Below are positions 1 through 64,000 of a DNA stretch of 64,000 nucleotides, one piece after another. Each line of letters opens with the position of its first letter. Positions within the stretch are counted from its first letter, which is position 1. The stretch comes from Verrucomicrobiia bacterium (lineage in GTDB: Bacteria; Verrucomicrobiota; Verrucomicrobiia; Limisphaerales; UBA11358), in NCBI GenBank assembly GCA_031290985.1, contig JARLJW010000014.1:186001-250000 (forward strand). Direction: 5' to 3'. The position numbers and the translations under genes were made by a program. The notes beneath the pieces are model-generated. The model searched no databases and was not told the DNA's origin. It was given only the letters and a program-made list of their open reading frames with translations.

Positions 1-37
1 GCATCAGGGCGAGGAAGACAATAATTTTTGTTTTCAT
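1..37 (-). CDS. Partial CDS, probable exported protein (N-terminus only)
   Basis: An ATG on the minus strand opens a frame that runs off the left edge after twelve codons. The visible residues are MKTKIIVFLALM, a short basic start followed by a hydrophobic run, as in the first half of a signal peptide. It lies 28 bp downstream of the VWA gene stop on the same strand, so the two may be cotranscribed. Nothing else can be said about its function. Confidence 0.5.
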   Translation of the reverse strand, partial: MKTKIIVFLALM

Positions 38-65
38 AATGAATCTGTTTGGGATTTGAAGAGGA

Positions 66-1376
66 TCACTTTGAATTGCGGAGGCTCCAAGACTGCGACT
101 GCATCGTCTTGCGCGTGGCGGCGTCATACTGCCCTTGATCAAGGTCGCGGTAGAAATTGGTGACGTTGGCGGTTTCCGCCCGGATCTGCACCTGCACGGC
201 GGCGGGGGCATTGGCATAGGCGCGGCTGAGCGAGGCGTTTTGCACCGCCAGTATCTGCGCTGCCTGCTTATAATTGCCGGCATCCGCCTGCGCCATGGCC
301 TCGTCCTTGGCCACGGCGGTGAGCAGCAATTCTTTTTGCGCCATCACCGCGCCGTTCACCGATTTATCGGAAGCAGACTGGTCATCGGTGAAGCGGACTT
401 TCGCCAGATCATCCGCCGTCCCGGCCGCGCCGCCGTTAAGGTCGTCGGTATAGTTGACCTTGACCCGGGCGAGTTCCGGCTGGTCGCCGTTCACGCGGCA
501 GCGCAGGAGAAGATAACGGGATTGCCCGGCGGTAAACTGGCTCAGGTTGACCCCGGCCCGCTGGCCCTCGAATTTTTCCGGGCGGCCGATGAAGCCGAGC
601 GGCGTGACGCCCTCAGGGCAGATGATCTCAATGCGAACATCGCGCGCGGCGACCTCCAGCATCCCGCCCAGTTCCTGGGCGAAGATCTGCGGCAGCTTTT
701 CCGTATCCTGGACGTAGTAGTAGTTGGCATCGCTCGACTCCGCGAGCGCGGCCATGAGGTCCTCGTTGTAGTCATCGCCCACGCCGATGGTGGTGACGGA
801 GATGCCGCGCCCGGCCAGTTCGCCGCCCAACCGCCGCAACTGGCGGGGCGAACTGGGGCCGACGTTGGCCAGGCCGTCCGAAAGCAGGATGACGCGGTTG
901 ATGCGTTTGCCGGACAGGTATTCCTCGATCTGATCCGCCCCCAGCTTCACGCCGGCATACAGCGCGGTGCTGCCATCGGCCTGGATGCCTTCGATCTTTT
1001 CCTTCAAGGCGTCCTTGTCCGTGACTTTCTGCGCGGGCACCAACACCCGGGCTTCGTCACTGAAGATGACCAGGGAAAAGACGTCGTTGGGGGTGAGCCG
1101 GTCCACGAGCTGCATTGCCGCCTGCTTGGTCTTCTCCAGCTTGGCGCCGGTCATCGAGCCGGACTTGTCCAGCACAACCGCGAGGTTCAGCGGGGTACGA
1201 TGGGTTTTCTTCCCCGCCGCCACGGCCGAGAGATCGATCTTGAGGACGACTTCCTGCGGCGGGCCTTTCAGGATGACCTCGCGGTCGGGCATGAGTTTGA
1301 GTTGCAGGGTTTCTCCGGCGAACAGGTTGGCGGCAACCATGGACACCAGACCAAGGGCGAGCAGCATTCTTTTCAT
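66..1376 (-). CDS. Secreted von Willebrand factor type A (VWA) domain protein
   Basis: A 436-residue protein with an N-terminal signal peptide (about residues 1-20, ending near NLFAG). The VWA domain starts around residue 60; its metal-ion-dependent adhesion site is visible as DKSGSM near residue 70, with later motifs DGSTALYAG and LLSDGLANVG. The C-terminal third is rich in Ala and Gln and probably helical. VWA proteins of this layout (Ca-activated-channel-like/YfbK-like) sit in the periplasm or outer envelope and mediate metal-dependent protein contacts; the partner is unknown. Transcription is leftward, with another probable exported protein 28 bp downstream. Family assignment is firm, role is not. 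Confidence 0.85.
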   Translation of the reverse strand: MKRMLLALGLVSMVAANLFAGETLQLKLMPDREVILKGPPQEVVLKIDLSAVAAGKKTHRTPLNLAVVLDKSGSMTGAKLEKTKQAAMQLVDRLTPNDVFSLVIFSDEARVLVPAQKVTDKDALKEKIEGIQADGSTALYAGVKLGADQIEEYLSGKRINRVILLSDGLANVGPSSPRQLRRLGGELAGRGISVTTIGVGDDYNEDLMAALAESSDANYYYVQDTEKLPQIFAQELGGMLEVAARDVRIEIICPEGVTPLGFIGRPEKFEGQRAGVNLSQFTAGQSRYLLLRCRVNGDQPELARVKVNYTDDLNGGAAGTADDLAKVRFTDDQSASDKSVNGAVMAQKELLLTAVAKDEAMAQADAGNYKQAAQILAVQNASLSRAYANAPAAVQVQIRAETANVTNFYRDLDQGQYDAATRKTMQSQSWSLRNSK

Positions 1377-1512
1377 GTCCCTAATTTGCCGGAGAACAAA
1401 AACCAGTTGTCAGGCGGGCGTGAAAGGTTTGTAAAAGAATTGTAAGGAAAAATCGTGAAGCGGCGGCCAAAACAGTTTTGCAATTTGGCGCGCCAGCGGC
1501 GAACCTTCGGGC

Positions 1513-1884
1513 ATGTCGCAACCGCTCGCGCTGGTTTTTTACGAACGCCTGATGCCCGGAAGCCAGTTGTTGAACCGGCTGCAGGACCTGAGCTATCGCG
1601 TCCTGGCCGTCAACAACGCCGCCCTGCTGGCGGCCACGGCCAAGCGCGAGATGCCGCTGCTGCTGCTGGCGGATTTCAAGGCGCGGGCGGATGTGCGGAC
1701 GGCCATCGAAAAAATCAAGGCGGACCCGGCCACGGCACACCTGCCGGTGATCGCCTTTGCGCCGGACGATGAGCCGGAACTGCTTGATATAGCCAAGCTT
1801 GCGGGGGCGAACTTCGCCATCGGCGAATCCGCCCTGGGCGGGCACCTGCCACAATTGCTGGATCAGGCCCTTCACCTGGAGTGA
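1513..1884 (+). CDS. Degenerate response-regulator receiver-like protein
   Basis: A 123-residue protein with the alternating strand/helix pattern of a CheY-like receiver and nothing else. The beta-3 strand reads MPLLLLADFK, so an Asp is present about where the phosphoacceptor would be, but the acidic pair after beta-1 is missing (LALVFYERLM) and the conserved Lys after beta-5 is not obvious (GANFAIGES). LPVIAFAP resembles the usual beta-4 region. It may therefore be a pseudo-receiver. It is divergent from the VWA gene and lies 192 bp upstream of the cold-shock gene on the same strand. Receiver fold is inferred from pattern only. Confidence 0.6.
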   Translation: MSQPLALVFYERLMPGSQLLNRLQDLSYRVLAVNNAALLAATAKREMPLLLLADFKARADVRTAIEKIKADPATAHLPVIAFAPDDEPELLDIAKLAGANFAIGESALGGHLPQLLDQALHLE

Positions 1885-1936
1885 ACCCGCTGCGGGTGCC
1901 GGCCAATTGGGGGCATTTTGGGTGAACAACTTTCCC

Positions 1937-1965
1937 TTGACGTGGAGATGATTTGTTTTCATAGT
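1937..1965 (+). promoter_or_regulatory. Candidate sigma-70 promoter of the cold-shock gene
   Basis: TTGACG at 1937-1942 and CATAGT at 1960-1965 are separated by exactly 17 bp. The -35 matches consensus at 5 of 6 positions and the -10 at 4 of 6. It would give a leader of about 105 nt before the csp start codon, which is long, as is typical of cspA-type genes. It is prediction from sequence only. Confidence 0.4.
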
Positions 1966-2011
1966 CGTATTGCAACACCGAGGCATGAGTATTTGGGCAA
2001 ATTGATGTTTC

Positions 2012-2050
2012 ACGGACATGGCTGTACCAGCCGTGTCCGTTTCTTTTTTC
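2012..2050 (+). terminator. Strong terminator-like hairpin in the cold-shock leader
   Basis: A 13-bp stem (2012-2024 with 2028-2040, one G-U wobble, 3-nt loop) is followed directly by TTTCTTTTTT. It fits an intrinsic terminator. It may end transcription of the receiver-like gene, but it also lies between the candidate promoter at 1937 and the csp start at 2077, so it could act as an attenuator of csp. Confidence 0.75.
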
Positions 2051-2076
2051 CCCGGCCTCGAAAATCAGGAGCAGTT

Positions 2077-2286
2077 ATGGCCAGTGGCAAAGTTAAGTGG
2101 TTTGACAACAAAAAGGGTTTTGGCTTCATCGCCCAAAGCGGCGGGCAGGACGTTTTCGTGCATCATACGTCCATTGCCGGGGGAGGCTTTAAAACCCTGA
2201 ACGAAGGTGAAGATGTCTCCTTCGACGTCATTCCCAGCGACAAAGGTCTGAAAGCCCAAAACGTCCAACGTTTGAGTCCGTCGTAG
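2077..2286 (+). CDS. Cold-shock protein (CspA family)
   Basis: A 69-residue single OB-fold nucleic-acid-binding protein. RNP1 is visible as KGFGFI and RNP2 as DVFVHH; the N-terminus [10 protein letters not shown] and the C-terminal KGLKAQNVQ are typical. CspA-family proteins bind single-stranded RNA/DNA, melt RNA hairpins and can antiterminate transcription. The start is fixed by family alignment and by AGGAG six bases upstream of the ATG; a longer frame from 1918 would translate through the leader hairpin and is not credible. A leader hairpin lies upstream and a terminator just downstream, so it is probably monocistronic. Confidence 0.95.
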
Positions 2287-2312
2287 CGTCACCGCTGCGG
2301 GATTTTTGTTTG

Positions 2313-2338
2313 TTCCGCCCAGCGGAAGTTTTTCGTTC
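2313..2338 (+). terminator. Intrinsic terminator after the cold-shock gene
   Basis: TTCCGC (2313-2318) pairs with GCGGAA (2322-2327) across a 3-nt loop and is followed by GTTTTTCGTT. The short stem makes this a modest terminator, located 27 bp after the csp stop codon and 34 bp before hemW. Confidence 0.55.
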
Positions 2339-2371
2339 GCCAGCAAGGAACGTGGCGGCTAACTTCTTTCC

Positions 2372-3550
2372 ATGCTGGACCCGAACCCTTCGCACCTCAC
2401 GAGCCTTTACGTGCACGTGCCGTTTTGTGCGCACAAGTGCGAGTACTGCGCGTTTTATTCGGAGGCGTCCTCCGGCGAGCTGATCAACCGCTACGTCGGC
2501 GCGCTGGTGCGCGAACTGGAGATCACCGCGCCTGACCTCAAGCCAAAAACAATCTTCTTCGGCGGCGGCACCCCCTCGCTCCTGAACCTGCGGCAATGGG
2601 AAACCATCCTGCGGGCGATGGAACGGTTGAACCTGCTGGGCGCGGAGGAGTTCACCGTGGAAAGCAACCCGGCAACCGTCTCCGCCGACAAGTCGAAGCT
2701 GCTGCGCGATTTTGGCGTGAACCGCATCTCGATGGGCGTGCAATCCCTGGACGAGAAGCTGCTCGACCGCCTGGGCCGCATTCATTCGCGCGAGCAGGTC
2801 TTCAAATCGTTCGACACGCTGCGCCGGGCGGGCTTTGACAACGTAAACCTCGACCTGATGTTCGCCATCCCAACCCAGACAATGGAGGTCTGGCGAGAGA
2901 CCTTGAACGAAATCATGGCGATGCAGAGCGAGCACCTTTCGAGCTACGAGGTGATCTATGAGGACGACACGCCGCTGTTCCAGCAGTTGCAGGCGGGGGA
3001 ATTTTCCGTGGATGAAGAACTGGCCTGCGCGATGTATGAGGAGCTGATCGCACGTTCGGGGGCGGCGGGTTTTCAGCAGTATGAGATCGCAAATTTTGCG
3101 CGCGACGCAAAATCGGATCATCCCGCAATCCGACCTTACATTCCATCACGCGCCTGCCAGCACAACGTGAATTACTGGCGCGGCGGTTCTTATCACGGGC
3201 TCGGCCCCAGCGCGACGGGCTATGTGCGCGGCGTGCGGACGAAGAACTGGGCGAACACGCCGCTGTATTGCGACCAGCTCGAAAAAGGGAAACGCGCGAT
3301 CGAATCCAGCGAGGAACTGCCGCCGCTCAAGCGGGCGGGTGAAACGGCGGCCTTCGGCCTGCGCATGAATGCGGGCTGGCCGTTCGCGGATTTTCAACGC
3401 GCGACAAATTTCGACCTGCGCCAGGAATGGAACGCGGAGATGAACCAGCTCACGGAACGAGGCTGGGCGGCGCGCGATGCGGAGACATTTCACCTCACCC
3501 ACCAGGGATTGCGTTTCGCCGACGCGGCGGCGGAGATGTTTTTGCGGTAA
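2372..3550 (+). CDS. hemW: Radical SAM heme chaperone HemW (coproporphyrinogen III oxidase-like)
   Basis: A 392-residue radical SAM protein. The iron-sulfur cluster motif CAHKCEYC (CxxxCxxC) lies at about residues 18-25 in the context VHVPFCAHKCEYCAF, the signature of the HemN/HemW family; FFGGGTPS near residue 64 is the SAM-binding GGGTP motif. Length near 390 and the lack of the longer HemN N-terminus favour HemW, which inserts heme into respiratory enzymes, over a true oxygen-independent coproporphyrinogen oxidase; many genomes annotate it as either. No strong Shine-Dalgarno is visible. It ends 32 bp before a convergent histidine kinase gene. Confidence 0.88.
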   Translation: MLDPNPSHLTSLYVHVPFCAHKCEYCAFYSEASSGELINRYVGALVRELEITAPDLKPKTIFFGGGTPSLLNLRQWETILRAMERLNLLGAEEFTVESNPATVSADKSKLLRDFGVNRISMGVQSLDEKLLDRLGRIHSREQVFKSFDTLRRAGFDNVNLDLMFAIPTQTMEVWRETLNEIMAMQSEHLSSYEVIYEDDTPLFQQLQAGEFSVDEELACAMYEELIARSGAAGFQQYEIANFARDAKSDHPAIRPYIPSRACQHNVNYWRGGSYHGLGPSATGYVRGVRTKNWANTPLYCDQLEKGKRAIESSEELPPLKRAGETAAFGLRMNAGWPFADFQRATNFDLRQEWNAEMNQLTERGWAARDAETFHLTHQGLRFADAAAEMFLR

Positions 3551-3582
3551 GACCGCGGCGCAGACGGGCCGCCCGCGCCCGC

Positions 3583-5031
3583 TCAAGCCGGCAGATACAC
3601 GGTGAAGGTGCTGCCGCGCCCGAGCGAACTGGACACCTCGATCGAGCCGCCATGGGCCTCCACGATGGCCTTGCAGATGGAGAGGCCGAGGCCGGTGTTG
3701 CCGGCGGTACGCGACTCGTCGGCCTGAAAAAAACGTTCGAAGACGCGCGGCAGGGCGCTGGGGGCGATCCCCAGCCCGCTATCCACCACGGTCAGCACCG
3801 CCGCGCCGCCCTCGATGTGGGTTGTGATCCAAATCTCACCCTCGTCGTAGTTGTAGTTGATGGCATTGGTCAACAGGTTGGTGACGACTTGGGCGATCCG
3901 GCTGGCGTCGCAAAAGATTTTGGCTTCCGCGAGGTCGCAATGGATCTGGACCCGGCGGGCAACGGCCAGGGCGCGGACGAATTTCACGGAATCCTGGACG
4001 ATGGCGGCGAGGTTGGTGTTTTCCCGGCGCAGCATTTCCTGGCCGGCATCCAGCCGGGCGAGTTCCAGCAGCGACTCGGTGAGCCGGCGCATTTTCTGGG
4101 CGGCGTCCAGGCTGGCGGCCAGGGCTTCGCGGTAATCGTCCGGGGTGCGTTCCCGCGCCAGGGTGGTCTGGGCCTCGGAAATCAGCACGGAGATGGGCGT
4201 GCGCAACTCATGCGAGGCGTCGGAGGTGAACTGCCGCTGCTGGGCAAACGCGGTCTCCAGGCGGGCGAAGGTGGAATTCAGAACCGCGGCCAGCCGGCCC
4301 AACTCGCTTTCGGTCTCCGGAACATTGATGCGCTGTGACAGGTCGCCGGAGGCGATCTTCAGGGCGGCGGCGCTGATCTTCTCCAGGGGGCGCAAGGCCC
4401 GGACCAGCAGCCACCACGCCGCGGCCAGGATCAGGCCAAGCACCCCGGCACCGCTGAAGAAGATCAACAGGGCAAAGTGGCGGGCCTCTTCGTATTCCGA
4501 ATCGACGATCCGCCCCACCAGCACACAATCGCCGTGTTCGGTCACGTGGTAGGCTTCGCGAAAACGGTGCCGGACGCGGATGTGGGTGCCGGTATCCTTG
4601 TTGGAGACGTGCGGGCGGGTCACGCCGTCGGGTGCGTTGGCGGATTCCCTGAACGGAGCGGGGTCGCCATGCGCCCAAAGCACAAAATAAAAGCTGTTGG
4701 TGTTCCGGGTGCCAAACAACCCATCGAAGGCGGGCGGCAGCCGCAGCGGGCCGGCATCCGGCTGATCCACGGGCGGTGAAGGGCGATTGGTCTGCTCGGC
4801 AGAAACATCCCCGGGCGTTTCGCCGGGCGGATGTTCGTCCGGATCCGGCGTCACTGGCCCAGAGAGCGCCGCGGTCAGCGTGGCGACCTGGCCCTCCAAC
4901 CGGTCGTCAAACTGGCTGAGCTGGTCGGCCAGGTGGATGTGACAAATGGCGATGCCCAAGCCGGTGAGGATGAGGATCAGCAAAAACGCCATCCAAAGAA
5001 GCAGCCGCCACTTGATGGAGTTGAAGATCAT
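3583..5031 (-). CDS. Sensor histidine kinase (OmpR-type pair 1)
   Basis: A 482-residue membrane kinase. Transmembrane segment 1 is at about residues 10-32, followed by a roughly 150-residue Pro-rich extracytoplasmic region, then transmembrane segment 2 (near GVLGLILAAAWWLL) and a HAMP linker. HisKA contains the phosphoacceptor in SHELRTPIS; the ATPase domain shows the N box (NLLTNAIN), G1 (DSGLGIAP) and G2 (NTGLGLSICKAI). The ATG at 5031 is chosen over an upstream TTG because the paralogue at 6438-7958 starts at the equivalent residue (FxSIKWRL). It follows its response regulator by 2 bp, so the pair is one operon. The stimulus is unknown. Confidence 0.92.
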   Translation of the reverse strand: MIFNSIKWRLLLWMAFLLILILTGLGIAICHIHLADQLSQFDDRLEGQVATLTAALSGPVTPDPDEHPPGETPGDVSAEQTNRPSPPVDQPDAGPLRLPPAFDGLFGTRNTNSFYFVLWAHGDPAPFRESANAPDGVTRPHVSNKDTGTHIRVRHRFREAYHVTEHGDCVLVGRIVDSEYEEARHFALLIFFSGAGVLGLILAAAWWLLVRALRPLEKISAAALKIASGDLSQRINVPETESELGRLAAVLNSTFARLETAFAQQRQFTSDASHELRTPISVLISEAQTTLARERTPDDYREALAASLDAAQKMRRLTESLLELARLDAGQEMLRRENTNLAAIVQDSVKFVRALAVARRVQIHCDLAEAKIFCDASRIAQVVTNLLTNAINYNYDEGEIWITTHIEGGAAVLTVVDSGLGIAPSALPRVFERFFQADESRTAGNTGLGLSICKAIVEAHGGSIEVSSSLGRGSTFTVYLPA

Positions 5032-5033
5032 CG

Positions 5034-5684
5034 TTATTCGATGCAATAACCCTGCCCGCGGCGGGTGGCGATGACCTCGGAGCCCAGTTTTTTACGGATG
5101 CTGAAGATGTGGACGTCGAGCAGATTGGACAGGGTGTCGTCGTTCTCGTCAAAGAGATGCTCGTACATTTCGGCGCGGGTGATGACTTCGCCGCGATGGA
5201 TGGCGAGGTACTCGATGATGGCGAATTCGCGGGCGGTCAGGACGACAGGGGTTTCACCGCGCAGGGCGGACCGGGCGCGGGTATCGAGGACGACGTCGCG
5301 GATCTCGATCTTGCTGCTCGTCTGGTTGGTGCTGCGGCGGATGAGGGCGCGGAGGCGCGCGAGCAATTCGGACAGGTCGAACGGCTTGACCAGATAATCA
5401 TCCGCCCCGGTGTCGAGCCCCTTCACGCGGTCGTTGTGTCCGTCCCGGGCGGTGAGCATGAGCACGGGCGTGCGTTTCTTTTTGCGGAGCCGTTCCAGCA
5501 GCTCCCAGCCGTCGAGCCGGGGCAGCATGACATCCAGGATGATGGCGTCGTAATTGAAAGCCTCGGCCTTATAGAGGCCGTCTTCGCCATCGCCGGCGGC
5601 ATCCACGGCATAGCCCTCCTCGCGCAGGGCCTTGACCAGGTTGCGTTGCAGGCGCGGCTCATCCTCCACGATCAGAATTCTCAT
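5034..5684 (-). CDS. OmpR/PhoB-family response regulator (pair 1)
   Basis: A 216-residue two-domain regulator. The receiver (1-115) has the acidic patch VEDEP, phosphoacceptor Asp51 in IILDVMLP, and the switch Thr and Lys in MLTARD and VKPFD. The C-terminal winged helix (about 125-216) ends RRGQGYCIE, normal for the Trans_Reg_C family. Its gene precedes the cognate kinase by 2 bp. It is highly similar to the regulator at 8236-8889, so the two systems are paralogous. Direct TTAAT repeats upstream (5771-5859) are plausible operators. Target genes are not known; the divergent small genes at 5900-6437 are the nearest candidates. Confidence 0.93.
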   Translation of the reverse strand: MRILIVEDEPRLQRNLVKALREEGYAVDAAGDGEDGLYKAEAFNYDAIILDVMLPRLDGWELLERLRKKKRTPVLMLTARDGHNDRVKGLDTGADDYLVKPFDLSELLARLRALIRRSTNQTSSKIEIRDVVLDTRARSALRGETPVVLTAREFAIIEYLAIHRGEVITRAEMYEHLFDENDDTLSNLLDVHIFSIRKKLGSEVIATRRGQGYCIE

Positions 5685-5732
5685 AGGTAACTTTGTCTAA
5701 GCCGGTTTCACCATAAGCCAACGGCTGCCGAA

Positions 5733-5748
5733 GGGCACGCTTTTTGCG
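5733..5748 (+). promoter_or_regulatory. Candidate sigma-54 (-24/-12) promoter
   Basis: GGGCACG, four bases, then TTGCG. Against the RpoN consensus TGGCACG-N4-TTGCW it misses only the first T and the final W, with exact GG-to-GC spacing. It reads toward the small genes at 5900-6437, with a predicted transcript start near 5760. The rpoN gene lies elsewhere in this window. No sigma-54 activator is encoded nearby. Confidence 0.45.
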
Positions 5749-5770
5749 AGGGTAAGCGGTGATTATAGCA

Positions 5771-5859
5771 GGCTTAAATTAAGCCATGATTAAATTTTGG
5801 CGGTCAAAATAAAAAATATATTTTGAAAAAAGCGCCGGTTTAATCGTGGCTTAATCGTG
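5771..5859. promoter_or_regulatory. Cluster of TTAAT-type repeats, possible response-regulator operators
   Basis: The gap between the divergent regulator (5684) and the first small gene (5900) holds the perfect palindrome GGCTTAAATTAAGCC (5771-5785), then GATTAAATTTTGG, then two direct copies of TTAATCGTG at 5840-5848 and 5851-5859 with an 11-bp period. OmpR/PhoB-family regulators bind tandem direct repeats with 10-11 bp period, which fits. The assignment to this regulator is inference. Confidence 0.45.
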
Positions 5860-5899
5860 CCTGGCGTAAGTTGTCAGTACCAAGCCAAATAAAAAAGTC

Positions 5900-6106
5900 A
5901 TGAAGCTGCCCATTGCCTTTCTTTTCCAACCGGCGCAAGAATTCACGGTGCGGATTGCCACCTCCGCCCAGGAGCTGACGCGGCGGCGGCAACCGCCGGC
6001 CTGGAACGGCGGCAACGGGCGAAACGGCGACCAGTGCGCCACGCAAAGCAAGCGGCGCTGGCGGACAAAATTCCGCCGGGACAGCCTGCAAATGGAGGCG
6101 GTATGA
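5900..6106 (+). CDS. Small basic protein of unknown function
   Basis: A 68-residue frame, not recognised. The N-terminus (MKLPIAFLF) is mildly hydrophobic; the rest is rich in Arg, Gln and Asn with no recognisable domain. Support for its being real is contextual: its stop codon overlaps the start of the next frame as ATGA (6103-6106), and it is the first frame after the candidate sigma-54 motif and TTAAT repeats. No Shine-Dalgarno is visible. It could also be untranslated leader for the next gene. Confidence 0.4.
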   Translation: MKLPIAFLFQPAQEFTVRIATSAQELTRRRQPPAWNGGNGRNGDQCATQSKRRWRTKFRRDSLQMEAV

Positions 6107-6243
6107 CCAGCGCATTGGCAATCTTGTCCGCCGCCGTGTTCCTGACCACCGGCCTGGTGGTCTTCGCGTGCGTGGTGCTCGCGGCGCGGGCGGACCGGCT
6201 GATGCAGCGGCTGCCGCTCGGTTCTGATTTCGAAGAAGCCTAA
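6103..6243 (+). CDS. Small single-pass membrane protein, unknown function
   Basis: A 46-residue protein with one clear transmembrane helix (about residues 4-29, ALAILSAAVFLTTGLVVFAC) and a short charged cytoplasmic tail ending DFEEA. GGAGG four bases before the ATG is a good ribosome-binding site. The start overlaps the stop of the previous small frame by four bases, suggesting translational coupling. It sits between two two-component systems; a small membrane accessory to one of the kinases is possible but purely speculative. No family recognised. Confidence 0.55.
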   Translation: MTSALAILSAAVFLTTGLVVFACVVLAARADRLMQRLPLGSDFEEA

Positions 6244-6251
6244 CCCCTAAA

Positions 6252-6437
6252 ATGCACAGCAACGCCAAGCAGAACATTGACAACCGCCGCGCGGCAGAGC
6301 GCAAGCCGGCCGGCACCGGCACCGCGTCTTCCGAAACCCGGTTTACGCCGAAACACCCGCATTCGCATCACGGCCTGCTGAAAGGACCGTATTATCCGCT
6401 GGTCAGCCACCTGCCGGCCGGACGAACGGCGACATAG
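6252..6437 (+). CDS. Small hydrophilic protein, unknown function
   Basis: A 61-residue frame starting 8 bp after the previous stop. It is polar, with a His/Pro-rich stretch (KHPHSHH) and the segment GLLKGPYYPL. No ribosome-binding site is obvious and no family is recognised. Its stop abuts the stop of the convergent kinase gene (6437/6438) with no room for a terminator between them. It may be the third gene of a small cassette or a chance frame. Confidence 0.35.
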   Translation: MHSNAKQNIDNRRAAERKPAGTGTASSETRFTPKHPHSHHGLLKGPYYPLVSHLPAGRTAT

Positions 6438-7958
6438 TCAGTCATTGATCGGGAGGCGCACGGTGCAGGTTGTGCCTGCGCTGCTCACGCTGGCCATTTC
6501 AATGGTGCCACCGTGCGCCTCCACGATCGCCTTGCAGATGGAGAGGCCAAGGCCGGAGTTGCCGGCGCCGGTGCGGGATTTGTCCGCCCGATAAAACCGC
6601 TCGAAGACCCGGGGCAGATCTTCCGGGGCAATCCCCTTCCCCGTATCCGCCACCGTGAACACCGCCAGATTCCCCTGCGCTTCCAGTTTCACGCGCACTT
6701 CACCATCCGGCTGGTTGTACTGGATGGCATTGGTCAGAAGGTTGGTGATGACCTGGGCGATGCGTTCGGAATCGCCGATGACGGACAACGGCAAAAGCTC
6801 GGAGACGAGCTTGACGCGGCGTTCTTCGGCCAAAGCCTGCACCAGTTCGACGCTGTCCTTGACGGTGCTGGCGAGGTCGAAGGGATGGCGTTTCAAGATT
6901 TCCTGACCGGCGTCGAAGCGCGCGAGTTCGAGCAGCGATTCGATGAGCTTGCGCATGCGTTGGGCGGCGCGCTGGCAGGCCTCGACGGTCTGCTTGTAGC
7001 CGGCGGCATCGCGCTCCCGGCCCAGCGCCATCTGGGTCTGGGTGAGGATGACGGAGACGGGCGTGCGCAGCTCGTGGGCGGCGTCGGAGGCGAACTGCTT
7101 CTGCTGGGCGAAGGCGGTTTCGAGGCGGGCGAAGGTGGAATTCAAGACGGCGGCGAGCTGGCCGAGTTCGCTTTCGGCCTCGGCAGAATTGATGCGCTGG
7201 GACAAATCGCCGGCGGCAATTTTCACGGCGGTCGTGCTGATCGCCTGAATGGGACGCAATGCCCGCGAAACAAACCACCACCCGCCGGCCAGGCCGAGAA
7301 TTAAAATGGCCACGCCAACCGCAGTCAATTTAGTGGCTGCCACGTTCAATTCATGGAGTTCCGGAGCAATGGAACAGCCCACCTCAATTATTTCGCCGGA
7401 CGGCAGAGTGTTTAAAACGACCCGCTGTTCTGCCAGATTCATCACCACCGGCTGCATAACTTCTTTTCCCCGCAGTTTTTCGACATGGTTCACCTGCTCA
7501 AAATAATAATCATACGCCAGCCCAGACTGCCGTTCCGGATAATTGTCCGAGTGCGCGATCGCCGTCTCATTCTGGACGCCGGGTTTAATGCCACCGCCAA
7601 CCCTGATTTTAAAATAAAAACCATTGGGGTCGTTGGTTCCAAAAAAATGCGCATCTTCCGGGGGCAGATGAAATTCAGTGCGCGGACGAAAATTTTGGCC
7701 GGGCGGGCCGTCGTCGGGGAACTGGCCGCGCGGCGGCCGGTCAAACGGCAGCCCGCCGCCATCCGCGCCACGCGGTGGTGGACGGTGCATGGCATTCCCC
7801 AAAACGCCAACCCGGCGATGCAGTTCATCGTCGATGCGGCGGAACTGGCGGTTGCGCTCCAATTGATAGGAAGTGAAACCGAAGCCGGCCAGCACGACCA
7901 CAAGAATCAGTCCGTACCAGAGTTGCAAGCGCCACTTGATGGATTTGAACAGTTTCAT
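6438..7958 (-). CDS. Sensor histidine kinase (OmpR-type pair 2)
   Basis: A 506-residue paralogue of the kinase at 3583-5031. Transmembrane segment 1 (about 12-32), a Pro/Gly-rich extracytoplasmic domain of about 170 residues, transmembrane segment 2 (AVGVAILILGLAGGWWFVS), HAMP, HisKA with AHELRTPVS, and HATPase with NLLTNAIQ, DTGKGIAP and NSGLGLSICKAI. The sensor domains of the two kinases share little beyond a FGTNDPN/FGTRNTN-like motif followed by F-Y-F, so they probably sense different or drifted signals. GGGGGA lies just before the chosen ATG at 7958. A 277-bp gap containing a dispersed repeat separates it from its regulator, unlike pair 1. Confidence 0.92.
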   Translation of the reverse strand: MKLFKSIKWRLQLWYGLILVVVLAGFGFTSYQLERNRQFRRIDDELHRRVGVLGNAMHRPPPRGADGGGLPFDRPPRGQFPDDGPPGQNFRPRTEFHLPPEDAHFFGTNDPNGFYFKIRVGGGIKPGVQNETAIAHSDNYPERQSGLAYDYYFEQVNHVEKLRGKEVMQPVVMNLAEQRVVLNTLPSGEIIEVGCSIAPELHELNVAATKLTAVGVAILILGLAGGWWFVSRALRPIQAISTTAVKIAAGDLSQRINSAEAESELGQLAAVLNSTFARLETAFAQQKQFASDAAHELRTPVSVILTQTQMALGRERDAAGYKQTVEACQRAAQRMRKLIESLLELARFDAGQEILKRHPFDLASTVKDSVELVQALAEERRVKLVSELLPLSVIGDSERIAQVITNLLTNAIQYNQPDGEVRVKLEAQGNLAVFTVADTGKGIAPEDLPRVFERFYRADKSRTGAGNSGLGLSICKAIVEAHGGTIEMASVSSAGTTCTVRLPIND

Positions 7959-8054
7959 GGAGTCCCCCATTCCATGCCTCTCACGCTGGCTGGTTCTGCC
8001 GAAGCGAAAGGCTTCCGGCGTCTTTGGAGATACGCGCGCCGGGATTGAAGCCCA

Positions 8055-8092
8055 CCCCTCACCCTAACCCTCTCCCCTCGGAGGGGCGAGGG
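8055..8092 (+). repeat. Dispersed CCCTCACCC-type repeat, copy 1
   Basis: This 38-bp GC-rich element contains an internal CCCCTC/GAGGGG hairpin. It matches 56204-56242 in opposite orientation at nearly every position. It lies between a response-regulator gene and its kinase gene. Translated on the minus strand it gives SPLRGERVRVRG, a string that, from memory, recurs in spurious small proteins of many genomes carrying this repeat. Confidence 0.75.
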
Positions 8093-8235
8093 AACACCGT
8101 TGCAAGTGTTTTGAACTGCGATTATCTTCTGCCACGCCAGCATCTTCAGGCACGCCAGGAAAAGCGCCAGCGGGCCGGCGCACTCCAAAACCTCACGGCG
8201 ATAGGCCGTGGCAATCAAATTATTTGCGCCGATTT

Positions 8236-8889
8236 TCATCCTTCAATGCAGTAGCCGTGGCCGCGGCGGGTGGCGATGAATTCCGCTCCGAGTTTTTTGC
8301 GGACGTTGGAAACATGGACATCAAGGAGATTGGAGAGCGAGCTTTCGTTCTCGTCAAAGAGGTGTTCGTAAAGCTGGGTGCGGGTGACGACTTCGCCACG
8401 ATGGAGGGCCATGAATTCCACGAGGGAATATTCGCGGGCGGTGAGTTCCACGGGCTGGTCCTTGAGCGAAACGATGCGGGCGGCGGTGTCCACCCGCACC
8501 TCGCCGATCTCGATGACATTGCTGGTCTGGTTGACACTGCGGCGGATGATGGCGCGGAGGCGCGCAAACACCTCGGCGAGGTCGAAGGGCTTTACGACAT
8601 AATCGTCCGCGCCGGTGTCAAGGCCCTTCACGCGGTCGCGGGTCTGGTCGCGCGCGGTGAGCATGAGCACGGGGGTTTTCTTCGTCTTGCGGAGGCGCTT
8701 GAGGATTTCCCAACCATCCAGGCCGGGCAGCATGACGTCGAGCACGATGGCGTCGTAATCGGTGCCCTCGGCGTTGAAGAGGCCGTCCTCGCCGTTGTCG
8801 GCGGTGTCCACGGCGTACCCTTCCTCGCGCAAAGCCTGGGCGAGGCTGGCGAGCAAATCAGGTTCGTCTTCGACAATCAGGATTCTCAT
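8236..8889 (-). CDS. OmpR/PhoB-family response regulator (pair 2)
   Basis: A 217-residue regulator with receiver motifs VEDEP, IVLDVMLP (phosphoacceptor Asp51), MLTARD and VKPFD, and a C-terminal winged helix ending RRGHGYCIEG. The start MRILIVEDEP matches its paralogue at 5034-5684; an in-frame ATG eight codons upstream is less likely. The kinase gene follows only after 277 bp. CCTTAAGG at 8947-8954, in the upstream region, and CTTAAGG before the YHYH gene (9152-9158) might be related binding sites, but this is weak. Function is inferred from family only. Confidence 0.93.
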   Translation of the reverse strand: MRILIVEDEPDLLASLAQALREEGYAVDTADNGEDGLFNAEGTDYDAIVLDVMLPGLDGWEILKRLRKTKKTPVLMLTARDQTRDRVKGLDTGADDYVVKPFDLAEVFARLRAIIRRSVNQTSNVIEIGEVRVDTAARIVSLKDQPVELTAREYSLVEFMALHRGEVVTRTQLYEHLFDENESSLSNLLDVHVSNVRKKLGAEFIATRRGHGYCIEG

Positions 8890-8968
8890 GGCGGCGCGCG
8901 AAAGTGATAACACAGCCGCACGCTGGCGTCACCTTCGCAAAAGCAACCTTAAGGGGAGATGAAGAGGC

Positions 8969-9026
8969 AAGCACCAAGCTCCAACATCCAAGCTTCAGTG
9001 AAGTTTCAGGCACCAATATTCAAAAG
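8969..9026. repeat. Low-complexity CACCAA/CATCCAAGCTT repeat
   Basis: A 58-bp stretch of degenerate 8-10 bp units (AAGCACCAAGCTCCAACATCC and variants) in the gap upstream of the YHYH gene. A related string (CTCCAAGGACCAACCTCCAA) occurs inside the composite repeat at 58041-58435. No coding potential is apparent. Confidence 0.5.
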
Positions 9027-9137
9027 AAGAAAGCCGCCAACTGTTTCACGCGACACGATTCGTGTCAGTTGCTGCGCCCCGGGACGGGCGCACTCCGGGG
9101 CCGGACATTTTTTGCGCAGTGAAGCGCAACAAATGCG

Positions 9138-9153
9138 CGGCTTCACGTTTGCT
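9138..9153 (+). promoter_or_regulatory. Weak candidate sigma-54 promoter before the YHYH gene
   Basis: CGGC...TTGCT with correct GG-N10-GC spacing, 28 bp before the start codon. Only the invariant core and TTGCT match; the middle of the -24 element does not. Such matches occur by chance in GC-rich DNA. Confidence 0.2.
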
Positions 9154-9180
9154 TAAGGTTGGTTCAGCTAGTGTGGCGTC

Positions 9181-10989
9181 ATGAAAGCTCAAACTAACAC
9201 ACGTCCAATACAGAGCCGGACATATTTCATGGCGTTAGTGACGGGAATTTTTCTCACCAGCGCTGCAATCGCCTGCGCGGAGGACCCGCGCACAAACTCG
9301 TGGTTCACCACTTTTGCCGGAAAATATGCGCGCATCTACACGAGCGATGTGAACAAGACGAACGGCACGGCGGCAACGACCTGGTCCACGGGTGGCACGA
9401 CGCAGGCGAACCCGGTGTATTGCGGGGTGCAGGAGATCTATTCCTCAAGCAACTATGTGTACATCCGCAGTTCCGGCCTGGGCAGCCATGTGATGGGGCC
9501 GTGGTATCTGAACACCAACCATACGGTGGCGTTCCCCAATTATCCGACCAACGAGCACGTCCTCTACAAGATTCCGCGCAACCCGACGATCCCGGCCACC
9601 AAAACGGCGAACGGCGGCGGACCGATCGGTTATTTCGTGGATGGCGTGGCGATGTTCAACAGTTGGGATGCGTATACCTACAATTCCACCAGCGGCACCG
9701 AGGCGCAGAACACCACCGGCTATTGGAATCGCGATGCGTATGTGAACGAGGGCGCGAGCTTCGACCCAAACAACGCGCACCAGGCGGGCGGGCAGCATCA
9801 TTATCACGTCAACCCGCCCGCGCTGCGCTATCTGCTGGGCGACCATGTGGATTTCAACGTGACGAACAAGGCGTACACGGAGTCCGCCAGCGCGCCTGCG
9901 AAACATTCGCCGATCCTCGGCTGGGTGGCGGATGGCTATCCGATCTACGGGCCGTATGGTTACTCGGTTTCCAACAACGCCGCGAGCGGTGTGCGCCGGA
10001 TGACCAGCGGCTATGTGTTGCGCAACGGACAAAACGGTTCACAAAACCTGGCGAATGCCGCCATCAACCGCGCCGACCTGCCGCAATGGGCGGTGCGGCT
10101 CTACGGCGGCGTCTCGAACTCCGCCGCCGGCCCCGCCGTCAGCACGACGTATCCGCTCGGACGCTACATGGAAGATTACGACTTTCTGGGCGACCTCGGG
10201 GTTGCGCCGGGCGCGAACACCTACGACCTGGACGAATACAACGGGCGCTGGTGCGTGACGCCGGAATTTCCGAACGGCACCTACGCTTACTTCGTGTGCA
10301 TCAATGCCAGCGGCACGCCGGTCTTTCCGTACAACATCGGGCGCGGCTACTACGGCAGCCCGACGGCGGGAAACGTGACGAGCATCAGCGAAAGCGTGAC
10401 GACCAACTTCCTGGGCGGGCCGAACGCGGTGCCGTCGTTAAATGCGCCAACCGCGAAGAGCGGCACGGTGACGTTGACGTGGAGCGCGACGGAAGGCGGG
10501 ACGTACATGGTGCAGTCCACGACAAATTTCACGGCCTGGACAACGAATTCCACGACGGTGGGCGCGGTGCTGAATGCGGCGGGCTACACGAATAATCCGA
10601 CGGACAAATATCGTTTCTATCGGGTGGCGCGAACGACGCTGGCAACGTATGACTCGCCGGGCACGGGCGGCGGCACGAGCAGCGGCGGCACGGGACCGAC
10701 GTATGCGGTTCCCGGCAGCGCCGTGGTCAGCAAAGGCACGGGCACAAACTTCACCTTGAGCATCACGCTGCCGGGCACGCCGCCGTCGCCGCCGACCACC
10801 GACGCCATCACGAGCGTGACGCTGGGCGCGACGGTGGCGACAAGCACCTCCTACCCCGTGCAGGGGACGGTGCTGGCGAATTTCTCGCTCGCGTCGACGA
10901 ACGCGACCGGGCTACTGAACGTGGTGGTGACATTCTCGGCCGGTCCGCCGCCGTATACGTTCAGCGGCGCGATGACGATCAATCAGTAG
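9181..10989 (+). CDS. Secreted YHYH-domain protein
   Basis: A 602-residue exported protein with a long signal peptide (cleavage near residue 37, after ACA). Residues about 60-400 form a YHYH domain, named for its His/Tyr motif, seen here as GQHHYHVNP near residue 200; nearby conserved segments include GWVADGYPIYGPYG and EYNGRWCVTPEFPNGTYAY. The domain resembles a metal-binding fold but its reaction is unknown to me. The C-terminal 200 residues contain a beta-rich repeat ending FYRVA and then a Gly/Ser/Thr-rich region, as in many verrucomicrobial surface proteins. It stands alone, with a strong terminator after it. Confidence 0.85.
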   Translation: MKAQTNTRPIQSRTYFMALVTGIFLTSAAIACAEDPRTNSWFTTFAGKYARIYTSDVNKTNGTAATTWSTGGTTQANPVYCGVQEIYSSSNYVYIRSSGLGSHVMGPWYLNTNHTVAFPNYPTNEHVLYKIPRNPTIPATKTANGGGPIGYFVDGVAMFNSWDAYTYNSTSGTEAQNTTGYWNRDAYVNEGASFDPNNAHQAGGQHHYHVNPPALRYLLGDHVDFNVTNKAYTESASAPAKHSPILGWVADGYPIYGPYGYSVSNNAASGVRRMTSGYVLRNGQNGSQNLANAAINRADLPQWAVRLYGGVSNSAAGPAVSTTYPLGRYMEDYDFLGDLGVAPGANTYDLDEYNGRWCVTPEFPNGTYAYFVCINASGTPVFPYNIGRGYYGSPTAGNVTSISESVTTNFLGGPNAVPSLNAPTAKSGTVTLTWSATEGGTYMVQSTTNFTAWTTNSTTVGAVLNAAGYTNNPTDKYRFYRVARTTLATYDSPGTGGGTSSGGTGPTYAVPGSAVVSKGTGTNFTLSITLPGTPPSPPTTDAITSVTLGATVATSTSYPVQGTVLANFSLASTNATGLLNVVVTFSAGPPPYTFSGAMTINQ

Positions 10990-11028
10990 CAACAACAACA
11001 ACTTGCACCAACCCCACCACTGCGGCGC

Positions 11029-11066
11029 GGGCCGGGACGAAAGCGAAGGCGTCCCGGCCCGTTTTA
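11029..11066 (+). terminator. Intrinsic terminator of the YHYH gene
   Basis: An 11-bp perfect stem, GGGCCGGGACG (11029-11039) with CGTCCCGGCCC (11051-11061), is followed by GTTTTAATT. It lies 40 bp after the stop codon. Confidence 0.85.
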
Positions 11067-11203
11067 ATTAATCGGGATTCACCAGCCCTCATCCGGCTCA
11101 CCGTGCCCGCCTGCGGGATATTTGATGATTTGAAGCACGGGCCAGCGCGATCTGGCCGTTTAGAAACAAGGATGGGCGGCAGCGAAAGGGAGGAAGGGAA
11201 GTT

Positions 11204-11678
11204 TCAGGGTTGTGTCCAGCCGCAGAACGGACAAAGTTTTAAACCAACCGCGATGCGCTTTTCACACGCAACACAGGGCGTCCCGTTTTCGATTTCCTCG
11301 ACAACCTCTTCCGCTTCGGGCGCCGGCCCGGTTGGCTCGGGTGGTGTCCAGGTGACGGGAATCTGCCCCGCCCTGACGGCACCGCATTTCCAACAGGAAT
11401 TAAACTGCGGTTCGGATTTCTCGCCGCACTGCGGGCATTCCCATTCAGCTCCGGCAGCCGCTGCCGAAGATTGGAATTCAGCCTTGATTTTCAGCGCTTC
11501 CGCGAGTCTATGATCGTCTTGAATCCAAAGTTCCGGCGTGCTTTCACTCAAGGGTATTTCAGGTGAAAGGCCCGAGGAAATTTCATTGCGTAAAACACAG
11601 GCAATGCCGGCGCTTTCCAGCATGTTTTTGAGCCGGGGAATCTCGCCGACAATCGGCGAACTGAAAATTTTTTTTCAT
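11204..11678 (-). CDS. DUF2007-type/zinc-ribbon protein, apparently frameshifted at an A8 run
   Basis: The open frame encodes 139 residues (11204-11623) beginning MLESAGIACVLRNE, which is internal to the DUF2007 (putative signal-transducing protein) domain. The missing N-terminus lies upstream: reading back in the same frame gives IFSSPIVGEIPRLKN, and an ATG at 11676-11678 would restore MKKIFSS if the run of eight A residues (11668-11675) were read as seven. After the DUF2007 part come a CPQC...CWKC zinc ribbon (about residues 63-80 of the open frame) and a second, CVAC...CPFC. Either the assembly has one extra base, the gene is broken, or slippage restores the frame. The family reading is good; the cause of the shift is open. 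Confidence 0.7.
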
Positions 11679-11856
11679 AAATAACGTGCAAGATTGGCTT
11701 GGACAACCTGGTTGGCGACGAATGCGAGGAGGGTGGCTGCGCTTCGGAGCAAATGTGGGTCGCACAGTGTGAAGAACCACCGCCGACTCATGACGGGAAC
11801 CACGATTGCGGAACTGCAAGCGCCAACGGCGGTTGGCTCCAGCGACCTATCAGGTG

Positions 11857-12384
11857 TCACGGTCCAATTTTCAAAATATTCTTTTGCCATATATCCTCCG
11901 GCTTCAACTTTGTCGGATAAAGAACCCCGTAAGAATCGAAATTTCGATTCGTGTGCCACCACTCGACCGCTGTCGGTCGCCAAAGCGTGGTCTGGTCATT
12001 CAACTTTCTGAATACCCAAACATCCTGCATCGATGGTTGAGAATTCTCAAGTCTGACGACCACGCCATCGACGACGTATCTACCAGTGAGCGGGTAAGTT
12101 GGCTCGTCACCAAAGGTGATATCAGACGAAAACCAATACCGGTAGCGACCACCAGCCAACGCCAAAATCAAAGTGGAATACCCGTCCTTAAAGAAAAATA
12201 CGCCCTCCTCAACATTCTGCATTGGAGCGACAACTATGGCGGTGTCAGCGACTTTCCCGGACTCGATGGCATCAGGTAGGACTACAGCGTTTGTGGGCAC
12301 GTGCATTTCGGATCCGAGCGCATGTTTGTAGGCGTTGCAACCACTCACAATCAATATGAGCCAAAGTGGAATGAATCGGTGCAT
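11857..12384 (-). CDS. Putative lipoprotein of unknown function
   Basis: A 175-residue protein with a lipoprotein signal peptide: MHRFIPLWLILIVSGC, lipobox VSGC with Cys16 as the lipidation site. The mature part has no domain I recognise; it is rich in aromatic residues and beta-strand propensity (RYRYWFSSD, VEWWHTNRN). The ATG at 12384 is preferred over an in-frame GTG five codons upstream because it gives a clean signal peptide. It may face the periplasm from either membrane. The gene is isolated, followed by repeat-derived sequence. Confidence 0.7.
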   Translation of the reverse strand: MHRFIPLWLILIVSGCNAYKHALGSEMHVPTNAVVLPDAIESGKVADTAIVVAPMQNVEEGVFFFKDGYSTLILALAGGRYRYWFSSDITFGDEPTYPLTGRYVVDGVVVRLENSQPSMQDVWVFRKLNDQTTLWRPTAVEWWHTNRNFDSYGVLYPTKLKPEDIWQKNILKIGP

Positions 12385-13020
12385 GTGGGCGAATGACACC
12401 TAACGGATAATGGGCAACGGGTTTTGCAGCCCATCCTTTTCCCTGTGCCGTTTATCCGGTGCCATGGAGGAGGTGTATTCGGGGTGAAACTGGTTGTCGA
12501 GAGGGAAATGCGTGTGAAATGAGGGTGTGGAGTTAAAACGAGGATGGAGGATGGTTGAACCCGGTGCGGGCGGAGGATGCGGGCGAAATAGGCATCGTCG
12601 GCGCGGGCGAAAGCGGCGGTAAACCGCACGCACAGTCCAAACGCTGCGCGCGGTTGCAAGCGCAAGGCGGTCGCGCAGTGTTTGGAGCAGTGCGGTGGCT
12701 TCAGCACCGCTTTTGCGCGCGCGAGGGGCAGCATCAATCCGGGTGGTCGGCGTCCGCCCAAAGCGGCGTGGCGTTACACTTCCCGCCGCAGTCCATGACG
12801 CGAGGGGTTGGCGATGATGACGGAGTTTTCCGGGCATCGCAGGTTGGCGATGTGCTGCGGCTGGTCTGCGACACAGCCGCCATCCGTTAAAGCCAGCGAG
12901 GATGAGGAAGACGAGGAGGAAGATGAAGATTGAGGCCGGTCGAAATTAAGCAATTTGTTGGAGGTGAGGGGGTTCTAAATCGAGGACGAGGACGAGGAGG
13001 ATTGGGGCGGTCGGAATGAA

Positions 13021-13410
13021 GTCGGAAAGAAGTCGGAATGAATCGGAATCTATTCGGAATGAAGATTTTTTTTGACCGGGGTAAAATCATGACAAATTTA
13101 AAATTAAAAATGAAAATTGAGGAAAAGCCCAATGAATCAAGCGGGGGGGTGGACAGCCTTTGTCCAACCGGGAGGGGTACAATGAAGGCATGAGCATGGA
13201 AAATGCAAAATTAAGAAACTGGATCCGGGATGAGGAGCAAGAACGCAAACCGACGCAAAGGGGCGCCCCCTCATCCGCCCTGCGGGCACCTTCTCCCCCG
13301 AGGGGGCGAAGGGCCGAAGCCGGGCGCTCCGAAGGCAGGAGAACCATGCAAGGCCTTGGGAATCAAGGTCCGTCAGGCTTGGTCAGGCTTTGTCAGACCC
13401 TAGAATTTTT
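13021..13410 (+). repeat. Composite dispersed repeat, copy A
   Basis: This element has four conserved blocks in order: a GTCGGAAAGAAGTCGG-type block (13021-13064, 42/44 identical to copy B), an AT-rich block (AATTTAAAATTAAAAATG), the imperfect palindrome GGACAGCCTTTGTCC within 13151-13171, and a 66-bp block from CATGCAAGGCC to CCTAGAATTTTT (13345-13410, 63/66 identical to copy B). The 173 nt between the palindrome and the last block are unrelated to copy B. Copy B is 58041-58435, inverted. The last block ends 67 bp before the HTH-like gene. Confidence 0.85.
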
Positions 13411-13428
13411 ATTTTTTTTAAAAGCACC

Positions 13429-13463
13429 AGCGGACGGCCACCAGTACTAGCGGACGGCCACCA
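13429..13463 (+). repeat. Tandem 15-mer directly upstream of the HTH-like gene
   Basis: AGCGGACGGCCACCA occurs at 13429-13443 and again at 13449-13463, a 20-bp period, ending 14 bp before the start codon. The spacing of two helical turns is compatible with an operator for a regulator, possibly the adjacent gene product itself. Confidence 0.65.
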
Positions 13464-13477
13464 TATAAACCAGAACC

Positions 13478-14056
13478 ATGAACACGATCCGTAGCGGAAA
13501 AATCGCCCGGTTGCCGCCTGAAATCCGGGAGCAATTGAATCAGCGGCTGGCCAATCATGAATCGAGCACTTCGCTCGTGAAATGGTTGAATGCGTTGCCG
13601 GAGGTTCAAGCGGTCGTGACGCAAGAATTTGGCGGCAAAGCCGTCATGAAACAAAATCTGCATGAATGGCGGCATGGCGGTCATGCGGAGTGGCGGTGGG
13701 AACAGGCGGCGCGGAAAATCGTGGAACGGCTCCATGCGGACAGCAATGAACTGACCAAGGTGGCCGACGGATCGGTCGCGAATATCACGGCGCAATGGCT
13801 GGCGGCGCGTTATGTGGTGGGGTTGAAACAATTGAAGGGGCGGGCCGGCGACCGGGAGGCGGCCTGGAACCAAATGCGGGAGTGTTGCCACGATGTGCTG
13901 GCGCTGCGGCGCATGGAACATCTCGCGCAACGGCTGGAATTTGAGCGGGTCCGGGCCGGGCTAAAGTTTGAGGATGGAGGATTGAAGATGGAGGGGGAAT
14001 GCAAACTGACGACTGGAAAGTCGCCAGCACCGGCAGGCTCGAAAGCTGTTTTGTAA
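13478..14056 (+). CDS. Small HTH-like protein of unknown function, repeat-associated
   Basis: A 192-residue protein, mostly helical. The N-terminal part (IARLPPEIREQLNQRLANHE, then WLNALPEV and NLHEWRHGG) resembles the helix-turn-helix start of phage Mu gp27-like/DUF3486 proteins; from memory, similar short proteins recur in verrucomicrobial genomes. The central part (about 60-165) is helical and Arg/Glu-rich. The last 25 residues are encoded by purine-rich repeat DNA and by the left arm of the inverted repeat 14032-14233, so the natural C-terminus may have been replaced. Upstream lie a tandem 15-mer and composite repeat copy A. DNA binding is inferred; no catalytic motif is visible. Confidence 0.6.
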   Translation: MNTIRSGKIARLPPEIREQLNQRLANHESSTSLVKWLNALPEVQAVVTQEFGGKAVMKQNLHEWRHGGHAEWRWEQAARKIVERLHADSNELTKVADGSVANITAQWLAARYVVGLKQLKGRAGDREAAWNQMRECCHDVLALRRMEHLAQRLEFERVRAGLKFEDGGLKMEGECKLTTGKSPAPAGSKAVL

Positions 14057-14233
14057 AAAACTTATGATCAAAGCAAAACAGGGATGAAAACGGCCATGTT
14101 TCGTGTTACAGAAAGGGCGTTGGGAATCGAAAGCACCACCTCTCCCCAGCCCTCTCCCCCATTGCATGGCGGAGAGGGGGCCAGAGGCATCAGATTCAAG
14201 AAAGGTTTCTACAAAACAGCTCGAAAGCCTGCC
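14032..14233. repeat. Inverted-repeat-bounded element (MITE-like) after the HTH-like gene
   Basis: Left arm 14032-14055 (GGCAGG...TGTTTTGTA) and right arm 14210-14233 (TACAAAACA...CCTGCC) are inverted copies over 20 of 24 positions. The central core CTCGAAAGC, however, is in the same orientation in both arms. The 154 bp between them contain a CCCTCTCCCC/GGAGAGGGGG REP-like segment (14144-14181). The left arm forms the last codons and stop of the preceding gene. No coding sequence is inside. Confidence 0.6.
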
Positions 14234-14321
14234 CTACGCCGGAGGTGCCATGAACATCTCCGCCACCATCCTCAATCATTTTCATTCGCCGAATGTTGCC
14301 GTTCTGCTAACTTAAAATCGC

Positions 14322-15110
14322 ATGGCGTTTGAATTCACATTTCTCGGCAGCGGCACGTCGCAGGGCGTGCCGCTCATCGGCGTTGATTATCCACCGGAAT
14401 ACTTGGCCAACCCCAAAAACTGGCGCACGCGCCCGGCCATCTATGTGGTCACGGACAAGGTCAAACTCGTGGTGGACACCCCGCCGGAATTTCGCATCCA
14501 ATGCCTGCGTGAAAACATCCGGCATCTCGACGCCGTGCTGGTGACGCACGCCCACGCCGACCACATCCTCGGCATGGACGACTGCCGCCGTTTCTGTGAT
14601 CTGAACGGCGGCGCCGCCCTGCCCATCTACGCCAGCGAGGCGACGATGGTGCATCTGCGCCGGGTTTTTATTTACGCCTTCCATCAGGGCCCGTGGCCGA
14701 AAGGATATTTTATCCCCGAAGAACGCGTCGTCAGCGGCCCGTTCGAGGTTGGCGACTTGAAAGTCACTCCGCTGGACCTGCCCCACGGCCGGATGACCAC
14801 CACCGGATATCTATTCGAACAAGATGGACAAAAGCGGCTGGCGTATCTGAGCGACTGCAAGGAAATCCCGGACGAGGCGATGGAAAAAATCCGGGGCGTG
14901 GAGATCGCCGTGCTGGACGCCCTGCGCCAGAAGCCGCATCCCACGCACATGTGCCTGGATGAGGCGCTGACGGCGGCGCGGCGCATCAATGCCAAACAAA
15001 CCTATTTTACGCATCTCACCCATGATTATGACCACGACAAGTCCCAGGCGGAATTGCCGCCGGGAATCACGCTGGCCTGGGACGGATTGAAAGTGCAGGC
15101 TGGCGCATGA
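14322..15110 (+). CDS. MBL-fold metallohydrolase (PhnP-like)
   Basis: A 262-residue metallo-beta-lactamase-fold enzyme. The metal-binding motif is [13 protein letters not shown] (about residues 74-86), with a further His in DLPHG and one near the C-terminus (THLTHDYDH). The start [17 protein letters not shown] and overall length match the PhnP/phosphoribosyl cyclic phosphodiesterase group rather than glyoxalase II. No phosphonate genes are nearby, so the substrate here is unknown; a housekeeping cyclic phosphodiesterase role is possible. It is first in a tight four-gene run, overlapping the GH5 gene by 4 bp (ATGA). Confidence 0.85.
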
Positions 15111-16255
15111 AATCCACACGCATCATCACCATCGCAATGTTGCTCTTGGGCGGCGGACTGCGGGCGCAGACCGACGACGCGTCATTCACACCCGCCAACC
15201 CGCCGGGCCTGCTGCCACTTCCCAGTCATAAGAGCCCGGCTTATCGGGCGGCCAAACTGTTCCGGCACGGCGTCAATCTCGGTGATTATCTGGAAGCGGG
15301 GAGCTGGGCGGTGAAGATCGACGCCGGTGAATTTGCCGCGATGAAGCACGAGGGCTTTGATCATGTGCGCGTGCCGGTGGGCTGGCATCGCTATGCCGGG
15401 CCCGCCCCGGATTTCACGCTGTCGCCGGAGATTTTTTCGCGCGTGGATTTCGCGGTGACGAACACGCTGAACAACCACATGGCGGTGATGATCAACATCC
15501 ACCACTTTGACGCGCTGGACAAGGACCCGACGAACACTGCGGCGGAGTTTCTCAAGATCTGGCAGCAGATCGCCGCCCACTACCGGAATTTCCCCGCCCG
15601 GCTCGCCTTTGAGCTGGATAACGAACCGCATGACTACGCCACCACGGCATTGATGAACCCCATTTACGCCCAGGCCATCACAGAAATCCGTCAAACCAAT
15701 CCCAAGCGGACCATTTTTGTGGAGCCCGGCGGCTGGGGCAGCATTGCTGAATTAAAAAACTTGGTCCTGCCGCCGGATGACAACGTCATCGTGTCCGTGC
15801 ACTGCTACGACCCGTTTCATTTCACGCACCAGGGCGCAAGCTGGACCTCGGCGGATGTTCAACAGACGAACATCGTTTTTCCCGGCCCGCCCGCCCAGCC
15901 GCTGGCCATGGATGAAGGCCTGAATCCGAAGCCGTGGGTGCGCGATTGGATCGAGAAATACAACACCCTGCCCTCCGGGCAAAACCCGAGCAGCCCGCTG
16001 GCTTTCACCGGGAAATTAAAATACCTCCACGCGTGGTCGGATTATTATGGGCGCCCCATCCATCTGGGCGAGTTTGGCGCCTACATCAAGGCCGACGAAC
16101 GTTCCCGGGCGAATTTCTATGCGGCCTTCCGGCAGGCCGCCGAAAAGGAGCAACTCGGCTGGTGCATCTGGGATTGGAGTGCTAATTTCCGCTACTGGGA
16201 CAAAAAGAACAATGCCCCGATGCCCGGGATGCGCGACGCTCTGTTTGGGAAATGA
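15107..16255 (+). CDS. Secreted glycoside hydrolase family 5 (cellulase-like)
   Basis: A 382-residue protein with a signal peptide (about 1-20, ending LRAQ). The GH5 TIM barrel shows RVPVGWHRY near residue 88, the acid/base Glu in ELDNEPHDY (about residue 172), [12 protein letters not shown], and the nucleophile Glu in HLGEFGAY (about 325). Family 5 enzymes cleave beta-1,4-glucans, mannans and related polymers; the substrate cannot be read from sequence. ATGA overlaps join it to both neighbours, so translation is coupled. Confidence 0.9.
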
Positions 16256-17880
16256 AAACGATTACTGCAACACAATTATCACGATGCTGGCAGGGTTTCC
16301 TCTTGCTGCTTTTCGTGCCCGTGCTGGCCCGCGCGGGTGGCGACGAGGTGGTGGTCGTCTATAATTCCCGGCTGCCGGAATCCAAGGCCGTGGCCGAGCA
16401 TTACGCCGCCATGCGCCGGGTCCCCGCCGGCCAGGTATTTGGTTTAGCCCTCACGACCAATGAGGTGATGACCCGCGAGGAATTCACGGAGGACCTGCAA
16501 AAGCCGCTCGCGGCAAAACTCGAAGCCGCCAAGCTCTGGAAATTTGGCAGCATTCCGATCCCGGCCAATAATGGCCAGCCCGCGCGCACCGAGAACCGCG
16601 TCGTAGAATCAAAGATCCGCTATGCGGCATTATGCTACGGCGTGCCGCTCAAAATTGCGCCCAGTTCAATGATTGAGGAACTGGAACAAAAGATGACCCG
16701 CGAGGATTTCCGCCGGAACGAGGCGGCGGTCGATTCGGAACTCACCTGGCTGCCGGTTTCCCGAAGCAACATCCCGCTGACCGGAGTGTTGCCGAACACG
16801 TTTTACACCAAGACAAACCGGGCGGCCTTGAATTGCACGAACGGCATCCTGCTCGTCACCCGCCTCGACGGCCCCTCGTTCGAGATTGCAAACCACCTGG
16901 TGGACAAGGCCATGGAGGCGGAAAGCAATGGGTTTTGGGGCCGCGCGTATTTTGATGCGCGCGGGCTGGACCGGACCAACGCCTATTTTCAAGGCGATGC
17001 GTGGATCCTGACCGCCGCCGAAATCTGCCGCCTGCAGGGCTTTGATGTGGAGACGGACACCAACGCAGAAACTTGGCGGGCTTCAGCGCCGATGAGTCAT
17101 ATTGCCTTTTATGCCGGCTGGTATGCGGACTGGGTCAATGGGCCATTTCTGGAAAGACAGGTGGAATTCATGCCCGGCGCCTTTGCCTATCATCTGCACT
17201 CATACAGCGCTGACAGCTTGCGCACCACCAATCGTAATTGGTGCGGTCCCCTGCTGGCCCTCGGCGCCACTTGTACCATGGGAAACGTATATGAGCCATA
17301 TTTGCAGTGCACCCCGAACATCGCCTTCTTCGCCGAGATGTTGTGCGGCGGCTGGACCTTCGGCGAATCCGCGTGGGCCTCGGAAATCGTCGTGTCCTGG
17401 CAGACCACCATGATCGGCGACCCCCTGTACCAGCCGTTCAAAAAGGCCCCGCCGGCGCTGCACGCCGAACTGGAGCGCAACCACAACCCCCTCATTGAAT
17501 GGTCGCTCAACCGGCTGATGAACCTCGATCTGGCCCGCGGCGTCCGCGCGCCCATGCTCTCCTCGTTCCTGGAAAGTTCGCCGTTGACCGCCCAAAGCGC
17601 CGTGCTCACCGAAAAGCTGGCCCAGCTTTATGACATGCAGGGCAAACCATCTTCAGCCCTGGACGCCTGGCGGCAGGCCTTGAAGTTGAACCCGTCGCCG
17701 CACCAGCGCATCCGCCTGCACCTCATCCTCGGGGAAAAATTGCTGGCGGCGGGCCGTAATCAGGATGCGGTGGAAAACTGGAGCCAGCTCATCGCGGATT
17801 CACCGGATTACCCCGGGCTGCCGGACATCCGGGAAAAACTGAAGCAACTTGAACAAAAGATCGCCGCCGGAAAAAAATAG
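16252..17880 (+). CDS. TIGR03790-family exported protein with C-terminal TPR-like repeats
   Basis: A 542-residue protein with a signal peptide (about 1-28). The segment VVVVYNSRLPESKAVAEHYA followed by MRRVPAGQVFGL is the hallmark of the TIGR03790 family, whose members are exported and uncharacterised. CYGVPLKI, LVTRLDGP and SYSADSLRT are further family landmarks as I recall them. The last 100 residues (about 440-540) look like two TPR units (MQGKPSSALDAWRQALKLNP and GRNQDAVENWSQLI). It overlaps GH5 by 4 bp and is followed by tatD after 2 bp. Confidence 0.8.
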   Translation: MKTITATQLSRCWQGFLLLLFVPVLARAGGDEVVVVYNSRLPESKAVAEHYAAMRRVPAGQVFGLALTTNEVMTREEFTEDLQKPLAAKLEAAKLWKFGSIPIPANNGQPARTENRVVESKIRYAALCYGVPLKIAPSSMIEELEQKMTREDFRRNEAAVDSELTWLPVSRSNIPLTGVLPNTFYTKTNRAALNCTNGILLVTRLDGPSFEIANHLVDKAMEAESNGFWGRAYFDARGLDRTNAYFQGDAWILTAAEICRLQGFDVETDTNAETWRASAPMSHIAFYAGWYADWVNGPFLERQVEFMPGAFAYHLHSYSADSLRTTNRNWCGPLLALGATCTMGNVYEPYLQCTPNIAFFAEMLCGGWTFGESAWASEIVVSWQTTMIGDPLYQPFKKAPPALHAELERNHNPLIEWSLNRLMNLDLARGVRAPMLSSFLESSPLTAQSAVLTEKLAQLYDMQGKPSSALDAWRQALKLNPSPHQRIRLHLILGEKLLAAGRNQDAVENWSQLIADSPDYPGLPDIREKLKQLEQKIAAGKK

Positions 17881-17882
17881 CC

Positions 17883-18689
17883 ATGGCCGTATTTTTTGAC
17901 ACCCACGCGCATCTCGATTATCCGGAGTACCACCCGGACTTTTCCGAAGTGCTGGCCCGCGCGGAAGCTGCCGGCATCACGAAGGTCATCTCCATCGCCA
18001 CCGACCTGGACAGCAGCCGCCGCGCGCTCGCGCTCGCGGAAAAATACCCGATGATCTACGCCGCCGTCGGCTGGCATCCCAGCAACGCCCATGAGGCCCC
18101 AACCGACATCCGCGCGGAACTGCGCGAGCTTGCCCGCCACCCCAAGGCCGTCGCCATCGGCGAATGCGGGCTGGATTATCACCGCCTGCCCAGCGCGGCT
18201 GGCGGCAGCGCGGAGGAGGATGCGCGCTACAAGGAGAAGCAGGCGGAAATTTTCCGGCAACAACTCGAAGTCGCGGTGGAAACCGGGCTAAACTGCGTCA
18301 TCCACCAGCGCAGTTCGTTCGATGACTTGTTCGCCCAGATCCAGCCGTTCGCGCCGCAGACCCGCGGCGTATTTCATTGCTTCGGTGAAAGCGTGGACCG
18401 GCTGCAAAAAATCCTGTCGCTCGGCTGGCTGGTGAGCTACACCGGCATTGTGACATTCAAGAACGGCCAGAACATCCGTGAGGCCGTGGCCGCAACGCCC
18501 CTGGACAAATTTATGCTCGAGACCGACTGTCCGTACCTCGCCCCCGTACCCTATCGGGGCAAGCGCTGTGAACCCGCCTATGTGAAGGAGATTTCCGAGA
18601 CGGTTGCGCAGGTAAAACTATGTTCGCTGGAGGAATTGAGCGCGGCAACCTGCCGCAACGCCCACGCATTTTTCGCCAAAATGCGTTGA
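17883..18689 (+). CDS. tatD: TatD-family metal-dependent hydrolase/DNase
   Basis: A 268-residue TIM-barrel hydrolase of the amidohydrolase superfamily. Metal ligands are visible in FDTHAHLDY (residues 5-13), the Glu in AIGECGLDYHR, a His in CVIHQRS, a His in GVFHCFGE and the Asp in LETDCPYLAPVPYRGK. TatD enzymes are magnesium-dependent 3'-5' exonucleases acting in DNA repair and RNA turnover. It carries a short insert after LDYHR (GGSAEEDARYKEKQ). It is the last gene of the MBL-GH5-TIGR03790 run. Confidence 0.92.
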   Translation: MAVFFDTHAHLDYPEYHPDFSEVLARAEAAGITKVISIATDLDSSRRALALAEKYPMIYAAVGWHPSNAHEAPTDIRAELRELARHPKAVAIGECGLDYHRLPSAAGGSAEEDARYKEKQAEIFRQQLEVAVETGLNCVIHQRSSFDDLFAQIQPFAPQTRGVFHCFGESVDRLQKILSLGWLVSYTGIVTFKNGQNIREAVAATPLDKFMLETDCPYLAPVPYRGKRCEPAYVKEISETVAQVKLCSLEELSAATCRNAHAFFAKMR

Positions 18690-19003
18690 TGCCTCAAAGT
18701 CATCCACGCGTCCATTTTTTCGGCAAGCCCCGTTTTTGCCGCCGGCAACGTCATCCCGGTAAAAGATTCCCGAGGCCACGCCGGCGGCCGGCGACTTTTG
18801 CCGGTCGAGGCGATTGACACTTTTCCATTGGGAATATTGAGGAAAAATCTTCCGGCTGAAGTCCGGTTTTTGACTACCTGAAAAAGGGTAAACCGCTGTT
18901 TCTCAAGGCTAAAAAGTGGCATCGCACTTGCGATGGGTTAGGGCATGAGTTGAAACATTTTTCACCGGGTGTTTCACCGAAATTGAAAAACTAATTTAAC
19001 GTA
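18690..19003. other. Intergenic region, 314 bp
   Basis: No credible frame. It holds an AT-rich stretch (18815-18915) and the sigma-54-like motif at 18917-18931, which reads toward the lipoprotein gene. A weak CGGCAAG/TTTTTGCCG inverted repeat near 18720-18743 might terminate the upstream operon. Confidence 0.5.
18917..18931 (+). promoter_or_regulatory. Candidate sigma-54 (-24/-12) promoter
   Basis: TGGCATCGCACTTGC: TGGCA and TTGC at the exact consensus spacing of the -24/-12 elements. The predicted start would be near 18943, giving a leader of about 60 nt before the lipoprotein gene at 19004. The A-rich stretch before it (GCTAAAAAG) is compatible. Activator sites are not identified. Confidence 0.45.
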
Positions 19004-19399
19004 ATGAAAAAATCACTTTTACTGTCTTTGGCGGCCCTGCCCGTCATCCTCTCATCCTGCGCCACGCCGCAGCCGCCCCAAGCCTATCACAACACCGACA
19101 GCACCGCGCTGGTCATCGATGCCGTGGATGCGCGTTCCAGCCGGATCATCATGCCGACCCCGTCCGGCCCGATCGCCAACGACCAGATTCTCTCGACCGC
19201 CCGCCAGTTGCCGCAGCACCAGACCGCCGTCGTCATCCTCGAAAATTACAACGAGCCGCAGGCCGGGGATGAATTCCGCAACCGCGGGACCCCGTGGTTC
19301 ATCGGTCTGCGTTGCCTCGGCTACGAGCATATCGTCTTCCTGCAGGGCAATGGCGCCGGCAATCCCGAAGGCCTCATAACGGTTGCCAAATACGACTGA
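19004..19399 (+). CDS. Putative lipoprotein
   Basis: A 131-residue protein with a lipoprotein signal peptide (MKKSLLLSLAALPVILSSC, Cys19). The mature region contains TAVVILENYNEP and GLRCLGYEHIVFLQGNG, a strand-helix-strand pattern that faintly recalls a rhodanese-like fold, but the rhodanese active-site loop is not recognisable. No family assigned. A sigma-54-like motif lies upstream and a terminator follows 20 bp after the stop, so it appears to be a single-gene unit. Confidence 0.75.
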   Translation: MKKSLLLSLAALPVILSSCATPQPPQAYHNTDSTALVIDAVDARSSRIIMPTPSGPIANDQILSTARQLPQHQTAVVILENYNEPQAGDEFRNRGTPWFIGLRCLGYEHIVFLQGNGAGNPEGLITVAKYD

Positions 19400-19419
19400 T
19401 CTTTTCATGGGTTGGGGTG

Positions 19420-19465
19420 ACGGCCCGCTGCTGCCACTGTTTGGCATCGGCGGGCCGTTTTATTT
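19420..19465 (+). terminator. Intrinsic terminator of the lipoprotein gene
   Basis: ACGGCCCGC (19420-19428) pairs with GCGGGCCGT (19450-19458), with an inner TGCC/GGCA pairing, followed by TTTATTT. It also argues that the next gene starts downstream, at 19512, and not at an earlier in-frame start. Confidence 0.75.
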
Positions 19466-19511
19466 GCCATTGCCCTGCAACCATTCCGACGTATATTTCG
19501 TCCACGAACGT

Positions 19512-19775
19512 ATGACACGGCAACAAGTCCTCGACCTCTACTTCCTCGACGCCAGGCACAAGCTCGTAGAACTCGCCGCCTTCCTTGACCGGGCCGAGCG
19601 CGCCACCGGCAAGGATGATTTCCGCCTGCAAGCCTTCCGCGCCGCCCTCAGCAAGCTCGCTGGCAAAAAGAAGCACAAGGCCAGGGCCGTCTTACTGGCC
19701 TTCAGCGACCCAACCGCCAAGCCGGTCGCCAAGGCGCCCGGCAAAGGTGCAGTCGGCGCATTTAATGGAAAATAA
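19512..19775 (+). CDS. Small conserved protein, unknown function
   Basis: An 87-residue helical protein beginning [20 protein letters not shown], with [12 protein letters not shown] and [10 protein letters not shown] and a basic stretch (KKKHKARAV). I have a memory of similar short proteins next to TatD-like hydrolases in verrucomicrobial and planctomycete genomes, possibly in ebo-type clusters, but cannot verify it. The ATG at 19512 is chosen because it follows the terminator and removes an unlikely leader. It lies 38 bp before the TatD-like gene, probably in one operon. Confidence 0.6.
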
Positions 19776-19813
19776 GCATAAGTCGTCACCGCCGCTCTTC
19801 TCTCAACATTATC

Positions 19814-20620
19814 ATGCGTTACATCGAACCCCACGCCCACATGGTCAGCCGCACGACGGACGACTACGAACGCATGGCGTTTGCCGGGTGCGCGGCCGTC
19901 TGCGAACCGGCGTTCTGGGCCGGCTTTGACCGCAGTTCTCCCGCCGGTTTTCACGACTATTTCTGCCAGCTCACCGAGCATGAGCCGAGACGCGCCGCCA
20001 AGTTCGGCCTGAAACATTTTTCCTGGCTCTGCATCAATTCCAAGGAGGCCGAGGATGTGCAACTGGCCGCGGAGGTCATCGCCCTCATCCCCCAGTTTCT
20101 CGACCGCCCAAACGTCCTCGGCATCGGCGAGATCGGCCTGAACAAAAATTCCCGCAACGAACTGCGCGTGCTGGAGATGCAGGTTGAACTCGCCGCCAAA
20201 TATCAGCAGCTCATCCTCGTCCACACACCGCACCTCGAGGATAAATTGAAGGGCACGCGCCTCATTCTGGACGTCCTGAAGAACGACCCGCGCATCCGGC
20301 CGGAGCGCGTCATCATCGACCACGTTGAGGAACACACGGTGGCCATGGTACTGGACCGCGGCATGTGGGCCGGCATGACGCTTTATCCCGAAACCAAATG
20401 CACCCCCGCGCGGGCCGTCGATATTTTGGAAATCTACGGCCACGAACGCCTTTGGCTAAACAGTGCGTGCGACTGGGGCGTTAGCGATCCGCTGGCCGTG
20501 CCGAAAACCGCGCTGGAAATGAAACGCCGCGGCCATGTCGCCGCCGCCATCGACCAGGTCATTTTTCAAAACCCGCAAAAATTCCTGCGGCAATCGAAGA
20601 ACTTCAAACTGCCAAAGTGA
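19814..20620 (+). CDS. TatD-like metal-dependent hydrolase (EboB-like)
   Basis: A 268-residue amidohydrolase-superfamily protein distinct from the tatD at 17883. It starts [17 protein letters not shown] (metal-binding HAH) and has [30 protein letters not shown] and [11 protein letters not shown] (late metal-binding Asp). This pattern fits the TatD-related hydrolase found in ebo (EDB) gene clusters for a putative prenylated metabolite, but the UbiA-like and sugar-isomerase-like ebo partners are absent from this window. It is convergent with the S53 peptidase gene, 3 bp between stops. Substrate unknown. Confidence 0.75.
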
Positions 20621-20623
20621 CCA

Positions 20624-23287
20624 TCACGGCACCAGCACCAGGCGATAAAACCTCATGTCGCCCGCGTTAACAATATTCGTATCGACAAAACTGCAGACAT
20701 TCGTCACAGCAGTGATGCTGCCGATGCTTTGCCAGTCCGCCGCCGCCAGGTTGGTTGTGGCCTGGATCTCATAATTCAGTCCCCCCAACGAGTTCCAAAC
20801 CAGCTGCAAATCAGTGCTATTGAAGGTCGCGCTGCCCAGTGCCACCGGAGGAATCAACGTCACCGACACATCATCCATGCCAAAATAATTTGGGTCATTG
20901 CGCGCGGCAAACTGCAGGTCGGTATTGGTGCCGGCTCCCGCCACCACAAATTGGAAAACCGTCCAGCCAAACGCGGGCGGCGCAAAGAGACTGACCAGGT
21001 TCGTGCCACCCCAGGAAGCGATGAATTCCTGACCGCTCCCCGATAGTGGATTATCCAACCAGAAGGAAAGTTGGTACAGCTGCTCTGGCTGTGTCGGCAA
21101 CGTTTGGGTCCAGGTCGCCCGAAATCCACCCTCCCCCAGAAACGCGCCATATTCCCCGGAGTGGACGATTCCGCCGGTGGCAAATTGACCTTCCGTCGCC
21201 ACCGCATTGTACACCAGCGTTCCGATCTTCTTATCGCCCACTAAGGTCCAGCCGGTGAAATCGCCCGTTTCAAATCCGCCATTCAAGACAATGGTATCGC
21301 GCAATTCCAGATCCAGGCCAATGGACTGGATGAGCGATTGTTCCAGATTCGTCACCGACAGCGCCGCCAGGTGGCTGCCGAGCGGCAGCATCTCTGCACC
21401 CGTCAATGTCAGGATGATATTGGTCGAATCGTTCGCAACCAGCGTGCCGCTCGTCGCCGAGACCGTCAGCCACGCCGGCATGTCGCCGAGTGCCCAGTCC
21501 AAGTCCGTTGCGCTGATGTTCGTCAAAGTGATGCTCCAGTTCGACTGGGTAAATGGCCCGCCGACCAGGCCGTAGGCAAAATAAGTCATCTGCGGCAGGA
21601 TCAGCAGATTCTCCGGCGTGGTCAGCAGGTTGATGAGATTGGTCCCCGCCGGCGTGCCCCAGCCGGTGCAAAGATCGTAGCCCGGCACGGCATAAAAATC
21701 CGCCGGACTCGCACCGTTGGTGTTATTGCCCGTGATGATGTCATGAAAGGTGGTGCCGTAGTTCGTTCCCTTGCAGATTGCGTAGAGCGCCGGGTTGAGA
21801 AACCCAACCGGCGGCTGTCCCAGTTGCGCGGCCTGCTGGTTGACGAGCGCCATAAAACCCGCCCACAACGGCGCGGCGCAACTCGTGCCACCTTGGTTCG
21901 TGATCGTCACGCCGTTACCGGCAATCTCAAATATGCCATCGGCCGTCAGCGCCACATCCGGCAGGTTGCGCATCAGGGTCGAACCGTGATTCGTTTCCAT
22001 GTCGATGTGGGCTTGCCACGCGGGGATGCCATAAAATTGACTTATCCCCCCGCCGCTGCCCAGATACCGGCCGCTCACCGGGTCATAGCCGCTGTTCCAA
22101 GCGGTTTCAGAGACATAATTGCCATCCACATCCGTTGTCAGCGTCGTCCCGCCAACTTGGGTGATGTTTGGACTGTCACCCGGAAAGGGAATCGCACCGG
22201 TATAAGCGTCATCATCCCCGGTCGCATCGAAGAACGATTGCCCCTGGGCCGCCATTTGCTGGAAGATTTGTTCCGCCTCCGCTTCTGGTCCACCCCCGCC
22301 CCATGAGCAGCTCAATTGTCTGGCCAGATTGTCGTTGGCCATCTGGTTAAGCACATCCACCCACGGACTCGGATTCGGCGCTTCATAGACGTAGATGTTT
22401 GATATCCCCGGCGCCATCGCGAGGGACATCTCGATATCGAGCGCGACCTCAACGTTCCCGATCCCGGGCGCGCCCACCCCGCCATTCACCGGCACCACCA
22501 CGATGGGCGGCAGCGTGGCGAGCCCGTTGGTACTCGCGTAATTCGTGATGTCCTCCGGATAAAACCCGTCAAATTGCAGCAGCCCAATGCTCTCGCCCGC
22601 GCCAGTCAATGGCGTGCCCGGAACATACGCATTGCGTAAATCTGCGGCCAGCAGGCTGCCGCCGGGACCGGAACCGTCGCGCGGCGCGGCGGTGTTGCTC
22701 CGTGTCGCCGGGCCGATATGATAATTTGGATGCGGCAAGGAATAGTTGTCCAGCCCGCTGACATGCAGGATCGCCAGCGCCCCATCCACGGACGGCTCGG
22801 CATCCGGCGCAAAGAAATTTCTCGATTCCAGCGGATGCCGGTAAGTCTGCAACCGCACATGAAATGCCCGCTCCACATCGGCCGCTTTTCCCTTCACATC
22901 CACCAGCAGGCGGTTGGAATGGGTGCCCACGATTTTAAAGCCGTTTGTTGTCGCGAAGCGCTGGACCGCCGCATAATCCTCCGGGGTCGGGCCGAACCGC
23001 GCGGTGAATTCCGTCGGTGTCAGGTAATGATGAAACTGCGGGCTCGTCGGATCATAGATCTCCCGGAGCAAATTGGTCAGCGCGGCCGCATTGCGTAGCG
23101 GCAATCCGATGGCCAGCCGCAGCTCGTTCGTGCCGGCCATCCGCCCCAGCGAGGCGATTCTTCCCCGTGCCACCGCCACCGGAATATGGCTCGACCCCAG
23201 TTGTTTTTGTCCGGCAAAGACGGAATTCGATAGGAGAAGCCCCAAAACGACCGGCAAAATCCAACGTTTTATCGATGGCCCTTTCAC
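20624..23287 (-). CDS. Secreted S53-family (sedolisin) serine peptidase
   Basis: An 887-residue exported protein: signal peptide (about 1-26), pro-kumamolisin activation domain (about 30-175), then an S53 catalytic domain (about 210-555). Catalytic Glu and Asp are in EVALDIE, the oxyanion Asp in ATGDDD and the nucleophile Ser in GGTSCAAP. These enzymes are acid-active endopeptidases. The remaining 300 residues are beta-rich: an NGGFETGDFTGW segment like a carbohydrate-binding/DUF642-type module, then a C-terminal unit ending FYRLVLVP, a common verrucomicrobial tail. It lies 24 bp downstream of the GH9 gene, probably cotranscribed. Confidence 0.9.
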   Translation of the reverse strand: MKGPSIKRWILPVVLGLLLSNSVFAGQKQLGSSHIPVAVARGRIASLGRMAGTNELRLAIGLPLRNAAALTNLLREIYDPTSPQFHHYLTPTEFTARFGPTPEDYAAVQRFATTNGFKIVGTHSNRLLVDVKGKAADVERAFHVRLQTYRHPLESRNFFAPDAEPSVDGALAILHVSGLDNYSLPHPNYHIGPATRSNTAAPRDGSGPGGSLLAADLRNAYVPGTPLTGAGESIGLLQFDGFYPEDITNYASTNGLATLPPIVVVPVNGGVGAPGIGNVEVALDIEMSLAMAPGISNIYVYEAPNPSPWVDVLNQMANDNLARQLSCSWGGGGPEAEAEQIFQQMAAQGQSFFDATGDDDAYTGAIPFPGDSPNITQVGGTTLTTDVDGNYVSETAWNSGYDPVSGRYLGSGGGISQFYGIPAWQAHIDMETNHGSTLMRNLPDVALTADGIFEIAGNGVTITNQGGTSCAAPLWAGFMALVNQQAAQLGQPPVGFLNPALYAICKGTNYGTTFHDIITGNNTNGASPADFYAVPGYDLCTGWGTPAGTNLINLLTTPENLLILPQMTYFAYGLVGGPFTQSNWSITLTNISATDLDWALGDMPAWLTVSATSGTLVANDSTNIILTLTGAEMLPLGSHLAALSVTNLEQSLIQSIGLDLELRDTIVLNGGFETGDFTGWTLVGDKKIGTLVYNAVATEGQFATGGIVHSGEYGAFLGEGGFRATWTQTLPTQPEQLYQLSFWLDNPLSGSGQEFIASWGGTNLVSLFAPPAFGWTVFQFVVAGAGTNTDLQFAARNDPNYFGMDDVSVTLIPPVALGSATFNSTDLQLVWNSLGGLNYEIQATTNLAAADWQSIGSITAVTNVCSFVDTNIVNAGDMRFYRLVLVP

Positions 23288-23311
23288 GATTAGGTTTCGT
23301 ATAAAATAGCA

Positions 23312-25786
23312 TCATCCCCCGTCCAATGCGAACATCAAAATCGCCGAAGCAGTGCCATCCATGGTGGGTTCATTTGAAGAATAGTCCGCCATGTCATCAT
23401 GGTACACTGCCGGCCCTTGGAAGGCCGCCAGCGGGTCCGGCTCATGAATCGCCACTCCCTTGAGCGACATGAAGATACGATCATAGACCGGTCCATCCAC
23501 CAGTGCTCCGCGCACCATTCGGTGGGTGAGTTGCGTGGTCATCAGGTGGACATCCCCGGGGGATACGCTGCCAATTTCGGTGAACATCGTCGTGCCCCAC
23601 GGATTGCGCCCCAGCAACCAGTCCCGCTGCCGCGTGGCAAACGCCCGGTATCGCCCGTCGCCCGTCATGCGCTGATACAGGTCGCACTGCGTGATCAGCG
23701 CCACCGTCAAATTGTCCGAGCACCAGATGAACGGCACGCCAATGTCGTACGCATTCCTCTTCCCCGCCGCCACGCAGCGTTCAATGCCGGCACGATAATA
23801 ACCCGCCAGCATTTTTTGAAAACTGTGATCCACCAGATCATAAAGCCGGTAGTGCCCCGCGTTCATGAACGGATAATACTGATAATGCCCCGTCTGCTCC
23901 TGCCCCATCCAGCTCTCGTCCGCCGCCATCCCGGCATAACGTTTGGCATCGGTTAGAAACTCCGCCTCGCCCGTCGCCCGGAACAGTTCCGCCGCGCCCC
24001 ATTCCATGTCATCCGCCCACGTCGTTTCGGCGTAGCGATATTTTGAGAGGTATGAATTCCCCTGCTGCACACCTTCCTTGGCCCGGCCGAGCGCATACAC
24101 TTCCCGGCCCGCCTGCAGACAGCGGCGCGCAAAATCTTTCTGCTGCGGATCGTCCTTCCAGATCTGATATGCCAGCGCCATGGCCGCCGCATATCGCCCG
24201 GCGAGATTTGCCACCCCGGTGGATTCGCTCTGGTATTTCATCAACCCCTGCGGCTTGCCGGTGGCAAAATAAACCACGCGCGCGCCGCCCTTGCCCCAGC
24301 CGTAATCCGCCTGCTCATTCTGCGGCAAACGCCAGCCGTTATGATCCCGGTCATCCGCCACCTGGTGATAAAGCTGATCCGGCGCGGGGTGCAGCTTCAG
24401 CAGCCAATCCAGCCCCCAACGCGCCTCGTCAAGCACATCGAGAATGCCGTTCGCACCAGGCTGCCCCAGGGCATTGACGTGGTCCGCAAATCCGGCCCGG
24501 TTGGAACTAACCTCATACGCCAGCAGCATCTGCGCGGTCGCGCTGCCGGACGTGAGCAGATATTTCAACAGATCGCCCGCATCATGCCAGCCCCCCCGCG
24601 CATCGAACGGCGTGCCGTTCGTCAACGGCCCGTATGCCGTGCGCGCATCCAGTTGATGACAGTTCGTCTCCAGCCACGGATTGTAACCGCACCGCTGCTC
24701 CCGCATGAATTCCAGCAGTTGATCCGGCAATTGCGCGTAGAGCCCATTGCCGATGCCGAACGGAAATGACTTCGCCTTGCCGCAGCCCAGCACATATGTC
24801 CCCGGCGTTTTGAACTGGGTGAAGTCCAGTTCCGCATAATTTGTGAACTGCCCCCACATCGCCGCAATCGGCTTCGTGCGGCCGGTGAAAACCGTTTTCT
24901 GCGTCGCCGCGTCCACGAGCGAAAACGTCCCCGGCAATGCCGCCTTTGAAAAGGCCAGCCCCGGCTTCACCTCCGCCGGGCCAAACCCGACTTGATTCAC
25001 GCGCAAAAAAACTTCATCCGCCGCCGGCGCCAGCAATTCATCCACGCGCACGAACTCATACCCCTTCGCCGCCAGCAGATCCAGCAGCTCGCCAAAGCGC
25101 GCCGCAAATTTATCCGTCCGCTCCGGCCCGCTGCCGAGATGCAGCAGCAAAATGAATCCGTTCAACCCATGCGGGTCTTCGTTCTCCCGCTTCACGATGC
25201 TGTCAAAAATCTTCTGTGACGAAACAAAGTTCGGGTCCGCATCCGCCATGTAATCCGCATTCGCCCGCGTCCCGGCGGTAAAATCCACCAGCGTCAGCCC
25301 CAGTTCATGGCTCCACGTCACGATGTCGCGGTTGTAATACTCGAACGGCGGCAGAAAATATTTCACCCCGGAAAGCGCCACGCCCGCGCGCTGCAGCTTT
25401 TGCAAGTTCGACCGGAGATCGGCGCGGAATTCTGCACGCGACACCAGGTTCGTCTTCGGTCCGTCCCAAGGACAATACAACACGTGCTTGTCCGAATGCG
25501 GCCCGACATAATGCCCCTCCTTGACCATGCGCCCGATGAGCGGGGCAAAACCGGCGTTCGTCAAAAAATCGCCGGTCACGAAGAATGATCCGTGCCCGTT
25601 ATGCCGCGTGAGTTCGTTCAAGATTGTCTCCCCGCCTTCTGCATACGAATGCCCGGTGAAGGCAAACGCGATCCGCTTGCGATCCGTGTCGCCGCGCACG
25701 ATGCCGCCCTCGCTCAATTGCCAGTCCGCCCGCGCCACCAACGCCGCGCAGCCCAGCAAAACCAAAATGATTGCCCTTGTTTTCAT
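23312..25786 (-). CDS. Secreted fusion: polysaccharide deacetylase-like domain plus glycoside hydrolase family 9
   Basis: An 824-residue exported protein (signal peptide about 1-20). Residues about 35-255 resemble a NodB/CE4 deacetylase: GHGSFFVTGDFL and the metal-site motif GPHSDKH are present, but the usual first motif TFDDGP reads AFTGHSYAEGG, so the catalytic Asp pair is missing. Residues about 265-345 look like an N-terminal Ig-like cellulase domain (LRVNQVGFGP). The GH9 catalytic domain follows, with GGWHDAGDLLKY, GRNPWGTT and the acid Glu in SSNEPTMDGTA. It overlaps rsmI by 4 bp. Likely beta-glucan degradation; deacetylase activity is doubtful. Confidence 0.88.
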   Translation of the reverse strand: MKTRAIILVLLGCAALVARADWQLSEGGIVRGDTDRKRIAFAFTGHSYAEGGETILNELTRHNGHGSFFVTGDFLTNAGFAPLIGRMVKEGHYVGPHSDKHVLYCPWDGPKTNLVSRAEFRADLRSNLQKLQRAGVALSGVKYFLPPFEYYNRDIVTWSHELGLTLVDFTAGTRANADYMADADPNFVSSQKIFDSIVKRENEDPHGLNGFILLLHLGSGPERTDKFAARFGELLDLLAAKGYEFVRVDELLAPAADEVFLRVNQVGFGPAEVKPGLAFSKAALPGTFSLVDAATQKTVFTGRTKPIAAMWGQFTNYAELDFTQFKTPGTYVLGCGKAKSFPFGIGNGLYAQLPDQLLEFMREQRCGYNPWLETNCHQLDARTAYGPLTNGTPFDARGGWHDAGDLLKYLLTSGSATAQMLLAYEVSSNRAGFADHVNALGQPGANGILDVLDEARWGLDWLLKLHPAPDQLYHQVADDRDHNGWRLPQNEQADYGWGKGGARVVYFATGKPQGLMKYQSESTGVANLAGRYAAAMALAYQIWKDDPQQKDFARRCLQAGREVYALGRAKEGVQQGNSYLSKYRYAETTWADDMEWGAAELFRATGEAEFLTDAKRYAGMAADESWMGQEQTGHYQYYPFMNAGHYRLYDLVDHSFQKMLAGYYRAGIERCVAAGKRNAYDIGVPFIWCSDNLTVALITQCDLYQRMTGDGRYRAFATRQRDWLLGRNPWGTTMFTEIGSVSPGDVHLMTTQLTHRMVRGALVDGPVYDRIFMSLKGVAIHEPDPLAAFQGPAVYHDDMADYSSNEPTMDGTASAILMFALDGG

Positions 25787-26523
25787 ATCGTTGGCAACGT
25801 CACGGCTTTCTTTTCCCGCACTTCCGGTCCCACCAGCACCACAAATTCCCCTTTCAACGAGCGCTTCTGCGCCACCGCCAGCAGCTCGGCGGGCTTGCCG
25901 CGCAAAAACTCCTCGAATTTCTTCGATAATTCCCGCGCCAGCACCACATCGCGCCCCGGATAAACCTCGTTCAGTTCGCCCAACAGCTTCTCGATCCGGT
26001 ACGGCGATTCATAAAACACCAGCGTGCCCCCAGCCGGCCGCAGCGCCTCCAGTTGATTCCGGCGCTGGCCGGATTTGTGCGGCAGAAAGCCCACAAAATG
26101 AAATTCCTCCGTGGGCAGCCCGCTCGCCGTCAGCGCCGCCACGAGCGCGCACGGTCCGGCCACCGCCTCCACGCGCAACCCCCCGCCGATGGCTGCCCGC
26201 ACCACGCGCTCGCCCGGATCGCTGATCCCCGGGCTCCCCGCATCCGTCACCAGCGCCACCTTCTCACCGCGCCGGAGCCGTTCGATGATCTCCTCGCTGC
26301 GCTTCGCCTCGTTGAACTGGAAATAGCTCAACAGCGGCTTGCTGATGCCAAAATGCTTCAACAACTGCCCCGAACGACGCGTGTCCTCCGCCGCCACCAC
26401 ATCGCACTCGCGCAACACGCGCAGCGCGCGCAACGTGATGTCCTCCAGGTTCCCGATTGGCGTGGCGACCAGGTACAACGTCCCCGGCTGCAGCGGCGGC
26501 AATTGAGGTGATTGAACTTCCAT
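25783..26523 (-). CDS. rsmI: 16S rRNA (cytidine1402-2'-O)-methyltransferase RsmI
   Basis: A 246-residue tetrapyrrole-methylase-fold enzyme. Landmarks are LYLVATPIGNLEDITLRAL, AAEDTRRSGQLLKHF, LVTDAGSPGISDPG and VFYESPYRI, all diagnostic of RsmI, which uses SAM to 2'-O-methylate C1402 in the decoding centre. The ATG at 26523 (MEVQSP) is preferred; an in-frame start 28 codons earlier adds a non-conserved leader. Its stop overlaps the start of the GH9 gene as ATGA, an odd housekeeping/secreted-enzyme pairing. Confidence 0.95.
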   Translation of the reverse strand: MEVQSPQLPPLQPGTLYLVATPIGNLEDITLRALRVLRECDVVAAEDTRRSGQLLKHFGISKPLLSYFQFNEAKRSEEIIERLRRGEKVALVTDAGSPGISDPGERVVRAAIGGGLRVEAVAGPCALVAALTASGLPTEEFHFVGFLPHKSGQRRNQLEALRPAGGTLVFYESPYRIEKLLGELNEVYPGRDVVLARELSKKFEEFLRGKPAELLAVAQKRSLKGEFVVLVGPEVREKKAVTLPTI

Positions 26524-26588
26524 GCCCAAACTTAAACAAATATCGCGCGTGAATGAAAACTCATTCCTAGCTTGTTTCGCTGCGGGCC

Positions 26589-27935
26589 TTACACCTTTGG
26601 CTCCCAACCCGGTTCATACTCACGCCGCCACAGCTTCATCGCCGCCTTGTCATTCAAGATATGCCCGTTCGTCGTGTCGCAATTCAGCTCGCGCCCCACG
26701 CGCCAGGCGATGTTGCCCAGGTGCAGCAACGTCACGCTCTTGTGCCCCTCTGTCGCCGGACAGTTCGGCGGCGTCCCGGTCCGCACCGCGTCGATGAAAT
26801 TCGTCACGTGCAGCAAATCCAGCTTGATCCCGCTCGCGCTCACCGTGTTGGTCGCGTCCACGGCTTCGTTGCCATTGGCGTCCTTCACGACCTTGCCCTT
26901 GCTGTCGTAGATCGTATAAGCGTTGCCATCCAGCAACGCCGTCCCCTTCGTGCCGTAGATCAAAACCCCGCGATCTAGTTTTTCCACCGGAAAACCATTA
27001 CAGCTCCGCCCCTCCCAGCTCATCGTCTTGCCGCCGGGAAAATCCCACGCGATCGTCTGCGTGTCCGGCGTCTCCCAATCATCCTGAAACGCATACCGCC
27101 CGCCATTCGATGACACGCGTGTCGGCCAGTCCACGCCCAGCGCCCAGCGGCAGACATCCACCTCATGCGTGCCGTTGTTCAACGCCTCGCCCGTGCCATA
27201 ATGCCAGCGCCAATGCCATTTATAGTGCACCAAGTTGTCCACGTAAGCCCGGCGCGGCGCGGGCCCCTGCCATAATTCATAATCCAGCCATTCCGGCACC
27301 GGCACCGGCTTGCCATGACCGATGCTCTCGCGATTGTTCGCATACCACGCCCGGCCAAAATATGCCTTGCCGATCAGTCCGTCATGGATTTCCCCGATGA
27401 TCGCCTGCAAATTTGGAAACGACCGGCGCTGCGCGCCCATCTGCAATACGCGCTGATACTTGGCCACCGCCTTGATCAACAATTCCCCCTCGTACGGATT
27501 TTGACTGCACGGTTTTTCCACATACACATGCTTCCCGGCCGCCAGCGCCAAAATCGCCATCGGCGTATGCCAGTGATCCGGCGTCGCGATCGTCACCACA
27601 TCCACGGCTGGATCTGCCAGCACCTTGCGGAAATCACCCACGCCTTTCGGTGCGGCATCCTGCTTCTTCGAGGCCGCCTTGATGCCCTTTTCCAACGCGC
27701 GCGTATCCACGTCACAGATCTGCGTGATCTGCACCCCCGGAATCTTGGTCAGGCAATCGATATGCGCCCCGCCCCGGCCGTTCGTGCCGATCACCGCCGC
27801 CATCAATTTTCCGTCCGGACCGATGTTTCGCGCCGGCACCACGCCCGCCCGGGCCAGTGGCCCGAGACAAGCCAGCCCCAGCCCGGCCGCCCCCGTTGTT
27901 TTCAAAAAAGCCCTGCGATTGATGGAATCATTCAT
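26589..27935 (-). CDS. Gfo/Idh/MocA-family oxidoreductase with Tat signal
   Basis: A 448-residue protein. A twin-arginine signal is visible at the start (NRRAFLKTTGAAG), predicting folded export. The Rossmann domain shows AAVIGTNGRGGAH, and the family motif EKP is in HVYVEKPCSQNP; TPDHWH is also typical. The C-terminal domain includes GTHEVDVCRWALG. Exported members of this family are abundant in Verrucomicrobiota and Planctomycetes and are thought to act on sugars or inositols with tightly bound NAD(P); the substrate is unknown. It is upstream of rsmI by 65 bp on the same strand. Confidence 0.92.
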   Translation of the reverse strand: MNDSINRRAFLKTTGAAGLGLACLGPLARAGVVPARNIGPDGKLMAAVIGTNGRGGAHIDCLTKIPGVQITQICDVDTRALEKGIKAASKKQDAAPKGVGDFRKVLADPAVDVVTIATPDHWHTPMAILALAAGKHVYVEKPCSQNPYEGELLIKAVAKYQRVLQMGAQRRSFPNLQAIIGEIHDGLIGKAYFGRAWYANNRESIGHGKPVPVPEWLDYELWQGPAPRRAYVDNLVHYKWHWRWHYGTGEALNNGTHEVDVCRWALGVDWPTRVSSNGGRYAFQDDWETPDTQTIAWDFPGGKTMSWEGRSCNGFPVEKLDRGVLIYGTKGTALLDGNAYTIYDSKGKVVKDANGNEAVDATNTVSASGIKLDLLHVTNFIDAVRTGTPPNCPATEGHKSVTLLHLGNIAWRVGRELNCDTTNGHILNDKAAMKLWRREYEPGWEPKV

Positions 27936-28159
27936 AATAAGTAATAAGTGCCATTGATGTTAAGTGATGCTGTGTGGATCAATATTTATCCATCACGCCA
28001 GAGAAACCGCCCCACCGCAACAAACTTTCGCGAAAAACGCATCGCCCATTCGCACGACCTCGCCTCTTTCCGTAGCCGCCGAGGTCAGACCTTCGAACCA
28101 CGACAATCAGCTTGATAATAAAACTGGAAGGTGCATTGTTAAGTAAGACATAATATTTT

Positions 28160-28444
28160 ATGAAAACGAAAATTCTCCTGGCCATCTGCGCCGTGATGAT
28201 GGGTCTCGGTGGCATCAATCCCGCCCGCGCTTCCGTCGATAATTCCCTGGAAGTGGTTGGCGACCTAGCCCTCGTACGCCCGGGTTGCTTCCTGGTCACG
28301 GTGCTTGGCTCGGCGGTGTTCGTCGTCGCCCTGCCGTTTGCCGCCACCTCCGGCAGCGTCAAGAAAACCGCCGATACTCTCGTCGTCCATCCCGCTGCGG
28401 CCACCTTCACGCGCCCGCTCGGTGATTTCTCCACGCTGAACTGA
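28160..28444 (+). CDS. Small exported or membrane protein, unknown function
   Basis: A 94-residue protein with a signal peptide (about 1-24, ending ARA) and one hydrophobic segment (CFLVTVLGSAVFVVALPFA). The rest, SGSVKKTADTLVVHPAAATF then TRPLGDF, matches a short family often labelled multidrug transporter in databases, without functional basis that I know of. It is followed after 5 bp by cutA, suggesting one transcript. Confidence 0.7.
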   Translation: MKTKILLAICAVMMGLGGINPARASVDNSLEVVGDLALVRPGCFLVTVLGSAVFVVALPFAATSGSVKKTADTLVVHPAAATFTRPLGDFSTLN

Positions 28445-28449
28445 CCGCC

Positions 28450-28776
28450 TTGAAGTCCGCCACGCAGTTCTCGCTCGTCCTGGTCACCGCGCCGGATTTG
28501 AAAACCGCGCGGGCACTGGCCAAATCCGCCCTTCAGGCCCGGCTCATCGCCTGCGCCAATCTCATTCCCCGGTTGGAATCCCATTACTGGTGGCAGGGAA
28601 AGATCGAATCGGACAAGGAAGTCCTGTTGTTGCTCAAAACCCCAAAATCGCGGCTGGCTGCCCTCGAAAAGCTGATTTTGGACCGCCATCCCTACGACAC
28701 CCCCGAATTCCTCGTCCTGCCCCTGGCCGCCGGCAGTAAAAAGTATCTCGCCTGGCTGGCTGCAAGCTGTCAGTAA
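28450..28776 (+). CDS. cutA: Divalent-cation tolerance protein CutA
   Basis: A 108-residue CutA1-fold protein: FSLVLVTAPD at the start, ARLIACANLIPRLESHYWWQ, ESDKEVLLLLKT, and HPYDTPEFLVLPLAAGS near the end. CutA forms compact trimers; it is linked to copper and other divalent cation tolerance but its biochemical role is unsettled. The start is a TTG six bases after the previous stop; no ATG is available in this frame upstream of the conserved core. Confidence 0.93.
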   Translation: MKSATQFSLVLVTAPDLKTARALAKSALQARLIACANLIPRLESHYWWQGKIESDKEVLLLLKTPKSRLAALEKLILDRHPYDTPEFLVLPLAAGSKKYLAWLAASCQ

Positions 28777-28831
28777 TATTCCAGATAATTTTTCCTTTGA
28801 ACCTGCGCGCAGCGAGCGTAGATTCACCTCG

Positions 28832-29578
28832 GTGTTAGCGGAATTCAATAATACAGGTGACATTAGTGCGCTGGTGCTGCTGGCCGTGCTCGGCTTCACT
28901 TTCGCGTTTGGGTTTGCCATGTTCCGCTGGATGCTGACCGTCCACCGGCGGCAGCAGTTGGAAAACCGGGTCCTCAACCAGGCCCTGAATTTTTTCCCGT
29001 TCCACTCCCAGTCATTCACCCCCAACCGCCCAAACTGCTGGCTCGCCATCCGCTCCGTCTCCCCGGAAGCCGTCAAGATGACCCTCGGCCTCAACCGCGC
29101 CGCGCCCTGTTCCTGGGAGGAAGGCCTCGCCGGCGGCCACGAATTTTTCATCAGCCCGCGCGTCCACGGCTGGGTCATCGTCACCGGCCTCGGCCTCCCC
29201 CACCCGAGCGATGACGTCGATGCCACCTTTCTCTTCCTCACCGCCTTGAGCAAGCAGCTCGGCCACGTGCAATATTTTTACGCCAGCCGCCTCATGCATC
29301 ATCACGCCTGGGCCCGGCTGGACGAGGGCTGCGTCACCCGCGCCTACGCCTGGGCCGGCGAAACCGTCTGGAACCAGGGCGCCGAAACCCTCCCCGAGAT
29401 CGAGATCGGCGTGAAGACCTTTGCCTACGGCGACAACACCGGCACCATCCTTGATGCCGAGACCAACTTCGAAAAAGTCCCCGCCCTCGCCGCCCGCTGG
29501 AGTCTTGACCCGGCCGAAGTCCGGCTGCATTCCAGCCGGCAGGCCACCGGCATCGCCGGCGAATCCGCCATTAACTGA
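28832..29578 (+). CDS. Membrane-anchored conserved protein, unknown function
   Basis: A 248-residue protein starting with GTG. One N-terminal transmembrane helix (about residues 12-34, LVLLAVLGFTFAFGFAMFRW) is followed by a cytoplasmic or periplasmic globular domain without a motif I recognise (CWLAIRSVSPEAVKMTLGL, HGWVIVTGLGLP, RDE-poor, Trp-rich). It is 55 bp after cutA and 58 bp before a GNAT gene, all on the same strand. It looks like a genuine conserved gene because the frame is long and the codon use matches its neighbours. Confidence 0.65.
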   Translation: MLAEFNNTGDISALVLLAVLGFTFAFGFAMFRWMLTVHRRQQLENRVLNQALNFFPFHSQSFTPNRPNCWLAIRSVSPEAVKMTLGLNRAAPCSWEEGLAGGHEFFISPRVHGWVIVTGLGLPHPSDDVDATFLFLTALSKQLGHVQYFYASRLMHHHAWARLDEGCVTRAYAWAGETVWNQGAETLPEIEIGVKTFAYGDNTGTILDAETNFEKVPALAARWSLDPAEVRLHSSRQATGIAGESAIN

Positions 29579-29636
29579 AAAAATTTGTTGCGCGAAATCC
29601 GCCGTCTGCGCACAGTGCGTCAACGAAAGGCTGCCC

Positions 29637-30227
29637 ATGTCGTTCAGCATTGAACTTGAACTCCAGAAATTCCCGAAGCACGTCAAGCTGAAGGAAAACA
29701 AACGCGCCGTCCTGCGCCCCCTCGCCAAGACGGATGAAAAGGATCTGCACAAGCTGTTCCTCGGCATCCCGGAGCCGGAACGCATGTTCATCAAGCATCG
29801 CGTCACCGACATCAAGATCATCCGCGACTGGTGCAAAAAAATTGATTACGGCCGCAACCTCCCCATCGTCGCCCTCATCGGCGGCAAGATCGTCGGCGTC
29901 GCCACTCTCCACCAGCAGCTCGGCGGCTGGAAACGCCACATCGGGCGCGTCAGCGTCCTCGTCCATCCGCAGTTCCGCGGCCGCGGCCTCGCCACCACCC
30001 TCGTCGAGGTCACCATGGACATCGCCCGCCGCTCCGGCCTCGAAAAGGTCGAGGCGGAATTCATCGGCGAACAGGACGGCGCCATGCATATGTTCGCCAT
30101 GCTCGGCTTCAGCAAGCTCGTCCATCTCGAGGAGTACGTGAAGGACATGCAGGCCATTGCCCACGACTACATCCTCATGGGCCTCAACCTCAAGACGGAC
30201 GAGGAATACACCGGCGTCGGCGGCTGA
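29637..30227 (+). CDS. GNAT-family N-acetyltransferase
   Basis: A 196-residue acetyltransferase. The acetyl-CoA loop is seen as VHPQFRGRGLATTL (about residues 112-125), preceded by GRVSVL and followed by AEFIGEQDGAMHMFAMLGF, the usual beta-4/alpha-3/beta-5 order. The substrate is unknown. The ATG at 29637 has GAAAGG upstream; the frame is open further 5' but that part belongs to the preceding gene in another frame. Confidence 0.85.
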   Translation: MSFSIELELQKFPKHVKLKENKRAVLRPLAKTDEKDLHKLFLGIPEPERMFIKHRVTDIKIIRDWCKKIDYGRNLPIVALIGGKIVGVATLHQQLGGWKRHIGRVSVLVHPQFRGRGLATTLVEVTMDIARRSGLEKVEAEFIGEQDGAMHMFAMLGFSKLVHLEEYVKDMQAIAHDYILMGLNLKTDEEYTGVGG

Positions 30228-30265
30228 AAGCATAAATTACGAATGACAATCCGTCATCGAAAGCC

Positions 30266-30298
30266 CATTCGTCATTCGTCATTCGTCATTCGTCATTC
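30266..30298 (+). repeat. Tandem 7-bp repeat CATTCGT
   Basis: Four perfect CATTCGT units plus CATTC, ending 5 bp before the zinc-ribbon gene start. This simple-sequence tract could vary in length by slippage. It occupies the position where a ribosome-binding site would be expected. Confidence 0.85.
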
Positions 30299-30303
30299 AA
30301 CAA

Positions 30304-30579
30304 ATGCCTCCCGCCACCTGCCCGAACTGCGGTGCCGACGTTCCCCGCAACGCCAAGGCCTGCCCCGGATGCGGTGCCGATGAAAAAACCGGCTGGTCTG
30401 ACAAAGCCTATGTGAGCGGTCTGGGCATCGAAGAAGAAAAAGAATTCGATTACGAAAAATTCGTCAAAGAAGAATTCGGCGGCGGCACCCGCAGCCCCAA
30501 GCCGCACGGCATCTCCTGGCTCTGGTGGATCACCGCCCTCATCCTAGTCCTATTGCTCCTCTTTTTCTTCTTTCGTTGA
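30304..30579 (+). CDS. Zinc-ribbon membrane protein, unknown function
   Basis: A 91-residue protein. CPNC and CPGC (residues 6-9 and 20-23) form a zinc ribbon; the middle is acidic (EEEKEFDYEKFVKEEF), and the C-terminus is a single transmembrane helix (about 68-90, WLWWITALILVLLLLFFFF). It is tail-anchored with the ribbon in the cytoplasm. Function unknown. No Shine-Dalgarno; a 7-bp tandem repeat occupies the leader. Confidence 0.75.
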   Translation: MPPATCPNCGADVPRNAKACPGCGADEKTGWSDKAYVSGLGIEEEKEFDYEKFVKEEFGGGTRSPKPHGISWLWWITALILVLLLLFFFFR

Positions 30580-30610
30580 AACATAATGGCGTCGCTTTGG
30601 CCTCCAATTA

Positions 30611-30693
30611 ACGCGCAGAGAACGCCGAGAGCCGCAGAGACGAATTGATATCTTTGCGTTCCTCTGCGCCCTCTGCGTCTCCGCGTTTCTCCG
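30611..30693. repeat. Inverted CGCAGAG-rich repeat
   Basis: GCGCAGAGAACGCCGAGAGC with CGCAGAGACG is inverted against CTCTGCGCC, CTCTGCGTCTCCGCG at 30662-30683. The sequence type (Cgcagag/Ctctgcg arrays) is, from memory, widespread between genes in this group. No gene inside; it lies between convergent genes. Confidence 0.55.
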
Positions 30694-30699
30694 ACCCGG

Positions 30700-30737
30700 C
30701 AGACAAAACAAAAAAGCCCGCTCGTAAGAGCGGGCTT
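30700..30737 (-). terminator. Intrinsic terminator of the ribosomal protein cluster
   Basis: GAGCGGGCTT (30728-30737) and AAGCCCGCTC (30714-30723) form a perfect 10-bp stem with loop GTAA. On the minus strand it is followed by TTTTTTGTTTTG. It lies 18 bp after the rplQ stop and may also serve the convergent zinc-ribbon gene. Confidence 0.9.
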
Positions 30738-30754
30738 GGTGTTGGTTTTAAAAA

Positions 30755-31177
30755 TTACTTCTTCTCTTCGGGCTTGGTTTCCGGCTTGGCTTCCGGAGCC
30801 GGCGCGGCTTCCACCGCGGGGGTGTAGTCAACCCATTCCAGAATGGCGCTCTGACTGGCATCGCCATTGCGCTGCCCAAGCTTGATGATACGGGTGTATC
30901 CGCCCTTGCGATCCTTGTAAACCGGCGCGATCTCCTTGAAGAGGATTTTCGCGGCGGATTCCTGATGCAAACGGGCCACCGCCAGACGGCGATGTTGGAT
31001 GGTCCCCTTTTTGCCGAGCGAGACCATCTTTTCCGCGATGGAACGGGCGGCCTTGGCCTTGGCCAGGGACGTCGTCACGCGCTTGTGTTCGATCAAGCTG
31101 CAAACAAGGTTGGCGAGCATCGCGTTGCGATGTTCCGATGTGCGGCCCAGTTTGGCCGTGCGCTTCAAATGTCTCAT
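30755..31177 (-). CDS. rplQ: 50S ribosomal protein L17
   Basis: A 140-residue L17 with the family start MRHLKRTAKLGRTSEHRNAM and ANLVCSLIEHKRVTT. The core ends near residue 118; the last 22 residues are a low-complexity Glu/Pro/Ala/Lys tail (EAKPETKPEEKK), similar in style to tails on other ribosomal proteins here. It is the last gene of the cluster, 9 bp after rpoA. Confidence 0.98.
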   Translation of the reverse strand: MRHLKRTAKLGRTSEHRNAMLANLVCSLIEHKRVTTSLAKAKAARSIAEKMVSLGKKGTIQHRRLAVARLHQESAAKILFKEIAPVYKDRKGGYTRIIKLGQRNGDASQSAILEWVDYTPAVEAAPAPEAKPETKPEEKK

Positions 31178-31186
31178 GGCAAATCC

Positions 31187-32203
31187 TTATTCCGGTTTCG
31201 GTTCTTCTTTGACCGTCGTGTCAATCAGACCCGGTTCAAAATTCATTCCCAACGACAACTGCAATGACGTCAGCTTGTCCTTGATTTCGTTCAGCGACTT
31301 CTTGCCGAAGTTGCGATACTTGAGCATCTCCTGCTCGGTCTTCATCGCCAACTGGCCGACCGTGGTGATGTTCGCGTTGTTCAGGCAGTTCGCCGCGCGG
31401 ACGCTGAGCTCGATCTCGTTGACGCTCATGTTGAGAAGCTTCTTCATCTTCATCTTCTCGTCGTCCTGCTTGTCCGCGGCTTCCTCGAATTCAACGGCGT
31501 TCTTGTCGTAGCCGACAAACACGTCGAGGTGATGCGCGAGAATGGCCGAGGCCTGCGTCAGCGCGTCATCCGGCGTGATGCGTCCATCGGTCCAGATTTC
31601 CATGACCAGGCGGTCATAGTCCGTACGGTTGCCCACGCGCGCCGCTTCCACGTTGTAGCGCACCCGGGTCACCGGCGAGAACAGCGAGTCGATCGCCACG
31701 ATGCCGATGGCCTGGCCCGGCTTCTTGTTCTCGTCGCTCTGGCAGAAACCGCGGCCGACCTTGACCGTCAGTTCCATCTCAAATTTCTTCTTCTTGTCCA
31801 GCGTGCAGATGTGCTGGTCGGGGTTCACCAGTTCAACATTCTGGTTGGTCTGGATGTCGGCCGCCGTCACGGCGCCTTCCTTGTTCACCGAAAGCAACAG
31901 GGTCTGCTCATCGCGGGTGTGGGCCTTGAACTTGACCTTCTTCAGGTTCAAGACGATGTCCGTCACGTCTTCCACGACGCCGTCCACCGTGGCAAATTCA
32001 TGCATCGCGCCGTCAACTTTCAGCGAGGTGATGGCCGCGCCTTCGAGCGAGGACAACAGCACCCGGCGGAGGGAGTTGCCGATGGTATGGCCGTAACCGG
32101 TTTCAAACGGGTCGGCGATGAACTTTGCGTAATTTTCCGTGGCGGAGGCATCATCTTTCTGCAACCGCTTGGGCATTTCAAAACGTCCTAAACGAACTGG
32201 CAT
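31187..32203 (-). CDS. rpoA: RNA polymerase alpha subunit
   Basis: A 338-residue alpha subunit. The N-terminal dimerisation domain includes GYGHTIGNSLRRVLLSSLEG; the C-terminal domain, which contacts UP elements and activators, includes LNNANITTVGQLA and YRNFGKKSLNEI. The N-terminus has a short extra segment before the core (MPVRLGRFEMPKRLQKDD). It sits in the usual rpsD-rpoA-rplQ order of the alpha operon. Confidence 0.98.
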   Translation of the reverse strand: MPVRLGRFEMPKRLQKDDASATENYAKFIADPFETGYGHTIGNSLRRVLLSSLEGAAITSLKVDGAMHEFATVDGVVEDVTDIVLNLKKVKFKAHTRDEQTLLLSVNKEGAVTAADIQTNQNVELVNPDQHICTLDKKKKFEMELTVKVGRGFCQSDENKKPGQAIGIVAIDSLFSPVTRVRYNVEAARVGNRTDYDRLVMEIWTDGRITPDDALTQASAILAHHLDVFVGYDKNAVEFEEAADKQDDEKMKMKKLLNMSVNEIELSVRAANCLNNANITTVGQLAMKTEQEMLKYRNFGKKSLNEIKDKLTSLQLSLGMNFEPGLIDTTVKEEPKPE

Positions 32204-32293
32204 GGTATCCTTTCAACAATTTTAATCTGGCTTCCCCGGCTGATTTTTATTCCCGGCCGGAAAAGCCCGTATAATTGTTTTTCTGTTTATGGT

Positions 32294-32902
32294 TTAACGG
32301 GAATAAAATTCGACGACGGCCTGCTCATTGGCGATCGGTTGGATCTCTTCGCGGGTCGGGATGCGCATGACCACGCCCTTGAGCTCTTCCTTGTTCAAGG
32401 ACAACCAGTCCGGCACCGCGCGGCTGGCGGAAACTTCCAGGCCCTTGGTCGCGAGCTGCTTCGACACGTTGTGATTCTTGACGCTGATGACGTCATTCAC
32501 CTTCAAGGCAAACGAGGCGATGGCCGCCTTGCGGCCGTTCACCGTGATGTGGCCGTGATTGACCATCTGGCGGGCGGCGGCACGCGTGTTGGCAAAGCCG
32601 AGGTGGAAAACGACGTTATCCAGGCGGGTCTCCAAAATCTGGAGCATGGTCTCGCCCGTGACGCCACGGCGGTTCTTCGCCTTTTCATAGACGCCGCGAA
32701 ACTGCTTCTCCATCAAGCCGTAGTAATAACGGAGCTTCTGCTTCTCGATGAGGCCGGCACCGTATTCGGTGGTCTTGCGGCGGGACTTCGGGCCGTGCAC
32801 GCCGGGACCGTAGTTGCGGCGTTCAAGATATTTCGTGGGGCCGAAGATCGGAACTCCGAAACGGCGGCTGATGCGGACGCGGGGACCTGTGTAACGAGCC
32901 AT
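32294..32902 (-). CDS. rpsD: 30S ribosomal protein S4
   Basis: A 202-residue S4: MARYTGPRVRISRRFGVPIF, the S4 RNA-binding domain ETRLDNVVFHLGFANTRAAA and RQMVNHGHITVNG. S4 nucleates 16S rRNA assembly and in many bacteria represses the alpha operon. N-terminal zinc-binding cysteines are absent (C-minus type). It precedes rpoA with a 90-bp gap that could hold a regulatory structure. Confidence 0.98.
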   Translation of the reverse strand: MARYTGPRVRISRRFGVPIFGPTKYLERRNYGPGVHGPKSRRKTTEYGAGLIEKQKLRYYYGLMEKQFRGVYEKAKNRRGVTGETMLQILETRLDNVVFHLGFANTRAAARQMVNHGHITVNGRKAAIASFALKVNDVISVKNHNVSKQLATKGLEVSASRAVPDWLSLNKEELKGVVMRIPTREEIQPIANEQAVVEFYSR

Positions 32903-32937
32903 AAATTATTATTTCAGTTTTGAAATTGCGGTTGAAA

Positions 32938-33516
32938 TTACACGCGGCGTTTCTTGCGCGGGCGGCAGCCGTTATGCGGCACCGGGGTCATGTCCTTGAT
33001 CGAGGAAATCTCGAGGCCGATGGCCTGCAACGCGCGGATCGCGGATTCGCGACCTGAACCAGGACCCTTCACGCGGATTTCGACTTCCTTCATGCCGTGG
33101 GACATCGCCTGGCGGGCGGCGTCCTGCGCGACCATCTGCGCGGCGTAGGCCGTGCTCTTCCGGGAACCCTTGAAACCCACGCGGCCGGCGCTGGACCAGC
33201 CGATCAAGTTGCCCTGGGCGTCCGTGATCGTCACCTGCGTGTTGTTGAAAGTGGCCAGAATGTTCGCAATGCCGGACGCGATGTTCTTCGCGTGCTTGGC
33301 CTTGACGACCTTCTTTGCATTCGGATCTTCACCGAGCAGCTCGGCGGCGGTCGGCACGGCGGCGGTGGCCGCCTCGATGACCTTGGGCGCTTCGACCGCA
33401 CCGGCGGGCGCGGCGGCCTTCTTGGCAGGCTTGCCTTCCGCTGCGGGCGCAGCGGCGTCAGCCTTCACTTCTTTTTCCTTCTTAGGAGCGGCGGTTTTCT
33501 TCTTTTCTTCGGACAT
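32938..33516 (-). CDS. rpsK: 30S ribosomal protein S11 with long N-terminal extension
   Basis: A 192-residue protein. The conserved S11 core begins only near residue 72 ([20 protein letters not shown]) and runs to the canonical end [13 protein letters not shown]. The first 70 residues are a Lys/Ala/Glu/Pro-rich low-complexity extension ([16 protein letters not shown] and onward), against a usual total length of about 130. The ATG at 33516 is chosen; a TTG six codons upstream is less likely. The extension could be disordered or contact rRNA. It follows rpsM after 45 bp. Confidence 0.96.
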
Positions 33517-33561
33517 AGCGTTATTCAATTTCAAATCTCAAATTTCAAAATTTGAAATATA

Positions 33562-33957
33562 TTAGTGGATGCCGGCCTTGGCGGTCGGGTTGCGCTGCAC
33601 ACCGACCGTCTTCCGCGGGCCCTTGCGGGTGCGGGCGTTGGTCTGGGTGCGCTGGCCGCGCACCGGCAGGCTGCGCTGGTGGCGCACGCCGCGGTAGCAG
33701 CGGATGCCCTGCAGGCGCTTGAGGTTCATGCCCAGCTCGCGGCGCAGGTCGCCTTCGATGACATACTTGCCCTCCTGAATCGCGTGGACGATCTGCGAAA
33801 GCTGCGCTTCGGTCAGATCCTTCGCGCGGATGGACGGGTCGATGTTCGCCCGTTCGAGGACTTCCTTCGCGTTGACCGGGCCGATGCCGTAGATGTACCG
33901 GAGCGCAATATCAATGCGCTTGTTCGGCGGGACTTCAACACCAATGATGCGTGCCAT
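33562..33957 (-). CDS. rpsM: 30S ribosomal protein S13
   Basis: A 131-residue S13: [34 protein letters not shown], the helix-hairpin-helix-like H2TH region and the basic tail [18 protein letters not shown]. It binds the 30S head and contacts tRNA and S19. It follows rpmJ by 10 bp. Confidence 0.98.
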
Positions 33958-33967
33958 AAATTTTTAA

Positions 33968-34081
33968 TTAACCTTGACGTTGCTTGTGACGTTTGTTCGT
34001 GCAGATGACGCGGATCACACCGCGGCGCTTCACGATTTTGCAGTGCTCACACATTTTTTTGACTGACGCTCGAACTTTCAT
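33968..34081 (-). CDS. rpmJ: 50S ribosomal protein L36
   Basis: A 37-residue gene. Translation gives [20 protein letters not shown] and ends KRHKQRQG. Cys11, Cys14, Cys27 and His32 form the zinc site, so this is the zinc-binding (C-plus) L36. It sits in its normal place between infA (3 bp gap) and rpsM (10 bp gap). Confidence 0.95.
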
Positions 34082-34084
34082 TTT

Positions 34085-34309
34085 CTAAATTCTTTTCGTT
34101 TCGACTAAAATACGCCCCACGCTCAAGTCGTAGGGCGTCAATTGCAATTTGACCACGTCGCCGGTCGTTGCCCCGGCAAAATTTTTCTTGTCCCGGCCCG
34201 TCACGAACGCCGTCAAACGGTGTCCGTTCCCCAGCTCCGCCACCCAGGTGCCGTTCGGCAAAACCCCGGTTACGCGGCCTTCGACTTGAAAGGCGTTTTT
34301 CCCGCCCAT
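34085..34309 (-). CDS. infA: Translation initiation factor IF-1
   Basis: A 74-residue S1/OB-fold protein: FQVEGRVTGVLPNGTWVAEL, NGHRLTAFVTGRDKKNF and QLTPYDLSVGRI align with IF-1 along its full length. The N-terminus MGGKNAF matches the usual start point, so its first 40 bases genuinely overlap the 3' end of map in another frame. IF-1 occupies the ribosomal A site during initiation. Confidence 0.95.
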   Translation of the reverse strand: MGGKNAFQVEGRVTGVLPNGTWVAELGNGHRLTAFVTGRDKKNFAGATTGDVVKLQLTPYDLSVGRILVETKRI

Positions 34310-35052
34310 GTCAATATCTCCGGTTCACCGTCAGTAATCAGGACGGTATGCTCAAAATGGGCAGATAGTGAACCATCTGTTGTCACTATTGTCCAGCCGT
34401 CTTTCAATCTTTTTACGTCGGGACGGCCCGCATTTACCATCGGTTCGATGGCAATCGTCATCCCCGGCCGCAACCGGTCATTCATGCCGGTATCCACAAA
34501 ATTTGGCACCTGCGGCTCTTCGTGCATGCTCCGGCCCACGCCGTGCCCTACGAACTCCCGCACCACGCTATAACCGTGGTTTTCGACAAAATCCTGCACC
34601 GCGCGCGAAATGTCTGACACCCGGTTGCCCGGCCGTGCCGCGGCAATTCCCAGATACAGAGAGCGTTCCGTGACTTCCATCAACTGCTGGGCCGCCACGC
34701 CGCATCCACCAACCGCCACCGTCCGCGCATTGTCACCGATAAATCCGCCATGCCGCACGCCCACGTCCACGCTGACGATGTCGCCGAACCGCAGTTCGCG
34801 TCCGCCCGCCAGCCCGTGCACCACTTCTTCGTTCACCGAGAGGCACGTATAACAGGGATACTTCCGGTATCCCAAAAAGGCGCTCTTTGCCCCGTAGGCC
34901 GCAATCCGCTCCGCCGCAAATTCATCCACCTGCTGCGTCGTGAGGCCCGGCTTGATGTAGCCCGTGATGTCATCCAAAACCTGGGCCGCCACCGCGCAGG
35001 CCGGACGCATCAACTTCAAATCATCCGCGGACTTTAAAATTATGCCGGCCAC
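34270..35052 (-). CDS. map: Methionine aminopeptidase type I
   Basis: A 260-residue metallopeptidase that removes initiator Met. Metal ligands are visible in SVDVGVRHGGFIGDNART (two Asp), GHGVGRSMHEEP (His), and TIAIEPMV (Glu) with a final Glu near HFEHTVLIT. The short N-terminus without a zinc finger is the bacterial type Ia form. It starts 6 bp after secY and overlaps infA by 40 bp. Confidence 0.97.
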   Translation of the reverse strand: MAGIILKSADDLKLMRPACAVAAQVLDDITGYIKPGLTTQQVDEFAAERIAAYGAKSAFLGYRKYPCYTCLSVNEEVVHGLAGGRELRFGDIVSVDVGVRHGGFIGDNARTVAVGGCGVAAQQLMEVTERSLYLGIAAARPGNRVSDISRAVQDFVENHGYSVVREFVGHGVGRSMHEEPQVPNFVDTGMNDRLRPGMTIAIEPMVNAGRPDVKRLKDGWTIVTTDGSLSAHFEHTVLITDGEPEILTWAGKTPFKSKAA

Positions 35053-35058
35053 AAATTT

Positions 35059-36441
35059 TCAGAAGCGGCCACGGATCCGGCCCTTTTTCAGGAAGCCGTC
35101 ATAGTGACGCATCATGAGGTGTGATTCCACCTGCCGCATCGTGTCCAGCAACACGCCGACCGCGATCAAGATGCTGGTGCCGCCAAAAAATTGGGAGACG
35201 TTCTGGTCAATGGCCAGTTGCTTGTACAGGATGATCGGAATCGTCGCAATGATCGTCAGGAAGATTGCGCCCGCCAGCGTGATGCGGCTCATGGCCTTGT
35301 GCAGGTAATCACTCGTCCCCTGCCCAGGCCGCACGCCGGGAATATATCCGCCGTTCTTCTTCAGGTCGTCCGCGATCTGGATTTCATTGAACTGCGTCGC
35401 CACCCAGAAATAGGAGAAGAACAAAATCATCAACGAATAGATGAACATGTACATCCATGATCCATAGCCCATGGCCGCAGCCACCACTAGGATCTGGTCA
35501 CGCATCATCGGCAGATGATTGGCCAGCCATTGCAAAACCGGCTGCGGAAACATCAGGATGGACTGGGCAAAGATGATCGGCATCACCCCGGCGTAATTCA
35601 CCCGGAGCGGCATGTAGTTCGTGCCGCCCTGGTACATCTTCTGGCCGACCATGCGGCTCGCGTATTGTACCGGAATCTTGCGCTGCGCCTGGGTGATGGC
35701 GATGACGCCGCCCACGACCGCGAACAGCAGCACCACCAGCAGCAACCCGGTGCCCAACGCCGAATGCGTGGCTTCACCGCCGCCGCTGGGCCAAAACATC
35801 TCCCGCGCCGCGTGCACCGCCTGCGGCAGGCGTGCCAAGATGCCGATGGTGATCACCAGCGAAACACCGTTGCCGATGCCGCGTTCGGTGATTTGTTCAC
35901 CCAGCCACATCAACAGCATCGTACCGGCGGTCATCACGGTCACCGCTAGGAAAAAATACAGCACCTTGTTGTCAATCAGCACCAACTGGCCCTGAAAGCC
36001 GTTGAAGATGGTTTGCGGATGCAGCCAGTTGCTCGCGAAATAAAAGCCCTGTCCGACGCACAGCGCCACGGTCAGATAACGGCCGTATTGGATGATCTTC
36101 GTGCGGCCGCCCTCTTCCCGCGCCAGCTTGCTCAAACGCGGCCAGACCGCCGTGAGCAATTGGATGATGATTGTCGCGCTGATATAGGGCATGATGCCCA
36201 GTGAACCGATGGCGCAATGTTCAAACGCACCGCCGGCAAACGTGTTGTACATCCCCAGCAAACCGCCGCTGCCCGACTGCGACGCAAAAAACGCGGAGAG
36301 CGCGTCACCATTCAGGCCCGGGATGCGGATGACGGCGAGCAAACGGCACACCGCCAGCAAACCCAGCGTGAACAGGATCCGGGACTTCAGCTCCGGGATC
36401 TTGAAGCAGTTGAGAAACGTGTTGATGAGGTTGCGGAACAT
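35059..36441 (-). CDS. secY: Preprotein translocase subunit SecY
   Basis: A 460-residue ten-helix membrane protein forming the Sec channel. Landmarks: GIMPYISATIIIQLL, EQITERGIGNGVSLVI, and KNGGYIPGVRPGQGT. It lies between rplO and map, the usual position with adk missing. The predicted start LINTFLNCFKIPELKSRI is typical. Confidence 0.97.
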   Translation of the reverse strand: MFRNLINTFLNCFKIPELKSRILFTLGLLAVCRLLAVIRIPGLNGDALSAFFASQSGSGGLLGMYNTFAGGAFEHCAIGSLGIMPYISATIIIQLLTAVWPRLSKLAREEGGRTKIIQYGRYLTVALCVGQGFYFASNWLHPQTIFNGFQGQLVLIDNKVLYFFLAVTVMTAGTMLLMWLGEQITERGIGNGVSLVITIGILARLPQAVHAAREMFWPSGGGEATHSALGTGLLLVVLLFAVVGGVIAITQAQRKIPVQYASRMVGQKMYQGGTNYMPLRVNYAGVMPIIFAQSILMFPQPVLQWLANHLPMMRDQILVVAAAMGYGSWMYMFIYSLMILFFSYFWVATQFNEIQIADDLKKNGGYIPGVRPGQGTSDYLHKAMSRITLAGAIFLTIIATIPIILYKQLAIDQNVSQFFGGTSILIAVGVLLDTMRQVESHLMMRHYDGFLKKGRIRGRF

Positions 36442-36455
36442 GGTTCAGCGACTTC

Positions 36456-36929
36456 TCAGGCTTTGGCCGGGGCGGCAGCCTTGCGGCTGACCACTTCCGT
36501 CTTGCCACCCTTGGCTTCAATCTTGGTCTTGGCCGAAGCACTGAACGCGCTCGCAGTCACATTAAGCTTCTTGGAAAGTTCGCCGGTGCCGAGAATCTTG
36601 ATGCCGTCGCCAGGCCCGTTGGCCAGGCCCACGGAGCGCAGCGCCGTTTCATCAACGTTCGCGCCGTCGTCGAAAACATTCAGGTCGCTGACGTTCACCG
36701 CGATGTAACGCGTGCCGAAGGCCGTGTTGTTAAAACCACGTTTCGGGATGCGGCGGATGAGCGGCATCTGGCCGCCTTCGAAACCGATGCGGATCGAGCT
36801 GCCGGAACGGGCCGTCTGGCCCTTGCCACCGCGGCCGGCGGTTTTGCCGTGGCCGCTGGATTCGCCCTGACCGAGCCGTTTACGACGGTGTTTCGAGCCG
36901 GGACGGGGTTTGAGATTGTGCAGTCGCAT
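36456..36929 (-). CDS. rplO: 50S ribosomal protein L15
   Basis: A 157-residue L15: MRLHNLKPRPGSKHRRKRLG, GESSGHGKTAGRGGKGQTAR and FEGGQMPLIRRIPKRGF. The C-terminus ends in a short Lys/Ala tail. It follows rpsE after 12 bp, leaving no room for rpmD (L30), which usually sits here. Confidence 0.97.
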   Translation of the reverse strand: MRLHNLKPRPGSKHRRKRLGQGESSGHGKTAGRGGKGQTARSGSSIRIGFEGGQMPLIRRIPKRGFNNTAFGTRYIAVNVSDLNVFDDGANVDETALRSVGLANGPGDGIKILGTGELSKKLNVTASAFSASAKTKIEAKGGKTEVVSRKAAAPAKA

Positions 36930-36941
36930 AAAAATTTAAGA

Positions 36942-37667
36942 TTAGGCCGGCAACGCTTCAGGAGCCTTCGGGGTCGCCACTTTTTTGATTTCCAAACCGC
37001 GGGCCTGATAAATGTTCTCGCGGGTGCGCAGGCTCAGCAGACCGTTCAAGGTTGCCTTGACCACGTTCGCGGCATTTTTTGAGCCGAGCGATTTCGTAAG
37101 GATGTCCTTCACGCCGGCAGATTCCAGCACCGCGCGGACCGTCTTGCCCGCGATGATGCCCGTTCCCGGCGAGGCCGGACGCAACAAAATCTTCGCCCCA
37201 CCAAAGGTGGAATAAACTTCGTGCGGAATCGTGACGTCTTTCAAGGAGACGGCCTGCATCTTGTTGCGGGCCAGCTCGCCGCCACGGCGGATGGCATCAG
37301 CGACTTCCGCCGCCTTGCCCAACGCGACGCCGACACGGCCCTTCTTGTCACCGACCACGACGAGCGCGCTAAATTTGAAACGGCGTCCGCCCTTCACAAC
37401 TTTGGAAGAACGGTTGATGAAAACGACCTTTTCAACGAGATCTTCGCCGCCAAAGGAGTTCTCCTGGGTGTCTGGTTTGCGCCGGCCACGGCCGCCGCCA
37501 CCGCCGCGACGGTCACCGCCGCCGCCATAGCCGCCACCGCCGTAACCACCACGGCCGCCACCGCCACCACCACGTTGTTCGCCACCGCCGCTGGCTGCCG
37601 GAGCAGCTGCTGCCGGAGCGTCAGCCGCCGGAGTGCCGGCCTCTGCAGGTTTATTGATATCAGCCAC
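36942..37667 (-). CDS. rpsE: 30S ribosomal protein S5 with Gly/Arg-rich N-terminal extension
   Basis: A 241-residue protein. The S5 core starts near residue 75 (EDLVEKVVFINR) and has the double-stranded RNA-binding and C-terminal domains (GGRRFKFSALVVVGDKKGRV, GKTVRAVLESAGVKDI). The first 74 residues are Ala/Pro-rich, then strongly Gly/Arg-rich with RGGYGGGGYGGGGDRRGGGG, an RGG-like composition more familiar from RNA-binding proteins. Typical S5 is about 165 residues. The extension is in frame with a good start, so it is probably translated. Confidence 0.96.
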   Translation of the reverse strand: MADINKPAEAGTPAADAPAAAAPAASGGGEQRGGGGGGRGGYGGGGYGGGGDRRGGGGGRGRRKPDTQENSFGGEDLVEKVVFINRSSKVVKGGRRFKFSALVVVGDKKGRVGVALGKAAEVADAIRRGGELARNKMQAVSLKDVTIPHEVYSTFGGAKILLRPASPGTGIIAGKTVRAVLESAGVKDILTKSLGSKNAANVVKATLNGLLSLRTRENIYQARGLEIKKVATPKAPEALPA

Positions 37668-37687
37668 AGTATTTTATTGGTTGCTGG

Positions 37688-38047
37688 TTAAAATTTGAGT
37701 CCGGCTTCGCGCGCGGCATCCGCCAGCGCCTTGATCTTGCCATGATAACGGGTGCCACCGCGGTCGAACACCACTTCTTTGATGCCCTTGTCCAACGCGT
37801 TCTTCGCTGCGAGCGCGCCGATCTTCTTGGCGCCGTCAACATTGGCGGACAATTCCCGGTCCTTGCCTTTGCCCACCGTCGAAGCGGCGGCCAAGGTCTT
37901 GCCGATGGTGTCATCGATGAACTGGACGTGGATGTTTTCGCTGGTGAAACAGACCGCCATGCGCGGACGTTCCGTCGTGCCGGAGACTTTCTTCCGGATG
38001 CGATAGCGGCGCAATTGCCGCAATTTAAGTTTTTTTTCCGTTCTCAT
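37688..38047 (-). CDS. rplR: 50S ribosomal protein L18
   Basis: A 119-residue L18: RRYRIRKKVSGTTERPRMAV, FIDDTIGKTLAAAST and VVFDRGGTRYHGKIKALADA. L18 binds 5S rRNA with L5. It lies between rplF and rpsE as expected. Confidence 0.97.
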   Translation of the reverse strand: MRTEKKLKLRQLRRYRIRKKVSGTTERPRMAVCFTSENIHVQFIDDTIGKTLAAASTVGKGKDRELSANVDGAKKIGALAAKNALDKGIKEVVFDRGGTRYHGKIKALADAAREAGLKF

Positions 38048-38090
38048 GTCAATGTCCCACGGGTTTGGCCGTGGATTAAATTAAATTTTA

Positions 38091-38627
38091 TTATTGGACC
38101 GTCTTGCCTTCCTTGCGGACGACATGTTCACCGGCGTAGCGGACACCTTTGCCCTTGTACGGTTCCGGCGGATAATAGCTGCGGATCTCCGAAGCGACCT
38201 TGCCGACGACCATCTTGTCCGGCCCTTCGATCGTGAGCTTCGTGTTCTCCTCGACCGTCACCTTGACCTGGTCGGGGATGTTGTAATTGATCGGGTGCGA
38301 AAAACCGAGCGTGAGGTTCACGATCTTGCCGGTGACGGCGGCCTTGAAACCGACGCCCTGGATTTCCAGCTTCTTGACAAAGCCTTCGGCGACGCCTTTG
38401 ACCATGTTGTTCACCAGCGCGCGGCTCAGACCGTGCAGGGCTTTCGCCTGCGCGTCTTCACCTTCGCGGCTGACGATGATCTTGCCGTCCGCAACTTTCA
38501 AGCTCGTGCGCTTGGGCAGTTCCCAGTTGAGCTTCCCCTTGGGGCCTTCAACGTGGACATTCTGTCCCTTCACTTCCACCTTGACCTTGGCGGGAATGAC
38601 AATCGGTTGTTTTCCAATACGCGACAT
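38091..38627 (-). CDS. rplF: 50S ribosomal protein L6
   Basis: A 178-residue L6: MSRIGKQPIVIPAKVKVEVK, VEGPKGKLNW, and the C-terminal signature PEPYKGKGVRYAGE. Two L6 domains are present. It starts 7 bp after rpsH. Confidence 0.98.
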   Translation of the reverse strand: MSRIGKQPIVIPAKVKVEVKGQNVHVEGPKGKLNWELPKRTSLKVADGKIIVSREGEDAQAKALHGLSRALVNNMVKGVAEGFVKKLEIQGVGFKAAVTGKIVNLTLGFSHPINYNIPDQVKVTVEENTKLTIEGPDKMVVGKVASEIRSYYPPEPYKGKGVRYAGEHVVRKEGKTVQ

Positions 38628-38634
38628 AAAATTA

Positions 38635-39021
38635 TTACCAGATGTAGCAGAGCAGTTCTCCGCCGAGATTTTTCTTCTTCGCCTGCGTGCCCGTCATCAA
38701 CCCTTCGGAGGTGGAGACGATGGACACTCCGAGGCCGCCCAGCACGCGCGGGATTTCCGTCGAACCGACGTACTTCCGCAGACCAGGCTTGCTGACGCGC
38801 TTGAGGCCTTCAATGACGTTCTTCTTGCCGTTGTATTTCAAACGGATCTTGATGGTCTTCTTCTTCTCGCCCTCGACGAGGACGTCGGCAACGTAGCCTT
38901 CGGTCTTCAGGATCTTGGCCACGCTCTCCTTGATCTTGGAGTGCGGCATCTGGACCGCGGGCAGCAGGGCGCGTCCGCCGTTGCGGATGCGGGTCAACAT
39001 GTCAGAAATCGGGTCGCTCAT
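38635..39021 (-). CDS. rpsH: 30S ribosomal protein S8
   Basis: A 128-residue S8: MSDPISDMLTRIRNGGRALL, SKIKESVAKILKTEGYV, and the C-terminal GLGVSIVSTSEGLMTGTQAK then GGELLCYIW. S8 organises the central domain of 16S rRNA; in enterobacteria it represses the spc operon, unverified here. Confidence 0.98.
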   Translation of the reverse strand: MSDPISDMLTRIRNGGRALLPAVQMPHSKIKESVAKILKTEGYVADVLVEGEKKKTIKIRLKYNGKKNVIEGLKRVSKPGLRKYVGSTEIPRVLGGLGVSIVSTSEGLMTGTQAKKKNLGGELLCYIW

Positions 39022-39031
39022 ATAAACAAAA

Positions 39032-39301
39032 TTACCAGCTCGCTTTCGTCACACCGGGAATGAGGCCGTTCAATGCGGCTTCACGGAACGTCAGACGGGA
39101 AACCCCAAACTTGCGCCAGTAGCCGCGGCGGCGGCCGCTCATCGCGCAGCGGTTCACCACGCGCGTTGGGCTGGCGTCACGGGGCAGCTTCGCCAGGCCG
39201 GCGTAGTCCCGCTTCGCCTTGAGTTCAGCGCGGATCGCGGCGTATTTCTTCACCGTTTCCTGCTTGCGCTTGTTGCGCTCCAACCATGCTTTCTTGGCCA
39301 T
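39032..39301 (-). CDS. rpsN: 30S ribosomal protein S14 (zinc-independent form)
   Basis: An 89-residue S14: [40 protein letters not shown] and [19 protein letters not shown]. The CxxC pairs of the zinc form are absent, so this is the longer zinc-independent type. Position between rplE and rpsH is standard. Confidence 0.97.
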
Positions 39302-39311
39302 AAAAAATTAG

Positions 39312-39854
39312 TTATTTCTCTGAAAAGGGGAAACCCAGGAACTTCATCAGGTCGCGCGCCTGGTCGTCCGTCGGCGCGGTCGTCACGATCGTGATGTCCA
39401 TGCCCTGGGTGCGCTTGATCTTTTCCAGCTCGATCTCCGGGAAAATGGCCTGATCGGCCACCCCGAAGGTGTAGTTGCCCCGACCGTCAAACTTGCGCGG
39501 CGAGAGGCCGCGGAAGTCGCGGATGCGCGGCAGCGCCGCCGCCACCAGGCGGTCAAAAAATTCATACATCGCGTCGTTGCGCAGCGTCACGCGGCAGCCA
39601 ATCGGCTGGTTTTCACGGAGCTTGAAGCTCGCCACGGCCTTCTTGGACTTGCTGATGGCCGGTTTGCGCCCGGTGATCAAGGAGAGGTCCTTGGCGGCGT
39701 CTTCGATCGCGCCCTTTTCCAGCGACGCGCTCACGCCCATGTTGACGACGATCTTCACCAGCTTCGGAATCTGGTGGACGTTCGTGTACTTGTGCTTCTC
39801 TTTCAGAGCGGGCACCACGTCGTTTTTGTATTTATCGTAAAGTCTGGCTTTCAT
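39312..39854 (-). CDS. rplE: 50S ribosomal protein L5
   Basis: A 180-residue L5: MKARLYDKYKNDVVPALKEK, KLVKIVVNMGVSAS, ITGRKPAISKSKKAVASFKL, and the ending LMKFLGFPFSEK. It binds 5S rRNA and contacts P-site tRNA. It follows rplX after a 39-bp gap. Confidence 0.98.
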   Translation of the reverse strand: MKARLYDKYKNDVVPALKEKHKYTNVHQIPKLVKIVVNMGVSASLEKGAIEDAAKDLSLITGRKPAISKSKKAVASFKLRENQPIGCRVTLRNDAMYEFFDRLVAAALPRIRDFRGLSPRKFDGRGNYTFGVADQAIFPEIELEKIKRTQGMDITIVTTAPTDDQARDLMKFLGFPFSEK

Positions 39855-39893
39855 TTTTATTCGTCACGGATTTGGCCGTGGCTAAATTCTTTT

Positions 39894-40130
39894 TTAGGCG
39901 GCGACGGTGGTTTTCTTCACATTCGAGATGTGGATGCTGCCTTCGCGTTCGGCGATGGCGCCGTTCGGGTTCTGCTGGCTTTTGCGGACGTGCTTCTTGA
40001 TCATCTGCAGGCCTTCCACGACCACGCGCTGCTTCTTGGTCAGCACGGCGATGATCTTGCCGCTTTTGCCTTTCGACTTGCCGGCCAGCACGACGACGTC
40101 GTCGCCTTTTTTAACATGAAATTTTGGCAT
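39894..40130 (-). CDS. rplX: 50S ribosomal protein L24
   Basis: A 78-residue L24 with the KOW motif in MPKFHVKKGDDVVVLAGKSK and GKSGKIIAV; it ends SIHISNVKKTTVAA. It is shorter than the usual 100 or so residues, lacking most of the C-terminal tail. The ATG at 40130 is used; an in-frame TTG three codons upstream overlaps rplN. Confidence 0.95.
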   Translation of the reverse strand: MPKFHVKKGDDVVVLAGKSKGKSGKIIAVLTKKQRVVVEGLQMIKKHVRKSQQNPNGAIAEREGSIHISNVKKTTVAA

Positions 40131-40135
40131 AACTT

Positions 40136-40501
40136 TCAAATGACTTCCGGTGCGAGCGAAATGATCTTCATGAACTTCTTATCGCGCAATTCGCGCGCAA
40201 TCGGTCCAAAGATGCGGGTGCCCTTGGGGTTCAATTCCTTGTCGATGAGGACGCAGGCATTGCTGTCAAAGCGGACATAGGAGCCGTCGTTGCGGCGGAT
40301 GATGTGCCGGGTGCGGACCACCACGGCGTCATGGACCTCGCCCTTTTTGACGGAACCGTCCGGCGCGGCTTCCTTGATGTGCACCTTGATGACATCGCCG
40401 ATGCCGGCATATCTTTGATTGCGGCCCAACACGCCGATGTTCCAAGCAATCTTGGCACCGGTGTTGTCCGCCACATCCAAACTGGATCGAACTTGCAACA
40501 T
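40136..40501 (-). CDS. rplN: 50S ribosomal protein L14
   Basis: A 121-residue L14: [55 protein letters not shown] and [20 protein letters not shown]. Start at 40501 matches the family; a longer frame upstream is not conserved. Confidence 0.98.
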
Positions 40502-40511
40502 AAAATATAAA

Positions 40512-40808
40512 TCAGGCTGCGGCCGCGGTTTCAACCGCCCGCTCGACGACTTCGACGAGCTTCCAGCATTTCAACTTTGAAATCGGGCGCGATTCTTCAA
40601 TGCGCACCGTGTCGCCGACCTTCGCCTCGGCCTTTTCGTCATGCGCGTAAAATTTCTTGTAGGCCGTGACGATCTTCTTGTATTGCGGATGCGGGAAACG
40701 GCGTTCCACACGGACCACAATCGTCTTGGACATCTTGTTGGAGACAACTTCGCCGACGCGCTGCTTGCGCTTGCCGGTCGCCGTCAAAGTATTCGTTGTT
40801 TCAGCCAT
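40512..40808 (-). CDS. rpsQ: 30S ribosomal protein S17
   Basis: A 98-residue S17 OB-fold protein: [55 protein letters not shown]. Short Thr-rich N-terminus and Ala-rich C-terminus are extra. It lies 6 bp after rpmC. Confidence 0.97.
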
Positions 40809-40814
40809 ACAAAA

Positions 40815-41036
40815 TTATTTGGTAACCTGCTTCGCCTTTGCCTGGTTGTTCAACGCCGAGATGCGGGTTTCGACCCGGGCGATGTCCTTGCGCAAACCGC
40901 GCAAGCGCGCCGGCTTTTCGAGCTGGGCGCTCGCCTGCTGCAGGCGCAGGTTGAACCGTTCGGTGCGCAAATCGCGGCTCAAGGCCGACAATTCGGTCAC
41001 CGTTGCATCTTTGATTTTCGGATCGGAAAATTTCAT
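40815..41036 (-). CDS. rpmC: 50S ribosomal protein L29
   Basis: A 73-residue two-helix protein: MKFSDPKIKDATVTELSALS, RDLRTERFNLRLQQASAQLE, RLRGLRKDIARVETRI. L29 lines the exit tunnel and helps bind SRP and trigger factor. It starts 4 bp after rplP. Confidence 0.96.
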   Translation of the reverse strand: MKFSDPKIKDATVTELSALSRDLRTERFNLRLQQASAQLEKPARLRGLRKDIARVETRISALNNQAKAKQVTK

Positions 41037-41040
41037 AAGT

Positions 41041-41463
41041 TCAGCTCGCGAGTTGATGGCGCGAAATAAATTTGGTCTTGATGGGCAGTTTGGTGGCCGC
41101 CAGGCGCATGGATTCGCGCGCTTCGGCTTCCGTCACCCCGTCCACTTCGAACAGGATGTTCGCCGGCCGGATGACCGCGACCCAGCCTTCGAGCGGGGCC
41201 TTGCCCTTGCCCATGCGGGTTTCGAGCGGCTTCTTGGTGAACGACTTCTGCGGGAACACCCGGATCCACATCTTGCCCTTGCGCTTCATGTGGCGGGTCA
41301 CCGCCACACGGGCGGCCTCGATCTGCTTGGCGTCCATCCAGCAACGCTCCAGCGCCATCAGGCCGTATTCACCGAAGGCGACCGTGTGGCCGCTCGTCGC
41401 GAGGCCCGTGCGGCTGCCACGGTGCATCTTGCGAAACTTTACTCTTGCTGGTTGCATTGCCAT
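41041..41463 (-). CDS. rplP: 50S ribosomal protein L16
   Basis: A 140-residue L16: [60 protein letters not shown] and [18 protein letters not shown]. Two Met codons (MAM) offer alternative starts. It is essential for late 50S assembly and A-site positioning. Confidence 0.98.
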
Positions 41464-41485
41464 AACAAAAAAATCCTTCTAAAAA

Positions 41486-42178
41486 TCAGTTGGCGGCGGT
41501 GGTTTCAACGGCCGGCTGCGACTGCGCCTGCGGCTGCTCGTTCTTCTTCTGGGGTTTGTTGTCGCCCTTGCAGATCCAGCACTTGATGCCGAGCTTGCCG
41601 TAGACGGTCAACGCTTCCGCAAAACCATAGTCGATGTTCGCCCGGAGCGTGTGCAACGGCACCCGGCCCCAGTGATACATTTCCACGCGGGCCAACTCGG
41701 CGCCACCCAGGCGGCCGGCGGCGCGGACCTTGATGCCTTCGGCACCGAAATCTTTCGCGGTCTGCAACGCCTTCTTCATGGCGCGGCGGAACGAAACGCG
41801 GCGCTCGAGCTGCAACGCGATGCTTTCCGCGACGAGTTGCGCGTCCAGCTCCGGCTGCTTCACTTCCACGATGTCCACGTAAACTTCCTTGCCGGTCTTC
41901 TTGCTCAATTCTTCCTTAAGCTTGTCGATCTCGGAGCCTTTGCGGCCGATGACCACGCCCGGACGGGCGGTGAGGATCGTCACGCGGCAACGGTTGGTCG
42001 CGCGTTCGATCAAAATCTTGGGGACGGAAGCCGTTTCCAGCTTCTTCTTGAGCAGGTTGCGGATTTCACGGTCTTCCGTGAGCAGCTTGCTGAACTCTTT
42101 CTTGTCGGCATACCACTTCGAGCGCCAGTCTTTGTTGACCGCGACGCGCAAACCGATTGGATTGGTCTTTTGGCCCAT
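41486..42178 (-). CDS. rpsC: 30S ribosomal protein S3
   Basis: A 230-residue S3: [20 protein letters not shown], the KH motif in [18 protein letters not shown], and the C-terminal GADIKV-type region [23 protein letters not shown] stretch near residue 165. A 20-residue Gln/Pro/Ala tail follows. The start at 42178 leaves a 1-bp gap after rplV; longer upstream frames are shadows. Confidence 0.97.
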
Positions 42179-42179
42179 A

Positions 42180-42512
42180 TTATTCGTCGGACAAAGTGAT
42201 TTTGATGTGGCAACGGCGCTTGAGGATCGGACCGGCCGAACCACGAGCTTTCGGTTGAAAACGCTTGAGGGTCGTGGCAGTGCCGGCGACCGCTTCCTTG
42301 ATGCGCAACGTCTCGGGGCGCAGCTTGTTGTTGTTCTCGGCGTTGGCAATGGCCGAATGGAGGGTCTTGGCGACGTAGCGCGCACCCTTGCGCGGAACGA
42401 CGGCGAGAATCTGCTCCGCCTGCAAGGCCGGGAGGCCCTGGATCTGCCGGACGACCTCGCGCATTTTCTGCGCGGACATCGGGATATTTTTGGTGATTGC
42501 GAAAACTTCCAT
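42180..42512 (-). CDS. rplV: 50S ribosomal protein L22
   Basis: A 110-residue L22: [53 protein letters not shown] and [20 protein letters not shown]. Its beta-hairpin lines the exit tunnel and is a site of macrolide resistance in other species. It follows rpsS after 5 bp. Confidence 0.98.
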
Positions 42513-42517
42513 AAAAA

Positions 42518-42799
42518 CTATTTGGCTTCCGCCTTGGCTGTGTGCGCGCCGTGTTTCTTGAAGGTGCGCGTCAAGGCAAATTCACCGAGCTTGTGGCCGA
42601 CCATGTTTTCCGTCACAAACACCGGGCTGAAAATTTTTCCGTTGTGGACGTTGAACGTAAGACCGACGAACTCCGGAGAGATCGTGGAACGGCGCGACCA
42701 TGTCTTGATGGGCGTCTTCTGGTTGGAGCTTTTGGCCTTCGAGACCTTGTCCAGGAGCTGGAAGTCGGCAAACGGGCCTTTTTTAATGGAGCGTCCCAT
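42518..42799 (-). CDS. rpsS: 30S ribosomal protein S19
   Basis: A 93-residue S19: [60 protein letters not shown] and [14 protein letters not shown]. It begins 3 bp after rplB, in standard order. Confidence 0.98.
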
Positions 42800-42802
42800 A
42801 AA

Positions 42803-43657
42803 TTATTTGGTCTTGATCGGCAGTCCGTTGCGGCGAACCACAATGAAACGGTTGGATTGTTTGTATTTGGCGCGGGTTTTACCACCCTTGGCCACCTTGC
42901 CCCACGGGGAAACGAGCTGCTGCCAACCGCCGCCGCCCTTGGATTTGCCCTGGCCGCCGCCGTTCGGATGATCAACCGGGTTACGAGCCATACCGCGGGT
43001 GATGCCGCGATGACCGCGATGACGCGTGCGACCAGCCTTGCCGAGAATGACGTTTTCATGCTCCGTGTTACCGACCTGGCCGATGGTCGCGTAGCACTCT
43101 TCGTTGATGCGACGAATTTCGCCGGAGGGCAGACGGATTTGCGCAAAGCCTTCGTCGCGGGACATCAGCGTCGCCGAACCGCCGGCGGAACGGACCATCT
43201 GACCGCCACGACCAGGCGTGAGCTCAAGGTTGTGGATCGCGCTGCTGACCGGAATCGCCTTCAAGGGAAGGGCGTTGCCGATTTCAGGCGGGGCCGTCGG
43301 GCCGCTGGAGATTTTCTTGCCGACCGTGATGCCGACCGGGGCGATGATGTACGCCTTCTCGCCATCGGTGTATTGCAGGAGCGCCAGGCGGGCGGAACGC
43401 ATCGGATCATATTCAATCGCCGCGACCGTCGCTTCGACGCCGTGCTTGCTGCGTTTGAAATCCACGAGGCGGATCTTCTGCTTGTGACCGCCACCGATGC
43501 CACGCGCGGTGACCCGGCCGTAGGCATTGCGGCCACCAGTCTTCTTGCGGATTTCCACAAGCGACTTCTCGGGCTTCGTCTTCGTAATATCGCTGAAGTC
43601 CGCGATAGTGATGTATCGCGTCGACGGCGTAAGCGGTCTAAAATGTTTGACTGGCAT
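42803..43657 (-). CDS. rplB: 50S ribosomal protein L2
   Basis: A 284-residue L2: MPVKHFRPLTPSTRYITIAD, YGRVTARGIGGGHKQKIRLV, ALPLKAIPVSSAIHNLELTP, and the peptidyl-transferase-proximal MARNPVDHPNGGGQGKSKGG. It is the first gene of the cluster here: nothing resembling rplW, rplD, rplC or rpsJ lies upstream, which is a break in the usual S10 operon. Confidence 0.98.
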   Translation of the reverse strand: MPVKHFRPLTPSTRYITIADFSDITKTKPEKSLVEIRKKTGGRNAYGRVTARGIGGGHKQKIRLVDFKRSKHGVEATVAAIEYDPMRSARLALLQYTDGEKAYIIAPVGITVGKKISSGPTAPPEIGNALPLKAIPVSSAIHNLELTPGRGGQMVRSAGGSATLMSRDEGFAQIRLPSGEIRRINEECYATIGQVGNTEHENVILGKAGRTRHRGHRGITRGMARNPVDHPNGGGQGKSKGGGGWQQLVSPWGKVAKGGKTRAKYKQSNRFIVVRRNGLPIKTK

Positions 43658-44046
43658 AATGACTAAAGTTTTTGGTCAGCAACTTTTTTGAAGTTGGCAG
43701 GCCATCAATCCTGTCCCTTGGAGGGAATCAGTTATCGGTCTGCAAACATGCTGTCCTGCTGCCTTATGAGCGGCGAGGAGCGCGTACAATATCAAATCCG
43801 TGTTTCGGCGCAATATCTTTTTTAAATTATTTTGCGGAGGGGTGCGGGAAAGGCCGGAAACCGGTGGAAAACCATTTAAAAACGGGCGAAACGGCTGAAA
43901 ATAAATTTTACAGAAAGCTGTCGGTGACTGCGTCACGGCCATCAAACGATCGTAAATCTCAACTGCGAAACATGCAAAAAATCAGTGGTTAACCACGACC
44001 GGCCAAACAGAAATTCCATGATCGCTCCCCGGCCCAAAAACAAAAA
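43658..44046. other. Upstream region of the ribosomal cluster
   Basis: No credible gene. On the minus strand TATTGT with an upstream TTGCGC 16 bp away (near 43790-43820) is a weak promoter candidate; it would give rplB a leader of roughly 130-160 nt. AT-rich tracts occur at 43810-43835 and 43898-43912. I found no clear hairpin homologous to a known S10/L4 leader. Confidence 0.4.
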
Positions 44047-44073
44047 ACCGCCCGTGAAAAATTCACGGGCGGT
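44036..44073 (-). terminator. Intrinsic terminator of rpoD
   Basis: ACCGCCCGTGAA (44047-44058) pairs perfectly with TTCACGGGCGGT (44062-44073) over 12 bp with an AAA loop. On the minus strand it is followed by TTTTTTG and more T residues. It lies 17 bp after the rpoD stop. Confidence 0.92.
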
Positions 44074-44090
44074 CTTGAAAACTTCAATGC

Positions 44091-45959
<1,869 letters not shown>

Positions 45960-46209
45960 AAATAATCTGACCGGGTATACCCGTTTTAGTTCAGAGAAAA
46001 TACCTCTCCGACCGCGAAATTGCGGCTTCTGACAACTCACCCGCGTTCACTTTGTGACTCTTGGAATCGCGAACTCCAGAAGACTGACGTGCCGCCAATG
46101 CTACCCGCTTTTGCAGGAATTTCAAGCATTATCTTTGTTTTTATACGGTTCCACCCACTCCCAGATTAGCGACAAACACCACAGACAAAAGCCTTTGTAG
46201 ATATTCTTA

Positions 46210-47133
46210 TCATCCAAAACCACGCACCGCCGCCACGTCCCGGGCGATTTGTTCCCGCAGCTCGGCCGGCGATGAAAACCGGCGTTCATCCCGCAGTTTT
46301 GACCCGATTTCCAGCTCCAATTCCACCCCGTAAAGATCCCCGTCGAAGTCCAGCAAGTGCGCCTCCACCCGCAATTGCGGCTGGGCCGACGCCACCGTCG
46401 GGCGCACTCCCAGATTCAGCGCCGCCTGGTAAAATTTCCCCGCCACCGTCATGCTCGCCGCATAAACCCCGTTCGGCGGCAAAATCAGGTTCGTGACATC
46501 CAGGTTCGCCGTGGGAAAACCCAGTTGCCGCCCGATCCGGTCGCCCAGAACCACCTGCCCGCAGATCGCATAAGGCCGGCCCAGCATCTGGCTCGCTGCG
46601 TCAAAATTCCCCGCCCGGATCGCCTCCCGGATCCGCGTGCTGCTGACCACCTGCCCGTCCAGCGCCACCGCCGCCAGTCCGTGGACCTGAAACTGCAGTT
46701 CCGCCCCCAGCGTCTTCAGCAACGCCACATTTCCACTGCGCTTGCGTCCAAACACAAAATCCGCCCCCACGCAGATGCTGTGGATCTTCCCCAAGGCCGA
46801 CACCAGTTCGCGGATGAAAACTTCCCCCGTCTTTTCGCTGAACGACCGGTCGAACGGGATTTCCAGCAGCGCATCCGCCCCCAGCGCCTCGATGGCGCGC
46901 AGCTTTTGCGACCGCGACGAGATCTGCGGCGGCACCCGGTCCGGCGCGACCACTGCGTTGGGATGCTTGTCAAAAGTCACAATCATCGCCACCGCGTCAT
47001 GCTGGCGTGCATCGGCAATGGTCTGCCGGATGATGTGCTGGTGACCGAGATGCACGCCGTCGAACACGCCGATGGCCAGGCAAACCTTGCGGCTGCCGTT
47101 GCCCAGTTCGTTCGCTGCGTGGATGACGTTCAC
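46210..47133 (-). CDS. ribF: Bifunctional riboflavin kinase/FAD synthetase
   Basis: A 307-residue enzyme making FMN and FAD. The N-terminal adenylyltransferase has AIGVFDGVHLGHQHII and FVFGRKRSGNVALL with SSTRIREAIRAGNFDAA; the C-terminal kinase has GRQLGFPTANLDV and GVYAASM and FDGDLYGVELELE. It is the last gene of the nusA-infB-rbfA-nrnA-truB run; truB-ribF adjacency is common in bacteria. Confidence 0.96.
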   Translation of the reverse strand: MNVIHAANELGNGSRKVCLAIGVFDGVHLGHQHIIRQTIADARQHDAVAMIVTFDKHPNAVVAPDRVPPQISSRSQKLRAIEALGADALLEIPFDRSFSEKTGEVFIRELVSALGKIHSICVGADFVFGRKRSGNVALLKTLGAELQFQVHGLAAVALDGQVVSSTRIREAIRAGNFDAASQMLGRPYAICGQVVLGDRIGRQLGFPTANLDVTNLILPPNGVYAASMTVAGKFYQAALNLGVRPTVASAQPQLRVEAHLLDFDGDLYGVELELEIGSKLRDERRFSSPAELREQIARDVAAVRGFG

Positions 47134-47145
47134 AAGGCAGATTTT

Positions 47146-47258
47146 TTACCACGGATGGCCACAGATGCACACGGATAAAAACAAGTGCCGGCAACACGTA
47201 TCCGGGCTCGAACCCAACCTTTTCCCCATCCGTGTTTATCTGTGTCCATCCGTGGTTA
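47146..47258. repeat. Inverted repeat of the CCACGGATGG family between truB and ribF
   Basis: Left arm 47146-47176 (TTACCACGGATGGCCACAGA then TGCACACGGAT) is inverted against 47228-47258 with about three mismatches and one indel, separated by a 51-bp spacer. Related single units occur at 57747-57772 and 58003-58024. It interrupts an otherwise tight cluster and could form a large hairpin in the transcript. Confidence 0.75.
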
Positions 47259-47263
47259 ATATT

Positions 47264-47977
47264 TCATGCCGCAGCCAGTTTCAAAAACGGCAGCACCCGC
47301 TTCTCCAGTTCCGCCGGCGTCAGGCGCAAAACCGTGTCCAGCGGCAACGCATCCTTCACGTCAAACTTCCCCGAGGCGCTGCGCCGCAACGTCGTCAGGT
47401 GCGCCCCGCAGCCCAGCTTTTTCCCCAGGTCATGCGCGATGCTGCGGATGTACGTCCCCTTCGTGCAGGCCACGCGGAACTGTCCCAGCGGCTCGGCGTA
47501 TTCCGTGAACCGGAAATTGTAGATGTGGACCAGGCGCGGCTCGCGTTCCACCTCGATGCCCTTGCGGGCCAGCTTGTACAGCGGCACCCCGCCCTTTTTG
47601 ATGGCCGAAACCATCGGTGGCACCTGCATCAGGTCGCCGATGAACGTCGCCGCCTCCTCGTTCAACTGGTCCAGCGTCATCGGCATCACCGGCAGCGACC
47701 CGGTCAGTTCGCCGTCGGAATCGTAGCTGTCCGTCTCCTCACCGAATTTCATCGTTCCCTCGTAAACCTTGTCATCGCCCATCAGCCGCTCGGACAATTT
47801 TGTGCCGCGCCCCAGCACGATGATCAGCAACCCGGTCGCATTCGGATCCAGCGTGCCGCAATGGCCCACCTTCTTGATGCCGAACTGCCGGCGGATGGCG
47901 TCCACCACATCGTGGGACGTCGGGCCGGAGGGTTTGTCAACGAGGATCGCCCCGTCGAGTGCGGAAAAATCTTGCAT
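47264..47977 (-). CDS. truB: tRNA pseudouridine-55 synthase TruB
   Basis: A 237-residue pseudouridine synthase. The catalytic Asp is in GHCGTLDPNATGLL; other motifs are LVDKPSGPTSHDVV, MQVPPMVSAIKKGG and CTKGTYIRSIAHDLG. It modifies U55 in the T-loop of tRNAs. The C-terminal PUA domain is absent or very short. Start MQDFSALDGA at 47977 is fixed by homology; it is 17 bp after nrnA. Confidence 0.97.
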   Translation of the reverse strand: MQDFSALDGAILVDKPSGPTSHDVVDAIRRQFGIKKVGHCGTLDPNATGLLIIVLGRGTKLSERLMGDDKVYEGTMKFGEETDSYDSDGELTGSLPVMPMTLDQLNEEAATFIGDLMQVPPMVSAIKKGGVPLYKLARKGIEVEREPRLVHIYNFRFTEYAEPLGQFRVACTKGTYIRSIAHDLGKKLGCGAHLTTLRRSASGKFDVKDALPLDTVLRLTPAELEKRVLPFLKLAAA

Positions 47978-47994
47978 GCAATGAATTTTGAAAA

Positions 47995-48978
47995 TTACTT
48001 CGCCGCCTTCAACGCCTTCTTGACCGCCGCAATCACCTTGCGTTGCGTTGACAACGGCGTCCCCGCGATACGCGCGCCCGCCGCCGCCGGATGGCCGCCG
48101 CCGCCAAACTGGCCGCAGATTTCGCTGACGTTCACCTTGTCGCTCTTCGACCGCAGGCTGATACGCGTCAGGTCCGGCCCCACTTCCTCGAACACGCACG
48201 CCACCACCACCGGCTCAATCGCCCGGATGTGATCGATCAGGCCTTCCGTGTCGTCGCTCTCCGCTCCGGTCCGGTCAAAATCTTTCTGCTTCAGCCAGAA
48301 CCAGGCGATCTGGTTGTTCTCCGCCAGCCGGAACGTGCTGTACACATGCTTCAGCAGCCGCGCCCGTGAGAGCGGATAGGACTGGTACACCTCGTCACAA
48401 ATCTTCGCCAGGTCCGCCCCGCGCGTCACCAATTCCGCGCCGGTATGGAAGGTGCCCGGCCGCGTCGTCGAATACTGGAACGAACCCGTGTCCGTCGAGA
48501 CCGCCGTGAACAGCAGGTCCGCCATCGGCTTCGTGATCGGCCAGCGCGCGACCTTCAGCAGGCGGTAGATCAGTTCGCCGCAGGAGGGTTCGCGCGGCGA
48601 CACCCAGTTCACGTCGCCGTAACGGGTGTTGCTGACGTGATGATCGATGTTGATCAAAATCTTCCGCTCGGTGATGCACTCGGTCACCTTCCCCAGCCGC
48701 TCGTAGCTCGCGCAGTCCGTGGCGATGACGCAGTCAAATTTTTCGCCGCGGCGGGGCTTTTCGAACAGGTCGGCGGTGTTGAGGAACTTGTATTTCTGGG
48801 GGATGGCGTCCTGGTTCCATACCGTCACCTTCTTCCCCTCGGCGCGCAAGGCCAGCGCGAGTCCGAGTTGGGAACCGATGCAATCACCGTCCGGCCGCAT
48901 GTGGCCGACGATGCAAAAAGTCTGGTGCTCGCGGAGGATCTCGATGATGCGGTCGATGATTTGCGGATGCTTCTTCAC
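47995..48978 (-). CDS. nrnA: DHH-family phosphoesterase, NrnA-like nanoRNase/pAp phosphatase
   Basis: A 327-residue DHH/DHHA1 protein. Motifs: GHMRPDGDCIGSQLGL (metal site), ATDCASYERLG, INIDHHVSNTRYGDVNW (DHH), STDTGSFQYS, and the C-terminal FGGGGHPAAAGARI substrate motif. NrnA degrades oligonucleotides of 2-5 nt and dephosphorylates pAp. It overlaps rbfA by 4 bp and precedes truB, the arrangement seen in many bacteria. Confidence 0.94.
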   Translation of the reverse strand: MKKHPQIIDRIIEILREHQTFCIVGHMRPDGDCIGSQLGLALALRAEGKKVTVWNQDAIPQKYKFLNTADLFEKPRRGEKFDCVIATDCASYERLGKVTECITERKILINIDHHVSNTRYGDVNWVSPREPSCGELIYRLLKVARWPITKPMADLLFTAVSTDTGSFQYSTTRPGTFHTGAELVTRGADLAKICDEVYQSYPLSRARLLKHVYSTFRLAENNQIAWFWLKQKDFDRTGAESDDTEGLIDHIRAIEPVVVACVFEEVGPDLTRISLRSKSDKVNVSEICGQFGGGGHPAAAGARIAGTPLSTQRKVIAAVKKALKAAK

Positions 48979-49397
48979 GGCTTCTCGGTAGGACCGCCTT
49001 CCGGCTTCGGACTTTCCGTGGGCGATGGTTCCACCGGCGGCTGTTCCCCCGGCGATTTTTTTTCCAGCTCGTCCAAAATCTGCAGCACGCGGTTGCCGCG
49101 CACCAGCGAATCGTCCACGATGAATTTCAGCGTGGGCGTGAATTTCAAGACCACCGCCTTGGCGATCATGCCCTGGAGGCGGATGCGGCTCTCATTGAGG
49201 AGTTGCAGCCCGCGCTTCTGCTGGCTGGCATTGCCGAAGATGCTGATGAAGACCACGGCGGATTTCAGGTCGCCCGCCATGTCCACGTCATTGACGCTGA
49301 TCAGGCCCGCCTCGTCCACGTGGAATTCCCGGCGGATGGCCTCGCCGATCTCGCGCTTCACCAGTTCGCGCACCCGTTCGTGTCGGAGGTTTGGCAT
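48975..49397 (-). CDS. rbfA: Ribosome-binding factor A
   Basis: A 140-residue KH-like protein: RHERVRELVKREIGEAIRRE, ISVNDVDMAGDLKSAVVFIS and FKFIVDDSLVRGNRVLQIL. RbfA assists 30S maturation at the 5' end of 16S rRNA and cold adaptation. The C-terminus has an extra Pro/Glu-rich tail (about 25 residues). It starts 27 bp after infB. Confidence 0.95.
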   Translation of the reverse strand: MPNLRHERVRELVKREIGEAIRREFHVDEAGLISVNDVDMAGDLKSAVVFISIFGNASQQKRGLQLLNESRIRLQGMIAKAVVLKFTPTLKFIVDDSLVRGNRVLQILDELEKKSPGEQPPVEPSPTESPKPEGGPTEKP

Positions 49398-49424
49398 GGG
49401 AACAACAGGTTGATTCGCTTGCGT

Positions 49425-51983
49425 TTACAACTTCGCCGCGATTTTCTCCACCGCGTAACACTCGATCATGTCGCCGACCACGAACTCGCCAAAGCCTTCG
49501 ATGCGGATGCCGCATTCCATGCCCGAGCGAACTTCGTTGACCTCGTCCTGGAACCGGCGCAACGACTGCGTGACGCCTTCGTAAATGACATCCTTTTTGC
49601 GGCGGACGCGCACTTTGCCGCGGATGATGCGGCCGCTGCTCACCATGCAACCCGCCACCGGGATGCCCTTGGACAATTCGAAAATCTGCCGGACTTCCGC
49701 CGCGCCGACAATCACGTCCTTGAGATCCGGATCCAGCAGGCCCGCCATCGCCTCTTTCACCTGGTCGATCAATTCATAGATGATCGCGTACAGCTTGACC
49801 TGCACCCCGGCGTGCTTTGCCTTTTCCGCCGCCGTGCTGTCCAGCCGCGTGTGGAAACCCAGGATGACGCACTTCGAGGCCGAGGCCAGCGCCACGTCGT
49901 TTTCCGTGATCGTGCCCACGTCGCTGTGCAGCACTTCGAGCGTGACCTTGTCGGACTCGATCTTGTTGAGCGCCTCCACGATGGCCTCGACCGAACCCTG
50001 CGTGTCCGCCTTGACCACGACCCGCAACACCTTGCCCTGCGCCGCTTCCAGCGAGGCAAAAAGGTTTTCCAGCGTGACCTTGGAACGGTTTTCGAGGTCA
50101 TGGCTCTTTGCCTCCATCGCGCGCTCTTCCGCGAGCGCCCGGGCGGCCTTTTCATCGTCCACCGAGCTGAACTCCCAGCCGGCTTCCGGCACGCCGTTCA
50201 AGCCCAGCACGCTGACCGCCACCGAGGGGCCCGCTTCTTTCAAGCGATCGCCCTCTTCGTTGATGAGCGCGCGCACCTTGCCGTAAAATTCACCGCAGAT
50301 CACCACGTCGCCCAGGTGCAGCGTGCCCTTGCGCACCAGCACCGTCGCCGTCGGGCCGCCGGGCGAGACGCCGGATTCAATGACGTTGCCCTTTGCATTG
50401 CGGTTCGGATTCGCCTTCAGCTCCAGCAGGTCGGCCTGCAGCAAAATCATTTCCAACAACTTGTCGATGCCCACCTTCGTCAGCGCGGAACATTCCACGA
50501 AAATCGTGTCGCCACCCCAGTCGTCCGGCACCAGCCCCTTGTCCTGCAACTGCTGGCGCACCTTCATCGCGTTGGCGTTCGGATGGTCGATCTTGTTCAC
50601 GGCCACCAGGATCGGCACCTTGGCCGCCTTCGCATGGGCCAGCGCCTCCAGCGTCTGCGGCATCACGCCGTCATTCGCCGCGACGACCAGCACCACGATG
50701 TCGGTGACGTTCGCACCCCGGGCGCGCATGGAACTAAATGCCGCATGGCCCGGCGTGTCAAGAAAAGTGATCTGTGCGAGCTCGCCTTTGCGCTCCGGAT
50801 GCGGCACGGAAATCGTGTACGCACCAATGTGCTGCGTGATCCCGCCCGCTTCGCCCGCCGCGACGCTCGCCTTGCGGATGACGTCCAGCAACGACGTTTT
50901 GCCGTGGTCGACGTGGCCCATGATCGTCACCACCGGCGCGCGCGGCTTCAGTTCCTCCGGCTTGTCGTCCACGTCCAGTTCAACCTTTTTCTCCGATTGA
51001 TGAACAACCCCCTCGCCCTTCGCGCGCTTTTCCGCCTCAAATCTGAAACCATAATGCGCGCAGATTTGCGCGGCGATCTTTTCATCGATGGACTGGTTGA
51101 CGGTCGCCATGACCTTCAACTTCATCAGCTCCGCGATGATCGCGAACGGCTTCTGCTTGATGGCTTCCGCGAGCGCGCGGACGATGATCGGCGGCTTGAT
51201 GGTGATGACTTGTGCGTCGGACGGCAGGGAAATCTTGGGCTGTTGCGGCGCGGCCGGGCGGGCGGGGGCCGACGATGACTGCTGGCGGTTATCGCGCCCG
51301 TCACGTCCGCGTTGAAACGATCCGCGCTGGTCGCCGCCACGCTGCGGCTGGCCCGGACGACCGCCGGCCGGTGCACGTTGCTGCGACTGCGGTGCGCCAC
51401 CACGTTCCCCTGAACGGCTGGAGCCGGGGCGCGGAGCAAGTTGGATGAACCCAACCTTGTCGCCCATCTGTGGCTTCGGCGGCGGCGGCGGCACAACGGG
51501 GGCGGCGGGAACTGCAGGAACTGCGGGAACTACAGGAACTGCGGGAGCGGCAGAAACGGCTGGAACGGCTGGCTTGGGCGCGGGTACCGGGGCGGTCGGG
51601 ACGACCGGGGCAGGCGCGGCTGCGGTTGCGATTGCCACCGGGGCCGGTTGGGTAACCGGTGCGGGGAGCGTTTCCGTCTTCGCTTCGATAACGGGTGCAG
51701 GCGCAGGCGCAGGCGTAGGTGCGGGCGCGGGTGGCGCGGTGATCAGGACGATCTTTTCCTCGACGGGCGCGGCCTTGGGCTTTTCCTCAACCTTGGCGGC
51801 CGATTTATTGGCGAGCTCCGGCCGCTCCTTGACCATCTCTTCCTCAAGCCATTCCGCGCTGATCTTATCCAGCGAACTCGACGGCACCTTGGCGGCGGCA
51901 ATGCCCAGCGCTTTGGCCTTGGTGAGAATCTCTTTGCTCTCCAGGCCAAATTTCTTCGCTATATCGTAGATACGAACGGGCAT
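49425..51983 (-). CDS. infB: Translation initiation factor IF-2
   Basis: An 852-residue GTPase. The N-terminal IF2N domain ([20 protein letters not shown]) is followed by about 180 residues of Ala/Pro/Val-rich low complexity and an Arg/Gly/Gln-rich segment, then a second IF2-N-like domain ([19 protein letters not shown]). The G domain has [20 protein letters not shown] and NKID; domains II-IV follow, ending [11 protein letters not shown]. The start at 51983 matches IF2N. Part of the nusA cluster, 91 bp after nusA. Confidence 0.97.
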
Positions 51984-52074
51984 AATTTTTATTAACTGCT
52001 GCCGGCCGGAATGTGCCATTCGCCTTCATGGCTAAATCGCGCAATCAACTGCTGTTCCGGTCTGCGCCATAAAA

Positions 52075-53373
52075 TCAACTCTTCAACGGACTGCCATTGG
52101 CGGAACCATCCCCCTCCAGCCCGATCTTTCTCCGGACCGCCTCGGCCTTCGCCGCTTCCAAAATCGCCGCCGCGCTTTCGCCGACGTTCGGGATGTCTGC
52201 AATGTCGCCGGCTTCCGCCGCCAGCAAATCTTCCAGGCGCGTGACGCCGGCATGAACCAGACCATCGGCCTGTTCCCGCGTGATCCCCGGAATCGCCGCG
52301 ATCGCCGCGACCGCTTCCTCGACTTTTTCCTCGAAACCCTTGGTCACGACATGCTCCGCATCGATGTCAACTTCCCAGCCGATCAGCTTCGCCGTCAGCC
52401 GCGCGTTCTGGCCGCGCTTGCCGATGGCGAGGGACAACTGGTCTTCCGCCACCAAAATCTTCACCCGCTTGCCGCGCTCATCCAGCTCAATCGAGCGGAT
52501 CTTCGCCGGCTCCAGCGCCTTCGTGACAAACGCCTTGATGTCCGATGACCACGGGATCACGTCCACCTTTTCGTTGTTCAATTCCCGCACGATGTTCTTC
52601 ACGCGCTGGCCGCGCATGCCCACGCACGCCCCGACCGGGTCCACTTTGGCATCACGTGAATATACCGCCATCTTCGTCCGGAAACCAGGTTCGCGGGCGA
52701 TGCCCTTGATCTCGATCGTGCCGTCGCTGATCTCGGAAACCTCCACCGAAAACAGCTTGATGATGAAGCGCGGATCGGCGCGGGACAAAATGATCTCCGG
52801 CCCGTGCGCGCCTTCCTGCACGGCCTTCACATAGCAGCGGACGCGTTCGCCCACCTGGTATTCCTCGGTCGGCACCCGTTCCTTGTTCGGCATGAGCGCC
52901 TCGTACTTGCCAAGGTCCAGGATCACGTCCGAACGGTCAAAACGGCGCACCGTGCCGCTCACGATGTCGCCCACGCGGTCCTTGAATTCCGTGAAAATCA
53001 GCGCCTTCTCCGCCTGGCGCACCTTCTGCATCAACGCCTGCTTCGCGTATTGCGCGGCGATGCGACCGAAGCCCTGCGGCGTCACTTCCTTCTCGATCTC
53101 GTCACCCACCTTGGAGTCCGCCTTGATGCGCCGGGCGTCAAACACCGAGATCTGGTCATGCTGCGAGATGACCTTGTCCGCCACGATGAGCTTGGCAAAG
53201 GCCTTGATGTCGCCGTTCTTGGAATCCATCTGCACCCGGAGTTCGCGCGCCGGGCCGACCGCCTTCTTGGCGGCCTGCAATAACGCTTCCTGGACGGCAG
53301 CCATGAGTGTTTCACGGCTGACGCCCTTTTCGCGTTCCCAAAATTCCAATCCAGCTAAAAAATCTGCATTCAT
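52075..53373 (-). CDS. nusA: Transcription termination/antitermination factor NusA
   Basis: A 432-residue NusA: N-terminal RNA polymerase-binding domain (about 1-125), S1 domain (GDIVSGTVRRFDRSDVILDL), two KH domains (VGACVGMRGQRVKNIVREL and LSLAIGKRGQNARLTAKLIG), and a single C-terminal acidic helix-hairpin-helix repeat (GVTRLEDLLAAEAGDIADIP). The rimP gene that usually precedes nusA is not there; the next gene upstream is divergent. A terminator-like hairpin sits in its leader. Confidence 0.97.
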   Translation of the reverse strand: MNADFLAGLEFWEREKGVSRETLMAAVQEALLQAAKKAVGPARELRVQMDSKNGDIKAFAKLIVADKVISQHDQISVFDARRIKADSKVGDEIEKEVTPQGFGRIAAQYAKQALMQKVRQAEKALIFTEFKDRVGDIVSGTVRRFDRSDVILDLGKYEALMPNKERVPTEEYQVGERVRCYVKAVQEGAHGPEIILSRADPRFIIKLFSVEVSEISDGTIEIKGIAREPGFRTKMAVYSRDAKVDPVGACVGMRGQRVKNIVRELNNEKVDVIPWSSDIKAFVTKALEPAKIRSIELDERGKRVKILVAEDQLSLAIGKRGQNARLTAKLIGWEVDIDAEHVVTKGFEEKVEEAVAAIAAIPGITREQADGLVHAGVTRLEDLLAAEAGDIADIPNVGESAAAILEAAKAEAVRRKIGLEGDGSANGSPLKS

Positions 53374-53409
53374 AACTCTGAGTGCGGGGCTGCCGCATCG
53401 GTTCCGGCG

Positions 53410-53445
53410 AATAAAAAAGTCGGAAAGACCTATGTCTCCGACTTT
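53410..53445 (-). terminator. Terminator-like hairpin in the nusA leader (possible attenuator)
   Basis: On the minus strand AAAGTCGGA (53445-53437) pairs with TCCGACTTT (53424-53416), with inner GAC/GTC pairing, followed by TTTTTTAT. It lies about 43-72 nt before the nusA start. A smaller GCTGG/CCAGC hairpin precedes it (53451-53464). No minus-strand gene lies upstream, so its natural role would be on nusA transcripts themselves. Confidence 0.7.
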
Positions 53446-53606
53446 CGCACGCTGGTGAACCAGCCCAACTCCGCTTTAGTTTGTGGAAACTAGAGATTCA
53501 ATTTACATCCGTCAAGTCAAATCCCGCCCGTTCAATCGGCCTCCTCCGGCTCAATCATTATCCTAATCCCCAGAAACAGTTGTGTTTAGAACGAAAAATC
53601 CGCGCC

Positions 53607-53622
53607 GGGAGTCATTTTTGCT
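53607..53622 (+). promoter_or_regulatory. Candidate sigma-54 promoter before the prepilin-like gene
   Basis: GG at 53608-53609 and TTGCT at 53618-53622 have the right -24/-12 spacing, 46 bp before the ATG. The -24 element is otherwise poor (GGGAG). Pilin genes are often RpoN-dependent, which is the only extra support. Confidence 0.25.
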
Positions 53623-53667
53623 TTGGAAAAAACCCCGCCCTGTGCTTCAATCAGGTCGTTCAGGGTT

Positions 53668-54354
53668 ATGGAACCAATTTCGCCCAGGCGCAGGGGTCAG
53701 GCGTTTACGCTGGTGGAGCTTCTCGTCGTCATTGCCATCATCGGCATCCTCGCCGCCTTGCTCATGCCGGCCCTGTCGGCCGCCATGGCCCGCGCCAAGC
53801 GCGTCTGGTGCGAAAACAACCTCCGCCAGATCGGCATCGGCTTCCATGTCTTCCTCCATGACCACAATGGCAAATGCCCCATGGCCGTGCCCATCCACGA
53901 TGGTGGCGCCCAGGAATTTGTCCAGAACGGCTATGCCGTCCCCGGCCCGTTTTACTTCTCCTACCGCCAGTTCCAGGCCTTGTCCAACGAGCTTGTGGTC
54001 GCCCGCATCCTCGCCTGCAAGGCGGACCTGCTGCGCACCAACGCCGACAATTTTGACGCCTTGAAAAACGTCAACCTCAGCTATTTCGTGGGCGTCGACG
54101 CCGATTTTTCCAAGCCCGATTCCCTGCTCGCCGGCGACCGCAACCTCGCCTGCAATCCCGCCTCGCCCAGCCCCACCATCCTGCGCACCACCAGCGGCGC
54201 CAGTTGGTGGTGGACCAGCGAAATCCATGCCTTCAAAGGCAACGTCCTCTGCTCCGACAGCCACGTCGAGGAATGGAACAACACCGCGCTCAACAAAAAC
54301 TTCATCTACAACCCCTACCAGCCCGTCGACGTCTTCCTGCCCACCATCAAGTGA
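53668..54354 (+). CDS. Type IV pilin-like/pseudopilin protein with prepilin methylation motif
   Basis: A 228-residue protein. A short basic leader is followed by the prepilin peptidase site and hydrophobic helix [20 protein letters not shown] (mature residue 5 Glu present). After the helix comes a DUF1559-like globular region with CENNLRQIG and, near the end, [13 protein letters not shown], a pattern abundant in Verrucomicrobiota and Planctomycetes, where tens of such paralogues occur. Role as a pilus or type II secretion pseudopilin is inferred. The ATG at 53668 is chosen; upstream frame is not pilin-like. Confidence 0.88.
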
Positions 54355-54529
54355 AGCGCACCGGTGGCGCGGAGATATCCGGGCCGCTGGATGGGGCACC
54401 CGGTCGGGAATCATGGGCATCAATCCATTCATGGGGTGCTTCGTTTTCATGTTGAGCGGGTGACTCACATTAAACACTCAGTCATCATGACCATGACCGC
54501 CCGCCATTGTGCCCCGGCACCCATGATTT

Positions 54530-55540
54530 TTACTTTTTCACATACCCGTTCGCCCGGAACCACGCGATCGCGTCCGCGAATGCCTGCTTCGGCGGCGTCT
54601 GCGGCAGGCCCAGCATCATGGTCGCCTTGGCCGGATTAAACCACATCTTGTACTTCGCCATCTTCACCCCGGCCAGCGGCGCGCGCGGCGGCTTGCCCGT
54701 CACCGCGGAAATCAGCTCGTTCGCCTCCGCCACACGCATCGCCAGCCAGTGTGGGACTTTGAATTTCGGCGCCGGGATGCCCGTGAGTTCCTGCAACACG
54801 GCCAGCGTCTGCCCCATCGTCCAGTTGCCCTCCGCGTTGCCCAAGATATAACGCTCCCCGTAGCGTCCGCGCTCCGCCGCCAGGATGTGCCCCAGCGCCA
54901 CGTCCCGCACATGCACCCAGTTCAAACCCGTCTCGATATATGCCGGCATCCGGCGGTTCAGATAATCCACGATCACCTGCCCCGTGGGCGTCGGCTTCAC
55001 ATCGCCCGGCCCGACCGGCGCGGACGGATTCACGATGATGATCGGCAGCGCCAGTTTGCGGAACAATTCATACGCCACCGCCTCCGCCTGAAATTTGGAT
55101 TTCTTGTAATCGTTGCTCAACTGTTCCGGCTCGATCACATCAATCTCCGTCGTCGGCGTCCACTTGCCGTTCACTTCCTTCGGCAGCCCGATGCAGCCCA
55201 CCGTGCTCGTATACACGATTTTTTTGCAGCCCACCTTGCCGGCCGCCTCCAGCACGTTGCGCGTGCCCTCGACATTCGCTTCATACATCGGCTTGTAATT
55301 GCGCAGCCACAGCGCGTAGCTCGCCGCCACGTGGAAACACCAGTCGCACCCCTCCATCTCGCGCACCAGCAATTGACGGTCCAGGATGTCGCCCGCCACC
55401 CGGTCATATTTCAGGCCCAGCAGCCCCCGCTCATCCGCGCCCGGACGCAGCAATGCCTTCACCCGGTGACCCCGTGCCGTAAGTTCGTGCACAAGGTTCG
55501 AGCCCACAAAGCCGGACGCGCCGGTGACAAAACATTTCAT
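54530..55540 (-). CDS. hpnA: NAD-dependent epimerase/dehydratase, hopanoid-associated type (HpnA-like)
   Basis: A 336-residue extended short-chain dehydrogenase. Nucleotide-binding motif TGASGFVGSNLVHEL, catalytic region YTSTVGCIG and YKKSK. The motifs VNPSAPVGPGDVKPTPTG and YILGNAEGNWTMGQ are typical of the hopanoid-associated sugar epimerase HpnA. No squalene-hopene cyclase or other hpn genes lie in this window, so the hopanoid link is by family only. A much longer frame on the same strand exists upstream but is antisense to mtnA. Monocistronic here. Confidence 0.85.
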   Translation of the reverse strand: MKCFVTGASGFVGSNLVHELTARGHRVKALLRPGADERGLLGLKYDRVAGDILDRQLLVREMEGCDWCFHVAASYALWLRNYKPMYEANVEGTRNVLEAAGKVGCKKIVYTSTVGCIGLPKEVNGKWTPTTEIDVIEPEQLSNDYKKSKFQAEAVAYELFRKLALPIIIVNPSAPVGPGDVKPTPTGQVIVDYLNRRMPAYIETGLNWVHVRDVALGHILAAERGRYGERYILGNAEGNWTMGQTLAVLQELTGIPAPKFKVPHWLAMRVAEANELISAVTGKPPRAPLAGVKMAKYKMWFNPAKATMMLGLPQTPPKQAFADAIAWFRANGYVKK

Positions 55541-55651
55541 ATGCGAAGACTTCTCCCACTGTGCGCCAACCCGCCCCGCACTTCCACAAAAAATTTTTTG
55601 CCCGCCGCTGCTTGACTTGAACCCTCCGCTTGGAAAAAATGACCCCGTCGT

Positions 55652-56068
55652 ATGTCGGAAAAAAGCAGCCCCAAGAAAAAGCCCAGCCGCACCAGCCAGC
55701 GCGAACTTGACACCAAGATCGAGTTCATGGCCGGCATCGTCCGCCGCGACCCCGATTACGTGGATGCCCTCCAGCTCCTCGGCGACCACTACACCCAGCG
55801 CGGCCTCTTCAACGAAGGCCTCAAGGTCGATGAACGCCTCGCCCGCCTCGAGCCGCAGAACCCGCTCGTCTTTTACAATCTCGCCTGCAGCTACTCGCTC
55901 ACCGACCAGTTCGAGCGCGCCCTGCTCGCGCTCGAAAAAGCCCTCATCCTCGGCTACCGCGATTTCACCTGGCTCGCCAAGGATCCCGACCTCAAAAAAC
56001 TCCGCGCCCACCCCGCCTACCGCGAACTCCGCGCCAAGATCGCCGAGCTGAAAAAGAAGTCCCGCTGA
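55652..56068 (+). CDS. TPR-repeat protein
   Basis: A 138-residue cytoplasmic protein: a basic N-terminus (SEKSSPKKKPSRTSQRELDT), then two to three TPR units (DYVDALQLLGDHYTQRGLFN, NPLVFYNLACSYSLTDQFER, ALLALEKALILGYRDF) and a C-terminal segment typical of TPR-end motifs (LAKDPDLKKLRAHPAY). It is a protein-protein interaction adaptor of unknown partner, divergent from hpnA. Confidence 0.8.
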   Translation: MSEKSSPKKKPSRTSQRELDTKIEFMAGIVRRDPDYVDALQLLGDHYTQRGLFNEGLKVDERLARLEPQNPLVFYNLACSYSLTDQFERALLALEKALILGYRDFTWLAKDPDLKKLRAHPAYRELRAKIAELKKKSR

Positions 56069-56203
56069 GCCGGAACGGCACCGTCCAGAACTCAACGCGA
56101 AAATGCCAAGCCACCCGGCCGCACCCTGTTCTTCGAAAGAACCGCAACGAGAATTGATCAAAGAACCAGCAAACTGCGGAACGCGACTGCCTGAGCATCC
56201 GGT

Positions 56204-56242
56204 CCCCTCGCCCCTCGGAGGGGAGAGGGCTAGGGTGAGGGG
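56204..56242 (-). repeat. Dispersed CCCTCACCC-type repeat, copy 2
   Basis: Inverted copy of the element at 8055-8092; the two differ at about two positions and one end base. It contains a CCCCTC/GAGGGG hairpin and lies 60 bp before the mtnA start. Confidence 0.75.
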
Positions 56243-56302
56243 TGCCCGGTCCTTGAATAATTGCCCCTTTACGTTAAAAGCCTCCCACCTCGGCCCCAAC
56301 CT

Positions 56303-57406
56303 ATGAACGTCACCCTCCGCGGTCGCACCGAACATTTTCGCACCGTCGCCTTCGACGCCCTGAACAATTCCGTCCGCCTCATCGAGCAACGCCTGCTGCC
56401 CCACGAATTCCAGATCGTCAGCACCCCGGATTATCGCGCCACCGCCGCCGCCATCACTGACATGGTCGTGCGCGGCGCCGGCGCCATCGGTGCCACCGCC
56501 GCCTACGGCCTCGCCCAGGGCGCGCGCGTCTTTCGCGGCTCCGACCTCAAAAAATTCTCCAAGCACGTCGACCTCGTTTTCAAAACCCTTGCCGACGCGC
56601 GCCCCACCGCCGTTGACCCCGTCAACGCCATGATCGACGTCCGCCGCCACATGGCCCGCGGCGAAACCGTCGCCGAACAGCAGGCCCTCGCCCTCGCCGC
56701 CGCCGAGGAATTCGCCAACGAAGACGCCCACCACTGCGCCGAGATCGGCCGGCACGGCGCGAAACTCATCCGCAACGGCATGACGGTCCTTACCCACTGC
56801 AACGCCGGCTGGCTCGCCTTCGTCGATGTCGGCAGCGCCACCGCCCCCCTCTATGCCGCGCAGGCCCAGGGCAAAAAATTTCACGTCTTCTGCGACGAAA
56901 CCCGTCCGCGCTCCCAGGGTGCCACCCTCACCGCGTGGGAACTCGCCCAGCAAAAAGTCAGTCACCAGATCATCGCCGACAACGCCGCCGGCCACCTCAT
57001 GCAACGCGGCGAGATCGACCTCGTCATCGTCGGCAGCGACCGCGTCCTTGGCCGCACTGGCGAAGTCGCCAACAAGATCGGCACCTACACCAAGGCCGTC
57101 CTCGCCGCGCGCCACAAAATCCCGTTCTACGCCGCCATCCCCTGCTCCACCATTGATTGGAACCTCAAACGCGGCCGCGCCATCCCCATCGAAGAACGGC
57201 ACGAATCCGAAGTCCTCGGCGCCTGGGGCGTCACCCAAACCGGCCAGCGCGAATACATCCGCGTCGCCAACCCCACCAGCGGCGCGCGCAACCCCGGCTT
57301 CGACGTCACCCCCGCCGAACTCATCACCGGCATCATCACCCCCGCCGGCATCTTCAAACCCAGGACCCTCTGGCAAAACCGCCACCGCCTCGGCTACAAA
57401 ATCTGA
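56303..57406 (+). CDS. mtnA: S-methyl-5-thioribose-1-phosphate isomerase
   Basis: A 367-residue member of the eIF2B-like/MtnA family. Motifs: DMVVRGAGAIGATAAYGLAQ, the catalytic Cys in LTHCNAGWLA, and the catalytic Asp in VGSDRVLGRTGEVANKIGT; also KIPFYAAIPCSTID. MtnA converts methylthioribose-1-phosphate to the ribulose form in methionine salvage. No other mtn genes are adjacent. The ATG at 56303 (MNVTLRG) is taken; a longer in-frame start is unconserved. A dispersed repeat lies in its leader. Confidence 0.94.
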   Translation: MNVTLRGRTEHFRTVAFDALNNSVRLIEQRLLPHEFQIVSTPDYRATAAAITDMVVRGAGAIGATAAYGLAQGARVFRGSDLKKFSKHVDLVFKTLADARPTAVDPVNAMIDVRRHMARGETVAEQQALALAAAEEFANEDAHHCAEIGRHGAKLIRNGMTVLTHCNAGWLAFVDVGSATAPLYAAQAQGKKFHVFCDETRPRSQGATLTAWELAQQKVSHQIIADNAAGHLMQRGEIDLVIVGSDRVLGRTGEVANKIGTYTKAVLAARHKIPFYAAIPCSTIDWNLKRGRAIPIEERHESEVLGAWGVTQTGQREYIRVANPTSGARNPGFDVTPAELITGIITPAGIFKPRTLWQNRHRLGYKI

Positions 57407-58558
57407 CGCCACCCGCCGATCCGCGACCATCCAACGTGGACAACCTCGCGCTGCGACTGGGTGACCTGTCCGGCAAGAACACTGCGCAGCCGTCACTTTG
57501 AGGCCTGGCCCGCCCTTCGCTGCCCGCACCTCCATCGTGCCCCGACCTTCCTCCCGTGCTTCCAAAATTCCAGGGTTTGACGGCCCTTGACGAGGCTTGA
57601 CCGCCCTTGCGCAAAGACCGTTGGCAGAGGCCGATCGTCCTCGTCCTCGAATGCACGATTCAGGCTTCTGGTTCCTGTATCCATTCATGATTTAATTTTT
57701 TGGTTGGATTTGGTTGGATTTACTTGGATTCCCAATGTTTTCGGCCCTATCTGTGTTCATCCGTAGTTGTCCATGCGGTATTACAAAATACCGGCCCTTC
57801 GACATTGGGCGTTGAATGTTGAATGTTGAATGTTTTCCTCTTTTCGCCTTTTCGCTTGGTTTTGTCCCTCCTCGGTTTTCATTCGTGTTCATCAGTGATT
57901 ATCCGTGTGATTTACCTAAGCGCCATAAGGTGATCGAGGTTGGCGCATTCGGGCTTCGGCATTCGGATTTAGTTCGGATTTCGGATTTCGGCCTTCGGTT
58001 TTTATCCGTGCCCATCCGTGGTTAAATTTCATAATTTTTTAAAAATTCTAGGGTCTGACAAAGCCTGACAAAGCCTGACGACCCTTGATTCCCAAGGCCT
58101 TGCATGGTCGCCCGTGCGGCTCGCACCCGTACGCAAGTACCCACTGCCTCCATAGCATCTGCCAGTCTGGCACGGCACCCAATCGTCCGCGTACGCCTTG
58201 GAAACTTGGACGCTTGGAGGTTGGTCCTTGGAGCTTTTCTTCATTCGTGCTTCGTCATTCATCAAGGCATAACTCTACCCCAGCCGGTTGGACAAAGGCT
58301 GTCCAACCCTCCCGCTTGATTCTTGGCCTTTTTCACATTTTCCATTTTTTAATTTTGAATTTCTCCTCACTCTAGCACCGCCAAACAATTCCTTCTTTCC
58401 GAATAGATTCCGATTTATTCCGACTTCTTTCCGACCCGCTCGACGCCCGTTTTACCCGCTAAATTCCGCAAATTCACACGAATGCCCGCTGTTTCCCCTC
58501 TCGCCCCATTCAGGACGGGCTAAAAACACTCGTTGCCGTCGTGTACCCAGAACTCCCT
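57407..58558. other. 1.15-kb intergenic region built of several repeat families
   Basis: No credible gene. In order it holds: a degenerate relative of composite-repeat block 4 (57563-57609, GTCAAG/CCCTGGAATTTT on the minus strand); tandem TTGGTTGGATT units (57699-57733); CCACGGATGG-family half-sites (57747-57772, 58003-58024); TGTTGAA tandem units (57806-57834); TTCGGATTTCGG units (57964-57998); and composite repeat copy B (58041-58435). Confidence 0.65.
58041..58435 (-). repeat. Composite dispersed repeat, copy B
   Basis: Inverted relative to copy A (13021-13410). Blocks: 58392-58435 (GTCGGAAAGAAGTCGG type), an AT-rich block, the palindrome block 58284-58304, and the CATGCAAGGCC...CCTAGAATTTTT block 58041-58106. 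Distances between blocks are 87 and 177 nt, against 86 and 173 nt in copy A. The 177-nt segment is unrelated to the one in copy A; it contains CTCCAAGGACCAACCTCCAA and GTACGCGGACGATTGGG strings. No gene adjoins its block-4 end. Confidence 0.85.
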
Positions 58559-58777
58559 TCACCGTGGCAACAACAACATCAGAATCATGGACGCCGCCGT
58601 GATCGGCCAGCACACGTATAATTTGAATTTGTCGTAAGGCGGCAAAAAACAGAAAATCAGCGCCAGCAAGAACAAGGCTGCAACCACATCGCCAAAAGCA
58701 CCGGCAAAGGGAGTTTGCGGGAATGTCACGCAGCCGAAACAAACAAGGATGTTTATTGAATCAAGGATTAGCACCAT
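58559..58777 (-). CDS. Small membrane protein, unknown function
   Basis: A 72-residue frame with three hydrophobic segments: SINILVCFGC, GDVVAALFLLALIFCFLP and VCWPITAASMILMLLLP. No family recognised. The AT-rich upstream region (58778-58868) could carry a promoter. It may be the remnant of a longer gene; support is hydrophobic pattern and an ATG start only. Confidence 0.45.
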   Translation of the reverse strand: MVLILDSINILVCFGCVTFPQTPFAGAFGDVVAALFLLALIFCFLPPYDKFKLYVCWPITAASMILMLLLPR

Positions 58778-58868
58778 TCGCGAAGCGGAAACCCCCGTCG
58801 TTTAAATTTAAAATCATCCGGAACTTTCATTCCAGCCTTATAGAGCGGTTAAAGTAAAACCATGCTTT

Positions 58869-59624
58869 TCACTTCACCGTGTTGTTCAACGGCGCCAGCC
58901 CCTGGATGCGCACCTCCAGTTTGTCCCCGCTCTGGATGGGACCGACCCCGCTGGGCGTACCCGTGAGAATCACATCGCCCGGCAGCAACGTCATGTTCGT
59001 GGACACGAAACTGACAATTTCCGCCGGCTTGAAGATGAGCTGGCTCGTGTTCGAGTTCTGGCGGAGCTGGCCGTTTTGGAACTGCTGGATGTTCAGATGA
59101 TTCGGGTCGATCTGCGTTTCCACGTACGGCCCCAGCGGCGTGAAGGTGTCGAACGATTTGCAACGCGCCCACTGCGACTCGCTTTTCTGGATCGTCCGGT
59201 CGCTGATGTCCTGCGCGGCCGTGTAGCCGAAAATATAGCGCGACGCCTGCGTCGCCGTCACGTTCCGGATCTTCCGGCCGATGACGATGGCCAGTTCCGC
59301 CTCAAAATCCGTGCGATGCTCCCGGAAAGGGATTTCAATCTTCCCGCCGTCCGGCAGCAGCGAGGTCGTGGCTTTGAACCAGATCAGCGGCTCCTTCGGC
59401 AATTCCCGGTTCATTTCGCGCGCATGGTCGCGATAATTGATGCCCACCGCGATGATCTTCGTCGGCATCACCGGCACCAGCGTTTTCACGCCCTTGCGCG
59501 GCAGGGATTTGCGGTCGAATGAGGGCGAGCCAAAGACATCCCCCCGTAAACGGAACAGTTCGCCGTCCACGACCTTGGCGTAAAAAATTTCTTCGTCCTT
59601 TTGAAAACGTCCAATGGCTGCCAT
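58869..59624 (-). CDS. Fumarylacetoacetate hydrolase (FAH) family protein
   Basis: A 251-residue FAH-fold enzyme. Typical motifs: AVGINYRDHAREM, PLIWFKATTSL, TDFEAELAIVIGRKIRN (metal-binding Glu residues), GYTAAQDISDRTIQ, and LLPGDVILTGTPSGVGPI. Members hydrolyse or decarboxylate acylpyruvates and 2-oxo acids with a divalent cation; the exact substrate is unknown and no aromatic-degradation genes are nearby. Divergent from the small gene at 59782. Confidence 0.9.
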   Translation of the reverse strand: MAAIGRFQKDEEIFYAKVVDGELFRLRGDVFGSPSFDRKSLPRKGVKTLVPVMPTKIIAVGINYRDHAREMNRELPKEPLIWFKATTSLLPDGGKIEIPFREHRTDFEAELAIVIGRKIRNVTATQASRYIFGYTAAQDISDRTIQKSESQWARCKSFDTFTPLGPYVETQIDPNHLNIQQFQNGQLRQNSNTSQLIFKPAEIVSFVSTNMTLLPGDVILTGTPSGVGPIQSGDKLEVRIQGLAPLNNTVK

Positions 59625-59781
59625 AAACGCCGGCCAGCCTAGAACCGCCCTCCACCCACCGCAAGACTAAAGCCGCCAGACTAAAGCCGCCAAAAATGGC
59701 CACGCCACAACGCTGGTCCGGCCAGGTTTGCTTCATCCCCGCGCACTTGCTGAAACGACGTTTTACGATTATATTCCGGTG

Positions 59782-59913
59782 GTGAGTTACCTGACGAAAC
59801 AGGAAGTTTATGTGATCTGTATCGTTTTAGGTTTGTTGGCGACCGGCTGGTGTGTGAAAACCTATCGCAGTACACATCCCGCCGCCGCCCCGGTTCAGTC
59901 GGCCAGACCCTGA
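59782..59913 (+). CDS. Small membrane-anchored protein, unknown function
   Basis: A 43-residue protein beginning with GTG (VSYLTKQEVYVICIVLGLLA) with a single transmembrane helix (about residues 8-22) and a short Pro/Ala tail. Short proteins starting with this kind of SYLTKQE sequence recur before Minf_1886 genes in my memory of verrucomicrobial genomes; I cannot confirm it. Its stop codon is 1 bp before the next start. A second GTG at 59779 is an alternative start. Confidence 0.5.
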   Translation: MSYLTKQEVYVICIVLGLLATGWCVKTYRSTHPAAAPVQSARP

Positions 59914-59914
59914 T

Positions 59915-60349
59915 ATGCAAGAAGTCAATTTCGACGAAGTGCTGGATCAAATCCTGGCGCGCAACCCCGCTTACGCGCGGGATTCGTACCATTTTATCCG
60001 CGAGGCGCTCGACTTCACCCAAAAGCTCATCAGCAAGGAAAACAAGGGCAAGGTGCGCCACGTCACCCCGGCGGAACTCCTCGACGGCATCCGCCAGCAC
60101 GCGCTCCAGCAATTCGGCCCCATGGCCGTGACCGTCTTTGAGGAATGGGGCATCCACCAATGCAAGGATTTTGGCGAGATGGTTTTCATCATGATCGAAA
60201 GCGGCCTGCTGGCGAAAACCGAGAAGGATTCGCGCGACGATTTTCAAGACGGCTACGATTTCACCGAGGCGTTCGCCAAACCCTTCTGGCCGGAAAGCAA
60301 GCTGAAGGCGGAAAAGAAAAAAGCCGCCAAACCGGCCGGCGCGTCTTGA
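59915..60349 (+). CDS. Minf_1886-family conserved protein
   Basis: A 144-residue cytoplasmic protein: FDEVLDQILARNPAYARDSY, HFIREALDFTQKLI, HVTPAELLDGIRQHALQQFG and VFEEWGIHQCKDFGEMVFIM match the family named after a Methylacidiphilum infernorum protein, found in Verrucomicrobiota and Planctomycetes, function unknown. The C-terminus is a Lys/Ala tail. It is convergent with rpoN, separated by a large hairpin repeat. Confidence 0.82.
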   Translation: MQEVNFDEVLDQILARNPAYARDSYHFIREALDFTQKLISKENKGKVRHVTPAELLDGIRQHALQQFGPMAVTVFEEWGIHQCKDFGEMVFIMIESGLLAKTEKDSRDDFQDGYDFTEAFAKPFWPESKLKAEKKKAAKPAGAS

Positions 60350-60361
60350 CCCCGTTGGGTT

Positions 60362-60432
60362 GTTTGGAGTTCCGCCTTTAGGCGGTTCGGACCGGGCAAC
60401 ACCTCAGACCGCCTGAAGGCGGAACTCCAAAC
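60362..60432. repeat. Inverted repeat with 25-bp arms between Minf_1886 gene and rpoN
   Basis: GTTTGGAGTTCCGCCTTTAG plus GCGGT (60362-60386) pairs with 60408-60432, 24 of 25 positions, across a 21-bp loop. Inner GCCTTTAGGC is itself near-palindromic. Between two convergent genes it could act as a bidirectional terminator or REP-like element. Confidence 0.8.
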
Positions 60433-60466
60433 TCAAAGTCGTGACCGGCCGCACAGCGGAACAGGT

Positions 60467-61969
60467 TCAATAAACCTTCCGCAGATTCGACGGCAGGATG
60501 CCCAGCTCATCGCGATACTTCGCGACCGTGCGGCGCGCAATGGTGATGCCCTTGTCGGTAAGCATCTTCACCACTTCCTGATCGGACAACGGCTTCGAGG
60601 TGTTCTCGTTCTTGAAGATTTCCGCGATCATGTCCTTCACGCTCGTGTTGGACACGTCCTGGCCGCTGGTGCTTTGCAGGCCGGCGGTGAAGAAAAATTT
60701 CATCTCGTACACCCCCTGCGGCGTCTCGATGTATTTGCCGGAAACCGCGCGGCTCACGGTCGTTTCGTGGACCCCCACGACTTCCGCGACCTGCGCCATC
60801 GTCATCGGCTTGAGAAAAGCCACGCCCTTGTCCATGAACTCCCGCTGGCGTTTCACGATCTCGCGCCCGATGTTGCAGATCGTCGTCTGCCGCTGATGCA
60901 GGCTCTTGATGAGAAACTTCCCGGCGCGGATTTTTTCGCGGATGTAATTCTTCACCTCGGCGTTGTTCTCGCCGGCGGACATCAGGTCCTTGTAGACATT
61001 GCTGATGCGGAGATGCGGTATCTGCTCGTCATTCGTGGTGACCGTGTAGTCCTCCCCGTTCTTCACCACAAAAACTTCCGGGGCCACATACTGCTCCACA
61101 TTGGAAAGAAAGGCGCGTCCCGGCCGCGGATCCAGCCGCCCGATGCGGGCCAGCGCCTCCTGCACGTCGTCCAGCGACTGGTTCGTGCCGCGCGCGATTT
61201 CCGGGATGCGGCGCTTGCCGAGCGCGTCCATGAAATCACGGATGATGCGGTACTCCAAGGTCTCGTCCAATTTCGCGCGCTCGAGCTGCAGCATCAGGCA
61301 TTCCCGCAAATCCCGCGCCCCAACCCCGGCCGGTTCAAAACCTTGGATGACCTTAAGCACTTTGGAAATCGTATCCAGCGGCAGGCTGGTGGAGGCGGCC
61401 AGTTCCTCCAAGGTCACGTTCAGGTAACCGTAATCATCGATGTTGCCGATCAGCAGTTCGGCGATGCCCTGCTCTTCACCGCTCAAATCCGTGTCGCGCA
61501 CCTGCTCGACCAGATGCTGCGCCAGCGACGTCTCCGAGGTGAGCGAGTCGAACATGAACTGCCGCTTCTCCTCGTCCTCCGTGGTGGAACGGATCGGCGA
61601 GCTGGCCTGCGAAAAATTGTCGCGCCAGTCCTGGTCCAGTTGCACCAGTTTGTCGAACTCCGCTTGAAAATCGTCCGCCGGCTCGGCGGCTTCCTTGTCC
61701 GTCGAGGTGTCCGGCGTGTCAAACTTCACATCTTCCGGGGGTTCGGCCAGGTCGGGGGCGGCTACTTCGCCCTCTTCCGAGGTCTTCTCGCGCAGGTCCG
61801 CATCCGAATCCATCACTTCTTCCAGGACCGGATTCTGCTCCATCTCCGCCGCCACGAGCGCCTTCAACTCCAGCGTCGGGGCCTGGAGCAAAGCGAGCGA
61901 CTGCTGCAGTTGCGGTGCGAGCACCAGCGACTGCGACAGACGTTGTGACAATTGCATTCCGAATGCCAT
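60467..61969 (-). CDS. rpoN: RNA polymerase sigma-54 factor
   Basis: A 500-residue RpoN. Region I is Gln/Leu-rich (MQLSQRLSQSLVLAPQLQQS), region II is acidic (about 55-120), and region III carries the core-binding and DNA-binding domains, with GVHETTVSRAVSGKYIETPQ (HTH) and the RpoN box ARRTVAKYRDELGI. It needs AAA+ activators, none of which lies in this window. It is divergent from hpf, a neighbour pair seen in many bacteria. Several candidate -24/-12 sites are listed in this window. Confidence 0.97.
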   Translation of the reverse strand: MAFGMQLSQRLSQSLVLAPQLQQSLALLQAPTLELKALVAAEMEQNPVLEEVMDSDADLREKTSEEGEVAAPDLAEPPEDVKFDTPDTSTDKEAAEPADDFQAEFDKLVQLDQDWRDNFSQASSPIRSTTEDEEKRQFMFDSLTSETSLAQHLVEQVRDTDLSGEEQGIAELLIGNIDDYGYLNVTLEELAASTSLPLDTISKVLKVIQGFEPAGVGARDLRECLMLQLERAKLDETLEYRIIRDFMDALGKRRIPEIARGTNQSLDDVQEALARIGRLDPRPGRAFLSNVEQYVAPEVFVVKNGEDYTVTTNDEQIPHLRISNVYKDLMSAGENNAEVKNYIREKIRAGKFLIKSLHQRQTTICNIGREIVKRQREFMDKGVAFLKPMTMAQVAEVVGVHETTVSRAVSGKYIETPQGVYEMKFFFTAGLQSTSGQDVSNTSVKDMIAEIFKNENTSKPLSDQEVVKMLTDKGITIARRTVAKYRDELGILPSNLRKVY

Positions 61970-62091
61970 TCGAGCAAAAGATAACGAAATTTTGCGGAAT
62001 CACAAGCAGGTTCTTGGCACGAATCCCGCTTTGCCGTTTTTCCCCCGAACTAAAACTGGATTTTTTGTCATTTCAGTAGCATCCTTTTTTC

Positions 62092-62445
62092 ATGAAACTG
62101 ATTCTCTCCACGCACAATGTGACGCTTACCAAAGCCATCGAAGATCACGTCCTCGCCCGGCTCGACAAGCTGGAGCATCTTGACCGCTGGACCGTGGACG
62201 CCCGTGTGACCCTTGAACACGACAAGACCAAGGTGCCGGAAAGACAGTTTAGCTGCTCCATGCGCATCACCATGCGCGGCCCCGACCTCTTCGCCGAAGA
62301 CCGCGAAAGCGATCTTTACGCCGCCATCGACCGGGTCACCAAGAAAATCGAACAGCAGATCCGCAAGCGCCACAGCAAGCGCAAAGCCACCAAGCACAAG
62401 ATCGGCGCCCGGACCAAGCTTACGCGCCAGGACACCACCGCGTGA
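62092..62445 (+). CDS. hpf: Ribosome hibernation promoting factor (short form)
   Basis: A 117-residue HPF/YfiA-like protein: MKLILSTHNVTLTKAIEDHV, RLDKLEHLDRWTVDARVTLE and ESDLYAAIDRVTKKIEQQI. It binds the 30S decoding region and stabilises inactive 70S/100S ribosomes in stationary phase. It lacks the C-terminal dimerisation domain of long HPF; the tail is basic (KRHSKRKATKHK). It overlaps the amidohydrolase by 4 bp. Confidence 0.93.
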   Translation: MKLILSTHNVTLTKAIEDHVLARLDKLEHLDRWTVDARVTLEHDKTKVPERQFSCSMRITMRGPDLFAEDRESDLYAAIDRVTKKIEQQIRKRHSKRKATKHKIGARTKLTRQDTTA

Positions 62446-63692
62446 TGATCCTGCGGGCCAGCTTCATTTTTCCCGTCTCCGCGCCGCCCATCGAGGACGG
62501 CGCGGTTTTAATTGAGGGCAATAAGATTCGTGCCGTCACGCCCTGGAAAAATCTCCGTCCGTCCGGGTCCGAGAAGATCACCGACCTCGGTAATGCCATC
62601 CTGCTGCCCGGCCTCGTCAACGCCCACTGCCATCTGGACTACACCGACATGGCCGGTGAGCTGCCGCCGCCCCGGACGTTTACCGACTGGATCGCCGCCA
62701 TCACCGCCTACAAGGCCGGTTGGAGCTATTCCGACTACGCCCGTTCCTGGCTGCGCGGAGCGCATCAACTTCTGAAAACCGGCACCACCACCGTTGCCGA
62801 CATCGAGGCCATGCCCGACCTCCTGCCCGAAGTCTGGGACGCCACGCCGCTGCGGATCTTCTCCTTCCTCGAAATGACCGGCATCAAATCCCGCCGGCCG
62901 CCGGGGGAAGTGTTACGCGAGGCCGTCCAAAAAATCGATTCGCTCCGCCATCCGCGTCATCGCGCCATGCTTTCACCGCACGCGCCCTACTCCACCCGGG
63001 CCGAATTGCTGCGGCTCACGGCCGAAACCGCGCGCCGCCGCAACTGGCGCGTCAGCACCCACATCGCCGAGTCCGAACAGGAATTCGACATGTTCCAGAA
63101 CGCCGGTGGCGCCATGCACAACTGGCTGAAACGGAACGAACGTGACAATTCGGATTGCGGCCTCGGCTCGCCCGTCGCCCATTTCGCCCGCTGCCAGTTG
63201 CTCGGCGAAAACGTCCTTGCCGCGCACGTCAACTACCTCGCGCGCGGCGATGCCACGTTGCTTGCCCGCAGCCGCACCCATGTCGTCCACTGCCCCCGCA
63301 GCCACGACTACTTCAAGCACACAAAATTTGAATGCGAACGTCTCGCCAACGCCGGCGTGAACCTCTGCCTGGGCACGGACAGCCTGGCCACGACGCGCAA
63401 GCTCGGAAAACAAAAGCCGGAGCTGGATATGTTCGCCGAGATGCGCCTCTTCGCCGACCGCGAGAAATCCGCCGCCCCGGAGCAAATCCTGCGGATGGCC
63501 ACCGTCAATGGCGCGCGCGCCCTGGGCCTCGCTGGCAAGATCGGCGAACTTTCCCGGAGCAGTTTTGCCGACCTCATCGTCCTGCCCGCTCCGGGAAAAT
63601 CGAAGGACCTCGCCGCCGCCATCCTCGCCCATGCCGGCAACGTCTCCGCCAGCATGATCGATGGCCGCTGGGCCATTCCGCCCCGGCTTTGA
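62442..63692 (+). CDS. Amidohydrolase family protein (deaminase/chlorohydrolase type)
   Basis: A 416-residue TIM-barrel enzyme. Metal ligands: NAHCHLDYTD (HxH, about residues 62-71), THIAESEQEFDM (His), and LGTDSLATTRKL (Asp); LSPHAPYS is also conserved. This is the cytosine/guanine/adenosine deaminase-like and aminodeoxyfutalosine deaminase-like (MqnX) group; with no other menaquinone genes here the substrate cannot be fixed. ATGA overlap with hpf suggests coupled translation. Confidence 0.88.
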   Translation: MMILRASFIFPVSAPPIEDGAVLIEGNKIRAVTPWKNLRPSGSEKITDLGNAILLPGLVNAHCHLDYTDMAGELPPPRTFTDWIAAITAYKAGWSYSDYARSWLRGAHQLLKTGTTTVADIEAMPDLLPEVWDATPLRIFSFLEMTGIKSRRPPGEVLREAVQKIDSLRHPRHRAMLSPHAPYSTRAELLRLTAETARRRNWRVSTHIAESEQEFDMFQNAGGAMHNWLKRNERDNSDCGLGSPVAHFARCQLLGENVLAAHVNYLARGDATLLARSRTHVVHCPRSHDYFKHTKFECERLANAGVNLCLGTDSLATTRKLGKQKPELDMFAEMRLFADREKSAAPEQILRMATVNGARALGLAGKIGELSRSSFADLIVLPAPGKSKDLAAAILAHAGNVSASMIDGRWAIPPRL

Positions 63693-63747
63693 ACGCATCG
63701 CGGCGGCTTTTCTTCCGACCGCTTCTGTGTTTACCTGTGTTTGAACA

Positions 63748-64000
63748 ATGAATCCGTTCGATGACGAACTTCAGCGCCGCCTGGCCGCCCTGCGCGAACA
63801 AAACCTGTTCCGCGAACTGCGCCGGGTGGATTCCGCCCAAGGCCCGCACCTCCGGATCAACGGCGAAACCTTCCTGAATTTTTCATCCAACGATTATCTT
63901 GGCCTCGCCAACCACCCCGCCCTCAAGGAAGCCGCCATCAAGGCGGTTGAGAAATTCGGGGCCGGAGCCGGGGCCGCCCGGCTGGTCTCCGGCTCGCTCG
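63748..64000 (+). CDS. bioF: 8-amino-7-oxononanoate synthase-like aminotransferase (partial)
   Basis: The first 84 residues of a PLP-dependent alpha-oxoamine synthase, cut by the window edge. [33 protein letters not shown], and [13 protein letters not shown] are family signatures. BioF condenses pimeloyl-ACP with alanine in biotin synthesis; 2-amino-3-ketobutyrate CoA ligase is a close relative, but the start favours BioF. The lysine for PLP lies beyond the edge. Confidence 0.85.

Follow-up and report, generated by a model that had tools for sequence, protein, structure and literature searches.

Gene-ward arrays of 10-bp direct repeats and a solo TerS-like gene: a candidate two-part system in Verrucomicrobiia

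A composite repeat and its copies

The stretch of DNA considered here, referred to as the window, comprises 64,000 nucleotides of contig JARLJW010000014.1 (positions 186,001 to 250,000) from the draft genome of a Verrucomicrobiia bacterium (assembly GCA_031290985.1; 5.98 Mb in 113 contigs, 94% complete). It contains two copies of a composite repeat that run in opposite directions on the one contig, each facing its own gene. Copy 1, on the forward strand, begins with block A (13021..13064), which has TCGGAAT repeats about 11 bp apart, and continues with a palindrome, M (13148..13169), a palindromic dispersed repeat within its interior (13260..13314) and block R. The last has a constant head (13344..13368), a decamer array of four RTYMRRS cores at 10 bp intervals (13362..13398) and a tail, CCCTAGAATTTTTA (13398..13411). 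The forward-strand gene that starts 61 nt past the edge of block R as set for the orientation counts below (13478..14056) encodes a 192 aa HTH protein related to the terminase small subunit (TerS), and is termed TerS-like below. Copy 2, on the reverse strand, has block A at 58392..58435, palindrome M at 58286..58308, a hairpin mini-element (58106..58132) adjoining block R, and then the constant head (58083..58107), a four-core array (58053..58089) and the tail (58040..58053) of block R itself. Between it and the next gene are an extra decamer array of ATCCAAC type (57703..57729) and, nearer the gene, a strict three-core match, GTCAAGC/GTCAAGG/GTCAAAC (57575..57601), both on the reverse strand; the latter is within the longest ORF, yet upstream of the start picked by the gene finder. 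The letters used for families (A, M, R, S, N, T, U, V and W) are our own.

An earlier note on this DNA had described two inverted copies with shared blocks in a common order, and these are real: in a window self-BLAST 13021-13179 pairs with 58435-58276 (83%, E 9.9e-39) and 13343-13411 with 58108-58040 (96%, E 1.3e-24), and side-by-side reading agrees. The left-block identity of 42/44 and the middle gap of 173/177 nt given there stand on comparing the copies side by side, and it was right to see a constant frame enclosing replaceable DNA. Counting the window copies, block A has 13 BLAST matches in the genome and block R 29; an iterated R profile over the fetched loci yielded 36 rows, two of which merely repeat the window copies. 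Twelve units, assembled by us from block positions, carry both ends, with A before R on one strand. As for the other copies of A among those counted for orientation below, one is further upstream in a two-ended unit, another adjoins the end of a contig, and for two no R was found. Collecting outer-block copies genome-wide, as had been proposed, shows that the A-to-R order and polarity recur while length does not, because the cores of the 12 two-ended units span 346-629 nt; conserved length has to be given up as a rule.

The swapped interior is replaceable, as the note had it, but not unique. The interior of copy 2 (query residues 1-170) recurs at 87% in a copy on contig C38, and part of the copy 1 interior is a palindromic repeat present at several other places in the genome. 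Unit interiors are thus mosaics made up in part of other dispersed repeats, the very outcome that had been named as counting against the earlier reading, here found for part of the interior. The constant-frame units have likely spread by some mobile process. Features essential to what follows go beyond that reading, and are direct repeats phased at 10 bp, strict orientation towards the next gene and a paired TerS-like gene.

A structured RNA with a variable region had been suggested for the composite, and the R head can indeed form a five-pair hairpin. The window has no Rfam match, the covariance folding that was called for gives, as the consensus fold of 34 R copies, five pairs with a covariation term of 0.03, and variation tracks the direct repeats rather than stems, so that such an RNA, which we have rejected, is scarcely credible. 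Orientation set by the replication strand was also rejected, as both R orientations are found on single contigs such as C43, C38 and C85.

Hairpins in array regions, including that at 58106-58132 of the window, differ in their stems (GTGCG..CGCAC, GTCCG..CGGAC) and end in a tail resembling GGCCAYC. Of two T-type modules (L082:2440-2500 and L074:100-170), one holds a hairpin with a GGCAATC tail that the other lacks, and the two look like a filled and an empty site. The hairpin mini-elements are co-oriented with arrays, 37 versus 4. Elsewhere in the window, 3598-8889 contains diverged repeat pairs (5037-5684 with 8242-8889, 74%; 3598-4429 with 6459-7293, 70%) that resemble a duplicated gene pair.

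Period, core and concerted units of the decamer arrays

Block R opens with its constant head, has three repeats of about 10 bp after it and closes with TAGAATTTTTA. From copy to copy the repeats differ, but within one copy they change jointly (GTCAGGC, GTTGGGC, GTTAGCC, GTAAAGC), and the agreement within copies amounts to 515 matching positions versus 428 ± 7 when shuffled, for 31 copies after omission of two rows, one without an anchor and the other with two units. In 81.5 kb of intergenic DNA, triple direct repeats number 91 at period 10, with 8 at period 11, 6 at period 12 and none at period 13; one dinucleotide shuffle contained no period-10 triple, and coding DNA has 0.06 per 10 kb. Periods 6, 7, 8 and 14 are also elevated in the same DNA (75, 110, 29 and 15 triples). 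Twenty stretches of the genome chosen regardless of R (68.8 kb intergenic) have 13 period-10 triples and none at period 11, and the corresponding figures for 20 stretches from genomes of the same genus (47.1 kb intergenic) are seven and one, all seven being W-like or of other types.

Sorting of the triples by unit sequence, done twice, gave the families R, S, N, T, U, V and W, with eight triples left unassigned in one round and nine in the other. One degenerate core, RTYMRRS followed by N3, fits every array family of the genome except W. Across 184 kb of our own loci, searched on both strands with overlaps counted, a strict pattern of three RTYMRRS cores has 147 matches at a spacer of 3 bp and none at spacers of 1, 2, 4, 5 or 6, with 28 and 14 at spacers 0 and 7; the coding DNA of these loci has none. 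Because the core was derived from these same arrays, it is the exclusive spacer and not the number of matches that constitutes the test. The R-independent genome stretches have 15 strict matches and the 20 stretches of genus relatives have none. With a 7-bp core and a 3-bp spacer, there is one core per turn of DNA, and so all cores lie on one face.

The concerted variation is not confined to block R. Core differences within arrays are smaller than after shuffling in each of four sets, at 1.14 versus 2.64 for this genome, 0.80 versus 1.01 and 1.58 versus 2.05 for the genomes designated G151 and G154, and 1.36 versus 2.26 for the TerS loci. Arrays have 3 to 8 units in the four sets compared, and one R copy (L073) has two, so slippage could homogenise the units.

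W-type triples (ACACGGATGA, ACGCAGATTA and similar) occur at L213:4340 and 4454, L220:7325, L236:9343 and position 57878 of the window. They share the 10-bp period but not the core, and some are in convergent regions.

Orientation towards the next gene

Genes were called with a simple hexamer gene finder of our own that superseded noisy ORF-length calls; its retraining switched one region (L067) from same to opposite. Where a downstream gene is visible, it is on the strand of the repeat for 27 of 28 copies of R (5 of 33 have no visible gene) and for 14 of 14 copies of A (2 of 16 have none). Among 66 intergenic regions with non-W triples, counted over all the data fetched from this genome, none has them in mixed orientation, and the downstream gene is on the same strand in 53, on the opposite strand in four and not visible in nine. 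For the 21 regions that were fetched via S, N or T matches, and not via R or A, the figures are 18, one and two. Tandem regions are the informative ones because ‘same’ is automatic in divergent regions, and in these the count is 19 same versus 3 opposite. Both neighbouring genes are visible for 34 array regions, and their arrangement is tandem in 22, divergent in 12 and never convergent, versus 34 convergent regions among 217 in the survey stretches plus the window. W triples are without clear polarity (five same, three opposite). The polarity also holds in 20 stretches from each of two other genomes, none with mixed regions: G154 has 18 regions same, one opposite and one without a gene, and G151 has 14 same, two opposite and two without. 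Twenty-one strict matches in G151 fell inside called genes, which are probably false gene calls. K-mer strand asymmetry yielded nothing decisive.

One explanation for such dispersed repeats is non-autonomous mobile DNA, moved by a transposase or through recombination, that has no regulatory function and is tolerated upstream of genes, with the terS-like gene as a passenger. The mosaic interiors, the hairpin inserted in one T-type module and missing from another, and the patchy, lineage-specific expansion described below are all in its favor. Blind insertion would hardly generate 53 versus 4 polarity with no mixed regions, and the exact 10-bp phase is kept across families, and so we consider this explanation unlikely.

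The downstream genes are diverse as judged by eye and include those for enolase, SufD and LeuC. The region upstream of the enolase gene has five period-10 triples in the source genome, and none was present in the flanks of 29 loci from other genomes of the genus. Promoter-like sequence adjoining the enolase gene, again read by eye, is conserved in the relatives that lack arrays, and on this ground a core promoter function for the arrays was rejected.

Regulators of the OmpR/PhoB type bind repeats 10-11 bp apart. The arrays could be ordinary operators for an activator or response regulator upstream of a −10-like TAGAAT, in which R and S do end, with the terS-like gene a mere target; polarity and upstream location are as expected of such sites. 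The arrays of G151 and G154 are, however, without a TAGAAT tail, enolase has its own adjacent promoter-like sequence in array-less relatives, the downstream genes are diverse, and it leaves unexplained why the sole array of a genome should be at the terS-like gene (see below). Ordinary operators are quite unlikely to be the answer.

The TerS-like protein

All 14 members of an alignment of the TerS-like family (A2) match PHROG 426, terminase small subunit, the best at 3.4e-9 and the window member at 0.0015. Nine of the 14 match the Pfam family Phage_Mu_Gp27 (PF11985), the best at 1.1e-4; the window member has 0.064 with 14.1 bits, which is below the cut-off of 28. No transposase model in Pfam, PHROG or NCBIfam was matched, and NCBIfam had nothing relevant. 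The predicted structure is helical (pLDDT 83.9, pTM 0.57), and the Foldseek list is headed by small terminases, yet at E about 3. A PDB sequence search with the TerS-like profile gave two weak matches, neither of them a TerS, and a search of phage records gave no protein match at E 0.01.

A terminase large subunit is encoded by the next gene in G261 (Terminase_6C 8.5e-22, Terminase_6N 4e-8) and in G264 (Terminase_6N 1e-7). Large-subunit-like matches are confined to these two among the 30 host loci (L380 and L389), both of them without an array, and with two queries the flanks of the other 28, about 1.5 kb each side, have no such match. On viral contigs with relatives of the gene the large-subunit homologue is just downstream in at least 10 of 43 (two queries), and none of the 43 has arrays. 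We use the name TerS-like, and not TerS in the sense of a working subunit, because the large subunit is not adjacent in array-bearing loci. A KTSC-domain gene is upstream in L374, and similar small ORFs were seen by eye elsewhere. L366, L370, L371 and L372 have, upstream of the full gene, an ORF like the C-terminal part of the TerS-like protein.

Pairing of the gene with arrays

The window TerS-like protein has 17 matching segments in the source genome. Of 12 inspected loci, L099, L100 and L094, the last being the gene in the window, have strict sense arrays close upstream, and another three show no upstream DNA because the contig starts there. Across 320 genomes of the order the family is present in at least 40 at E 1e-10, and counts of the gene across genomes are lower bounds, since no more than eight candidates were scored in any genome. 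It is in at least 20 of 21 array-rich genomes (those with at least five matches) versus at least 20 of 299 others (Fisher p 9.5e-20, which ignores phylogeny), and within the genus eight of eight array-rich genomes have it versus at least three of 41 others (p 3.7e-7, likewise ignoring phylogeny). G147, which is 81% complete, has 14 array matches and the gene was not detected there at E 1e-10.

For the best TerS-like locus of each of 30 genomes, a three-core array was sought within 300 nt either side. On the strand of the gene it is present at the 3′ side in 19 loci, just upstream in five and on either side in 21, where 0.04 3′-side loci would be expected under uniform placement and 0.26 with arrays restricted to 15% of the genome. 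In nine loci the strand of the gene carries no three-core array within that distance; these include the best-scoring locus of the source genome (L363) and L386, whose one array is on the opposite strand. The 19 loci with 3′-side arrays span 11 families of the order. Eighteen of these arrays fall between −120 and +69 nt from the stop codon, 11 being inside the ORF, four across the stop and three directly after it; in G085 (L374, contig G085:C35) the TerS-like ORF reads past its array to 676 codons. Ten of the 16 genomes among these 30 with seven or fewer array matches have one adjoining the TerS-like gene, and in four of the five single-match genomes (G026, G085, G276 and G160) it is the sole array that does so. 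The leader of the TerS-like gene in G118 consists of an S-type array with TCTAGAAATTATGAA after it, and this leader resembles S modules of the source genome that end in TAGAATTTTTAAAAATATGAA or similar.

A proposed mechanism

Starting from the observed grammar, 10-bp phasing, polarity, concerted units and gene pairing, the reading we consider fairly probable is that the oriented arrays and the solo TerS-like protein are a two-part system in which the arrays are operator- or pac-like binding sites. The TerS-like protein probably binds the arrays, by analogy with phage TerS, which recognizes a pac site close to the gene that encodes it. At first the array would have been the operator, or pac-like site, of the TerS-like protein itself, and copies of it, some with a leader ending ATGAA, would then have spread to positions in front of further genes, on which the protein could probably act through them. 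The A...R units of the window would be modules of this upstream kind in which A and R are separated by additional small repeats. Counting against this reading are the nine loci with no array on the gene's strand nearby, the array-bearing G147, the W-type triples, the weak profile matches of the window protein, the viral relatives without arrays and the sequence-independent binding reported for an isolated SF6 TerS domain (see below). A path of the DNA touching one HTH domain per turn would, we infer, favor the 10-bp period. The arrays may rewire expression, as upstream regions are often >1 kb and those of housekeeping genes are included.

A related possibility is that the protein, domesticated from phage packaging, and its arrays, serving in their hundreds as oriented pac-like sites, mark genes for directional transfer in helper capsids, the solo TerS-like protein and a helper phage or gene-transfer agent together packaging chromosome segments directionally. 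The kinship with TerS, the array in or beside the terS-like gene and the fixed direction would all fit, and staphylococcal TerS of phage or island origin starts packaging at pseudo-pac sites of the host (PMC8494744). Against it, a large-subunit-like match is absent from the flanks in 28 of 30 loci (two queries), viral relatives of the protein lack arrays, and the polarity tracks the next gene, a feature for which packaging would have no need. Packaging is doubtful as an explanation, and a TerS-derived binding protein is favored over active packaging because there is no large subunit beside the gene in those 28 loci.

If the proposed partnership of TerS-like protein and arrays is correct, a phage DNA-packaging protein would be the source of a partnership between a bacterial gene and dispersed repeats, besides that of the REP/RAYT kind. 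It would also suggest a candidate for what binds repeats that lie upstream of genes in strict orientation, of which the TAACTGA repeats are an instance described with no proven partner, and raise a testable question, namely whether a TerS-like protein reads direct repeats one helical turn apart.

Distribution across the order

The strict pattern was surveyed over the 320 genomes of the order. The source genome has 217 matches and five others of its genus have 118, 100, 50, 29 and 13; genomes of other families of the order have 587, 189, 178, 35 and 33, with most genomes having 0-3. A reversed-pattern control gave 0-3 almost everywhere, the exceptions being 11 in G043 (17 matches with the pattern itself) and 10 in G154 (178 matches). 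The arrays of G154 are mostly of ATTAAAC types and those of G151 of RTCAAAC types, and the flanks differ between them. The expansion is patchy and lineage-specific. BLAST with block R found it in none of 58 other genomes, and among 35 genomes of the genus S is present in none, N-like arrays in two and T-like in one. A scan of named genomes, possibly excluding the source genome, with an R-head pattern gave 69 loci, all rejected as chance on inspection of their flanks.

Comparison with known systems

No paper on decamer arrays together with a solo small terminase was found in a search of mostly open-access literature other than bioRxiv preprints. Mobile promoters, BOX and similar elements are modular composite repeats that place homologous segments upstream of unrelated genes; we know of none with phased decamers or a TerS-like partner.

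The phage TerS/pac systems (SPP1/SF6, Mu Gp27) have a related protein family in common with the present case, and direct repeats at the cognate gene (PMC4737164). The SPP1 pac site contains direct repeats and extends across the start of terS, a parallel to the arrays at the TerS-like genes; TerS displays its HTH motifs in a ring, and the isolated DNA-binding domain of SF6 TerS reportedly shows weak, sequence-independent binding (PMC4737164). In contrast, the gene here is chromosomal and solo in array-bearing loci, and the decamers are in exact phase and recur in front of unrelated genes at hundreds of sites. Phage-inducible chromosomal islands are similar in that a TerS outside a complete phage directs packaging (PMC8494744), but no satellite gene set or capsid functions were seen here in flanks of about 1.5 kb, and arrays number in the hundreds. 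REP/REPIN sequences and RAYT have in common with the present case one gene family and many dispersed short elements, some of them beside the gene (PMC3733652). The arrays here are, however, direct repeats with strict gene-ward polarity whereas REPs are tagged palindromes, and the partner is TerS-like without a match to a transposase model while RAYT is a Y1 (HUH) transposase.

Heptamer direct repeats, TAACTGA, are known from Beggiatoaceae, Cyanobacteria and Bacteroidetes (MacGregor 2015, PMC4679880). These too are direct repeats between genes, in one genome mostly in forward orientation ahead of start codons, with no functional pattern in what is downstream, some relatives that have no repeats and a patchy spread (PMC4679880). 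They have period 7 with one fixed heptamer, in contrast to the period 10 and core RTYMRRS of the present arrays, are often a few nt from the start codon, and the partner genes proposed for them are only general candidates (PMC4679880).

Two further repeat types were seen in the source genome. Period-7 triples, GAATGAC-like by eye, number 110 in 81.5 kb and so match the decamers in frequency where arrays abound. At L247:11780-11860 (G000:C94, about 31780-31860) there are about ten TTCCGNA/TTCGGNA units with a 10-bp period and variable spacers, an array that is not of the RTYMRRS kind.
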